Positions 1-64,000 of a stretch of 64,000 nucleotides of DNA are shown piece after piece. Numbering within the stretch: the first letter of the stretch is position 1; every line of letters begins with the position of its first letter. The notes beneath the pieces were generated by a model that saw only the letters and a program-made list of their open reading frames with translations, made no database searches and was not told the origin of the DNA. The stretch is from Tubulanus polymorphus (Eukaryota; Nemertea; Palaeonemertea; Tubulaniformes; Tubulanidae), in the NCBI RefSeq assembly GCF_964204645.1, contig NC_134029.1, positions 8,112,850-8,176,849 of the forward strand, read 5' to 3'. A program made the position numbers and the translations under genes.

Positions 1-3000
1 GACTTACGTACATGCACCCAAGAAAACCCAAAATATCACTCTTTTGTTGTAAATGCAATCCACACACTTCTTGCGTTTTTGTGATGGTAGATGTCACTTT
101 TTACTTTTTATCACCGGCGTCTGACATTCGAACTTGATACTTGATATTTCACCACCAAAACAAGAAAACGTTTTCCTATATTTTCTTCCCAATCTAATCA
201 ATCTTGAGTGTACTTAATAGAAAGTATTCATAGAAAGTAGCTGAATATTTGCCCCACCCCATTTGTCCAGCTTTTTGACCACTTCTCCATCCATCTAATT
301 TCAGTAGATTTTTATGTAAATTTATTGATAGACTACTGATTTAAATGGTCATCATACTCGATTTTGAGTGCTATATTTCTTTTCTTCTTCCATCTCAATA
401 TAGGCCCATATATTCTCTTCCCGCGCGCAACTTCGAATGCGTGATCAAAATGCCGCTCAGTCTCGATGCTAAAACTGGTCAGAAAAATCCCTTAAACCCC
501 AACATCTCTAATGTCTCCGATCTATTATATTGCATAAACGACGTGATATTTAAACCTGATACTCGTACCAACAATTAAAACCATTTTCCGTAGAGACAAG
601 TGTAGTAAAAATGAAGAAATAACTCCCATATACTGAAATACACGCAAAGAAAACAGCGCCGAATCTCGGAATGACAATACATGCGCTGCAGTTAAAGTGC
701 CATAGGAAAAAAACTGGGCAAGATATCTTAAAATTTCAAAGTTCACCTAAAAGGGGGCATTTATGCGCACAGTGCATGAAATGTTTGGATTTTTTAGAAA
801 ATTATTTCTGAAAATAACGAACTTCAAAGTTCAGTACCCTGGATTTCTATGCGCACAGCAAAAACTGACCACCGATTTTTATATCGCTCTCATGTCGCAT
901 TGTTGTAAATTTGAGAAATGATTTTAACATAACTGAAAACTAGAGATTCACGCGGTTTGAATGTTGCTGAAGTTGTCAAAATCCATCCATGGACAGATGA
1001 AATATGATACAATACACATCACGGATAGTTTTTAAAAAAGAGAAAAAAATGACCCAACAATACGGGACAAAAGTACCCTAACAAAATGGCGGCTAGCAAC
1101 TGTGAAATGGTTTATTGGGAGATTGAAAATTAAGATTAACATATGTAACTTTTGCAAGTTTCTAGAAAGTTACTAGATTGAAAATCAAGATGGATATTAC
1201 AAAGAAAAAATATTTTTTGAAATATTGCAATGAAAACATGAAGGAGGACTAAAAACAATTTGATGATTTTTACAGAATTCTGGGAGCTGAATCCGTACTC
1301 CAAGTGATTTAAAAAAAATGCCTTATCAGTTGTAAATTGAATAGTGAACGTATCATTTTCGTTCGTTTTTTTCCCTCATTCTTACGACTTTCATCGTGTT
1401 TTGTTGCCAAGGTAAACTCGGGTCGGTCAATTATTCAAGTTCGATCGGTGATTTATTCATCGGTGGCGTTAATAATTGATAGTTGATTGAAGTTAATTGC
1501 ATTCCGAAGCCGCCCGACTTTCCGGCAGTCATTGATCTGTATTGAAGCAGCTACGATCGACGTGTCGGCGCGATTATCGATTCCGTATAATGGATATCGG
1601 AGATTGCTTTTCGCGATTCGACGCCCGGCGAAATTGAAATGATTAGCCCCAGCCGTCGCCCCGACCTAAGAGGATTTGCGTTCGACTGTCAATCTATCAG
1701 TAGGAATAAGCAAGTAGAGCGTATTTTGTATATGCTTTTCATCAAGTGAAGTAGGAAACTGGATGTGGGGCCAGCGCGCATAAATATCGTAGCTTAGCTA
1801 TGCCTGTCAATAAAGGTTGGTCATTTTTGTCAAAGTGTTTGGCGTGGTGTCGTTACATCGAGGAATAGGCCTACGAGTATAGCGGCATTCACACGAGGAT
1901 TTCAGTTCGGGGATTTCGGTTGGATTAGATTGTTCGAGGCCTATTCGCGGCTGATTCGATACCGTACTGAAATACCGGGCTTATTAAGCGTGGAAAGTTA
2001 TTCCGCACCAAAAAACCGATCTCAGTACGGGGCTTAATAGCTGGCCGCGTATTTCCTACCAAGGTGATGCCATCAGGTTCGAATCCCTGCCCAAGGAGGA
2101 GGAGATAAGTCGATAATGAACCCAACCCTGTTAGAACAAGGTTATTTAAGAACGAGGCCAAGGAAGTGTGTTGATTGAATCATCTTGATACTTAAATCAT
2201 CATATCTTTTCAATTGTCTGTATTGTTCAATATAAGTCAGTTGTCTAGATAGGCCCTATAATAGATTCACTGTTGCTGAGTATTCTATGACAAACTCTAT
2301 ATACCATTGTCCAGATGTTCAGTAACCCACGCACAGAAAATCCATCTTATCTACTTCGTAAACACTTTGTTGACTCAAAAGTTTATATTACAGTAACTCA
2401 TTGATAATTTTGTCTGCCGACAATTGTTTGTATTTGCTGATTCAATATTTAATATGATGGATTGTCATTAGAATGAATCTCGATTACCTGATCGTAAAAA
2501 GTGTTTTTCCAATTTTTGTTGCTTTGAAAAAGTTGTCAATTCGCCTCTTCTCAATATTAAACAAAAACAAGTTATGATTAATTTGTTAATGAATGAATCA
2601 CTGGCTTCGTCAAACCATTGTTTTCATGCTTGCCTTTGTGAAACCTGGGCTCGAACCTACAGTGCAGGTGGAGCCGGGGCTAATGATTTTGACGATGATT
2701 TTTTTGAAAGGCTGAATCATGATACTCGTTAGCAATCTTAAGTAAGTTATGTATCCTAGGATCCAGTTTCAATTTGTCATTGGCATCTTATCAGAATTTC
2801 TATATTGTGAAACTGTAGTAAGTGCATTTCCTGTGATGAGGAGTGAAAGGTGCTGATTAAGTGGAATACAATCTAATGTACCAGTACCGGTATCTTTTTT
2901 CTGGAATAATTGATATTCTCAACAGAAGTAGGCGTATTAACGTATTTACAAGGACACTTAAGGGAGAGACCAATATGTAGAGATATTGAATAATTAATTA

Positions 3001-3239
3001 GCATGCTTTATGATACCGCAGTATATAAGGGGGCTTTATTCCACTTGCATCAGGTCCAATATCAAAACAAATACATGTACTGCGTAGTTAGCTTGAATTT
3101 GCTGCGTCTTAAGCACAACGAATTAATAGAACCAGAATATGAAATAATTTTAGGGATCGATCGTGGGTTTGTGAAATGAGTGACAAGAGGGTGAATAATT
3201 CAGGCCGTGTTGACCAATGATTTCTTTATTTCATTACAG
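1..3239. other. Upstream region of the PDZ gene, no coding exon supported
   Basis: No open frame here looks coding; all are short and of low complexity. A CpG-richer stretch at about 1400-1690 stands out from the AT-rich surroundings and contains GT donor-like sites near 1411 and 1704. It could be the promoter or a 5' untranslated exon of the PDZ gene, but this is inference only. A repeat resembling another copy at about 10010-10075 lies near 1930-1990, and a tRNA B-box-like motif lies near 2074. Confidence 0.4.
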
Positions 3240-4311
3240 GAACAAAAACGCTTCTTACAGTCGAGGACGATATGACATCTCAAGAACTGGTAAGTGAATC
3301 AATAGTTACCATACTCCACGTATCCGGAAAATTTCTTAACCCTTTCAGTCTGTCTACACCGTTGTGCGATGTATTAATCGTTGATTGACTTTGCTAGTAC
3401 ACCGCACTGCGGTGTATTGATCTAATTCGTAAAAGATTTTATATCTAATGAAAGATGACAGCACCTATCAAACACATTTAGATAAGTAACTAAAAAACTA
3501 CTTTAATGATGCATTATAGTGGATGCCTGTAATTTGATGCACTGGGCTGGAATCTTTCAAAAATTTTCAAATTATCTACCTTTAGGGTATTAATTAGTCA
3601 GCACCAAAATTGTTAAATTTTCACAATTTTTTTTTTATTCATCTGCGAAGTTCAAAAATAGCTAAAATTGACTCTACCTCAGGCATATTTTATATCAATC
3701 ACAAAAAGATTTTCGTAAATATCCTTGAAAATGTATCAACTCTGTTTGGGTACTTAAACAGTTAATGAAGCTGAAAAGACTGGAATTTTTGTTCTTTTAA
3801 GAGCGATTCAAACTACCGAAGTACAGTGTACATGTTTTTAGATTTTGTCACCCTAGTAAATGGAAATAACCTCATCGTAATTATAAAAACTACCTAGTAC
3901 TAAATGATGGCGTTTCTTTTTTTTCCCCAAATAAAAACGACGTATTAAATTTGAAATATATTTTTGCGCACCCGGTAATAGCTCTCAAGATAAATTTATA
4001 GCCCACAATAATATAACAGCGCGAGCGGGCGTACATATCACAAATGGAAATTTCATGCAGTATTCTTTTGTCGGCGATATCGGAGTTTCTATCGCGCGGC
4101 GTGTATTCCATCCATCGCGATACACACACGTACGGCAAAATTATAAGGACCTCTTCACGTTTTTCACCTGTCATTATGAAACTGCGCCGGCGTCCCGGGC
4201 CACCAGTTTACCGTTGAATCCGGTAGTATCGATTTATATTCCGGTGTTTTCCGACACAACGGCAGAGTGGTTATGTAGGGAAATGCATTACATATACTCT
4301 GCCTCCTGTTC

Positions 4312-4349
<38 letters not shown>

Positions 4350-7300
4350 CATATATATATAAACAAACGATACAAGCATTTATCCGAAATTTGAATATGT
4401 AAACGATATTCGGAATACAATGCGTTCTGACCGGAAATAAGACTTAATTATGGAATAAGAAGCATAACTTAAGCAGTTCGTGTAGACACGTTTCTGAGGT
4501 AGTAACTGTTTAATCGGAAAATAATGGATACGTAGTCGATTATATACAAGGACGAAAAGCGATATTTTATGGATACGCGTTCGAAGTAGGCTATTCAGTT
4601 TAAAGAGAAAAGGCTGTTTTTTGGAACCGGTGGAGTTGTATTGATTTTGATTCCAGAATCAACCTGATTCTTGTGCGGGAGAGGTATTATTTTTTTGTCT
4701 GAGATATGAGATACTGTACGTCTTACTTTACTTTTTTGGATTTCTATATACGTCAAGAATATAATCTGTTCTGTACTTTTCACAAAGGTTGGCAATAATT
4801 TCTGGAGGAATGTGCATTATAACTAATTTACTTAATATCATTTATGTCTTGATATTATAGCATTATTTTCTCATTTCATCATAACAAGTTTTTCCATTTT
4901 CGGTATTCGTGCTCGATTTTTTATTTCAAACCTTGCTACGGATGAATTATATTTTTAATGGTATTTTCCATACTGCACAATACAACAGATGGTTTTTAGG
5001 AGTAACAATAGTAATATAGTATCATTGTTTGATTTAATTCAAAAACATGGCGCCAAAAATGCAATATGTTCAAATTGAAAGTAGATCAAGACCTAGTTTT
5101 ATGTCTAGGGTCAAGAATAAGTTCATATTCAATGATATTCAGGGTAGAATTTAACTCGCAACTATATATGAAACTGACTCTTCTGCTAGATCGGAGGGCC
5201 ATCAGACATCGTTTAAAAGATAATGATAATAATAATGATATTTATTTCTTATATTCTGCACTCCGTTAACATTTCAGCGTGGTTTACAAATATACAAGGC
5301 TATAAAAACAAATTAAAACGGTCAATTAGAATATTGCCTAAAGAGAAATGTTTTCAGCTCAGTTGAAAAAAGTCTGTAATGAAAGATTACAAACCCTAAT
5401 GACCTTTGGTTATTCATTTCAAGGAATTATTGTCTTAAGTTCTTAGAAATATGGTAATAAGGTTGGTAATAGAAGGTACATATCGTCATAGTGGCCACAG
5501 ATTGAGTTGAGACATCAGCGGGTGTGGTCTTTATGTGCAGTTTGCGTATACATATATATCTACATCTGCAGACCAGACAGACAGATGAATCATGAAATGT
5601 ATATGTTCGTTGTAATCGATAGAGATGGCTGTTTTAATTGTATAGTTAATGCCTATACGCGACGATAGCATGTACGGATGATTAATGATAGGTTTGTCTA
5701 TTGGAAAATTTGTCAGAATCGGAAGTTAAGTTGACGTCGTTTTTCATTTCATATACAGTAGACTCGATCCGCTCTTGTTGGATCCAATCAACTCAGATAA
5801 CCGTTCAACGCAGATGTTTTTTGAAATATTTTTTGTGACTTCATATATGAAATACATAACATCCAACTAGGATATCACTCAAGTCAGACACATGTTTACG
5901 GTCCCAAAAGACCCGACTTGAGCGGAGGCTATACTACTGTATACCGTAATTCAATTTCAATAGGTAATGACCATTCAGGAAAAGTCATTCCTTGACCATC
6001 TTCCCACGGCAGGGATTGATGGCATTGTTACACTTAGCCATGGCAAGATACCCTGCCGCACTAGACCGGGTGCGCAGGTACATGCACAGCTTTGTCGCAA
6101 GAAAACTCTCTGCCGGTTGTATAAACGCTAAATGAAAAAAGCCAGACTGAAATAGAATGGGATTTCTGATTGGCTTATAATGACATCATCAAAGCTGCGC
6201 ATGTAGCTGTGCACCCGGTCTAATGTGGCAGGGTTTCGTACCGTGGCGATTAGTCTCAATGCCATCAGGTTCGAATCCCTGCCGGGGGAGGGGGAGGATA
6301 GTCCCTGACTTCCTCTACAAGTGTTAAATTTGAAATAACCTCAAAACTTGGTTTTACTCGAGAGAAAGTTTTATACCCCAATTTGAATAGTCAAATTTGA
6401 ATTGTCTGAAATCAAACAATGACACACTTCTTTATGTTTTTGAAAACAGACAATTTGTGCACTACTCGTATAAATTGATGCGAATTGAGTTGTTAGTGAG
6501 AAATAAGATTTTAATTGAGATTTAGATTACTCTCACGTGTGGCATATGATATTAAGTGTTTCTTGGCATTTGATTGTTGTAAAGCGCGTGCTTGGATTAT
6601 TTTATGATTTGAGGTGATTTATGAATGCAGAGCACAGCAGGTGTAGAAAAGTCTATGAGAGATCTTTCATGATGCTGTGGAAGTTCCATAAAACTTGAAA
6701 AAACTTGGTTTTACTCGAGAGAAAGTTTTATACCCCAATTTGAATAGTCAAATTTGAATTGTCTGAAATCAAACAATGACACACTTCTTTATGTTTTTGA
6801 AAACAGACAATTTGTGCACTGCTCGTATAAATTGATGCGAATTGAGTTGTTAGTGAGAAATAAGATTTTAATTGAGATTTAGATTACTCTCACGTGTGGC
6901 ATATGATATTAAGTGTTTCTTGGCATTTGATTGTTGTAAAGCGCGTGCTTGGGTTATTTTATGATTTGAGGTGATTTATGAATGCAGAGCACAGCAGGTG
7001 TAGAAAAGTCTATGAGAGATCTTTCATGATGCTGTGGAAGTTCCATGCCTTTCCACGGAGAAAATCCCTACTAACTCAAGCTGTTACAATATTAAGTTGT
7101 ACAAATAGGGAATGTTAAATATCTATGTCGCAACTGGATTCAATCCTTTTAGAATGGGGTCTACAGGGGAGAGTATGTTTACACGTGAATCCAGGTTTCT
7201 CTGATGATGGAGTTTAGTTTCTGTAACTGCCAGAAAATCAATGTGGGTTTCTACTTATCAAAAACAACTGGCATGATGCTACTGCATGATGCTACTGGGT

Positions 7301-10300
7301 TCTATAAAGTGACAATTATGCCTTATTAAAAACCAATTTTGTAATTGATATGATATATTTGCCGCTTATGATCTGCCCAAATCTTTCATATTATCACGTA
7401 TTTTGAAACTTTATTTAGAGAAACTTTGTCAAATTCTTCAGGACTTTTTGATTCTCGAGCTACCATTCCGAGACCCGTATACAACATATCCAAAAAGCAA
7501 TGGGTAATGCATGGTAATTTTGGAGTTGCCTCATGCATTCAGACTGATTCGATTCTGAACTCAAAAACTTTTTTCGCCTATGGCTTGTATAAGAAATATT
7601 ATGTATTTTTGCTTGTATGAATATAGATTCCCGTATAAATCAATGTTAGAACCAGTGAGGTTTAGCTATAAATTCCGGGTTGCTTCTATTTGGTTAAATT
7701 TCGAGGAAACTTTTTCTTTCAGGGCCACCTAACTTTCTACACAGCTCCCAGCGTTAACTGTACTTATAACCACATTTCCGCCGATAGCGTTCAGCCGCCA
7801 TTGATTCCGAACGAAACCGATATCAAAACCGTGCCCAAAACATCTACGCCGCTTAAGAAATCGGCGGAAAGCGACGGGAATCAACGTCATGTCGCCGATT
7901 CGTTGTCGTCATCGGAGAAACCTTCCTGGACAAATCGCAGCGATTCCGGTTACAGCTCGCGGGGATCCTGGTGGAACGACTGGCAACAATCGACGATTCG
8001 CGAAAACCCGATCTATCACTCATTAGAGCAGACGGATTCGTTGGATCGTCGCGGTGACGATGATAAAATCTCCATCCGCGAAGAATCGCAAACGCTGAAA
8101 CCGACTTCGATAGCGGATGATAACGGTATGGGCGTCGTAGTCGGCAAACAGGCGAGACCGGTTTATGAAATCGGCAACGGTCTAGAGCGTAAACAAGTTT
8201 ATGACGGAACGATCGCGCCCGAAGAGACGAGCCCGAACAAGTTCGGTATCAATTTCGGTCGACGAGAAAGTCGCGACGAAAAATACCGAACGACGCCGAA
8301 TTCGTGGAAACCGCGTGACGTTGTTAGTTCGGCGCAATGCCACCAGGTGGCCATATCACAAACGTCGGACAACGAGGATGATTTCAGCGGTACGATAATC
8401 ATCGATCATAATCCGTCGTCCGCGTCGCGATCTCGCGTGAAACGAAACAGCGTCGATTTGTACAAATGTCGTCGGCAATCGGGCCGCGATTTTACGAACT
8501 CAATTATCGCTCGTCCAGATGGTGCGGTTGAAAACACGCGATCGATAACAGCGACTCGAAATGATAAATCTCCCGCTGACAGTAATGGCGCTGGTACTGG
8601 TGCACGCCCGAAAGTACCAGCTGCGGCGTATGACCGCCGGAGGTCGTTGGAGAAAACAGCAGATGTCTCTCCCGGTCAATACAAGGCGAACGATGTCACG
8701 AATAAGGACGAAAAAGACGTTGTTATATTGCAGCGATTGCCGGGCGAAAAGTTAGGGATGGGCTTGCACATCGAAGGCGGCGAGGAGGACCTGACGAAGG
8801 TCACCGGCGTTTTCATCGAGAAGATCACGCCGGGCAGTCCGGCAGACGGTGCCACCGATAGCATGCTTAATCGGTTGAAAATCGGCGACGAGCTGATCGA
8901 GATAAACGGAATGCCGCTGCGCGAATTATCGCAGGCCGAAATTCTGTCCGTATTTCAGGAGTTACCGCTGCGAGTGATTTTAACGATTTATCGCGGAGGA
9001 TGCGCGGGTGCCGTGACCAATCGTGCTGCGGCGGCGATCTGCGATCGACGCGTCGTCCCCGAAAGTGAAACAGAAAGCGACAGCAGCAAAGCGGAAATGT
9101 CAGAGGACGACGAAGACGACGCGATCGTCAGCGATGTTTCGGCGACGGTTGCTCGACGCTCGAAATTATCGTCGGCAAGGTCGAGTCGTATCAGCAGTCG
9201 AGGAATACCGGACGGATTCAACAAACACGTCATCTTACTGCACAGAGACGTGAAAGAATCGTTAGGATTAAATGTCATTCCTAGTTACGGATCGACGAAA
9301 GGCTATTTTCAGGTAATTATGAAGTTCTGCATGTAGTGCTTTATCAAGAATTTACTCTTTACCGGGGTAAGTAGAATAATTGGAATTAGATTGGAATTGT
9401 AACTATAGTCTCCTAGAGCACCTAGTTCCTGGGGGTTTGATTTGACTCTTAAAAAATCAATAGTATATTCTCATTCATAATAAAATCAATCATCTCACGG
9501 CTGTGTAGCTGGATACGCTACTACCAAATGCAAATGGTTTACAGGATCGCGCTTGTATTTTAAAGGAATTTGAATCGGAATAACAAATTCTAGGATTTTG
9601 GTTTGCTAACTGAATACCAGTACTTTAATGTAATATAAACACAGTGTATCATTGATTATCATTAACCTGCTCTCTTGTCCTTCCGAAGGGTAGTTGAAAT
9701 TGCCAATTCACTGAACTGTACTATGAAGTTCTTTGTAAACAATAGCAAAATGGCTTGTTACCATATATTGATAAACTGCCTTCGTATCTTTGTTCCTTTA
9801 AGTGGTTTCTTACATTAAAAACAGGAGTAAAAAAACGAAAATTCCGATGAGCATGAATAAACTGGACTCCAGTTCAGTTGAGGCATCCCCTGGTTGAGAG
9901 TAGCATACTACTTTACGCGGCTTGTAAAGCTCCAAAATCTGTGTCCGCACTACACAAAATATGCAGCCATTTCAGTACAGTACCTTAATCAGGTTTCACT
10001 ACCGAATCACTTACCTCGCTTAATAAGCCCGGTATTTCAGTACCGTACTGAATAAGCCGCTCCAATAGGCCTCCAATAATTCAACCATGTGAACAGGTAT
10101 AAGTACTTTACTGAAGTCCTGGTGTGAACAGAGGTCACAATCCAGTACGATCCCGCTAGAATTGAAAATTTGAGATTTTCCTTGAAAGGAATTAAGGGAA
10201 AACTTTCTCAAAAGATGCAATTTAATTTAATTCGTTGCCAACATGGAAACTATTTCGAAAAGATAAGACAAGCGAGAAAATACTGTCATTGTAAGCATAT

Positions 10301-13300
10301 GAAGTCTCTATTAAAAGAGATCATAGATTATTCAATAGATCGAATCGGTAACCCTTTCATAAAGGTGATCATTCCCATCTGTTCCCGTAATAAACAAAAT
10401 GAATTCACTAAGTTTCTACAGTTCTCTTTCTCTTGAGAACTGCAGCACGAACAAATCACCATATACAATATTACAATTCATTTTTGTGCACGTATTATGC
10501 ATAGCAGGGCACATATTGTATTCTGATAGAAATAATCTGCAAACTCTGAAATGCGGTTTTTCATTGTAAGGGATTTTTTAAAATTCATTTTAATCAATGA
10601 ATCAGGAAATTACCATATGAATTGTCATTTCAAAACATTCTCGTATAATAAATCAACTGCTTTGAAACCTGTACTACAACTGCTGCAGAGTTTCAGTAGT
10701 AGTGTACGGTATTTGATGAACGATTTGAAATTAATCGGAATAAACATGAACATGTGGCATTGTTTAAACTGAAAAATGCCGTTTGATTTGCCAATACATA
10801 CAATGGGTTAATGGGAGTAATGACTTAGATTCAGGGTAGAAATAACCTCCTTTTTATAAGTAAGGGTTATCTACAACTTAGTAGAAAACCCTTGTTAATC
10901 ATTACTGGTATACATAGATATATCTTCCAATTTTTAAGCCTAAAGGCTCCACAATTTGATAGTTCCATCATTGATTTTTTATCATAGTTGGATTATAGGG
11001 TGGGGTTAAGGATTCAAACAAATTAATTCTATATTTAATTTGAATTCAATGTAGAAAACCTGTTATTGCTGCTTTGCAGCTATATTTAATTATTCTGATT
11101 TTAACGAAGTAGAAAATTTGGTGCTTATTTTTTAAGGTTTTTACACCAAACTAAATTGGTCACATTTTCCAAAGCACAAGAGGGGCATTTTAATCAAATG
11201 ATTAATTTCCAAAAAGTTGAAACGTAATTGAATTCAGAGCTTTCTGCTCATGCACGGTATGCAATTATATCTACCCCAGGGGCAATTTATCGGAAAACTT
11301 GCCCACACCAGTCCCACAAAATGTTCAAATAACTCTTAATTAAACGTCTTTTTGATAGTCAACAATGAATTCCTCATACTGACTTGTGCGCCCTTTCAAA
11401 TAACTGAAAGTATTCCACGCTGATATTTTTCGACATAGTTATTATCATAGTACAACCTGCTGGTTCTGCATAAAATACAATGATTAATTGGCGTACGGAT
11501 TACCATATACTAGGCCTTCTAGGCTTCTAACCTGATTTCTGCCAGACACAGTTGAACGCATTCACACGGCTAGCGTCCAGCTAATCGTTGGATTATATTG
11601 AAATTAATTCATTTAGTTGACCGCATTGTTCAGCCGTCCTTGTAAGTTTTTAGCTTACATGTAGTTAAATGTTAGAGCGACATATATTTCCGTGTATGCC
11701 TTATATCTTGCGTTGGGAATATCAATACATAGATTTCATGCCAGCATTTTGACTTAGCTAATAATTTGAATTTCTAAGGTAATGTTTACGCATTATTAAG
11801 ATTATTGAAATGTTTATATAGGTTATTTTAGGTTATTCATATATACCGCTTTATAGACAGGTTTTGAGTGTTGTAAAACATTTGAATTTACATGCAATTT
11901 GATTAACATTTGATGAGAAAACTAAAAGAAAAATGAAATTTACATGAAATATATTTGTTTGACATGAGATTGAGGGGAGAGTGAAAGTACAGCTCCGATC
12001 ACACAAACATTTTTGACCCTGGCCAAATTAAGCTTGTCCATAATGACCTAATCATCTTTTCTCATTTATCAGGTGAACAAAATTCTTGCCAGTGGTGTCT
12101 GTCATCGGTTCAGTGAGGTGAAGGTCGGAGATCGGGTTTTCGCGATCAACGGCATTCCGTTGTACGGATTATCGCACGTCGAATGCAGCAATACGCTGAA
12201 ACAAGCTTCCGGTGATATAACCCTGGTCGTGCTGCGTCCTGATGAGGATTCAACGCTATCTCGCGACGACTCGACAGACGACGATGCGACCGTCGACGGC
12301 GAACGCGGCGATTCGTACCTTGACGTGAAACCGGAACGCGCCGAAATTCCGAGCCCGGAACTCGTGCGGTGGCGACGTTTCAGCGGTTCGGGCGGAAAAT
12401 CATTCCACGACGCGCACCATCGGAAAAAGATACGGAAACGAAGCGCGTTGCGTACGCAGGAAAATGATAAGAATTTTAAAACTGGCGGCGACGTCCATCC
12501 GAAAGCATTAGAAACTCAATACAATCCTCTATTCGGTAGTCTGAGTGTGCGGTTAGCATTCGCGCAACGGCAAATATCCATCGATTCGAACGCGCCGCTC
12601 GATAAACGCGATAAAAAGCGACGCAATATCAAAGTTCGTAAAAGCGTCGTGCCGTCGGACGATATGAATAGCAACTTCTTCTTGTTCGATTTGGACGAGC
12701 ATCAGCCTGCCAGGCAAAACGGCGAATTGTACGAAACGATGCATTTATACGCGAAAAACTGGGCGAGCATCAGCGGCGGGGACGGTCAACAAATCAATCG
12801 CGAGAAAAACGAAGTGGACGTCTTCAATTTTCATAACGTTAATAGTAGTGTTTATTCGCGGTCAGATGCGTATAGTGTACCGGAATACGCGAGCGATTCT
12901 AACGATGCCGAAATGTTGTTGCAAACGATATCCGAAGAGCGAGAACGGGCTTTGTCTCCGGCGATATCGGGCCGGTTGTACACGGTGTGTCCGTTGGACA
13001 GGTTAAGTCAGAAAGGAGACACCGACAATAACGACAGCGAACTGAGCGCCGACGATGTGTCTACACGCGGAGCGAAGAAGTGTTTAGTGAACGGCGAGAC
13101 CATTACGGTTCCGATGACCGAAATCGATGATCTGTTGGAATATCTGAGCGAGGAAGAGCGCGCGATAAATGCGAAAATTGATAACCATCACGGTGCGGTT
13201 GGTTATTCGGTGAATAAACCATTAGGGATTGTGATCAACGGAAAGGTTATAACTCCAGTTACAAGTGAAAAGAGTCTATCGTCGAGCGGGCTTGAGTCTA

Positions 13301-16300
13301 CGAGTTCTATGTCGGAAGAGACGGCGGAGTCGACGACGGTGAAATATTCCCGGTTCAACTCCCCAGATTCGGGATCCCGTCCTCTGACGCCGTCGCAGTT
13401 GACAGATGCGTTCGAAGCTATCGAGCGAGAATTCGATGCTGAAACAAATGAAAAAACGCTAAAATGTCCGAAAAGAAATGTTCCTCGAAGGAAATCCGAA
13501 TTGGAACGAAACGTTATCGCTAGTTTGCTGGCGGCATCTCCGCCTAAACATGTACAGTATAAAGAGCTGCCTATACCTATAGTTGGGCCACCTCCACCCA
13601 TTACTCCGGCACCATCTCCAACATTAGATTTAATCGTTGAACCACCGCCACCGCGAACGCCATCGGTGTCTCCAATATGTGTTGATAATGTTCATGCTTC
13701 TCTAACACCATCTACTGACAGTATTAACAACCAAAACGCTGCTGCTGAAGTTACGTGTTCAAATGATGTAATCAATGAGAAATCGAATGAAGATATCGTA
13801 TTCCAACCAGTGACTTCTGTTAAGAACTTACGTCAAAGATTCGATGGCGGGATTGCAAAGGAGGGCTTAATGTCAACGAGGGACAGCACTCCGATTCCTA
13901 CTAGTCCAACTTCAGGTACATCCGAATATTCACATGAACCAACTGTTTTTGATGTTACTCATTCTGGTGATAGCGAGGCAAATGTGAAATTGCTTTCAAA
14001 AACCGTCCTCACTGATACTATGCATTATCTTCCTGAAAAGGAAAACCATAAAGTATCGGTTAAGGATTCAGATAGCTCGAATAGTTTAAGACCTACTGAT
14101 ATCCCAGACCAACAGCCTGATAGGGCGGAAATACAACAAAAGATTCTCACTGGTGCCGAAAGTCCACTATTGCTTTTATCGAAACAAAAGTTGCGCAAAA
14201 TGCCTCCCACTGTAAATTACGTTTATGACAGCAAAGCCGACACAAGGAAACTCATTCCTAAAACCCCTGTATCTGTACCATCCAGCCCTGAACCATCCAG
14301 TACTGAATCACTTATACAAGCAAAAACTTCTAGGCCTGTTCATACTGAGAGAATTGCACCGGAAATCCTAGCTTCAAACCCTGATGATCAGGATCACGGA
14401 GTGGTGGAAAATGATAAAGTGAAAACTCATCTATCACCATCGCATAACCCAGTATTGAAGCATTATCTAAATGCTGAATACAGCTATAAACCGGATTTGG
14501 GTATTACCGGCTTCGAAGACGTTTCGAATATTATATGCGTCGATGGAACGGTTATGACAGATGAAGTTGTGCAGAAAGAAAAAGTGTACGAAACAGTCAA
14601 GACGAAAAAAAAATCGAATGAAAATAATCAGGATGTGGATTCAGGTATTTTTGTAAAACGTGAAAAGCCAAATAATATAACCAATGGAAAGGTGATTCCC
14701 TCAAGTAATTCGAAAACTCAGGCAAGCGACAGTGTTGTTTTAGATAGTAAAGTACCAATAGGAATAAACAGAAACAAAACGGTTCTTTGGAAGGAAAATG
14801 GAGACGAAAGAAAATTAGACCCTGATTCCGAATTGGGGGTGGTTCTAAATAGTAAAGTTCCGACCAGGCCGTCTAATGTAAGTACGTCGACTCCCTCAAA
14901 TTCAGACGATGAAAGGATTGTTCACGCGACGAAGCCAACTGTTCAGCCGGATTTTCTTCCTGTACGAGAAAATCAGAGTAATTTTAACACCGACGATGCC
15001 ATGTCTAGAAGTTACGATTCTATCGATAGTATTTTACGCGAAGACGGACTCACGAACGATGTACTTATGTGGGATAGTGGAATGGCGAGCAGCGTCGCTA
15101 GTCCTCCCCTGATGAATACGAGTCAAAATTCAGAAATGAGGACCGGATTAATTTCCGAAGACAGCGGTAATGAAGAAGCTAAACAACCTATCGGGGAACG
15201 TCCATCGCGGCCGCCATCGTACTCTCCTCCTCCCGTGCCCCCAGCCCTGCCGCCATCTTCTCCCGAACAAGCGAAACAACAATCTTCGAATCGCAGTTCT
15301 AAGAAGCCTCGGCCGGAACCGCCGCTACGAACTACCAGTAACATCAAACCGTTGCGATCGAGTTTCGAGCGAAAGGTAAACGCTGTCGATCTACCGGTGA
15401 TCAAACCGTTCAATTTCAAGAATCCGCGCCTCGGACTGAAAGCGGCTCCGCAAAAAAACTCAACTGGATCGTCGTCTAATACGAATAGTAAACCGCGTAC
15501 TAGCGATCAGCTCGTACACCCAATGGTGAACGGTCTCGCCATGAAGAGCGCAAAAACATGTATCATTGAGCCGACCGCGCACGGCGAACGCGTCAACGAC
15601 GGACCGTTTCAGATAGACGTCATGAGAGGCGTTCTCGGCATCGGTCTGAAATTTGCAGTGACCGCCGACGGTTATATACGTATTACGGATATTGACCGAA
15701 ACAGTTCGGTCGAACGCAACGGAAATATCAAGTAAGAGATGAAAAATTCTTGCCTCCTGAAGCTGTAATTACAATGATTTGGTTTGATTCATTACTGCTC
15801 AACACAGAAATCAAATTCCATTGCAGTACAGCCCACTTAATTTGGATCAGTTAAGAATATTGAATATAATTGGTTGTTGAAAAATCTGGATATGAAATTT
15901 TACATGCATTCATAAGATCAAAATCAGGGCGAACTTCTGTTATCGGAGTTAGTCGACTACTGTTAAAGTGAAACTGAATGGCAGTTAGTCAGAACTATGG
16001 TCGGAAATGGTTGACCACGGGATTGAGCATGGTTGCTGTAGTTGAGCCCTATTTCTAAGATCACTGACACTGTGAAATGCAACTGAACTAAATGCATTCT
16101 GTTACTAGTTCCGACCACTAGTCGACTAACTGTGAAAAATGCAGTTCGCCTTGGATGATCCAGAAGGCGAGAATATCATAGAATATCGGCCATCTTTTAT
16201 ACAACGGGCAGTTTATTTGATATTGAGCCTTTCAACATAATGCAACTGTTAACTTTGATTTTTTTCTCATATACGTGCTCCATATGTTTCTTACAGAGTT

Positions 16301-19300
16301 GGTGACTATCTTCTTTGCGTGAACAGCGTAGTATTAACAGGCATGTCGAAATCGCGGGTTGACCAGACATTACGATTATTACCGAAGGGCCTGATCAGAA
16401 TGTTACTGTCGGTAAAACCTTTCGACCATCGGAAAAATATTCAGTCTACAGGTATATAATTCAAAAGAGTAATTTTATTTAGGATGGATTCGTACGATAT
16501 GATTCTATGCCTACTGACCGTAACTATAATCAGTAACTAATAACGAGTTTTCCAAACTTTATTCACGTTTATGCTAAGAAATGTTGAATATCTTATTTGC
16601 AGATTCACATCTTACTAACGAACTTAATAATGTATGTTTTAAATCATTGTGTGTTTATATATTCCGGGTGTATTTTCCATTCCCACCCTTGCAGCGCTCC
16701 TAATTATTAACATTCATTTTTCCCTTGTTCCTATATGGCTGTGGTGAGAACATCGTTATCATTTGCATAGTCGAGTTCTCATTTTACATTCTCGTATCGT
16801 GTCATATCAATTTTCAGTTCAGTTCACTGCATAATTCTGTGTGATTCGATCTGCGGATTCCATTCCGATTTGAATATCTACATTAGATGATACTTTCACT
16901 GTGCAAATGATATCTAGGGGTTATTTCATTGCATGATAGAGGGCTGAATTACGTGTTAGTTGATGCCAAAAGTTTTATGTTATTTAAAACGTAAAAGATC
17001 GATAAAATTATCTTACAGTATTTTCTATATGGTTGTGAGCATAGTGCAGTCACCCATACGTCGAGGTTGGTTCAGAGCTATCTCAGTTTTCCTGCCTCTT
17101 TTGATTTTCGTGGAATTTGGGGCTAACGATTACACGGATTCACGCATCAGTGCTTTATATAAAACCCAAACCTAGGTTGTGGATTTAGATTTCGAAAAGT
17201 CTTATTTGCCACCCTGGGTCAATCAATGAACAATGTATCTGTTCCGTCTTTTATATTACTGCTGTAACAGAATTGGTGTAAGTTTTTAAGAATCTTTCCT
17301 CTTTCTTAGTTCCGTTCGTCTCAACGGCCGTAAAGGGTTCTCCAATAGTGTAAGGATTTGTATTGTGCGTACGGACATTCTGACGATTCCATATCATTTG
17401 ACTATCGAGGTCAATACGAAAAAAGAAATACGTCTAGTCTGAAAGGAAAATTAATTTCTGACTCATGCAAATGATCTGGTTTTGTTGAAATATGTTTTGC
17501 ATGCTAGTTGTTGAGTTGTGACATATTGGCAGGTGATGAGGTGACTATACAAAATTTAATTGTTCTAAAAACGCATAAACACATATACAATCATTGAAAT
17601 ACTCAATACTTTTAACTGTCAATTATAACTCCACTAAATCATAATTGCATGAGTTATGTATAAGCTCACCAGTACAAGCACATACATATTGCAGATTTGT
17701 TTTTAGATTCGTTCACTATATGGCAGCACTTTCAGCACCTTCTTTGGTATTAAATGATGGATTCATAATTGGAATTCTGCAGTGTTGACTCTAGGGGCTG
17801 TTCAATAATTACGCTACATATTTTTGGGGACATTTTGATACCCCACCTCCTTGTAACAAGTTGTAACAAATATTGACTATTACGTAAAAACTGTTACACT
17901 GCCCCTTCAATTATTTGCTAAAATCTTTATCATGGTGCCATTTTGAAACATTATGCTATGATCAGTACCATTTTTATGCCGTCATGTACAGTATTGATTA
18001 AATGTTTTACAGTTCCAGTTAAATAAAGCATTATCATTAAAAAATGGTCCAATGATCCACTCCTGCCTAGTTTCATTCCAAAAAGGTTGCTCAAGATTTT
18101 TCTACTGAGAAATTCCAACATTTTGTCATGTAACGGAAGTTGCGACACTATCCCCTCCCATTGTAACAGAGTCTGTATAACAAACTTTTTGACATATCCC
18201 ACCCCCATATACATGCCATAATTTTTTTAACAGCCTTTAATGAACAACATGGACAGTTGTTTGTAAGATTCGAATCCAGAGTCAACGTTCGTTGATTTTC
18301 AATACAAACTATAGAACTGGTCCCTGTAACTTTCACTGTTTCAATAGCCCACTAATTGAAGTAAATAGACAGATGAATGAACAGATTCACTACAAAAGTG
18401 TTTGTATTTTATATTTTAGGAGCAGCAGCCTCAAGTGGTTTCGAGGACAAAGAGATTGCTGCAAAAACAGCCATACCCATGAAACATGCAACAACAACAA
18501 CAACAACAACAACAGACGACAGGAAGGCACGTGGCAACAATGCTGACTTCACAACTAAAACAACAGTTAATCACACAGTTGATGTCGGTTTTGGAATGAA
18601 ACAGGCAGCACTAAGTGATTATAGCATGATTCCAAATCGTTCTCTGTTGCATGCAGAGTTACTGACAAAAGTAAAGCTGCACGTCCCTTCACCAGGCGAC
18701 AAAGTCGATCTCAATTACAACATGAAGAAACCTGATAATGTTGTATATTCCAGTTTTGCCAATTCGGCCGTACCACCTTTAAGACAAGCTCATCTCTCTC
18801 TTACCGAAAAGGAATTAGATTCAGATACCAAACCAAAAACGAAATGCCCTGCTGGAAATTCACCTTTATCCCTAGTCCACAAGGAGTTACTTTTGAAGTT
18901 TAGAAAATCGAAAGTGAAAGCTGAAACTGATATTCCATCTACAAGGAAAGATGTAATGACAATTCACGATAAGCCAGATCGATTGGATGTCAACCCTTCT
19001 AAAAATGTTCTCATTAGTAAGGTTACAACTTCCAATCCTCTGAATTATCCGTGTGGTATGAGGCTGAAATCTGAGTCAATGACGAATTTGCACGAATTGA
19101 AGAAATTAGTGAACGATGAATTGATCACTCGCTGTGGCGTGAAAGATATGGATGGTCTCGGATCAAAAATGGAATTCCACCTACCAGTAAGCGCAGGAGA
19201 CAAGCTGGAGGACAATAAAAACTGTTGCACAGGTGAGAGTGTTGATGAAGTATTCAATAGTGCTTTGGAGAAATGTACTAATACATCATCGACTGGTTCC

Positions 19301-20320
19301 TCGAAGACTGTATCTCCATCGACAGAAAAATCTCTTGATCACAAAACTCGGAACGATACCGTAGAAATAGCGGATACTCCAACAGTGAAACCTAAACCGT
19401 TACCGCGAACTAAACATTTAGCCATGAAACGACGCCTTTCTGAACAGTATTCCAAAACAGTTCCGGCAACTGAGGTAAAACCTCGCCGTCAGTCAGAATC
19501 TTATAGTCTGCATGTATCAGATGAACTAAACCAGCCATTTATTACCGGTAATAACGAAACAATTTCTAAATGCGGCACATCAGTACCAGTTTTTTCGCGA
19601 GAGATTAGTATCGAAATGATACCGGCTGATTCACCGGACCGTTTAGATATCAGTTCATCATCTAAATATACGTCAGTATTGACTGATCTTGAATACAAGC
19701 ATAGTGAAACGTCTGAGTTACCAATGTTTGGCAGTAGTTCAACACTACCTGGTGCAGCTAGTATGACTATGGAAGTACAATTAAGCAAAGGCGTTACGGG
19801 TCTCGGATTCTGTATCGAAGGTGGAAAAGGATCACCCTTAGGAGACCTACCAATCAAAGTTAAACGTGTCTATAAAGGTAACATATTCGTAAAAAGTTGA
19901 TAGAAATTCACTATTAAATGTAATAGTGAAACTATCATAGACGGCAATATGCAAGGGCAGATCTAGGGTTCTTTGAAGGGGTGGACCTGAAAATTGGAAT
20001 GGGCACTTGATTTGAAAAGGGCAGATTTGGCAATCTGAGGGCTGCAAGCAAAACTTTGGTGGGGGAATCTGGTGACCTTCCCCCAAAAGATTTAAGACTA
20101 AAAGTATATACTAGGTATTTGTCTAAGTTATGGAGGTGAATTTATACATTTGTCTGTATTTGTAGGTGGTGGAGCCGGTGTGTCTGTGCTAAAGAGAGGC
20201 GATGAAATACTGAAAGTGAACAATATCAAAGTGGCAGGAATGAACCATTTCGAGGCATGGAACGTTCTTAAATCACAACCGCAAGGCACGATAAATCTTT
20301 TGATACATCGTGTTGCGTGA
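3240..20320 (+). CDS. Four-PDZ scaffold protein, pro-interleukin-16/PDZD2-like
   Basis: Six exons with matching phases: 3240-3289 (putative start ATG 3272), 7723-9312, 12073-15731, 16297-16451, 18420-19877, 20166-20320 (stop TGA 20318-20320). The product is about 2344 residues. PDZ1 is at about 336-430 (loop LGMGL), PDZ2 about 506-590 (loop SLGLN, split by intron 2), PDZ3 about 1715-1801 (LGIGL, split by intron 3), PDZ4 about 2257-2344 (GLGF, split by intron 5). Between PDZ2 and PDZ3 lie about 1100 residues of low-complexity, Ser/Pro/Asp-rich sequence with proline runs. PDZ4 carries GLGFCIEGGKGSPLGD and later HFEAWNVLKSQP, which closely match the last PDZ of vertebrate pro-IL-16 and PDZD2; a tandem pair at each end is the pro-IL-16 layout. 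Such proteins cluster membrane and cytoskeletal partners by binding C-terminal tails. No signal peptide or membrane segment is seen. The start is the weakest point: the first exon is open upstream of the ATG, so earlier exons may exist outside the window. Confidence 0.85.
3336..3616. mobile_element. piggyBac-like TTAA MITE, copy 1
   Basis: It starts TTAACCCTTTCAG and ends in a degenerate mirror (GCACCAAAATTGTTAA). It contains the palindrome CACCGCACTGCGGTG near 3400. It sits 47 bases after the donor of the first PDZ-gene exon. The right end has lost most of its identity, so this is an old copy. Confidence 0.7.
4311..4361. repeat. Short AT-rich dinucleotide repeat
   Basis: A TA tract interrupted by TG and AC steps, in a PDZ gene intron. 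It produces a Tyr-Ile run in a spurious open frame. Confidence 0.9.
5754..5941. mobile_element. pogo/mariner-like MITE in PDZ gene intron
   Basis: TACAGTAGACTCGATCCGCT at the left is loosely mirrored by GAGCGGAGGCTATACTACTG at the right, with TA at both borders. Confidence 0.7.
6005..6290. mobile_element. Foldback element with about 85-bp arms and a B-box-like motif
   Basis: The left arm (about 6005-6096) contains GGCAGGGATTGATGGCATTG and then ACCCTGCCGCACTAGACCGG. Both are mirrored in the right arm (about 6190-6290). The right arm also holds GGTTCGAATCCCTGCC, which fits the B box of a tRNA-type RNA polymerase III promoter. A solo stretch with GATGCCATCAGGTTCGAATC lies near 2063-2090, so the arm is dispersed. 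Confidence 0.75.
6343..7046. repeat. 357-bp direct tandem duplication
   Basis: 6343-6689 and 6700-7046 are almost identical at a fixed offset of 357 bases; only about two substitutions are visible (for example CACTACTCG versus CACTGCTCG). It lies in the PDZ gene intron between the exons at 3289 and 7723. The near identity points to a recent duplication. Confidence 0.95.
7723..9312 (+). CDS. PDZ gene exon 2: N-terminal region, PDZ1 and first half of PDZ2
   Basis: This 1590-base exon is phase 0 at both ends, with acceptor TTTCTTTCAG and donor CAG|GTAATT. It encodes a polar, disordered N-terminal region, then PDZ1 beginning at KDVVILQRLPGEKLGMGL. A stretch rich in acidic and Ser residues (near SEDDEDDA) follows. 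The exon ends with the beta-A/B part of PDZ2 (KHVILLHRDVKESLGLN), which continues in frame in the exon at 12073. Codon third positions are GC-rich compared with the flanking introns, which supports coding. Confidence 0.9.
10010..10075. repeat. Dispersed repeat, inverted relative of 1930-1990
   Basis: CTTAATAAGCCCGGTATTTC and the following AGTACCGTACTGAATAAGCC are the reverse complement, with few changes, of sequence at about 1930-1990. The core GGTATTTCAGTACCGTACTGAA is itself nearly palindromic. Confidence 0.75.
12073..15731 (+). CDS. PDZ gene exon 3: rest of PDZ2, long linker, first half of PDZ3
   Basis: A 3659-base exon without internal stops. It opens with the second half of PDZ2 (VKVGDRVFAINGIPLYGLS). 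A very long, probably disordered linker follows, with proline-rich stretches near 13590-13670 and 15210-15330 (for example PPSYSPPPVPPALPPSSP) that resemble SH3-binding sequence. The exon ends inside PDZ3 (GVLGIGLKFAVTADGYIRI). The apparent TAA at 15733 overlaps the GTAAGA donor and is intronic: ATC AA|GTAAGA joins A|GTT GGT GAC at 16297 to restore NIKVGDYLLCVNS. The middle of the exon (about 13680-14900) is less GC-rich than its ends, consistent with a weakly constrained linker. Confidence 0.9.
18420..19877 (+). CDS. PDZ gene exon 5: second linker and first half of PDZ4
   Basis: This 1458-base exon joins exon 4 (16297-16451) through a split Gly codon. It starts with GAAASSGFEDK and then has a run of about eight Thr encoded by an ACA repeat near 18490-18515. 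A disordered linker with basic, Ser-rich patches (KRRLSEQY, KPRRQSESY) follows; these look like possible basophilic kinase or 14-3-3 sites, which is inference. The exon ends with the conserved start of PDZ4 (LSKGVTGLGFCIEGGKG). Its donor G|GTAACA joins GT|GGT at 20166. Confidence 0.88.
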
Positions 20321-23300
20321 GAATTGTACATATCGTATTAATTGTGTTTGTTGCCAGTTGCGCTTTTATTGGAAAAGTATTTAAAAATTTTATTCATCAA
20401 ACAGATGTCATGATATTTCAATGAGACATTCAGCTATTCATATTGTAAATGAAAAGATGATACTCTTGGAGATCCAAAACTTTGGAGTTTCAAATCGGGG
20501 CTAGTTGCCCAGTCATGGCTTAAATTTAAGACCAGTCATCTAAGACCAGCTTAGTTTTATGGGAGTTCTACAGTCAATCTAACAAAGAAATATTTGATAA
20601 CTCTTTTGGACTTAACTCATGATTGAGCACCTGGCCCTTGGGTTTTCATATTCACATTTTCAGTATAGGTCGATCTTTGGATAACTTGAGCCCTTTTCAA
20701 TTGTGTTCTGGAAGATGAATATCATTCTCAGTAGAAGTTTTCTCTGTCATCACAGAAACAGAAGAAATGGCAGAAAATTCAAAACGCGGCTATAGAAATT
20801 CCTCATCTTGAAGAGAACAATTGAAAGGGTACATTTCGAGTAATGTAGTTAACAATCCAACTACAATTATTTGTTGATAGTATTATATTAGTCTAAATCA
20901 GGTCACATATGTATTACAGATTCTTATTTTTCAATATTGTACAGTGTCTAGGATAAGTCCAATTGGTCTGATAAAAATGAAGAAATGTGGACATATTTGA
21001 GAGCTTTGCATTATACTTCGTGGTTGGTTCCCAGAGATATGAAAATTGCAACCGTCTAGACTTGTATACTGGTATTTAAGTATCTGCTGAATTTGCCAAT
21101 TCCAGATGGAGAATATTTGTGATTAGTAGAAATAGATTTTTGTTATGTACATGCAGTTCTTATTATCTGGAAAGAGCTAATGTGGAGTTTCTTTTTCCCT
21201 ATCAGTATATCATAGAATAGAGATGACCTTGAATGATAGGCAATAAGAAAATTGTAATTGAAATGTGATTAAAAGTTTGTTGTTGATGGAAAATAGTACA
21301 GGGAATCTTTTTGAGTTTTGAATTTGTCCTGAAATTGACCTAAATCGTACATGTGCAGCAGGTATCAATCTGTGCAGCCTGAACCTGATTTTATGTTCAA
21401 TACTTTATCACTCTACCTGACATTCTTGATTAACATACCGTTATGGACAAAGGCCAGATATTTGTCATTTTGTCACTGATCGTCTATATTTTTCGCCCAA
21501 CAATGGTGAATGCCTGAGTGGAGATTGATACCTGCATTACATACATATCAAGTTATAATATAGGGTTGAACCAAGATGTTCTTATTAGTATTAGAAACAT
21601 GTTGGTTGATCATTGCTGTTTTTTTTTTTTCAATGAAATATTGGTGCTTTTCTATATACTACATGTAATTTAATTTAGTTACCTTAAGCTGTGATTTCTA
21701 AGTTGATAATAAATTGTTCTTGAATCAGTTAATAATTCAGCAGTTATGTATGTTCATGAGATATGGCTTCAATTCATTCCATCAATGCTGATCTTTACCT
21801 TCACCGAGACTCGATCCACATGACAAGAGAATCACAAATAGGTTATTTTCATGCGTTCAGAACCTCACTCCAGACATTTATGATTGAAAATGAACTAACT
21901 TATGGACTTTAAGTAGCATATTGTATACAAAAAGTGATTGTAAAGACTTGATAAGTGAATTTTCCGATTTTGAAGGCATTTTAATGGAGTCGTAGGGATC
22001 CGGCAGGTTATGCATTAAACAGAGCCTGAAATCTGCTAAACTCTGCAGTCAAAATGCTTAGAACTAATATTAAGACAACAGATGGTATTCTATTTACATA
22101 TAGTCATTGTTTATTTTTGACATGAAATCACATAGTTCCTTGTAGTAAAGGATTATGGAATCAATCGTACAATAAATCCTTTGATTCAAAAGTATCGACA
22201 TCATCAGTACTGCTTACATTCAATACAGCTGTATTTGTGTAAAATATGACATCAGAAGGCAGGAATGAAGTATGATAGTTTTTTAAGGCATGTATCGAGC
22301 GTATTCACTTTTCTCACATCCTAGACCATTCTTGTAATGAAGGAAAAATGCGCAGCTGGGCATTTGCAGTTAGGGTGTCCGAGATGCTCTGTATCTTTTG
22401 ATTGGTTAGGAAGGTGCATGACGGATTCAATAAACCACTTCATAATAAAACTTTCGCTGTTATTCAGAGCATTTGTCACAACACAACACTTTATATTATA
22501 TATGCTTCACGCTTTTTCATATTTGACCATGATGATTCAAGAGCAGCTCGAACAGAACATCTTGCATCTATTTTGGCTCTTATGGCACTAGAATCAGCAA
22601 ATTTCAACAAAAAAGGTCTACTTCAAAAAATACACGTGTACGACACATTGTAGACACTGTTACCAGTACCGTACAATTTAAATGTGAGTGAATCTAATAG
22701 CTAAATACTGTATAATACATATAGTCTTGTACCTTACCCAGGTACAATATTGATCATCTTCGAGACCACCAATGCTGTTTAAAAATATCTTTTAAAAAAA
22801 TGCTTCCAATTCATAGCAAATAAGAAAAAAGTTCAAGCAAATACGGTTAATTTTCCGAGAACACAATATTTCATTGGAGTACAAAATGTATAACTTGCGA
22901 CACCATATTATGCAGAAAAGAGTTGATAGAAAACCAGACACGTTTGCCCAGAGAAAGGCATTGAACTAATTAGTACAAATTATACGAGGCAGACAGAATT
23001 CATAACAGTAAAGCTACTAGGTGGTGAACAGTACAACTATGTACAAAATAAAGCAATAATAGTATACCGGCTCAATTCTCCGATGAAAATGGTACAGAAA
23101 TATTTCTTAACCCTTTCAGCATGTTTACACCGCAGTGCAGTGTATAAATGGGTGATTGACTTTGCTAGTACACTGCACCGCATTGCGGTGTATTGATAGA
23201 AATGGTAATTAGTTATTATCTATATTAAGCACCTGTTTAATTGAACTTACACCATGCTGTGGTGCCCGTTATTCAACACACTGGGGTGGATTTTTGTTTA

Positions 23301-24201
23301 GAATTTGCAAATTATCCCCAGCACTTTCAGATATTATTAACTCATCAGAACTGAAAGGGTTTTAATATTAAATGTATTGCCGATACATAATTCTATCAGA
23401 ACCGGAAAACTCACGGAATTCACAACATCAGAATATTTGGTATACGACACTTCGATATTTAATTACCTGGTAGATGATACCGTTCAACTTGAGATAATCG
23501 CAAGGATATATTCAATTAAAGTAGCTCTATGGAAAAGGAAATGGGAATGGATGAATAGATGAAGGAGCCGATGAAGGACGAGAGAAATGAGACGCAAGAC
23601 CAGAAAATTGGTCGATAATCGAGTGATTCAGCTGCTGCAGCTGAATCATCATCTTATTAAGCGAGTCACCATTGCAGCTAAAAAATATTCTCTTTTTCAA
23701 ATCAAAAATCTAAGTCAATAATAAATATCCAACAACGAAAAAAGTTCTACTGTAACTCGTACATCACGTTCGTCGTAACAATCAATAGTAAGTAATAATG
23801 CAAATCAATTAACTTCTAATTACCGATAATTACTAATATAAGCAACATCCGTATAAACAATTATTAATTCATCATCATCATCATCATCTTAAAAAGGATT
23901 TATGAAACGATCGATTTGATTCTTTTTTCTATGAACGATGCGAGGTTTCGATTTTTTCTCATGATGTCGATATATTTAAACACGCGCACACACACGACGA
24001 TGATTTACCGCAGATCATCATCAGCATCGATTCCCAGGTGCTTCACAGAAGAGTTCACACGTACTAAGTGTTTATCAACAACAATATCGTCGTACGCATG
24101 CTCACACTCGACGCTTCTCGTCACGAAATTCAATAATTGATAATATAACGATCATGTTTTGACTGTTTAATTAATTAATATATATATATTCGTTCGGCTA
24201 T
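20321..24201. other. 3' flank of PDZ gene and convergent spacer to ARIH1
   Basis: No coding exon is seen. Canonical AATAAA signals on the plus strand at 21708-21713 and 22171-22176 are candidate polyadenylation sites, implying a 3' UTR of about 1.4-1.9 kb. The gap also holds one TTAA-flanked MITE (23107-23365). The ARIH1 3' UTR must lie on the minus strand below 24202, but no clear poly(A) signal for it was pinned down. Confidence 0.5.
23107..23365. mobile_element. piggyBac-like TTAA MITE, copy 2
   Basis: TTAACCCTTTCAG at the left and CTGAAAGGGTTTTAA at the right. The interior shares GTTATTCAACACACTGGGGT and the CACCGCA...TGCGGTGTATTGAT block with the other copies. It lies in the convergent spacer between the PDZ gene and ARIH1. 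Confidence 0.85.
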
Positions 24202-27200
24202 TTATAATCCGTCGTGATATTCCCATATGTCTTTTTCGTATCCTTCGTGAACGTGATTCAACAACACCGTGCGCCGACTTTCGCAATACCTGAAAATACG
24301 ATTTAAATAATGAACAATATCATTCGAATCGATTCATCGGTTTTTTTTTTCGCGACAATTAAGTGCTGGATCCGGTTCTGTAGTTTCTAGAAATTCAACA
24401 TTGAAAATGGACTCGTGCTAATCCTCGAGTCTCAGGATCTTGTACATCCTTGCTTGCTAGAGTTTGATTGCCTCACACTTACACAAACCCTGTCCACAGT
24501 TCCTTCTTCGCTACATTACACCACCCAAGATTTTTTGGATCGACAGGTTATGTATTAAACCAATCAAATGCGTTATTTTTCACCAGCAGGTTCGCTCTAT
24601 AAATACCAAGCATCCGATTGGCTAGATATATAGACTGGGTGCCTTGAAGTAGCAACCTTTCCACCAAAGATATCTTGGGCGGTGTAATAGACCATTGAAG
24701 GGTATGTGGCGAGTGTTTCTGTTGGCATATACTTCGGCGGAAGGCAATCAAACCCCGGCAAGCGAGGATGGTTCAGGAATGCTTCAACTTAGTCGAAAAA
24801 GTAAATCAGCATTTTCACATAAGTTTTGTGAAAACAGCGTCTCAGATGCGAAGGTTACCAAAACGAAAATAGGGATAAGGGAATGCTGCTGATGAGGTAG
24901 TTATCCAAAAGCTGAAACAATTTCCATAACATACACCGTAATTCTATGTAAGTCTTAAATGCCCAGTATGCATTCAATTTCACATCGAATTGAATATATA
25001 GTCTAGTCAATAGCAATTCATTAGGAAGAAGTATCTCCTCATGCAATACTTGCCTGTATTTGTCCTGTACTTTTTGTTTAATATCGACTAAAATATCCGA
25101 CGTAATATCTCTTTCTAGATATTCCGATAATTGTTCAGTGGCACATTCTAGATCTCTTTGATTTTCCTGCAATAAAAAAACCGTAGAACTCTTATTCATC
25201 GAAATATCAGTATCTTAGGAGACTCCGTCTGTGACGGGAGCCATTCGCCAAGAATTATAACGTGCCCACAAAAATATTCAAGCACAATACCCCAGTCACA
25301 TTGCAGCAAAGTGGACGTGAGCATGTATTTAAGACTTAAGAAGTATACGACACATACCTCAAAGATAATTGACTGATTATTTTTCCTCAAAAAGAATGCA
25401 AATACATAAGTATACATGAGCGTTTGTCGACATAAACACAGGACATCGACGGCTTTCTTCAGAAACTGTACTTCGATCCACGACATATTGTGCTGCTGCA
25501 TCTCTTCCATTTTCGTTTTTACCGATGCGTACAACTACAAGGCAAATCACATCTTAGTCAATTCCTTATTTTGAAGAGAGAGGGCCTCGTTGCAGAGTTC
25601 CGCCTTGATTAAAATTTCAAGGAAGTGTCTGCTTTCATATCCCAAATACCCGGTACTGTAGACTCCTCCTAAACCAGTACTGTTTATCTCAGTAACCATT
25701 AATTTGGTGGTTATGTAAGCAAATTTTCATCCTATACACTACCTAAACTTTGGTAACCACCTAGTTGGGTAAAAAAAAATCCTGGTCCCAACTGTACTGA
25801 TTTGGGTGTAGTTTACTTTACAGCTACAAACATTTCTTATTGCACATTTCTCAAAATTGAAGGAGTTTTTAGAGTTTTGGGCATTTTGATCACATCAAAG
25901 GAGTTTCAGGCACCTTTAAAAGCATTTTATGTTCAGAAGGAGTTTTTAAGGAATCAAGGAGTTGTAGGGCTTTGCACGAGTACAGGCTATAATCTAGAAA
26001 GGTATAGCCGATAAACACAGTATATTTGTGAGACTTTTAGCGATATTCGATTGAAGTAGTTTTGATCCAGTTAAGATGCTTCATAAACAAAAGAGCTTCG
26101 ACTTGGAAGAACTTAAGATGGAACTGGTTAAGGTTAACAGGTCGAACTGGTTAAGGTTAAAAGGTCGAAATATGGCAAAGGAGCATTTTTTCCATATCCA
26201 ATACCAAATAAACATACAAGCATGGGTAATAATGTCATTATCTGCAGTATACGTATCAATATTGCATATGGTATACTCACTTCTGTCTGATACTATTAGG
26301 ATTGTTAATTCATAAAATAGATTAGCGGTACCAGCAGAATGTGTATACCACAGAATGGATACATCGTCGATTTTTAACTGGTCCCCAAAGAGACCCAATA
26401 GCTGTGGTTTAATGTACCGAACACAAACCAGCCGATATAATGGATACAAAGTACCAAAGGATTTGATCGAATGAAGTTCTACTGCATTATCATCTATCTT
26501 TGCCGAGTAAATGGTAATAAAGAGACCATATATCCACTGTTTTGGGAGAGATAAGAGATATATTACTTCCCTTTGAAGGAACATTTCGTATCGAGACATT
26601 TTCTTACCTTATGTTCAAACTTTAAGCTTTGCATATGGTTAAGATATCGGTTACAGTAAAACAGATACCTCTGTAATGCTGACCGCGATTTCTGGAAAAA
26701 AGCAAAATAAACAATATTAAGAACAAGTTTAATCATGTAGTTATATATTCGTCATAGAATAGCTTTTCTGACTTTTTCCCTGCATTGAAGAATTCAATCA
26801 ATCAATCAACACAGTCAAATACATAAGACATAAACAAAAACTGTTTGATTTTATGCACAATCTAGCAATCTCCCTGACTTAACTGTTTATAAAATTCACT
26901 GACTTTTTTAGAGAAAAGAATATTCCCTGATTTTCCCCCGGATTTCCAGGCATTATTGGCCACCCCTTTGCAGTTTACATTTATGTCCTGTCCGCATCTA
27001 GACACTTTCTGTCCATCACGCATCATTTGCACGGAAATTTTTTGCCCCGTTTGTATTTTGTAACAGGAATATCAGAAAAGTATACATCATTACCTCTTGA
27101 GCATCTCTTGCTTTCTTGGCTTCGTCTTCGTCGTATCGGTTACAGTTGTACCACGAGGAGCCGTGCGGTTCCCACGGACCGAGACACACCCAGCAGAAAT

Positions 27201-30200
27201 CAGCTTTACAATGTTGATTCTTACACACCATATGATTACAGCCGCCGTCTTTCTCTATCGTAACGTGGCACTTCGGACACTCCTGGAACGCGATTGAATT
27301 ATCTGTTTAGTTTTTATTTGATAAACCTGTCTATTATTAGCAGTTTGATCCAGATTTTGATCCAAATTTTGACCTAATGCAGACATTATTTATTATTGTC
27401 CACCTATGGATAAATATATGTCAAATATGTTTAATCGGGATTTCTCATAAACAGGATTAATTTCCATCGGTCGCAAATGATCCGAATAAAGTGGATTCTT
27501 GAGTACACCTCAAATGTGGATCATTTTACATTATTGTTGAGGACCTACTCTCACAGTAGAATGTTTCAGTTGCTAACATTGAGTAACGCGTTTAACGAAA
27601 ATCCAATCGATTTTTCAACAGAAATGTCCGATGTTCTTTGAAGTTGATGACCGGCCTAGAATGTGGTCACAAGTTTTGCACTCACTGTTGGGCGGAATAT
27701 CTAACGACGAAAATCATGCACGAAGGAATGGGACAGGTCAGTAAAACTGCAAATGGGTGCATAGATTGACTGTGACACAATCTTATTCTTCATCGATGGT
27801 GTGTAAGTTTTCTATATCAGTTGCTAAAGCAGTTTATGTCGGTTGCGACTAAGACATTTGCATCGGCTCGCAGAATGTTGGAACATGTGGCACCCATTGG
27901 CAATTGCAAGGGCGTATAAGTCAATGCGTCTTTGTGAGTTGAATTAGAAACCAAATTTAGTGTTAAAGATGGAAATTTTGCTTACAAAACCACTTGCAGT
28001 TTACAGTACTGATTTAGGAGGACAGTTTACCCAAATTCAAGGATATCCAAGGACCTTGAAAAACATTATTGGTTAAGAAGGAGTTTTTCAAGGAATCAAG
28101 GAGTTGTAGGGACCCTGCAAATGCAGTTCTGGGTGCACATCATTAGTAAGAGATATTTCATGCAGACGCAGCTAAGCTTTACGATGTACACTGATAGAGG
28201 TGGCGACTGCTAGAAGTCAAATTGTTAATCCCTAAAACTAATATCAAGAATGAAACTCGCCTTTGTGTTCGCTGCAATCCAGTTGGAGGTTTCGCTGTCG
28301 TCGTCGCATTTCTTGATCCATTTTTTAAGCCATCGACATTTAACAGGATCGTGCCAGTTTTCCCCACAAGAGAAGCTGCAACAAAAACGAAAATCACAAA
28401 TTACCACAAACTTTCAGTCAGAAGGGCATATGTAAGATTAAAATAAGCCAAGTTAATTGCATTTTTCATTGATATAGAACTCGTCGAATGTTTAATTTAC
28501 GCGTCTCAAGTTCTAGTTACAGTAAACCAGAAGTAAATCGGATCGGGGTAAGTCTGAAATACGCTAAAATAGATCTAGAACCGTTGGACGACATGTGTAG
28601 CCCCAGCCTCTGCAGTCATTTTAGAAGATAGATTGATATATGGATCGGACATATTTCGCTCACGTTTCTTTTTTTAATTCATAGTTTTCATTGAAAAGCT
28701 TCTTAAAAATCAAACTTTCTCAAAGTCAAGTTTTTCTCAAGAGAAAATCATCCAGTCCCAAAATACTTTTTCTATGGTAGCCTTTCCTTTTCTATGTCTA
28801 TGACTGTACATACCAGAATGTGTAGCCACATAAGCACGTCACTGGTTTGGCATCATAGTAAGCCACTTTGATAGCATTTCCGCAATCAGGAGCAGGACAC
28901 CAACGCATCAATCGATTGCACTAAAACAAACAAATCAGAACATTAATAACCTGGTACACAAAACGATTTAAGTCGACCCGGTAATTAGGTACCCGTTTCA
29001 CAAAATGAGTAATCACCACAAAAGCTTATTAAGTGTATTCCGCATCAAACCAATCAAAATTCCACCGAGTCCAGACTTCCTGGTAGATAAGATAGGAACA
29101 AGGCCCGATGTTTATATGCATCACCTTTATCAATATTCACAGAACAGAATTCTATATAGAAGTAGTAGTAATAGCAGAAGTAGTAATATTGTGGGCCAAT
29201 TCAGCCTTCATCGACCTCTGGGCAGTTTCTGGTGTACGGTTAGACATTTACTATAACATATAAATATTGATCTAGTAAGTTACTTAATTACGATCCCCCT
29301 GTTGGGCGAGACTCAGCTGTGGATCTGCGGAAACCCTAAATGACTCAATCCATTTTACTGATTAAATCTAGCCACTCAGGTTAGATAGACTACCCTACCG
29401 ACATGCACCACGAATATTCCATTCTTTGACATGTCAATTCCAAGACCTATCATGGCTATGAGCCGTGTAATTTCTACATTATACCAGTATCAATCTCACC
29501 TCTACGAAGCTGTTCGTAATGAAGTGTTGATATTTCAATTTTACTTTCGATTCTGTGATTAGCTTCCTATAAATGAAAAAACGGAGAGGTCATTTATAGC
29601 GATTATATCTGCATCAGACAGGGGATATAGGACTAATTGAGACTCTTGCACAGCCGTGATTCTTGTCCAAAGAAGTGGTCTTAAAATCTAAGACTGGTTT
29701 CAAAAGCTATTAGAAGATAAGCTTTAACGCAAAATAGGGTATCATAAATCATGACTGGCCTTTACATCTGTGCAACTCAGAACCCAGGATTTGCTGGCTT
29801 AATGAAATGAGTTTCATTTACTATGTTACTTACATAACTGTAGCGTCATCCACTAAAATGTCACAACCATGAGCAGCACAGGAAATAGTCTGAAAAACAA
29901 CAATATTAAATTTTGCTTCAGTAAAGAGAGCAGACGGCTTGCAACGAGTGAGTGCCGCAATATATATCGGTAGAGGCCGAAGAGAGTTTAGAAATTACAG
30001 ATCAGTCATTCCTGGATTCAAGGAGTTATCAAGGAGAAAATTTCAAGGAAGTTTTTGCGTCTCTTTATTAGTCCCAAAACTGTCCTCCTAAATCAGTACT
30101 GTAAACTGCAAGTGGTTTTGTAAGCAAAATTTCCATCTTTAACACTAAATTTGGTTTCTAATTCAACTCGTCGATTCTCTGAGACTGCAGTGACAATTGC

Positions 30201-32780
30201 GTCACAAAGACGCATCGACTTATACGCCCTTGCAATTGCCAATGGGTGCCACATGTTCCAACATTCTGCGAGCCGATGCAAATGTCTTAGTCGCAACCGA
30301 CATAAACTGCTTTAGCAACTGATATAGAAAACTTACACACCATCGATGAAGAATAAGATTGTGTCACAGTCAATCTATGCACCCATTCGCAGTTTTACTG
30401 ACCTGTCCCATTCCTTCGTGCATGATTTTCGTCGTTAGATATTCCGCCCAACAGTGAGTGCAAAACTTGTGACCACATTCTAGGCCGGTCATCAACTTCA
30501 AAGAACATCGGACATTTCTGATGAAAAATCGAATGGATTTTCGTTAAACGCGTTACTCAATGTTAGCAAGAAGAACGAACAACTTACAGAAACCGAGTAG
30601 TTTAAATAGCATATTTCACACATCGTCTCTTGAATGGAAGATGCAGAAGCCGTCCGTAATTTCTGAAAAAGAAGCCAATACTTACAACTTTCAGAACTAA
30701 TTGCCTAAAGCTCATGAAATACTTGTTCTTTCATCTGCAATAAACACTTAAAGTCAGACTTTTTAAATCAAGGATTGCACATAATCTCGGTCATTTTTCG
30801 TTGAAAGCTTAACACTCAAAACTCTAACCGAGGAGACCTAAATACAACGGGTTGACCATATATGTGCTAAGGTTTACGTTCATAAGACGGAAGAGGCTTC
30901 AGCTCTTAAGCTTTCCAGAACAAATTTAGCTCAGCGGTCAACTATAGGGTACCTGGCTTCATGCTTCATGCCGCCGCCACTACGTCCTTTCATCATCATC
31001 ATCATCATCGTCACAATCCGGGGAGTATACTCGAGTTATACCCGGTAACCTGAGTACAACCGGGCAGCCCCAGGCAGTCCCAACAATGGGTAACGTTATC
31101 CCCGAGTATACTAGGGCTCAGCCTGCGCATGCTTATTGTTTTAATCAGTTTTTACATTCTATTTTGCCGCGATCACTCACTTTCGTGCTGCCTTTGCATT
31201 TCTTGTACGGGCTTATCACATGTGCTTCGGCGAATAACTTATCTTGATCCCCATCCCAATATCTGAAAAAAATTATTCACTGATTTCACTACGTCGAGGC
31301 CTACTTGATCGATATATCATTTCATGGTGAACATTTTTGTTCACCATGTTTCTGCAAGCATATAGGCCTACTTCATTATCGGGGTCATCTAGTGAACCTA
31401 CCGTTCCATTAACTTCTCTTTGTCCCATCTGAAGTGATTTAGTAGAATTCTAGTAGTCGTGGCAGGAATCTGAAAATATTATGCCAAACTATAACATGTC
31501 TTTCATATTATATGATCACTGCTCGACAAAGCACTAGACAAAAAGAAACTTGGTGCAAAAGGCTACAGGTCCAATTTTTCTTGCATTGGTGGTTCTTAGG
31601 GGAGGCATACATATACCTACATCAAGTGTTCTCCATATGCTGGAATTTTGAAGGGGGTGCATTCAATCATTGTTAAGTGTGATTTTATGGCAGCTGAGGT
31701 AGCAAGGATTTTGATACCCCCCAAAAAAAGAAAAATAAAGCTAAATTCTTGTGTTATCTTTTTCTCACATTAGATCAATATACCTCAAACCAATTAATCA
31801 GCATTGAAAGAATATTGATATGCACTCTGATATGCACATTTTTTAAGGGGTGGTTGATTTGAGGGTTGGATGTACAAATGAAAGGGGTGGATGTCCCTCT
31901 AAAACCTGTTGCGGAGAACTCTGATATCTTCATCTAGATATTTGATTGCGTTCAAAATTTACCTTAAACACGATACCAGTGTGACCCATATCAATTCAAT
32001 TCAACCCGAATCATGGTCACTGTTCAACGAAGTCCAATTCAATTCACTTCAATACTTTATTGATAGTTATTTCGTAAGTTGTCGTAGGGTTACTTAATTA
32101 GCAATAAAACATAGGCCTATTCTTCTAACAAATTTATTTAAATCTGACGTTAAGTATTCTTGTCAAGATATTAGCTGGACATCGCGATGATGTTATGCAA
32201 TGAAATTCAAATTTCTTTTTTTAACTCAGTTGGGAGGGCATAGTTGCAAATGTCGGATCAACAAAAATTCGACCAAAATCTGAAATCAGAGCACTAGAAC
32301 ACACATCAGTGTTTGCTAAACTTTCTAAAACAATTTTCTACGGACAGACGAATGGATAAAAAAGTGATCATAATAATAGCCCAAAGCAAAAGGGCTCAAT
32401 AGTATGTGAGCTTTTGGGGGTAACGTAGGCTAGCCTACGCCAAGCCAATGTCCTTACAATCTCGAGCCCCAAAAGGTTTGGTTGACTGATGTCAAATGGC
32501 GCTGAAAACTAATAGGCCTACGAGCAAGAAATATTCTTTGTTAGCCTAATTTGATTAATAATACCTCGACTATTTGGTTAACCTCCTTTATACAATCGAC
32601 CATGTGTTGCACAATTTCCTCGGGCGTAAGAACTAAAAAGTGAAAATCATCGCAGTCTTGGTGTTTGCCATCCCTCGACGGCTCGCTTTCCATGCCCAAT
32701 TCTACGAATTGATCATCGTCTTCGTCGCTCGATTCGGCCCCGGAATCTTCCTCGTACAACATATCGTCGTCCAAGTCCAT
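24202..32780 (-). CDS. ARIH1: ARIH1, ariadne-1 RBR E3 ubiquitin ligase (complete, 14 exons)
   Basis: Exons in transcript order: 32780-32565, 31469-31402, 31262-31181, 30662-30588, 30495-30403, 29889-29834, 29566-29500, 28920-28814, 28375-28261, 27282-27094, 26691-26608, 25534-25358, 25166-25054, 24289-24202. All phases agree and give 509 residues plus stop. An acidic N-terminus ([14 protein letters not shown]) and a UBA-like segment ([19 protein letters not shown]) precede RING1 (C137, C140, C154, H156, C159, C162, C182, C187). Next come the IBR (from [13 protein letters not shown] at 220) and RING2 with the catalytic Cys predicted at residue 308 in DGGCNHMVC. The Ariadne domain runs from about 357 to the end. 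The enzyme takes ubiquitin from UBE2L3-type E2s onto the catalytic Cys and works with neddylated cullin-RING ligases. It is about 48 residues shorter than the human protein, mainly lacking the vertebrate glycine-rich N-terminal run. Introns 9 and 13 begin with GC. The acceptor of exon 5 (GAAG|TTGATG) was chosen because it alone keeps frame and family length. Confidence 0.97.
25655..25818. mobile_element. Foldback MITE with GTAGACT-type inverted ends
   Basis: The left end GTAGACTCCTCCTAAACC (from 25658) is mirrored at the right by GATTTGGGTGTAGTTTAC. It sits in the ARIH1 intron between the exons at 26608 and 25534. A related element lies at 55391-55563. Half of the same element forms the inner ends of the ARIH1 inverted duplication (about 27985-28030 and 30077-30160). 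Flanking motifs such as AAGGAATCAAGGAGTTGTAGGG recur near 25945, 28090 and, diverged, 40245, so the full repeat is probably longer than the core given here. Confidence 0.6.
26121..26166. repeat. Two-copy 23-bp tandem repeat
   Basis: The unit GAACTGGTTAAGGTTAACAG (plus GTC) occurs twice in direct succession with one mismatch, in an ARIH1 intron. No function is apparent. Confidence 0.8.
27574..28028 (+). repeat. Inverted copy of ARIH1 exon 5 and flanking introns (arm 1)
   Basis: This stretch, inside ARIH1 intron 9 and read on the plus strand, repeats the minus-strand sequence of 30077-30567. It includes an exact copy of the 93-base exon 5 at 27644-27736 with its splice sites, still encoding the RING1 segment [13 protein letters not shown]. 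By eye the arms differ at about four positions plus one 34-base deletion here, where 30148-30186 has extra sequence. The copied exon is antisense to ARIH1, so it cannot be spliced into the ARIH1 mRNA. Confidence 0.95.
30077..30567 (-). repeat. Original arm of the ARIH1 inverted duplication (exon 5 region)
   Basis: This is the sense arm. It carries functional exon 5 (30403-30495), about 70 bases of intron 4 and about 325 bases of intron 5. Similarity to arm 1 ends abruptly at about 30567 on the outside, in intron 4 before exon 4. On the inside it ends at about 30077, within a repeat half that resembles the element at 25655-25818. Confidence 0.93.
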
Positions 32781-35272
32781 TTCGCGACTTGTCGAGCGTT
32801 ACACGTACGAGAAGTTATATCGACAAAAAACTGAGTATCGAATAAAGTCGGTGTCAAAATTTCCAGCTGAAACTCTCTTCACTCAGAGACGACGGTAACT
32901 TCGTGTTTATGTCGATGACGTCATCTTCGTGCCCTTCCGTGACGTTTGGCGAAGCGTTTTATTTTGATAGCATCGTTGAATTTCCTGAACCTTTAGCTTA
33001 AATACGCGTAAATAAATTAGTCATTAGGTAGAAATAGAGAGTGACATGAGCTTTAACACAGATAAGAACGCGAAAAAGTTTCGTGACGTCACCTTTATTA
33101 TACGATGTTGGGCAATACCCCGACCAACAGATGGCAGCATCATACGGTTATTCACTTGCCGCAACTGCTCACGGTGGGCTAGGCTGCACTAAACCCGAAA
33201 TTTGTATCATTTGGTGCTAGTGACATATTCCAGTTTATCAGAAATTCTAATAAGATCTTATATTTTACATACATTTTTTATGAATATAGTCAATAACATT
33301 CGGATTAGGATTAAGATCCGAATTAAACAGGTCTCTATTGCAAAATGTGGCAATCAAAGCAAAGATTTGTTTTATTACTTCTCAGCACTCAAGCAAATTA
33401 ATTGCAATTTCGATGATGGAATTTAAATCAATTTGTCTCCAAGCAGGCCAACCTAATTTTGTGGACGCATACAATCAAGCATTTCCCTGCGCCTATAAAG
33501 TATAAGTCCTGTTCTCATTCCTTTCCGATACTTATAGGTTCTACAGGAGCTTAAAAGACCAAATTCGATCAAACGATGCAAAATAATGTGTCAATGAGAA
33601 TATACAGAGATAGATTTATTATTAATACGTACAATTCATACATGATACATTCATGTAGATAACTCACAATCTAACCTTTCTTTTTTTGTCAATTCACACT
33701 GCAACAAACTGCATTATACATCATTTACATTCGCAACCACACTAATGATTGAAGTCGTCCAACCATGAATTAATTCATAAAATTGTTATACTAGAACAGA
33801 CACCACTGAACAAGAGGACACTTTACACTGGATGAAAACTATAAAGGCACGCTGTACTAATTCAATTTATTGTTAATCGCTTTTTTTCTCGATAGAACCA
33901 AAAAGTGTACTTACAAGTCAGAAGTGATTCAATTACTATACATGACAAACTACATAGTTGGACTACTTCAAAGAAATACATACTATATAACCATCATGAA
34001 ATTCTCTCGATTTTCTCACACAAAGATGGTTTAAAAGGAATTATTTTGGCTTTCAAACCAGTATTTTTGACACTGACAGTGATTGTTCCCTCAACCTTAA
34101 CCTGGATATATAAATTGATAAAGTAACCTATGGATATGTTGTGTTTGCCTATAAGAATTTATACTTTAAAGATTATTCTAATACAGGCTTAATTATCAAC
34201 AACTGCACGATGCATACTAGTACATTACTGTATATATTTTGTAGATATTATTATACTAGCCCCAAATAATTTGTTGTATGTAACCATAGTTTACTGTACT
34301 TAAAGTATCAAACTACTCAAGAATGGCTCAAGATCATAGTGATTGAAACACTTCAGTAAAGCTGACAAGTAGTGATAGCCTTGAAAGTTGCCAAGGATAC
34401 TCATTTGGAAGAATTCTACTATCATTCCAAAACTTGCCCAATTAACTCTAAATCTGCGGTATTATTTCGGAACAAAAGCATACAAGGTATTAAAATTGAC
34501 AATAAGGTTCCGTACAATCTTGCCCGGCTACACTTGTACGTTATAGACTAAGGCTATCTTATTTCGAATAGAATTTGAGTGAAATCAATAAGACTCGAAA
34601 AATAAGAAATCATGATATGAACACATCATGCAGTACATAATATATATGCCGGATGAAAATACAATAAACTCCACCTTACGTCATTAGAACTGGGTGACCA
34701 CAATTCATACACCTCTAAATTACATGCGTTCTTGTGGTAAAAGCATAACTTTCAACCCAAAGTAAAGCAGTAAGCTAGCCAAGAATTCTTATAGGACTTT
34801 TGACTTCCCGCATGAAATGAAGATTGTTAAGTTCTGATGAGAGGCATGTAGAACATATAACAACAATGGGAAAAATGCAGGAGCGACATATATGCCATTT
34901 CCCTTAGTTTTCCAGAGTTTTATCAAAATTCGCTTTTGTCTTCCACGAGAGAAATCAGTTCTGTTTTCCAGAATCGTGGTCACCAGCATTGGTACTGTTA
35001 ACGTATCACCGAGTTGAGAAACAGGGGAAAAGGGTTTTTTCTTTAAAAAATCAGTCTTACTAAAATTCATTGACTTGAGCAGTTTACTGGAGCAAGGAGG
35101 AATCCACTGTATAATGTTCCTCATCCATTTGATTCTAATGTAACCTTAAAATCATTAAAGCAGAATGACGGGAATGATAAAATTTGTCAAACATAACACG
35201 ATTTAAAGATCAGACGCAGTGAGTATCGACGATCTCCAGACTTCTAGGAGGCAGCAGGTAGTTTTATTACAG

Positions 35273-35753
<481 letters not shown>

Positions 35754-35954
35754 AGATTGCAGTACACTGAGAAAAAAGTAACCTTTTTATCAGCAGATAC
35801 CTCCATAATATAAGGAACAAAGAAAATACACCATGAGAAAGTGGTAGGTAGCAAGCATGATGTTAGTTTTGCAATGCTCCATTTGACTATATACAGAGGA
35901 ACTTCGTTATCAAATGAACTCAAATTACTAACCTAAAATTTCATACCAAATAGG

Positions 35955-36291
35955 TACAGTAGAACTCGCTTAATTCGGATTTCTGAATCCGGATTTTCAC
36001 TTAAGGGATCATTCACTTATTACGTACACATTAGGGTTGGGGTCGGTCAGTGCAATTGCGTACTGTAATGCTTAATGTGTATGAAAAAATGGCCGATTTT
36101 GCATACAGGGTGGGGGGGGGTGTTGAAAAAGTCACATTACATGCGTACGTAATAAATGAACGATCCCTTATTCGGGTGAAATATTTGGTCCATTTAGCCA
36201 GGAAACATGTAAACTACTATTCACAATTCGGATTTTCCTTAATTTGATGAAATATGGACAGTCCCTAGTCATCCGAATTAAGTGAGTTGTA
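35955..36291. mobile_element. TA-flanked pogo/mariner-like MITE (outer element)
   Basis: The left end TACAGTAGAACTCGCTTAAT (continuing TCGGAT) mirrors the right end ATCCGAATTAAGTGAGTTGT. Both ends abut TA, the target of the Tc1/mariner/pogo group. The CAGTARAACTCGCTTAA-type end is typical of pogo/Tigger elements by family knowledge. A second element is inserted within it (36002-36170). Confidence 0.75.
36002..36170. mobile_element. MITE nested inside the pogo-like element
   Basis: The inverted ends AAGGGATCATTCACTTATTA (continuing CGTAC) and its mirror at 36145-36168 differ at few positions and are flanked by TA. A G-run interrupts the interior near 36112. Being inside the outer element, it must have inserted later. 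Confidence 0.8.
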
Positions 36292-37629
36292 CAATAAGCC
36301 TTAATAATTTCAAACCGGATATATAACGAATTATCGATTTTAATGAACAGATCTTGCGGTCTCCTAAAAATCATTGCAACAAGGTTTCCACTAAAGCTTT
36401 TGACTCCAATGAGGCAGAAAGATGAGCACTACAATCGAAAGAACTCTCTTCACTAATATACATTTGATCAGATCGGATCTCAAATTGTTTCGATAACAAT
36501 TTCAAGCACAAAATAAACTTTCAACAATAATGGCTTTGTGTCTGGGTGGGGTAAAAAATGTTCTAAATCTCTATCACGTGCGCCTATTCCAGACAAAAAA
36601 GAGGAGTATTCAATCAGAAATACAGCTCTGACACAGTGGCTTTAGAGAATAGCGACATCTGAATTGAGCCAGATATTGAAATAATATGACTGTTAGTCGA
36701 ACGTCGAGTATTGTTACATAGCATGCATCGATCTGTACTTAACATCAGATGTCACGGCGACTAAGAATTCAGTATTATATCCGTGCGCAATCATATGGTG
36801 CAATCGAAAAATAACCTGATATCAGTCAGTGATTTTCAAACGACACTGATTTTTTTCTATGAAATTAAACCATACATGAGATATATAATATCTTTTTAAA
36901 GGTCGCCGGTATGACCGAAACAATGAACTCTCCTTACTGTATATCCTATAGATTGTCATTTGCTCCTAACCAAATATATATAAATAAAAATATGCAGGTA
37001 GTTTTGACACATTCTTATCGAACAATAAAACCCGAATCCCATGTTTTTCACATTGTCGTGTCAAAACTACCCAAATATTTTTTCTTGAAATCTAACAAAA
37101 ATCACTGTTCAATCAAATCGAACATATTCATCGACAGAATCAATTAGCAGTAGGCGAGACAAAAGATCAATATTCGTACAAGGGTTTGCGTTACATCGGA
37201 CATCGATTAGGCCTACATGAGATCTGGGGTAAATCAGTGGTCATTGTTCACACATGTCAGAGAGAGCATATGGAGCGATTACAGATTGATCAACGGGCAA
37301 TATTTCCACAACGCAGGTTTCGGAGATAAATGATATGATTCATTATTCAAGAAGATTCTCCGAGATTCCTTCTACCCGGTAATCAGGGAGGTGGGGAGAA
37401 AACCTCCCTCCCAATCTTGACCAGACAATCACTCGAAGCTCTCTTTCATCCCTTTGGTTTTATGTTGTAGTACCATACACGCAACTACATTATAAACTAT
37501 AATATCAATATATTGTGTGGGACATATGCCAGAGACGGAACATTCAATTTAACAAATGCACCATTCAAACTTAGAGAGCATTTAATAAGTACGCTGAGCC
37601 AGAGCTGGTTCTGAAAATACACTCTATAT

Positions 37630-38162
37630 AGTCACAATCGCACTAAATTATTTAGATCGGTCTAAATTTCGCCCGAAACAATTTAGAATGGACCAAGCGT
37701 TCACACAAGCGAAAAGTCCGTTCCAAATTAGAACAGACCAATTTGGAACGACGTAAATGACCGATCCAGGTCCGTTCTAAATAATGGAACAGACTGAATA
37801 TAATTTCATATTGCCAAAAAAGTTATATATAATGATCATCATTTATCTTAATCTGTCTGTTGCGTTTGCTGGTCAGAGTAATACATCTTTAATTCTTTTG
37901 GAAATGTCCTAGAATTTACCATAGATTGCTGTGTCCAGATATATGATAAAACTCTGTCATCAAAAATGTTCTTAATGAATAGCAGGGACTCTTAAATCTA
38001 TCATTAAGATGCGCATTTGGGGGCGAAATACTCAAGGCGACATCTTGCGAACCATCTTGCGAACCCAGTGATCGCACGCTCTGATTAGGTCCGTTCTAAA
38101 TTTGGACCATTCCAGGCACGGACCCATTTAGAATGGTCTAACTAGTGGTAGTGTGAATACTG
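37630..38162. mobile_element. Inverted-repeat element, possibly a hAT-like MITE
   Basis: The start, with CACTAAATTATTTAGATCGG, is loosely mirrored by the end GAATGGTCTAACTAGTGGTAGTG. Several internal repeats of the theme GGTCCGTTCTAAAT in both orientations make the left third (37650-37800) highly repetitive. No open frame for a transposase is present. The superfamily assignment is a guess from the end sequence only. Confidence 0.5.
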
Positions 38163-39436
38163 ATAAAATCTATATCTCTACAAAGTGATGCTTCATTCGT
38201 ACCAGCGATTCTACCTAAAATCGAGTGATTATCTTGACGTTAGTTGTAAAGTACTAAAAATAACGAAGCCTTCTTTAGTTCTGATGGCCATATTTCCATA
38301 ACACGCGGAAGCTTCATAAAATATACACGATTATGTCTTTGAATTCTCACATGATGATTGACTAGATTGTTGGAAGCCCTGACCTGATCTACATTCTGTA
38401 GAGCGATTAAATATTCAAATAGAAACCGGGGACAGTTTCATAGACACGGTGGATAGTGAACTTACCCTAAAAAATAACCCTTTCTTAGATTAGATATCAT
38501 ATATATTAGGTGATGGTTTATCGCCATTTGCCCCTTATTCATCCCAATTTTTACCCTCTCCCAATTAACCTCTTCCATTCAGCACCTTAACCATATTGCC
38601 CCTTTCCAATCGAGCCCCTCAAATCATCTTTTATTTCCTCATCAAAAAGGTGAATTTTGAAAAACCTAAAATCGGCCAAAATTCTATAAACATATCAGTT
38701 TTTATTACGTAAGCAAGGATTAAGAAATTATCCAATTTCCATTTGTGCCTGTGCCTGCTACAGTTATTGTTTGTGCCAACATCATCAAAAACACAGAGGC
38801 CTAGGTGGAAAAGACGCAAATCAAAAAGTGGCGCAAAAAACTGATAGGTGCAAAACGGCAAGGTGGAAAAATATGAAGAGGTGAAATTGGAGGACACCGC
38901 ACCAAGCCTAGAAACTGTACCCAAAATTCATTAGAATGAAAAGTAAATAGGGTTTCAGCATTTGTCATGATAAAATAAAGATTAGGTTGTTTACTCACAG
39001 ACGAACAGCCCCTCTTCAATCTTCACAGCAGACCTTTCTCAGAAGGGAACCATTGTTCAAAACGCAAGCTTTCATCAAAAAGTACCCAATCTTTTTTTAA
39101 TTTTAAGTGCAACCATGCGATATACAGATGATAATACATACAGCGGCAATAGAATTCAACATCCATATACACTTCAAATTACGATATGAATAATGTTAAA
39201 AGAGAGAGAGAGTGAGAGAAAGAATACACAAACACCATACATTTCTTTTTAAATGCATATCATTCTCTTCAACAATATGATCGGTACATATCCGGCATGT
39301 AATCAGAGTCCCCATCTATAGCACCGAAGCCTCTATCGCACGAACGTGCAAGCCGCGCACTCGCCTTTACTAATCGGCACGCTGCGGCGTATTTATCTAC
39401 GTCGTTAAATAATTGACTAATACCTAAAGATTTTCG

Positions 39437-42400
39437 CTAATCAGGCGGCTTCCAATATTGTATATATAGGAATACGAACAGAGGAGTCAACAGTCCGATT
39501 ACTAACATAATCAAAACGACGCTCCACCAACGCATGCCGCAGTCGGCTCCGTTGAAGAACCACCGACGCTGCGGCATCGGGTATATACGTCGACACGTCA
39601 GCGTGTTCGCGACTTCCTCCAGCGAACTTTTCTGCGAAACGGTCATGTTGCGTATGTTCTCGAGGTCTTTATCCATGTGTTTCAGGAACTCGCGCGCCTC
39701 GAGCGTTTGTTGGCCGCTGCGTGCGCCCCCGCCGTACGAGTCGCGGATGCTCAACGTTCGTACGAGCAACTGACGAGTCGCGTCGTCGTCGTCGCTGTTT
39801 TCATCGCCGTCGTAATAATCGTCGTCGTCGCAGACTTCGTCGCGATTCCGTCTGCCGCCGCCGTAAGCACCGAATGATTCGATTGCCCCGCCGTTGTCGT
39901 CGCTGATGTCGATCACGTTCGCTCGGTCTTTGGTTTCGTCGATTTTTTCTTGAGCAAGTATTTGAGTAAGCAGTCCGTGTTTCTTCACCGGCACTTTGAT
40001 GTACTTCCGACCGAAAAAGTCTTGATCCTGAATGAAATTATTGAATCTCTTCAGTTCGGAAACCTAGTAATACGCGGAGAAAAAAAAGAGAAAGAAATTA
40101 GAATACAAAATGCCACGACACCTAATAATCCGCAAATTCTCACGAGGATCAAGTCAACTAAGAAATGTTCAACACGAGATTTCATCAAGGGTAGAAACGT
40201 TCAATCAAGTTTCAAGCACCTTTAAAAACATCTTCCATCTAGAAGGAGTTTTAAAGGAATCAAGGTGTCCTGCGATAATCTCATTTTCTAGAAAGACAAT
40301 ATTATTTTGGTTGCAAGCATTTCCTGCATTTCCTGCAAAATGGGGAAAATTAAGAAAGACACTAGAATCATGGCTGCCAAGCTATCGGTAACAAATTTAA
40401 GTTTCAAGGTCATCGGGTTTTGCATATGGTCACCAGGGGACGTTGAATAGTGGAATAACTTAGTGTTTCCTTATTATAATGGTACCTAAGTATATTTTGG
40501 TATCACAACCAATTGCCATCAGTAATCAACAGTGAGACCCTAAGTAACGTCTTTCTGTATGCATCAAACAAATCGAATCAGTATTTCTCGTTAGCAAATA
40601 GTAACAAATTCGCAAAATGAGGAATAGTTGGAAGCTGTGTAGAATCCAAAACGCCATGACACATAACAATCAGGAAATTCTCACGAGGTTCATGCCAACG
40701 AAGACACTACCAGTTCATCGGCCCATTTTCAATGAGAGATTTCATCAACTTCGACTGTAGAAATCCAAGTGGCGCTGTTAAAATATTACTGCTAAAAAAA
40801 TTTGGACCTTCATAGGAACAGCTAAATCACGGGAATAAATTTATTTCCATACCTATGATAATTTTTAACCGATATTGACTTTTTTGCAGTGGGCTTCAAC
40901 CTTATTATTAGTCTGTTCACTCAGTGAACATCTGTTTACAAAATGAACGGTAAATTTAATATCAGTCACATTGAAAGAATATCATAGACTCATTTCCACT
41001 CAAGAACATATCGATTTGCATTTTCCAGTTACATCGATATAAAAAAACACTTTTAGTTATCGAAAAAAGGAGTAATCCTTTTACTAATTATAAAAAGAAT
41101 ATTCAGACTCGTAAAATACTGACTGGGGACCAAAACGCCATAAAATTTGTTCTTATGGTACATCGTGTGACGTAAAAAATACTGCTAAAAATGTATGACC
41201 TTCTTCGGGGGGGGGGGGGAAACTAAACCTCAGGAGTATATACAATTTCATACCTAAGATTATGATTGTTTACCCGATATTGGTTTTTTGCAGCGGGCTT
41301 CAGCCTGAACATTAGTCTATTCATTGACTGAGTAAACATCTGTTTTCAAAATAAACAGTGAATTTGATATCAGTCACATACGAAAAATATCATAGCTTAT
41401 TTTCATTACAAAATATCGATTTTCCAGTTTCACTGAGATATGAAACCTCCACAACACTTTCGATCATTGGAAAATGTGAGTAATTCTTTTACCAAAAAAG
41501 GGACTGAAATACCATACAGTTTCTTCCCATGGTACAGAGAGTACGACAAAACCAGCACATGGATCATTTGAGAATGATTATCCTTTTCCAGTTATGGCCT
41601 AAATTTAGATTTTGTAATATATTGTAGGCTTAAGCACTAGGCCTACTACGAGTTGATCGAGATAGTATTGCAGTAGCCGATGTGGAGAATAGATAAGTCT
41701 AAGTCCCACTATATACTAAATCTACAAGATTAAAAGCGAATTTCATAACCCAAGAATTAAGAATAAAAGACGCAAATGTTTCGGACTTTCTCTAGAGATC
41801 ATAAACAGGTGTAACGTTCCAGAGATTATGTACTGTTCTATACTGCAGACACTTTTTCCTGACCACAATAGCAAAACCTTGTACCAGTAATCTGGATAAA
41901 ATGGGTTCTACATCAACTATCAGTTTATCATCTTTCAATTATTCATACAGTTGAATTTCATTTAAACCATTTAGTATTTCAATCTCATTAACGTAAATAT
42001 TGACCTGGTTTGGTTACAATAATTCTAGTCTAAGGCTAAAAAAAATTGATACCTTGTTTCTCCGCTCTGCTGAGCTTAAATGTTGACCCGGCCAGCCGCC
42101 TATCTACGCCATACATTACTTTTTTTTAAATTGTGATCAATTTTACCATAACAGACCCGGCCTGTATAGAAATGAACTGTTTATAAATTTTATCATATTT
42201 TACAAAAATGACCCGGCTGCTGCGGAGAAACAAGGTATCATTTTTGTTTAGCCTAACTTATGAACACTAGGCAAACGGCACACCCCACCAGCTGTTATTT
42301 GTTCCATCAATTCTATGTAGATTTGATATTTGAATTTAACAATTAATCTTCAGGCCTAATACAAAATGTACACATATATACCCTGATCAGTCTATATATA

Positions 42401-44605
42401 ATATTTATTTCATCTGGCACAGTACACCTGCTTTGTAAAGATGGCGTTTCAATAATTGAATGACGACTTTAGTTCAATATGTCGCCCCTCATCGACAAAA
42501 AACCTGAATCACGACATAATTCCATCGGGATCTGATTAAAATTCGTTCAAACAGAAATAACCATTGATAAAGCGCTATATCCGTGATGTGACGATGATCA
42601 GCAGATTATCCCACAAAGAGTGATGTCAATTTCGATAATGTTTCCTCGAGCTAGTTATTTATTCAACGTCTCGTCTATATTGTAATAATAGTCATCTTCA
42701 GGAATACTGAAGATGATTATTAGAATATTGTCGAAACATTAAATAAACTACTACCCCTAGGAGACATTTATAGGCTTACTATTGTGGGATTCTCTACATT
42801 ATCAAGTATAGTCAAAAGTATTATTGAAAATAACTTAGATCATAGTCGAAATGTTGAATAAACTACTAGCTCTACAAAACATTTTCAGACTTACTATTGA
42901 GGGATTCTATACATGCAAAAAATAAAAACCTTCATTCACGTCCACTTGCTTCGATTATGATATTGAATGAAACAGCCAAGCGCAGATTATTATCTGGGCT
43001 TTAAAATGCGTTAGACTATGTCTTATTCCAAATGAAGGCTAAATCCAGAATTACCGGTTAATTTATGTATAAAATGGTCACATATTTTTCAAAATTAATG
43101 TTAAGCTTAAAAATTACATTGAAACCAGCTCCAGGGTCATTTCTTAAATTAACTTAGACTTGAGACTTTGATCATAGCTGAATAGTCTATTAACTGATAA
43201 TCATTAGCAACTATCATAGTCTAACCCTATCTCCTATTGAAACATGAAATAATAAACAAAATATTTGTAATTCAAATCATCCAAAAATCAATAGGGCCTA
43301 CCAAATTTGAGAAAAGTTCTACTAGTACGTTGCATGTAAATGTCATCTAGGGTAAATGAATAAGAAAATACCATATCCATTGATAATACATTTTTTGGCC
43401 TATGCCTGACTTTTCTACAAATTACTGATTCACTTTCTGATTTCAATTATCTAGAAATATGTAATAACTGTGCATTCAATATACAAAATCTAGTGTATAC
43501 ATAATGTCATGTCCAATGTTAATAAATTCTCATGTTTGCTTAATTCTCAGCACATTTCAAATGACATTTTTAGTTAGATGATATAGTTTTTCCTTAGGCA
43601 TCATTACTACTGGCACTAGAATTTTTTACTTCTGGCATTAAGTCCTGGATTCATAACTGATTCTACCAAGAAATTCATGCGCCAAAATGCGATATAGAAG
43701 TTATTGATTAGCATGGTGGCCAGTTTCCCCCAATTTACAAATTCCCTGACTTTTCCATCTTTATCACACAAAATTCCCTGCGTAAATGCGGGGAATTTTT
43801 TGGTGTAAAATTTTACAATTTATTCATTTTTTACGAATCACGTATTAACCCTTTCAGTGCGTCTACACCGCAGTGCGGTGTACGAATAATTTACATTATT
43901 TTTGCCAGTACACCGCACTGCGGTGTATTGATTTAATTAGTAATTACTAATTATCTCTGTTGAAAGATGGCTGCACCTGTCAGACATAGTGAAATATTAG
44001 TAACTAACGATATACCGCGCCGGGGTGTAGACGCACTAGGCCATAGTGCTATTCCCGTTATTCAACACACTAGGGTGGAATTTTTCAGAATTTTCAAATT
44101 ATCTTCAGCACTATAGGGTATTAATGAGCCAGCACTGAAAGGGTTAAGAAATCCGTGGTCAATGATCCAAATTCCCTCGAGCTTTACAGGTTTTTTTTGC
44201 AAAATTTGTCAAATTCCCTGATTTTCTTATAAATCTTTTTGATTCCCTGATAGGGTACTTAGCCTAATACACGCAAGCCAAGCGAATACGTACCGGGCAT
44301 CCATATCGTAACGCTATACTATGCAACGTTTCACCATCTTTAATTTCTCGTTCGACGCACTCGACGTCGCCGTTTTCAACTTTCGTCAACTCGCCGTTTT
44401 TATAAACAGCGCCCGCCTTTCTCGGACGAAGTTCGCACATTTCGTTCGACGTCGTCTGTTCGCCGGAGTTGCCGCCGCCGAACTCTTCCAGCTGTTGGTC
44501 GTCGTTGCCGAATACGTACATTCGGGCCGACTGGACGTTCTGTATTTCAGCATCGTGGACGTTGTTTAATTGTTGATTCTCTTTGCCACTTATATACACG
44601 TGCAT
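39437..44605 (-). CDS. LYSMD3: LysM domain membrane protein, LYSMD3/LYSMD4 type
   Basis: Two exons, 44605-44294 and 40063-39437, are joined in phase 0 (CCG|GTACGT to TAG|GTTTCC) and give 312 residues. One LysM domain spans about 84-130 and is split by the intron (DGETLHSIALRYGCP, then VSELKRFNNFIQDQDFFG). A linker contains two acidic runs. The segment LEARE...KHMDKDLENI resembles the conserved middle of vertebrate LYSMD3. One transmembrane helix lies at about 284-307 (VVLIMLVIGLLTPLFVFLYI) after a Trp-rich entry, with a five-residue tail. Length and layout match LYSMD3 (306 residues in human) better than the soluble LYSMD1/2. The family's LysM is predicted to bind chitin-like glycans, and vertebrate LYSMD3 has been linked to Golgi integrity. 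The choice between LYSMD3 and LYSMD4 is not certain. Confidence 0.88.
40770..41500. repeat. Diverged direct duplication in LysM gene intron
   Basis: Two blocks, roughly 40780-41100 and 41170-41490, share a series of motifs in the same order at an offset of about 390 bases: TACTGCTAAAAA, GATATTG, TTTTTTGCAG, GGGCTTCA, AACATCTGTTT, AATATCAGTCACAT. They have diverged clearly, so the duplication is old. A G-run of about a dozen lies at 41207 in the second block. Confidence 0.7.
42047..42240. mobile_element. MITE with near-perfect 19-bp inverted ends
   Basis: TGATACCTTGTTTCTCCGC at the left is exactly mirrored by GCGGAGAAACAAGGTATCA at the right. The interior of about 155 bases includes GACCCGGC in one copy near each end. 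It lies in the LysM gene intron. No transposase frame is present and the superfamily was not determined. Confidence 0.8.
42605..42795. repeat. Foldback repeat centred on a CTTCAGGAATACTGAAG hairpin
   Basis: Two arms of about 85-90 bases meet near 42703 in ATCTTCAGGAATACTGAAGAT. The outer parts match loosely (TTTCGATAATGTTTC versus its mirror GTCGAAACATTAAATAAAC). A relative with the same vocabulary (GTTTATTCGAGGTTTCGACT, ATTCTCTACA) lies at about 63385-63510 in the RPP40 intron. Confidence 0.6.
43845..44147. mobile_element. piggyBac-like TTAA MITE, copy 3
   Basis: This is the best-preserved copy: TTAACCCTTTCAGTGC at the left is mirrored exactly by GCACTGAAAGGGTTAA at the right, with TTAA at both borders. 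The interior carries CACCGCAGTGCGGTG, CACCGCACTGCGGTG and GTTATTCAACACACTAGGGT. It lies in the LysM gene intron, ending about 150 bases from the exon 1 donor. Confidence 0.92.
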
Positions 44606-45721
44606 ACCAGCAACTCAAAGAAGTGGCAAAAGGTCGGACCGCAAACGTCAAACCGATGCCCAATCCGCACTAGTTACTAGTAACTTATTACGCAATCACA
44701 CCAAAGATTCAACTTCAACATTGTCATTGACCACAAAACACTAATTGTTGTCCATTCCGTTGTTTCGGCTTTAATCCAGAAAAAACCTGCTGCTAAGACG
44801 AGGCGGCTCTGCTGAGAAGCGTGAAGAAATTTTCAGGCCAAAGTATGAAGAATCGAACGGGCAGGAGAGGAGAGTAAGACCGGATTTTTTTGGCGAAATT
44901 CTAATTGATTGGAGTTTTTAGCACCGACGAAATATGCCGTATTTGGTATCGATGGAAAGATATTTCCAGCGCGCAAATGTCTATTCCACGGGCGAAGACT
45001 TTTCTACTACCTGTAAGCCATCGTCGGTCGAAAACTTCTCAAAAAACGATCACTTCCTTGTTCGCGTTTAAGGTTATGCCGGAAGTACATGGCAATCGTT
45101 TATGCGCATGCGTGAAGTGAGTCCGGTTGAATGTAAATTGAAAACTTGAAACGTCATCCACAGAACTCATGGCGATAACCATCACACGAAATCATATATT
45201 TTCTAAAAACGGATCTAAAATATAGTTTTAAATATTCACTGGTTTAATAGGGATGATATTTCTTTGTCTTTATTGTGAGAATCTACTAATTAAAAATTGG
45301 ACCAATAAAGAGTATATTGAATTGAAATTGCATGAGCAATCAAGTTAAATCTAAGTTGAAAACTATAAACGTCACGCGCGCGACACGATGTAACGGATAA
45401 CAAGGCGTCACTCGCGATTTGTGTCCGATAAAATAAAACTTTTCAGCCTGAAATAAAATACAGTCAGTCGGTTCTCGCTCCCTCCTAACGGCGGATTGAA
45501 GATTTGGTAAGCTCAAACGAGTTTATCTTCACTTGCAGGAAACATCGATCAATCAACAGGTGCGCGCTGAGCTATCCCAGGATTCCGTAGCAGGATGTAG
45601 AGCAGGAAGAGGGAGGATTAGAGAGAGAAGCAGGATTAACTGATGCTTCTCGTATTGCGGCGGGATTCGGACAATCCTTTTCTCGGTGTAGTACTCAGTT
45701 CGATCCCTCCTCATCAGAACG
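44606..45721. promoter_or_regulatory. Head-to-head spacer between LysM and zinc-finger genes
   Basis: The two start codons lie about 1.1 kb apart on opposite strands. The interval probably holds both promoters and 5' UTRs. Parts (for example 45380-45500) are richer in CpG than the surrounding introns. No TATA box or motif could be assigned with confidence. Confidence 0.4.
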
Positions 45722-48487
45722 ATGGCGAGCCTGGTCGCCAAGCCGTCCACACTGCGACAGTTCCAACTGAAGGTAAGCGCGTTGATAGATTCGAAATTAT
45801 CTCTCGCTGGATCCGGGAATTCTGCAGGATTCTGCAGAGCAGGTGGTTGTTGATGATGCTGACGCGAGAGCTACACTAGCTATGTTTAACACTCCTGGAA
45901 TTCTTAACATGCCTGGTCTAAGCTAGAAAGATCTACCGGGGATAAAAATACATAAGCTTGCAACATACATATGTATATAGAACAAGTATCTTTCATCAGC
46001 TGTTGTTAATGTTAGCATCCATGTGGGGTTTTTAGTGGTTTTTATAAGTAAGAACAAGAAGTAGACCTGGATGTCGTCTAATTTGAATAGTAATTTATCA
46101 AATTAATTCTAATTACTTCGAGAAGTAATTATTTTTGGCCCAATTTTTGATTATTTTTTACGGTATTTATATCTGTATTTATATATTTTTTACGGTATTT
46201 ATATCTTTCAATCACAAAATCAAAAATTAAATCATTTTTTACGTTTACTATTTTTGCATGCACTTTCACAAGATTGTGTATATGCAAAAACCAAAATGCT
46301 AACTTCTGTATATAATCGTTCTTTGATAATTGTCAGGACTTGCATACTTTGTAAAATTCAAGATTATCATTCAAGATAGGATTGGTTCCTTTGGCCTAGA
46401 GTAGGTGATAGTACGGGTTAGGTTCAGGGTAGGCTAAGGATAGAAGACTGAGATATTGAAGGTGCACCCTATCGAAACGTTGAAAGGGTGCATACATAAT
46501 GTGTTTATCTGATTTCATTCTGGTTAATTGGGCCTATTGTTCTGAAACCCCCACAAGTAAATGTGCCCATCCTGATCCAACCCTATTTTCTAAACCTACT
46601 GTCATTCGAACCCTCTACTTGGGCCTGCTTACCCTAACCTGGCCCTAATCCTCATTCTGAGAAAGAAGTCTCTGATGTGTTACAAGATTTTAAAGCGTAA
46701 TTGAACTTCAATAGGCCTCAATAGTCCTAGAACCATAACCCAAATAAATCCTAATTCTAGGAATTAGGATTTGATCGGGGCTATTTGTGATGTGATCAGA
46801 ATTTAAAGGCAGGTGGACAGTTTTGTTAAAGTATGAAAATGATTATTGCTTTTATTAGGTCACAGAGGCATACATGCTGCTGAATGAGATGAACAAAAAT
46901 GATGTACTTACTGCAATGAAATTACTGCTCAATCTTATCGAACGAATCGGAGAAATCCTTTGCGACAATCCCTCCAGTGAACACCTGGTCAATCACGACC
47001 AGTCACACGACCCCGATGCAAATCAACCGATCTACACTCCGACGAATCGAACCGGTCGTATACTGGGGCAGCCGTCCACGTCGAATTCAGAAACCGTCGT
47101 TTCTTGTAACCGTCTATTCTACCGCAAGCGCAAGAACCCCGTGCCGACACGGTACGTGCAGTCGTCAAGCTTTCAAAAGCCGTGCAGTTCGATGATGTCG
47201 AAGTATCGCGCGTTGTCGTCGCGTCTTGGCGGCCAGAGTTCGTCGTCGGTTGCTCGCGACGGCCTGCCGCCGCACAATGCGGCGACGTTGCAGCTGCGAC
47301 AGTCGCCGGGCAATTTCACCGACAACGACACCGACGGCCTGTCGGACAGCAACACATCGGGCAACCTACCGCCGAGCAACGACGTGCCGCAGGACCTGTC
47401 GAAGTCGGCGATGCGGTCGGACCAGCGCGACGAAAACGGCAACGACGCCGCGTTCAACGTCCAAATCCAACAACAGTGTGATACTAATGGTGCTAACGAT
47501 GACGCGACGACGATGATGAAACCCAACGATTCCAACAACATCGCGAACCTTTCGAACGACGACGATGAGGAAAATATGGCGGCGAAACGGGACGAAGACG
47601 AGAAGGTCGCGGCTTCGGAGAACGCGTTCGTCAAAGCGAACAGTCCGTTAATGCGTTACAGTCTGTCCGACGGACATCATTCGCCGAGCGAATTCAAGTC
47701 GTCGCTCGAAGCTCGGCCGTCGAGTTTGAGCCCGTACGATTTGATGGTCACAAATCGTAACAACTCGCCGAAAGAATGTCGCAGCGATCAACCAGTATTC
47801 CCGCGTATGTATCTGCCGGATGCGCTGAATTTCGCGGCCGGAAAGTCGGTCGGCGCGTCTTCGGCGGCTGCGGCGACGAGCAGCACCGATTCGGGCTACC
47901 CGACGACGCCGACTTCGATCAAGCTCGAATCGGGAATCCCGATACCGGCGTCGGATGTATCGTTGTCGACTCCGCTCGTCGGTAACTATGCGCACGACGC
48001 GTTGGCGACGCTGAGAGAGTCGGCTGTTTCGTCGGCGGCGGGTGTGTTCACGTCGGAGAGCGGCACGCGTAACACGAGTTCGTCGTCGGCGCTGGTCTCG
48101 AACGAAGTGCCTTTATCGATACCGATACCAATACCGTGGGTCGAGAAGCGCAAGATCGCGAAGTACCCGGGTGCGTTTCACAATGAGTTGCACAACGACG
48201 GCCGCGTGAACTATCGATGCGGCTTCTGCAAGAAGGTGATCGTGTTCGCCGAGATATTTCACCGGCACCTGAAGTCGCACGTGTCAAAGACGTCGAACGA
48301 CTGCGAGATCTGTAACATCAACTTCGCGTTTCGCAGCAATCTGTTTCGGCACATCCGCCGGTATCACATCGACTACGTCTGTTCGTTGTGCAAAGTTACG
48401 TTCGCGAAGCCGAAACAACTCGAGCAGCATTTGCAGATCTACCACGCCGATCGGTCGGCGATCGTCAAGGAGGTCAGCCTTCGGTAA
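45722..48487 (+). CDS. Three-finger C2H2 zinc-finger protein, family not recognised
   Basis: Two exons: 45722-45772 (17 codons, start MASLVAKPSTLRQFQLK, donor AAG|GTAAGC) and 46859-48487 (acceptor TATTAG|GTC), phase 0. The product is 559 residues. The N-terminal 60 residues look helical and conserved in style (MNKNDVLTAMKLLLNLIERI). A long Ser/Asn/Asp-rich middle contains PQDLSKS near residue 194, which fits the PxDLS motif recognised by the corepressor CtBP. Three consecutive C2H2 fingers lie at about 469-545: CGFCKK...HLKSH, CEICNI...HIRRYH and CSLCKV...HLQIYH. The fingers lack the classic TGEKP linker between 1 and 2 and have an unusually short one between 2 and 3. A nuclear transcriptional repressor is the natural inference, but I do not recognise an orthologue. 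The GC-rich exon contrasts sharply with its AT-rich flanks. Confidence 0.85.
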
Positions 48488-50240
48488 TCACCTACGATGA
48501 CGGAATTCCCTCAATCGTGGGGAGTTCCGCCTCTTCGTACGGCGCGCGTTTAAAGTATTCGAGAAGGTAGCTTGATCGATTGGTTCCAAAAACGGAAGTT
48601 CTTTTACTTCGAAAAAAAAGTAAAAAACGAGTGAGCTGTAGATTTAAGTTATATTATTAGTTGAATAATAACGATGTGTATTAGTTCTCGGCAAGCGATG
48701 TCGATAAACGTTCGACGATCCTACCGTTTTATGTTATAATTTGAGTTCTGTGTAAAGTAGAAGTCGGTCGGCTGGCGTAATCATAACACAGCTCAACTGT
48801 GTTAGCGCCTATCATTAGTGGTTAGGTCAACTGGGTTTTACTCCCGGAAGTATATACACGCAGCATGGTTTTTATCAAATCTACCAAGTAGCGCTACTTT
48901 CTTAGAAAAAAAAATTAAAGTTGAAGGCCCTGACATGCGCTTACCTTTCACGAAATGTCAAGTACTGAAATGACTGCTACTGTTTGATTTACAAGCCATC
49001 TGAAACATTTTTGTCACACCATTCGTAATCGTGATACTTAACGTTGATCAAATAATTAAAAGCCAAGCACACATCACTTCTGGAAAATTACATGTACAAT
49101 GTCCTAGTGCATGAATGGCATAAGTGATTTGTCAATCTAGGTTATTGTTATGGTTTGACAAATCGTGATGAGCAATTGCAATAATGTCTATCATGGGCGC
49201 AATTCACTAAAAAAGTGCTACTTTTTCCACACCGAAGGGGCTTAAAAGCGTCTACTTAGTGTAAGCCTTGGCGTTACTTACTAACCATGCCTAGGTGTTT
49301 GCTTCCAGGAGTCTTGTCCCAGTTTACCTAGAATCGCTGTTCTAAGGTGTATCACTGGCTGGGAGTAAGTTGAGGTTCATCTCAAGAGTTGACCTAAGTT
49401 TACTTTAGAATAGAAAAAAATACAGTTACCTATAACTGGTTCTCTCGAACATTTTAGATACCTGGCAATCACTAATAATGCTATAGTCAAAGGTTCACAA
49501 AAACAGATGTTTTCAACAAAAAATGTCTTAATCTATTACCATCCATAATTTAGTTTTTTTCCTCGATTTTGATGAACTTTTTGAAAACCTAGTCTTGGAG
49601 ATAATGTTTGTTTTCTCATAAATTATTTACATACTTAAACTGTGTGATTAAACAACCATGTAACCAGGCTGTAATTGATTAACTAATCACCGTTGGTTAG
49701 TAACCAATTGATTATTATCAGAATGATTTATGAATTATAAGTCGTCGTTATCGGTTTATAAGCGATAGATGAGTTTCGTTTTTCGCCGCAAAAAATTTCG
49801 ACGCGCGCAAAACAAGCATAATCAGTTCAGTTACAATTATAGATATAATTCGATAACTTTCTCTTCAGGTTTAGATACTAATGTGTATCATATAGTGTTT
49901 TGGCTTCGGTGGTGTTTTTGTCTCATTGAACGAGTAGTGTTCGTTTGGAAATGATTGTCGTTGTTGAATAATTATTATTTGTGGTACAATTGCTCACATT
50001 TTTGCACAACGTTGCCGTCGATATTGCGGACGACGATTTCAAGTCGATAGGAGTTGGATTAGATAAAAAAAACGATGTATTTCGTTGTGTGTGTGTTAAT
50101 TCAGGTATCGATCGTTGTCTGGATGATAAGAATTAGGAAAATGACTTTAGTCTGGTATTTGTGGTCCGTCGTTGTATTTTCATTAAAAATCTTGAAAACA
50201 AGTAAAGTGCCGAGGACCCACCAGACTGCAGACTGATACC

Positions 50241-50241
<1 letters not shown>

Positions 50242-50284
<43 letters not shown>

Positions 50285-50310
50285 CATTTTTATCATTATT
50301 ATTATTATTA
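50242..50310. repeat. (TTA)n microsatellite
   Basis: An array of about twenty TTA units, interrupted once by TCATTTTTATCA. Shorter arrays of the same unit lie near 53880 and 56942. Confidence 0.9.
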
Positions 50311-53300
50311 GCTTGATCATGTTTTAGAACAAGCTGATATCATTCACTGTGATAGATTCGAGGCTCATTACTAGTAGGCGTGTTGCACTCGAGAATCGGG
50401 CGTGGTTTCGGTCGATGATGCCGGATCGGAGTTGAGTTTTTATGGACGTTCATCGAGGACGCGAAGTCATGATCGTCGGATGAGTGGTTTAAACCAAATT
50501 TAGCGACGTCACTTCGGAAGTCACTGCTCGGTGAAGATTCCTATTTGAACATTCTTTAAACTGAAAGAAAGCGTAGGTGGTTAAAAGCCAGTTATGGCAC
50601 GGGAAAGTTACGCATAGTAGAATCAGTTCGATTGTCTTCGAATTGTCGGTGTGAGGTCATGTATTGGTTTCACGCCCGAATCAAAGGGAATGGGGGTGGC
50701 TCGGCGAGCATTTTTGAATCGCGGAAAAGACATCGGAAGGTGGCTTATCGTCAGCAACAGTACGTAGGAAGATTATTGGGCCTTGGTGTTGTAGAAATTC
50801 ACTGTTGAACTATTTCAGATATTAATCTCGCATTTGATAAGAATATTCATTGTTAAGATATCGTTCTCCTCGAGCATTTCAATAGTTATCGTTTATCGAT
50901 GAACGTATCGCGAATTATTGATTTGGATGTTGTCAAATATTGTTAGATAGCGTATTATTACAATATATATATCGTTATTCGAATCGATTTGATAAGCATT
51001 TTTGGCTTAAAAAAAGCATCGCGGCGTTTTTTTTTAATAGAAATTTTACTTAGCCGCCCGTATCAGTCGCGTTGCTTCTGAGTTAAAAGTAGTAGCAGTG
51101 TTGTTCAAGCGCCGATTCCTGCACGTATTCCTCGGAAGGTTAAGCCTAGCTAGACCCGAGGCTAGATCGTTGTAAGAAGTTGGTACACACGCGACCGCCG
51201 ATTGTTGATCTGTTTCTCTGACAATCTTAAGAGCTCTCTGGTCGGCTGTGGCTTGATCCTTACCGAACGTTAAAAATCATAAGCAATACTCGTTGCTGAT
51301 AGGCTACGATGTTAAGATCAGTCGTCGGAAAACAGAACCTGTTCCATCCATACGATCGTTCGTCTTTACGATCGGTCTGTGATCGATGAGTCGTGGTCAT
51401 AAGTACACTCCACTCACGTCGAAAAAGTTCCCAATTAAAAAATCGCAGATTTGAATGCCAACGATCGGATCTCGATAGTCCACCCGAGTCGGGCTTTATT
51501 TTCATCGTTCAGAAATTACCTCTGAACATAGTTATACAAAGTTCGCCTGTTTTAATCGTTTAAGAGTTCCTTCCGGGAATCGATCTTGCGATGGATTGTC
51601 GTGTTTATCTATTTAGTAATTTCCACCGAGTGATTATTTTATAAATAAGTTTGTCGTCGTCGTAGTCCGTGGTTATCAAACTGATTGTGCTGCCCTGGAT
51701 TAAATATACCGGAGCATCCGTTTCATTATCAATTTCTATCGGCGAGATCATCCGATCATTATAACCAGTGGGCGAATGACGTACGGCGTTGTCTGTAATT
51801 TTGCTGAAACGTCGCCGCCGCGATCTCTAAATAAATCTTTATTACGCGATTGTAATCATCGTTGCGTCGTTTTCCCCGAGATCGCCGAATCAAATGGCAG
51901 TCGTGACGTTTTTCGTCTTTTTCAGGAAAAAGCTTAATTAGACAATCTGCGCAGTGTCGGCTAAGTGATTAGACTCGAGATGCCAAAAATGGCGGATATT
52001 TTTTCTCCTTGACATTTCGAGTGGAATTTACCCACTTTGGCATGATTGAAAAAAAAGTACCGGTAATAATAGGTTCGATTAATCAGAGCGGTAATTCGAT
52101 ATAGATGAAAGAAAATTAATTCGCATTTTAGGCTACTGCTAATTTGTAAATTGTACCATTGTCTCGGACTCTGATTAAAGACTGAAATGTGTGCAATTTT
52201 ATATGTATTATCTATACATACGTTTATATTCCCGGTCCATAGCTATTTTTCAAGCCCGGTTACGTTCAAGGCCTTCGTCGTCGCGAATATAGAAAAAGTG
52301 CATTTTGAAACTAACGAAGCTGTCTCACAGATAAACATACCGGTACTCATAAACACTTTTATCGAAAATTATTATAACCTCCCCCCTTCGAAGAAATTTA
52401 AGATTTAATTCAAGGGCAACTGGAAACGAAAATATTTGAGTTTTCAATTCTACATAGTTCATTTTTGATAAACCTTGGTCATCAATGGTTTTTGTAGTAT
52501 GTATTTTTATGCCACCAGCTCTTTCCTAAGAACATACAGAAAATTGATATAATTAACTAAAAATCCGACGGTTATGCTAACTTTCGATTTTCAAAACCTC
52601 TTTCCCGAATGTTGATATATAGAGAGCTTTCTATCCGAACTGTACAATTATAGATAGATCATAGGTCATACCTACCTACGCGTATGTAGACAATTTTGAG
52701 GATGATTCTTTTTTTTGCACTGCAGAATTTTGTGGAAAAAAAAATATATTGTACATGACAGTGCGTTCGTTACATAGAAATTATATATTGTGTATATGTA
52801 TATAGATGTTAAAACACCAATTTCATTCGAAGTAACATTGATATTGTTAAAAACTTTATACATATATATATATAGATAACATATTGTTTTAAATGTGATA
52901 TTATTCAGTTGTTGTATAGATTTTAGCGTTTTCATTGATTAACTAACATCTCTTATATCCGTATTTTAGCTAATGATACCTTATAGAAAAAAAAGAAGGC
53001 AAATTAAAACGAAATGTGACGTTCGCTATAATCAGTAATTTACCTGTGTTACTGATTACGTAATTTGAAGCTTATCTAGATACTACGCTTTGTTAAAACA
53101 CCTGCATTGACAGACGAAGTTTGGTCTATATTCCATTAGTTCAGTTATGATTTCTGTCCGTAATGGTCTCTTACATCTGAAGACTAGGTCTTAAGTTGTT
53201 AACTTAGATATATACAACCGAATAAGGCTAAATCCAAGCCTTGACAGTGCAACAAGCCCCAGGGCTTGATCCATTTGGCGCTGGATGTATTATCTCCAGA

Positions 53301-54544
53301 AGAACTTGGTGCAACTGATTTTCAATGGAATTGTCGTATGAAAACTGGTACGGTGGAACCTCGTTATAATGACTTTGGATATAACTACTGTTGCGTTTTG
53401 TGTATTTGATCCTGAACAGGTAAAATCTTCAAGTAATGTCATACATAACAAGCTATATGTTGAAACGGCCACATTTTGTGGTCCCCTGAAGCGTTACACA
53501 TTGGCGGTCGGTTGCCGACCAAGTTCTTACGGTATTTCACTAAAAATTCAAGTAGATATATTTAGGAAAAAAAACTGGCATTAGCTCAGATGGCGTCGGT
53601 GTTGTGATGTAAGTTATGTAAACTATATAAAAAGAATATGTGATTCAATTGATTTGTAAAATTTCGTATTGCATATGTTAAATGGCGGTTAGTTTAGTTT
53701 AAGTTTACGTTGTGCGCAAGAAAACTGGCATTGAACTTTTAGTATATTTGGTTTTAGTGAGTGGTGTTCGTACCTCATATGGTACAATATTGTATACATA
53801 TAAATGCCGCGAAATAGTTGAGTGACATTTTTTAACTGAATCAATTTGCCACTTTATATGTGTCCGTGTGCCAATATATTATTATTATTATTATTATTAT
53901 TGTTATGATTATTGATATTATCGTAAACCATAAAATCGTGCGTGTATATACATTTGTTATTTAGAATATCTTATGAACCGAGAGACATACACGATTGTTT
54001 TAGGCCTAGCGCATTGCTACAGTTGAGGGTTGGATTGTTGACCTGGCTCTGCTGATGGTAGCTCCCAGCAGACTAGCTGTACGTAGTTGAAATCAAAACG
54101 AAGTGGTTAACGTTTTTCAAATATTTTATGCAACCTTCGTCGATAATGTTTCGCACATCCGCTAGTCGCAGAGAAATTTTTTCCTATGTTGGTATCAATG
54201 CTGTAATCAATGCCAACTTGAGCCACCCATTCAGACATTCACTATGTCATGTGATCTATTCTATCACTGTTTTAGTGTGGCAATAAAGATGTTTTTAGTC
54301 CACCCATTTTGTAGGTCAATTACAGTTGAGGTCCCGAACACTGAGGAGATCTGCAGGATCAAAAATTGGGAGAACGGTGATAAAGTTTCAAATGTCTGAG
54401 GGGTGGGTCCAGACTGCGCATTGATACTTGCATTTAGATATAAACTGAATTGATAAAAATTTCAAAAGGATAGAGAAGATATGATATTTGTTGGTGAAAA
54501 TCAGCTATCAGCTCAGCCAGCTGCTTTCCAGAAATTTTCCAAGC

Positions 54545-54768
54545 GTTTTTGGCCCGACCAAAATTGTCGGACTAGGCCCGAGGCAAATTCGAGCGCGGGT
54601 CAAATTATTGCGCATGGATTGCAACTGGTTCTGGAAGCGACTCACTTTGCTTTACTTAAGCATTGTTTAGTATCGACTGAGTGGTTTACATGTGAACGCG
54701 CTTTCAAGTTTAACCCGAGCCTGATCCTCGCCAATTTGGCCGCGGCCAAATCGTCTCTGTTATTTTGC
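54545..54768. mobile_element. GC-rich inverted-repeat element, hAT-like MITE candidate
   Basis: The first 50 bases (GTTTTTGGCCCGACC...AATTCGAGCGC) are mirrored imperfectly by the last 55 (GCGCTTTCAAG...TTTGGCCGCGGCCAAATC). The element accounts for a 112-residue frame at 54481-54819, which is therefore not treated as a gene. A fragment with GATTGCCGCGGCCAATTGCC near 56285 may be a relative. Confidence 0.55.
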
Positions 54769-55390
54769 GGCGTAGATGAAATGGTTATTTTCTTAATCAC
54801 CCGTGCATTGAAACATTAGCAGAATAGGTCCTCGTATGATATCGTATATGTCCATATATAGCGGCTTTATTTTAACGCTTGTCTCGGTAAAGCGAAGTTC
54901 ACTGCTCGTAGAATACATATCCGCCCAAGTTCCTACATCCTGCCAACTCGGATAATCAGCTGTCTGCTCCAAACATTGTGTAAATAATAACTAAAATCCG
55001 AATGTGCTGAATATGTGATTATGTTTTCAATTCGAGGCGATAGCGCCTCCGCTTAATTTGGGAGTTATATATATTTTAGGAATGTGCCGCATCCGCTTAA
55101 TAATCTGAAAGGTATATATTTTAGAAATGTGCTGCGTATAATATATTTAGAAATGGGCCCCTTCGAATCAGAAATTATTTTTTGAAATCGAACGGCGTCT
55201 TGGTATACCCAGAGGTATGGATCTGCAGCCTGCCATCACCATCGTCGGGTTGACTTGTGTGAAGTCAGGATGGTTATTCTAATTGCAGGGTACCTATGAC
55301 TCGGTGATTCCTCAAAGATTCCTAAATAGTAAATGCTTTTGAAGGTGCTTGAAAGTTCAATTTTCATAAATCGGCAATTTGATACTTGTG

Positions 55391-55563
55391 CAGTAGACTA
55401 CCCCTAAATCAGTACAGTTGGGACGGGATCTTTTCGGTACTCTATTATGCCACCAAATCAGACACCGAGTTTAGTAGTGTCAATGATAAAAATTTGCTTA
55501 TAAAACCACCGAATTAACGGTTTACCGAAGTTGAACAGTACCAATTTAGGAGAAGTCTACTGT
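55391..55563. mobile_element. Foldback MITE related to the one in ARIH1
   Basis: CAGTAGACTACCCCTAAATC at the left is mirrored by TTTAGGAGAAGTCTACTG at the right. Its interior shares words such as AAAATTTGCTTATAAAACCACC with 25655-25818 and with the inner ends of the ARIH1 inverted duplication. Confidence 0.65.
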
Positions 55564-58370
55564 AATTGGGATATAAAAGTGATGCAGACGCTTCCTCGAA
55601 ATATGAAATTTTCTCCTTGAAATCTGCTTATATCCAGGAATGACTGATCTGTAGGGACCCTGGATTCATTGGTGATATGGACTGGGGGTCCATGGTGATA
55701 CGAATTAAGCGAAAGGGTTGGTTCAGGCTGCAGATTGATTGATGCATAACAATTAAATCGTTTTCATCTTTTTTAATTCCACGAGATGATTTTGCGATAA
55801 TCATTCAAAATGATTGCTATCGAGATAGATGATGGACTTCGGCTTATGATTAAGGATTCCATCTAACTAAACGGTACTTATGATCGGACTAGATCTGTCT
55901 TCTGTTGATGATTATATTCGGGCATGGAGAACATTTCTTTTAAGCATTTTTGTTAGATTTTATGACTACTATTTAGAGAGAGTAGCCCTAAGTATCTTGT
56001 TGTTTTATCGATGTCAAACCGGTGTGTGCGTTGTTGTTTTTAATTATCGAATTGTTATATTTACTACCAGCATTTGTTATTTTCATTGTTAGAACCGAAG
56101 TGAAAGATAGTCTTGTTGCCAGAAAACGGTTTGTAGAATTATGCCATTCTCTTTTTCGAGCTCAGTGCATAGCTCTCCCGACAAATTGCAGACTATGAGA
56201 GCTGTTTCGATCCCAATTCAGGGGTAAAACGTAAAATTTTCTCATAAAAAGTTCATGGATAATGCAAGCAGAGCTTATTTGCCCGATTGCCGCGGCCAAT
56301 TGCCAATTTTTGACAGGTTCGGTATGTTGCGGTGGTGAATTTATTTCAATATCTCCAAAAACATGGAATTCAAGGAAAGAAAAAAACGTCATTCAGTAAA
56401 TTGTTGTTGCGACTTTCGCCACTGTTGACAGTTCCAAATTTCATATTTTCAAGTCACCTGGGGTCCAGCTCGGCAGTTGTCACTGCTTGTTCATCTGATT
56501 CAAATTATCAATTAAAAAAGAACTAGTCCTGAAATTCCAATAAGCTCAAGTAGACTCATCTTCACTCAATCAAGTCGGCAGATTTTACAAAAAGCTTTTC
56601 GGATAAACCTTAATCAGCCTTCGGATAACCTGTCGATTAGAAACTGGATAAAATATTTACAATCCTGATACTACCAAGTAAGGCGTAGTCTACATGATAA
56701 CACATTAACCAAATAATCAATCCACATCTGCTTTACAATGCGAATAAGTTTAAAGGAAATATGCTTTCTGTATGTAGTTAAATGTTTTCTAAGATATGGG
56801 CATATATATTATGAAATATTACGTTTATTCGTGGGCATATAGATGAAAAAGTGACAGAGCTCGAAAGAGCCGAGATGTACTTATCAACATTTAACAGGGT
56901 TACGATTAGAATTAAGTGATTATTGTGATTAATTATCATCCTATTATTATTATTATTATTATTTTGGTGTTTAAGCCTTGTCGTTGTTGTGAGAGTGGTG
57001 AAAAAAATTTCGCGTGAAAACTTGGATGTTTTTTTTTCCTCTTAATTTTAATGTTAGATGTGAGAAAAAAAAAATAATGTTGGCGCACGTAAATCTCTAG
57101 GCTCATTACGATTGAAACATCGAGTGTTAATTTTTCTCCCCTTGGCTAAAAAAAGAAAAGGCGTGTTTTTCACGCTTGCGACGTCGCTTGCTTCTCCGTC
57201 TGTTCGGAAAGAATTTATTACATTATTCATTCCCTAAAAAAAAAAACAAATCTTCGTACGAATCTTTCAGGACAAAATTTCCACGCGTGGGGAAATTTCT
57301 TCGTTCGTGTTTTATTTGTGATCGGTCGAATTTTCGCGAAAATTCAGTGATATATATATATATATATATATATCGTTTACCAGTATACAATTTGGCATTG
57401 CATTTCTCTCTCTCTCTCTGGCTTTTTAATCAATGCCGGTATATATATTTTAAGGGCGGTTACGATTTTCTTCTTTTAATCCGGTTTTGTCACAACGTTC
57501 CCTGGTTGAGATCGCGCGAACGCTCCGCGATCTATGTATAGTTTCGGCTGGAAAACTTACCTATTAATACTGAATTTAATCGAATTAAACCGACTTTCCG
57601 AAAACGCAAATACTACAACTTTTAATATCGTTTGAAGCTTAAAGATCGGTTGAAACCAATTTTATAAAACGCAATCGTAATCATATAATATATACCTGTA
57701 TATGTTTGCTACGGTATATACCCTAGATTGCGTTTTTTGAAACTGGAATCGGCCGTGTTGCTTTTGTAGTGAGAATATCGACTATCAGGTAAAAACCTCA
57801 ATTATATAAATGAATATATATATATATATATAATTATATATTATATCAGATTGTTGATTAAATGTTTGACTGTTGTTGATGAAGAAAAAAAGAAGAGATT
57901 TCACACCAAACTATTTTGTACTTAAAGATTTTTGCATGTCTCATCGTATTGTGCTTATCATGCACTTTGTTATATCAAATAAAATTTTCACCAGCTTATT
58001 AAAAGTAAAATATGTTAGAAAATATCGGTCTTCGGTTGTTTACTTAGTTTAACGAGATATGTTTACAATTTTGTTCCCGAACGATATGAAAGCTGATGTG
58101 ATCAGTGATGGATAGCAGACGACAATGTCACCAGTATTCTGTTCATAGTTTTCCATCTCCTGTACTTCAACTCTCTCAGCCACTGACAAAAAAATCATCT
58201 CTATTTTATGCCGGAGCTCGGCCATTGTTCAGAATTCGACCAATGAGGATGAAGCAGTATGTTCACGCTATGAGCTAATGCAATAAAGCCCGATGACGGT
58301 ATCAAACTTGTTTGATTTTGGAAACATTCCTGAAACTACATTTCTCGTAACCGCTCGCGACTTGGGTATA

Positions 58371-58526
58371 TACAGTAAACCTCGCCATACCCTGGACATG
58401 GCTAACTTGGACAAAAGTGAAATCATTTTTCTGACTTCCTAACATATTTTCCTATCTTTTCTCGAGACCTGTACCTCCGGCCAGTGTCGTCGGTCCCAGA
58501 TTGTCCGAGTTAGGCAAGGTTTACTG
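58371..58526. mobile_element. pogo/mariner-like MITE
   Basis: TACAGTAAACCTCGCCATAC (continuing CCTGGACA) at the left mirrors TGTCCGAGTTAGGCAAGGTT (continuing TACTG) at the right. The left end abuts TA. Its end resembles those at 5754 and 35955. Confidence 0.7.
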
Positions 58527-59156
58527 AATGAAGCAATGAATGCAGTAAGTTAAACGACAATTGAGAAGGATATCTGGTAGTTGGCAGGACCTTGTTGATG
58601 CTTAATAGGGGAAAAGTCATATGCATCATCTTGTTTTGATTTCTTCAAAGGACTTGGGGTTCTAGCAACACTTGGAGACCAACTGAATGGAATGAGAATG
58701 CAGGAAGATGACTAATCTGAATGACTGACTATACAGTCTATTATGACACCATGTTGAGAGTATGAAATAGTGGTATTTTGGATGTATTTTCATTGAATTT
58801 GGGTTAGATTTGGCATACTGGTATTTTTAATCAGTAATAATGCTGGTGTTTAAGTAAGCTATGGTGGGTTAAAATGGACAACAATTTAAATACAATCAAA
58901 CTCGCTTAAGTCATCATATTCAGGACAATCTTTATGATGACTTACAGATTGGGACTAATAAAACAGTGACGCCTTGAGTAATATGACGACTTAGCCGAGT
59001 TCGAATTTTATTTCAAACCTTTTCTTTATGTTCCTTCAACATACCAACAAACCTTTCAATAGATACATTGCAGTCAATGCAGAAAGAAAGCCCACCAAAC
59101 CACAAAAGCGAAATAAATTTCAAAATAAAATAAAAAGTCATGAATTTATTTCACAG

Positions 59157-62100
59157 TCACGGAGATACAGTTTCACGTATCAAATATTGTCTATCGTCTC
59201 TACACGGCAATAATGTGTAGGAATTCATTCCTATTGTATATATTCCAGGTTCTCCGCTGCTGTTCAATAATACCGGGCTGTGATTGAATCCATGAACGGT
59301 AAGACTCATCCACCCACAATCAGCAGCAGTCTTCATATGTTCTCTGAAATTATACAGTACAGTAGTTTCTCCTCAATACAAATCCTTTCAGTCAAAATCA
59401 TGAACTGAAAACAAATCAGTAGAATTTCAAAATTCTCAATGTCTAACTGGAATTACCACCTGCCTCGAAAAAAAAATTCTGGTTCCACCAATTGATTTAA
59501 GTTAGGAGTTGACGCTAACATCAATTCAAATTTAGTTGAAGTTAGGAGTTGACGCTAATTTAGTTGAAATGTAGATGTACACAACACAATAGAGCCATCC
59601 TGGTTACAGTTAAGCTCACCTTACCGGACAAAATTGGTCTGAGGCAAGCTAAGTCCACATAAAGGATAGGAAAATACGTTAGAAAATTTTCTTTTCCGCG
59701 CAAGTTCATCAAAAGTCCCGGTTTGGCCATGTCCGAGTAAGGTGAAATTTACTCTACAGTTCTCAAATACATACGACTCTTCAAGACTAGAGTTAAATCT
59801 AGTTCATTCGCGATGTATAAAGCTGACCGGAATTCTAACCCAGAACTGCGTAACTGGCTCCAGTCAAAACAATCCATAGGTTTAGAAGAAATCTGGATTA
59901 TTCTTAAGTTGAGATGAACTGCAGTATCTGAAAATTCCCTGCGCTATGAATTGGTTAACCGAGAGTTAAGTGCCTATGCATGAATTACTTCTAAAAATTA
60001 CACCCTAAAATCCTATTTTTTGCTCATAGCTTAGCAATTATCGATGTGCTTAAGAATCCACGAAAGAGGGTGAAAATATCTTACCGAATGATTTCATAAA
60101 TACGCTCAATGAGCCTCACAGGAAGAAAGCCGGATACGTGGAAGACATCGAGATTGCTAATGTTTTTGGTCGATGAGCAAGCACAATGACAAACCGCGGG
60201 ATCACTATCACTGTTCACTTCCATAGGAGCTGGGTCACCTTCGCTGAAACATCACACAAAAAAACTAACTTAACCCTTTCAGTGCAGACTAATTAATACC
60301 CTATAGTGCAGGAGATAATTTGAAATATTTTTTAAAATTCCACCCTAGTGTGTTGAATAACGGGAATACCACTAAAGTGCGTCTACACCGCAGCGCAATG
60401 TATCATTAGTTACTAGTATTTCACTATGTTTGACAGGTGCTGTTATTTTTCAAGAGAGATAATTATTAATTACATCAATACACCACATTGTGGTGTACTA
60501 GCAAAATCTATCACTGATTTATACCGCACTGCGGTGTAGACGCACTGAAAGGGTTAAAAGTTTTATTGACACTACGAAAAATTACATAATATTGCATAAT
60601 ATTGTCGGCAATGAATAACATAACATAAATTTCAAAACATTAGGCAACAATACAGTTATTTTGGATTGAGATACATCGACAATTATATTGAATTGACCGG
60701 CAACCAGTCTATGCCTGATATAATAGTGATGACATAGTATCTTCTCAAAAATAATTTATCAAATGTAAGATAAGAGTTGAAATTATTCAATTACAAATTA
60801 AACGCCAAAATTCACAATTGTTATTATGATTGAATGAGTTTCCACTCGGTAGCATGACTCCCAGTTTTAAACAATGCATGTACAGAAAGTTACCTGACAA
60901 TGCCACAATTAACAGCTCCAAGCCACTCGTATAAATTCTCTATTTCCTCGCTCTCATCTTCGGCATCCACTAACCAACCGGAGTCCAACGTCGGAACGGT
61001 CACATTTTCTTGCTTACAAGTTTCAACTATTGTCTTCTTTTCTTTATAATTCACGTCAAAATTCTTGAAATACTCTGCCAGCGACACGGGATGGACGTCC
61101 TTATCTGAACGAAATTCATACCAGTATCAGAGATGGAATGGTTAAGAAAATGACATTTCTCAACCCATCAAACCTATCAGTGGTAACAGATTCAAGGCTG
61201 TTCATGTTTCTGAGGGCAAAAGAAGAACCAGCAAACAAGAAACTCTGCCACAAAAGACGCTCAACAACTACGCATGTTTTCATCTCGAAATATATCCAAT
61301 TCACTTAGAATTACTGATAATATATCTCATCTGGTTTATACGGGGACAATCTGTGGAATTTGTTTTAGACAATGCATATCTATTTTGGTTTCCATTGAAA
61401 GTAAACCCACAATTATAAAGAAGAACTATCAGAGTAGTTTCACTCAAATGCTATATGAGCTATTTTCAAAACAGTTTTAATTTCCTCCAATAGCCAGTGA
61501 ATTTGAAGTTTAGAAAATGGCTTATAGCATTTGAGTCGAAAGTCAAACCACGTTCAGTGTATTCCTTGGTAATTGTGGTTTTTTCTTCGACGCACATCTA
61601 CTGCTATATTTTCTAAAATTCAGAAGCAGAGATTTCAACCAACAAATTTCCAAATCAGGGTTAATTTTTTCGGGGACATACTTAAAGGGAAACCAAAGAA
61701 AAAATCTATCATGATACATCGATTATCTTTCCAACAATGAACTGAAGGATGGCTTAATCTATGTGCCCCAGTCATTGATTGCTATACGTACTGTCTGGAA
61801 TCCAACTTGCGAAGAAATCGAATGATAACTTCGATTCTGTGAGAATCTTCTTGACGTGTTCGTAATATTTACTCCCTGGCTTGAACAGAGGACTGACCAG
61901 ATCAATAGTAACCACTGCAATTACAAAGCATTCGATATATAAACATGTATGAAGAAACCGGTATACCTGAATTTTCAATTTGAAAATTTACCATTTCCAG
62001 AAGAAAACGCAAACTAAAATCTAGGGGTCTACACCATGCCCACTTCGGGAAATACCTGGCAATTGATCAATTTCTACATTCAACTCCCTGGTAAACAAAT

Positions 62101-64000
62101 ACAGTAATCGATTACCTTGAAACTTACTACAATCATAGAAGATGTTGTAAGCTACAATTTCTATTGTGGTTATTGACTGAGTAGATGCCAAATTGGGCTC
62201 CGATCAGATCTCTTTAGACATTCATATAAGAATAATGCGTTGGTAAAGTATGAGAAGAAACTACTTACCATGATTTCTTCTCCGTTTTGTATTGTAATGA
62301 GATAAATTCCCGGTTAATTGCAAGCGTTCGTACGTTTCTTCAGTCAAATGCAAGACAAGCTCACCTGCAAAGTTAGAAGCTATCAAATAATGCCTCGAGA
62401 TAATCAGGGGATTCAAGACAGGTAGAAAAATTTCTGGATCGATTATAAATGCGTGTTCAAACTATAAACCATTGTAATCTGAACGAATATGTCACGAAAT
62501 ATATGAAAGAAATCCCACAATAATTCAGCCAAAGATCTAAAGATGTGCGTATATATTTGAGCAATGTTTCGGCCAATGATGTACTAGATGTACTGATGAT
62601 ATTCATCTTATACAGATATTGTGTATCATCTCGGTCATGAAATACTTAATATTAAAAAAAAAATCCCAACATAAATGTTCGTGTTTGATAGTTGGATTTC
62701 GAGACCTTACTAGGGGTCCAAGGATACCATGCCCACTCGAGGAAATGCTTGAGAATCTGACAATTTTAATATTCAACACACCTGGTGAACACATACAGTA
62801 CTCATTGAGCTTGAAACTCACCATATCGAAGTACTTGTCATGAGCTAGAATTTTTTGATTGATTATGGTTACAAAAGAAATATGAATAGGTACCAATATA
62901 CGGAAATATTATGCTATTTTGATATTCGGACACTTGTGAACATAGCCTAAGTCGGAAGTGGCCTAAAAATGGGCCAAATTGCTGCCGTGTGCAGTACGAG
63001 AATCTTACACACTTGCTAGTGAGCGACAGCCTGCCTAATACATGAAGTGGTTTATAAACACACTCGACCAAGTGCTCAATACTGAATATATGAATTGTAG
63101 AAATGTAGTGTTTCATATGGTGCGTTAATGAAAGTTTTCTGAATGAAATAAACAGGTTCGGTTCCACAGTTGTAAGTAAGAGTTATCTCAGAGTTAACAT
63201 CAGTTCATTTTAACTCTAGGGTTAAATTTAACTCAGAACTGTGGAACTGGACCCTGCTTTTTTGTTTTGCAGAAACTAGAGGTAAACTTTCACATGAGGT
63301 ACATGAAAAATTTGAATCATTAAAAACCATTGATAAAACACTAGGGCCCTATATCTGGGTTGTGACGATAATGTGTAGAGAATCCCACAACAGTAAAAAA
63401 AAAAGATATATGGTCCGAAAATGTTTCCTTAAGCTAGTGGTTTATTCGAGGTTTCGACTATATTCTAACTGAATAGACATCTTGAAGAATACTTGGGATT
63501 CTCTACACAAAAATCAATGAAATTAGAGGACAAAAAGTTAGGTCGACTTTTACAGGAATTCAACTGAATTCCAGGTATATCTTATTTTACCAGTTGATAG
63601 AAGAGCTGCACAGTCTTCGCCGTCAAGGCAGCTTCCATCAGAGAGCAGAGAGACTTGTCCTCGTTTTAGGAATGCGCCAATAAAATCCGGTTTGGTCAGA
63701 TGAGACAGGGGAAGCGATTTGATCAGAAAATACTCAAACAATTCTGGATTTTCGGTCTGAATCCGCGCAAGCTGTAATTCCAAACCTTCGGCGCGACAAG
63801 GTACTATAAGGTCGAGCTGAAAAATATAAGTCACTATCTTGATACGAAATTGGGAAGTTTATCAAACAGGAAAAGATCTTACTGAAAAAGGGCCAAGAGA
63901 CAGGGAACACAGTACAGTAGGCCTAGACTGCAGCTTAACCAATAACTTTGGATCTTTCTTTTTCTTATGAATTAGGCCATTACCTGATTGAAGAACTGGG
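59157..64000 (-). CDS. RPP40: RPP40, ribonuclease P/MRP subunit p40 (5' end outside window)
   Basis: Exons in transcript order: 64000-63984 (partial), 63816-63591, 62364-62269, 61914-61792, 61104-60894, 60243-60085, 59343-59157 (stop TGA 59157-59159). All joins keep phase, through split codons such as G|GT, G|TG and A|AT. Family landmarks are FLIKSLPLSHLTKPDFIGAF, GELVLHLTEETYERL, the VTIDLVSPL and LSFDFFASWIPD segment, SLAEYFKNFDV, LYEWLGAV and a C-terminal WMSLTVHGFNHSPV. Each has a clear counterpart in human RPP40, in the same order. The protein is a subunit of nuclear RNase P and RNase MRP, which mature tRNA 5' ends and pre-rRNA. About 340 residues of the C-terminal part are encoded here; human RPP40 is 363 residues, so only the first few dozen are missing. 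A TTAA MITE occupies much of the intron 60244-60893. Confidence 0.93.
59605..59756. mobile_element. pogo/mariner-like MITE in RPP40 intron
   Basis: TACAGTTAAGCTCACCTTAC (continuing CGGAC) is mirrored by GTCCGAGTAAGGTGAAATTT (continuing ACTCTA). It is of similar size and design to 58371-58526, so the two may be members of one family. It lies between the last two exons of RPP40. Confidence 0.65.
60270..60557. mobile_element. piggyBac-like TTAA MITE, copy 4 (inverted)
   Basis: TTAACCCTTTCAGTGC at the left and GCACTGAAAGGGTTAA at the right, with the interior in the opposite orientation to copy 3. It lies in the RPP40 intron, and its border is only 26 bases from the acceptor of the exon at 60243. 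Ends that start CCCTTT next to TTAA are typical of piggyBac elements by family knowledge. Confidence 0.9.

Follow-up and report, generated by a model that had tools for sequence, protein, structure and literature searches.

What does it mean for a gene to carry, backwards and in a later intron, a nearly perfect copy of one of its own exons? The ARIH1 locus of Tubulanus polymorphus raises this question, and with it 2 others, i.e. how such a copy arose and what the resulting pair of complementary arms might do to the transcript. We address these within a stretch of 64,000 nucleotides, hereafter the window, and by searching the assembly from which it comes.

An inverted copy of exon 5 within intron 9 of ARIH1

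The gene lies on the reverse strand of the window and its open frame is intact. The search for its exons was guided by a human sequence, and the match of the 509-aa product to PDB chains named E3 ubiquitin-protein ligase ARIH1 (E = 2.6e-266) is independent of that sequence. The Pfam families found over their cut-offs in the product are UBA_ARI1, IBR, IBR_1, IBR_2, and Ariadne, while a RING match across exon 5, which we take to be part of RING1, reaches 26.9 bits, slightly below the cut-off of 27. The parts of the gene that concern us are as follows:

24202..32780, reverse strand: ARIH1 coding exons 1–14
30403..30495, reverse strand: ARIH1 exon 5
27283..28260, reverse strand: ARIH1 intron 9, 978 nt, starting with GC and ending with AG, of which 459 nt are the inverted copy
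28261..29889, reverse strand: exons 6–9 (56 + 67 + 107 + 115 = 345 nt, in frame) with introns 6–8, located between the complementary arms

GC instead of GT starts 2 of the ARIH1 introns, namely intron 9 (at 28260, GCGAGT) and intron 13 (at 25053, GCAAGT), and the inverted copy lies in the first of these.

Comparison of the window with itself reveals 2 inverted blocks. The longer pairs 27570-27937 with 30202-30569 (368 bp, 4 mismatches), and the other pairs 27936-28028 with 30077-30169 (93 bp, identical throughout). Two bases fall in both blocks, the placement of the gap being ambiguous, which gives 459 aligned bases in total. Over this length, the copy (27570-28028) and its donor (30077-30569) are separated by 4 substitutions, at 30533/27606, 30521/27618, 30388/27751, and 30216/27923 (donor/copy), and by a single 34-bp gap, the 34 bp being found in the donor arm and missing from the copy. 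The spacer separating the arms measures 2048 bases, and BLAST returns E = 0.0 for the arm pair inside the window. The arms are made up as follows:

27570..28028, forward strand: inverted copy arm inside ARIH1 intron 9, running from 74 nt of intron 4 through exon 5 into the beginning of intron 5
27644..27736, forward strand: copy of exon 5, 93/93 bases identical, with the acceptor (..TTTGAAG) and donor (GTCAGT) splice sites retained
30077..30569, reverse strand: donor (original) arm, spanning exon 5 with the last part of intron 4 before it and the first part of intron 5 after it, including 34 bp missing from the copy

The donor tract thus takes in the entire 93-nt exon 5 together with 74 nt of intron 4 on one side and 326 nt of intron 5 on the other. 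A preliminary description of this DNA had reported a near-identical inverted copy of exon 5 and its flanks in intron 9, with the exon matching base for base and its splice sites kept, and our analysis bears this out. The arms also lie where that description had placed them, although their outer edges shift by 4 and 2 bases, to 27570 and 30569.

Searched against the 267.8-Mb assembly (77 contigs), the stretch 27570-27935 of the copy has 2 matching places, on opposite strands. Because it matches these 2 places, the arm pair is neither a chance similarity nor, as far as this search shows, a dispersed repeat, and we accordingly reject a dispersed-repeat origin for the whole arm. Dispersed-element sequence is confined to its inner ~90 bp. 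What the locus holds is, therefore, an inverted single-copy tract beside its own source, as in a local inverted duplication. An Rfam search over the window finds no family at gathering score.

A dispersed element adjoins the inner edge of the copy

An assembly search with 26900-31400 as the query, of which the best 40 candidates were scored, recovers the 2 arms and many places that match 28020-28118 or 29996-30102, with the second piece extending to about 30165 at lower identity. By hand count among these best 40 candidates, all 20 listed places of the 29996 type have the 28020 type adjoining, always in the order 29996 type (5') then 28020 type (3') and 82–294 bp apart. We refer to the dispersed element to which these pieces belong as E.

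Eight copies of E, ~270–500 bp each, were examined in full (L004, L006, L007, L008, and L012–L015). The 3' end is exactly GTAGGGACCCTG in 4 of the 8 (L006, L013, L014, and L015) and altered in the others, L004 being the most degraded, and the 5' end is CAGGGTCCCTAC or a close variant of it in most. Based on these 2 ends, E looks like a dispersed, non-autonomous terminal-inverted-repeat element. By visual inspection, only L012 and L013 show putative 6-bp target-site duplications. At the ARIH1 locus, the 5' and 3' pieces of E are 1.9 kb apart and in reversed order compared with the listed genomic copies:

28020..28117, forward strand: 3' end of an E, ending in GTAGGGACCCTG, head-on to the copy arm within GGACAGTTT
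29996..30165, forward strand: 5' half of an intron-5 E, distinct from the first and more diverged, spanning the inner edge of the donor at 30077

The E 3' end beside the copy is 93% identical to its best relative (L011), and its terminus at 28117 is intact. The inner end of the copy, the reverse complement of E 5'-half sequence, meets this 3' end head-on. In the donor arm, the E sequence continues through 30077 as it does in other genomic copies of the element, while the head-on join was not found in any of the 8 copies examined in full. It follows that the copy in intron 9 is the derived, rearranged arm.

The sequence of the donor at the join is GGACAGTTT. With L011, the closest relative of the intron-9 E, used as a stand-in for the ancestral element at this position, the 2 partners agree at 8 of 9 bases, 6 of which are exact and consecutive. 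In the same register, L012 and L013 also agree at 8/9 bases (5 exact and consecutive), and L014 and L015 at 7/9 and 6/9, respectively, with a longest exact run of 3 in each. Random pairings with L011 (n = 200,000) produce runs of at least 6 in 0.2% of cases and of at least 5 in 0.7%, although the test was chosen post hoc. The junction between the copy and E at a short microhomology was not part of the preliminary description, and it points to how the copy originated.

The other end of the copy is different. No microhomology is visible at the left junction (27569/27570), and the left flank (27290-27569) yields no 5' half of E, the score of 20 being equalled or bettered by 262 of 300 shuffles. 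Another dispersed repeat, 71–87% alike in the listed places, occupies ~27356-27499 of this flank and ends ~70 bp from the copy.

These features bear on whether the inverted arm is an assembly fault, produced by a mis-join, by a chimeric read, or by the collapse of a second haplotype. Among the best 40 candidates, there is no further assembly match to the arm or to the surrounding 4.5 kb over their unique parts and, as such, no second copy of the locus for comparison, which would be compatible with a fault. Hairpin-read artefacts, however, produce exact palindromes without a spacer of this kind, whereas the arms seen here have 4 substitutions and a 34-bp gap between them, lie 2048 bp apart, and have an inner junction that carries repair-like microhomology inside an element. 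Because of these differences, this distance, and this junction, we regard an assembly fault as unlikely.

Age and frequency of the duplication

The arms diverge by 0.87% (4/459; 95% Poisson interval 0.24–2.2%), which supports a recent event, one of the readings offered in the preliminary description. This value is inside the range of within-species diversity in many animals with large populations and, for this reason, the copy, which would be young judging by its divergence, may be polymorphic. The base-for-base identity of the exon carries no weight, as all 4 differences would fall outside the exon by chance with P = 0.40. Functional constraint on the exon copy was considered on the same grounds and is unsupported, the identity being expected by chance.

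A low divergence could also hide an older inverted duplication that has been homogenised by gene conversion, and possibly retained because its hairpin, editing, or circular RNA is useful. Gene conversion can act between inverted arms at a distance of about 2 kb, and the exons enclosed by the arms, 6–9, form a stop-free 345-nt unit. The formation of circular RNA from complementary flanking introns is, moreover, well supported (PMC8330042). On the other hand, the exon gives no sign of being more alike than the intron (P = 0.40), the 34-bp gap is still present rather than converted away, and no feature of the sequence demands selection. We thus find homogenisation of an older duplication improbable.

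To place the pair in its genomic background, we analyzed 20 stretches of 10 kb (20/20, 200 kb), located on contigs C2, C3, and C6–C11 (the window is on C5) and drawn from a frame of contigs C1–C11 in which C6–C11 were restricted to the first 13.9–16.4 Mb. At thresholds of 60 bp and 90% identity, the 200-kb sample contains a single inverted pair (L029), which is part of a multicopy element. Single-copy inverted pairs occur in 0 of these 20 stretches, a small sample, and the window contains one. Within the limits of such a sample, a single-copy inverted pair does not look commonplace in this genome.

The L029 pair (7082-7800 and 9275-9996) is 722 bp long and 98.3% identical, with 1.5 kb between its arms. 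Elsewhere, the first ~80 bp of the same element are found as tight inverted pairs that resemble foldback derivatives.

Proposed origin of the copy

Local inverted duplication as such is ordinary, given that newborn gene duplicates in C. elegans are often adjacent and inverted, according to the background given in PMC2728529. For the ARIH1 copy, we think that a recent local inverted duplication probably occurred by microhomology-guided template switching, during the fill-in of a break in or next to the intron-9 E. A break at this element is favored because the copy ends at the intron-9 E and the copied tract begins inside the intron-5 E.

As observed today, intron 9 holds the 3' end of one E, and intron 5, ~2 kb away, holds the 5' half of another. 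The intron-9 E would have broken and lost its 5' part. To judge from the junction, the new strand would then have left the 3' end of E within GGxCAGTTT and switched to the inverted intron-5 template; copying would have run from intron 5 across exon 5 into the last part of intron 4, before the product was joined to the far side at 27569/27570. Subsequently, 34 bp would have been lost from the copy (or gained by the donor), and the 4 substitutions would have arisen.

Captures by terminal-inverted-repeat elements in 100 animal genomes offer a comparison, with 160 of 281 single captures located <15 kb from their source, mostly <5 kb, and microhomology at a breakpoint in 190 of the 281 (67.6%) (Tan et al. 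2021, PMC8277862). The median loss at the break in those cases is 4.6% of element length (PMC8277862), and at ARIH1 the whole 5' part of E is gone, far beyond the loss that is typical at gap-filled breaks. It also counts against a break in E that one junction only lies at the element, with no 5' half of E left of the copy. Furthermore, a break in E is traceless in the sequence, and plain fork stalling followed by template switching would leave a very similar sequence.

The last of these, known as FoSTeS/MMBIR, requires no break and uses E as chance microhomology only. It is a near rival, as it differs from a break in E in the trigger only, and it accommodates both the single junction in E and a loss of E far above that of typical gap-filling cases. 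FoSTeS/MMBIR has been invoked in DMD patients for an exon-bearing inverted segment with 2 bp of microhomology per junction and for insertions with 2–6 bp (PMC4303224). Under fork switching, however, a breakpoint in the intron-9 E together with a tract that starts in the intron-5 E is a coincidence, and a break explains it better. We therefore view fork stalling as possible but rather doubtful as the trigger, and continue to favor the fill-in of a break at E.

The copy shares several features with Pack-TIR elements, as outlined by Tan et al. (2021, PMC8277862). In both, a terminal-inverted-repeat element is joined to a nearby single-copy fragment with microhomology at the element–filler junction (exact runs of 6 with L011, 5 with L012/L013, and 3 with L014/L015), and the source is on the same chromosome, mostly at <5 kb (2048 bp here). 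Pack-TIRs differ in having both element ends flanking the fragment, whereas at ARIH1 one end is left, i.e. the 3' end is present and no 5' half is found in 27290-27569. By the rule given there, the parental copy has no TIR elements in its flanking 100 bp, which excludes a source such as this one, as the donor arm starts inside another E (PMC8277862). Under these rules the ARIH1 copy is not a Pack-TIR, as it lacks one element end and its source lies next to an E, though it works like one.

The rearrangements in DMD resemble the ARIH1 locus in that an inverted exon-bearing segment lies within a gene, with short microhomology at a junction. As described in PMC4303224, the DMD case is an inversion with deletions in a patient, whereas at ARIH1 the original is kept, the gene is intact, and the copy is seen in a genome assembly. 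Among the open-licence PMC matches listed, none deals with an exon copied in reverse inside the gene it belongs to, as far as titles and the starts of abstracts indicate, while exon inversions are present (e.g. PMC7005217). As a fresh case with a readable junction, the locus suggests that a small DNA transposon may lead to a backward exon copy in the same gene.

Predicted consequences for ARIH1 transcripts

The copy is antisense within the ARIH1 transcript and therefore cannot serve as an extra exon there. What it can do is pair: RNAduplex predicts an arm duplex of 456 pairs at -851 kcal/mol, vs -124 and -89 kcal/mol for the single arms. The preliminary description had stated that every ARIH1 pre-mRNA can form a hairpin of ~450 bp, and the pairing is indeed possible, but "every" is too strong. 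Specifically, transcription reaches the copy ~2.4 kb downstream of exon 5, which may leave time for splicing of introns 4 and 5 before the arms pair, and the copy may be polymorphic.

Over its first 326 nt, intron 5 is complementary to intron 9, save for the 34-nt gap. The arms thus provide complementary stretches in introns 5 and 9 that flank exons 6–9, similar to the reverse complementary matches that drive circular RNAs; for example, intronic matches of 7 and 13 nt promote back-splicing and skipping in zip-2 of C. elegans (PMC8330042). The ARIH1 arm differs from the introns described there in holding a whole exon with both splice sites (PMC8330042). By drawing the ends of exons 6 and 9 towards each other, the layout of the arms is predicted to favor back-splicing or skipping of exons 6–9, an outcome that the preliminary description does not mention, as much as burial of exon 5.

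Long RNA duplexes are edited by ADARs. When both arms are paired in one pre-mRNA, the arrangement should lead, at a low level, to back-splicing or skipping of exons 6–9 and to A-to-I editing of the duplex. Skipping of either exon 5 or exons 6–9 would keep the frame, because these amount to 31 codons and to 345 nt in frame, respectively. A strong RNA effect is harder to reconcile with the locus, as introns 4 and 5 may be gone by the time the copy is transcribed and an allele that ruins a conserved gene would be expected to disappear, and the allele is likely neutral or mildly harmful. It is conceivable, but highly unlikely, that pairing of the arms sets the ratio of full-length, in-frame skipped (without exon 5 or exons 6–9), and circular exon 6–9 ARIH1, i.e. 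that a splice regulator was born in a single repair event.

The hairpin may also be compared with hpRNA loci that give rise to endo-siRNAs, which similarly contain an inverted repeat homologous to a protein-coding exon that could be diced (PMC10317233). As described there, such loci form transcripts of their own, and their siRNAs match another gene, whereas the ARIH1 hairpin would lie in its own pre-mRNA and be partly spliced away (PMC10317233).

If the locus is polymorphic, its 2 alleles represent a natural test of what a ~450-bp exon hairpin does to splicing, back-splicing, and editing. Recombination between the inverted arms could, in addition, flip exons 6–9 and thereby break ARIH1.

Other repeats in the window and the genome

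Elsewhere in the window, a 347-bp tandem duplication (6343-7046; 99.4% identity, 10-bp spacer) is found at one place in the assembly and lies upstream of a PDZ-domain open frame (7690-9336). A very long TA-rich simple repeat, which reads as (IY)n on both strands, occupies 35219-35820. Large tandem arrays with shifts of ~68, 118, 190, and 380 bp are present in at least 4 of the 20 sampled 10-kb stretches:

L022:3731-6387: tandem array
L023:1-2760: tandem array
L024:7893-10000: tandem array
L020:983-3363: tandem array
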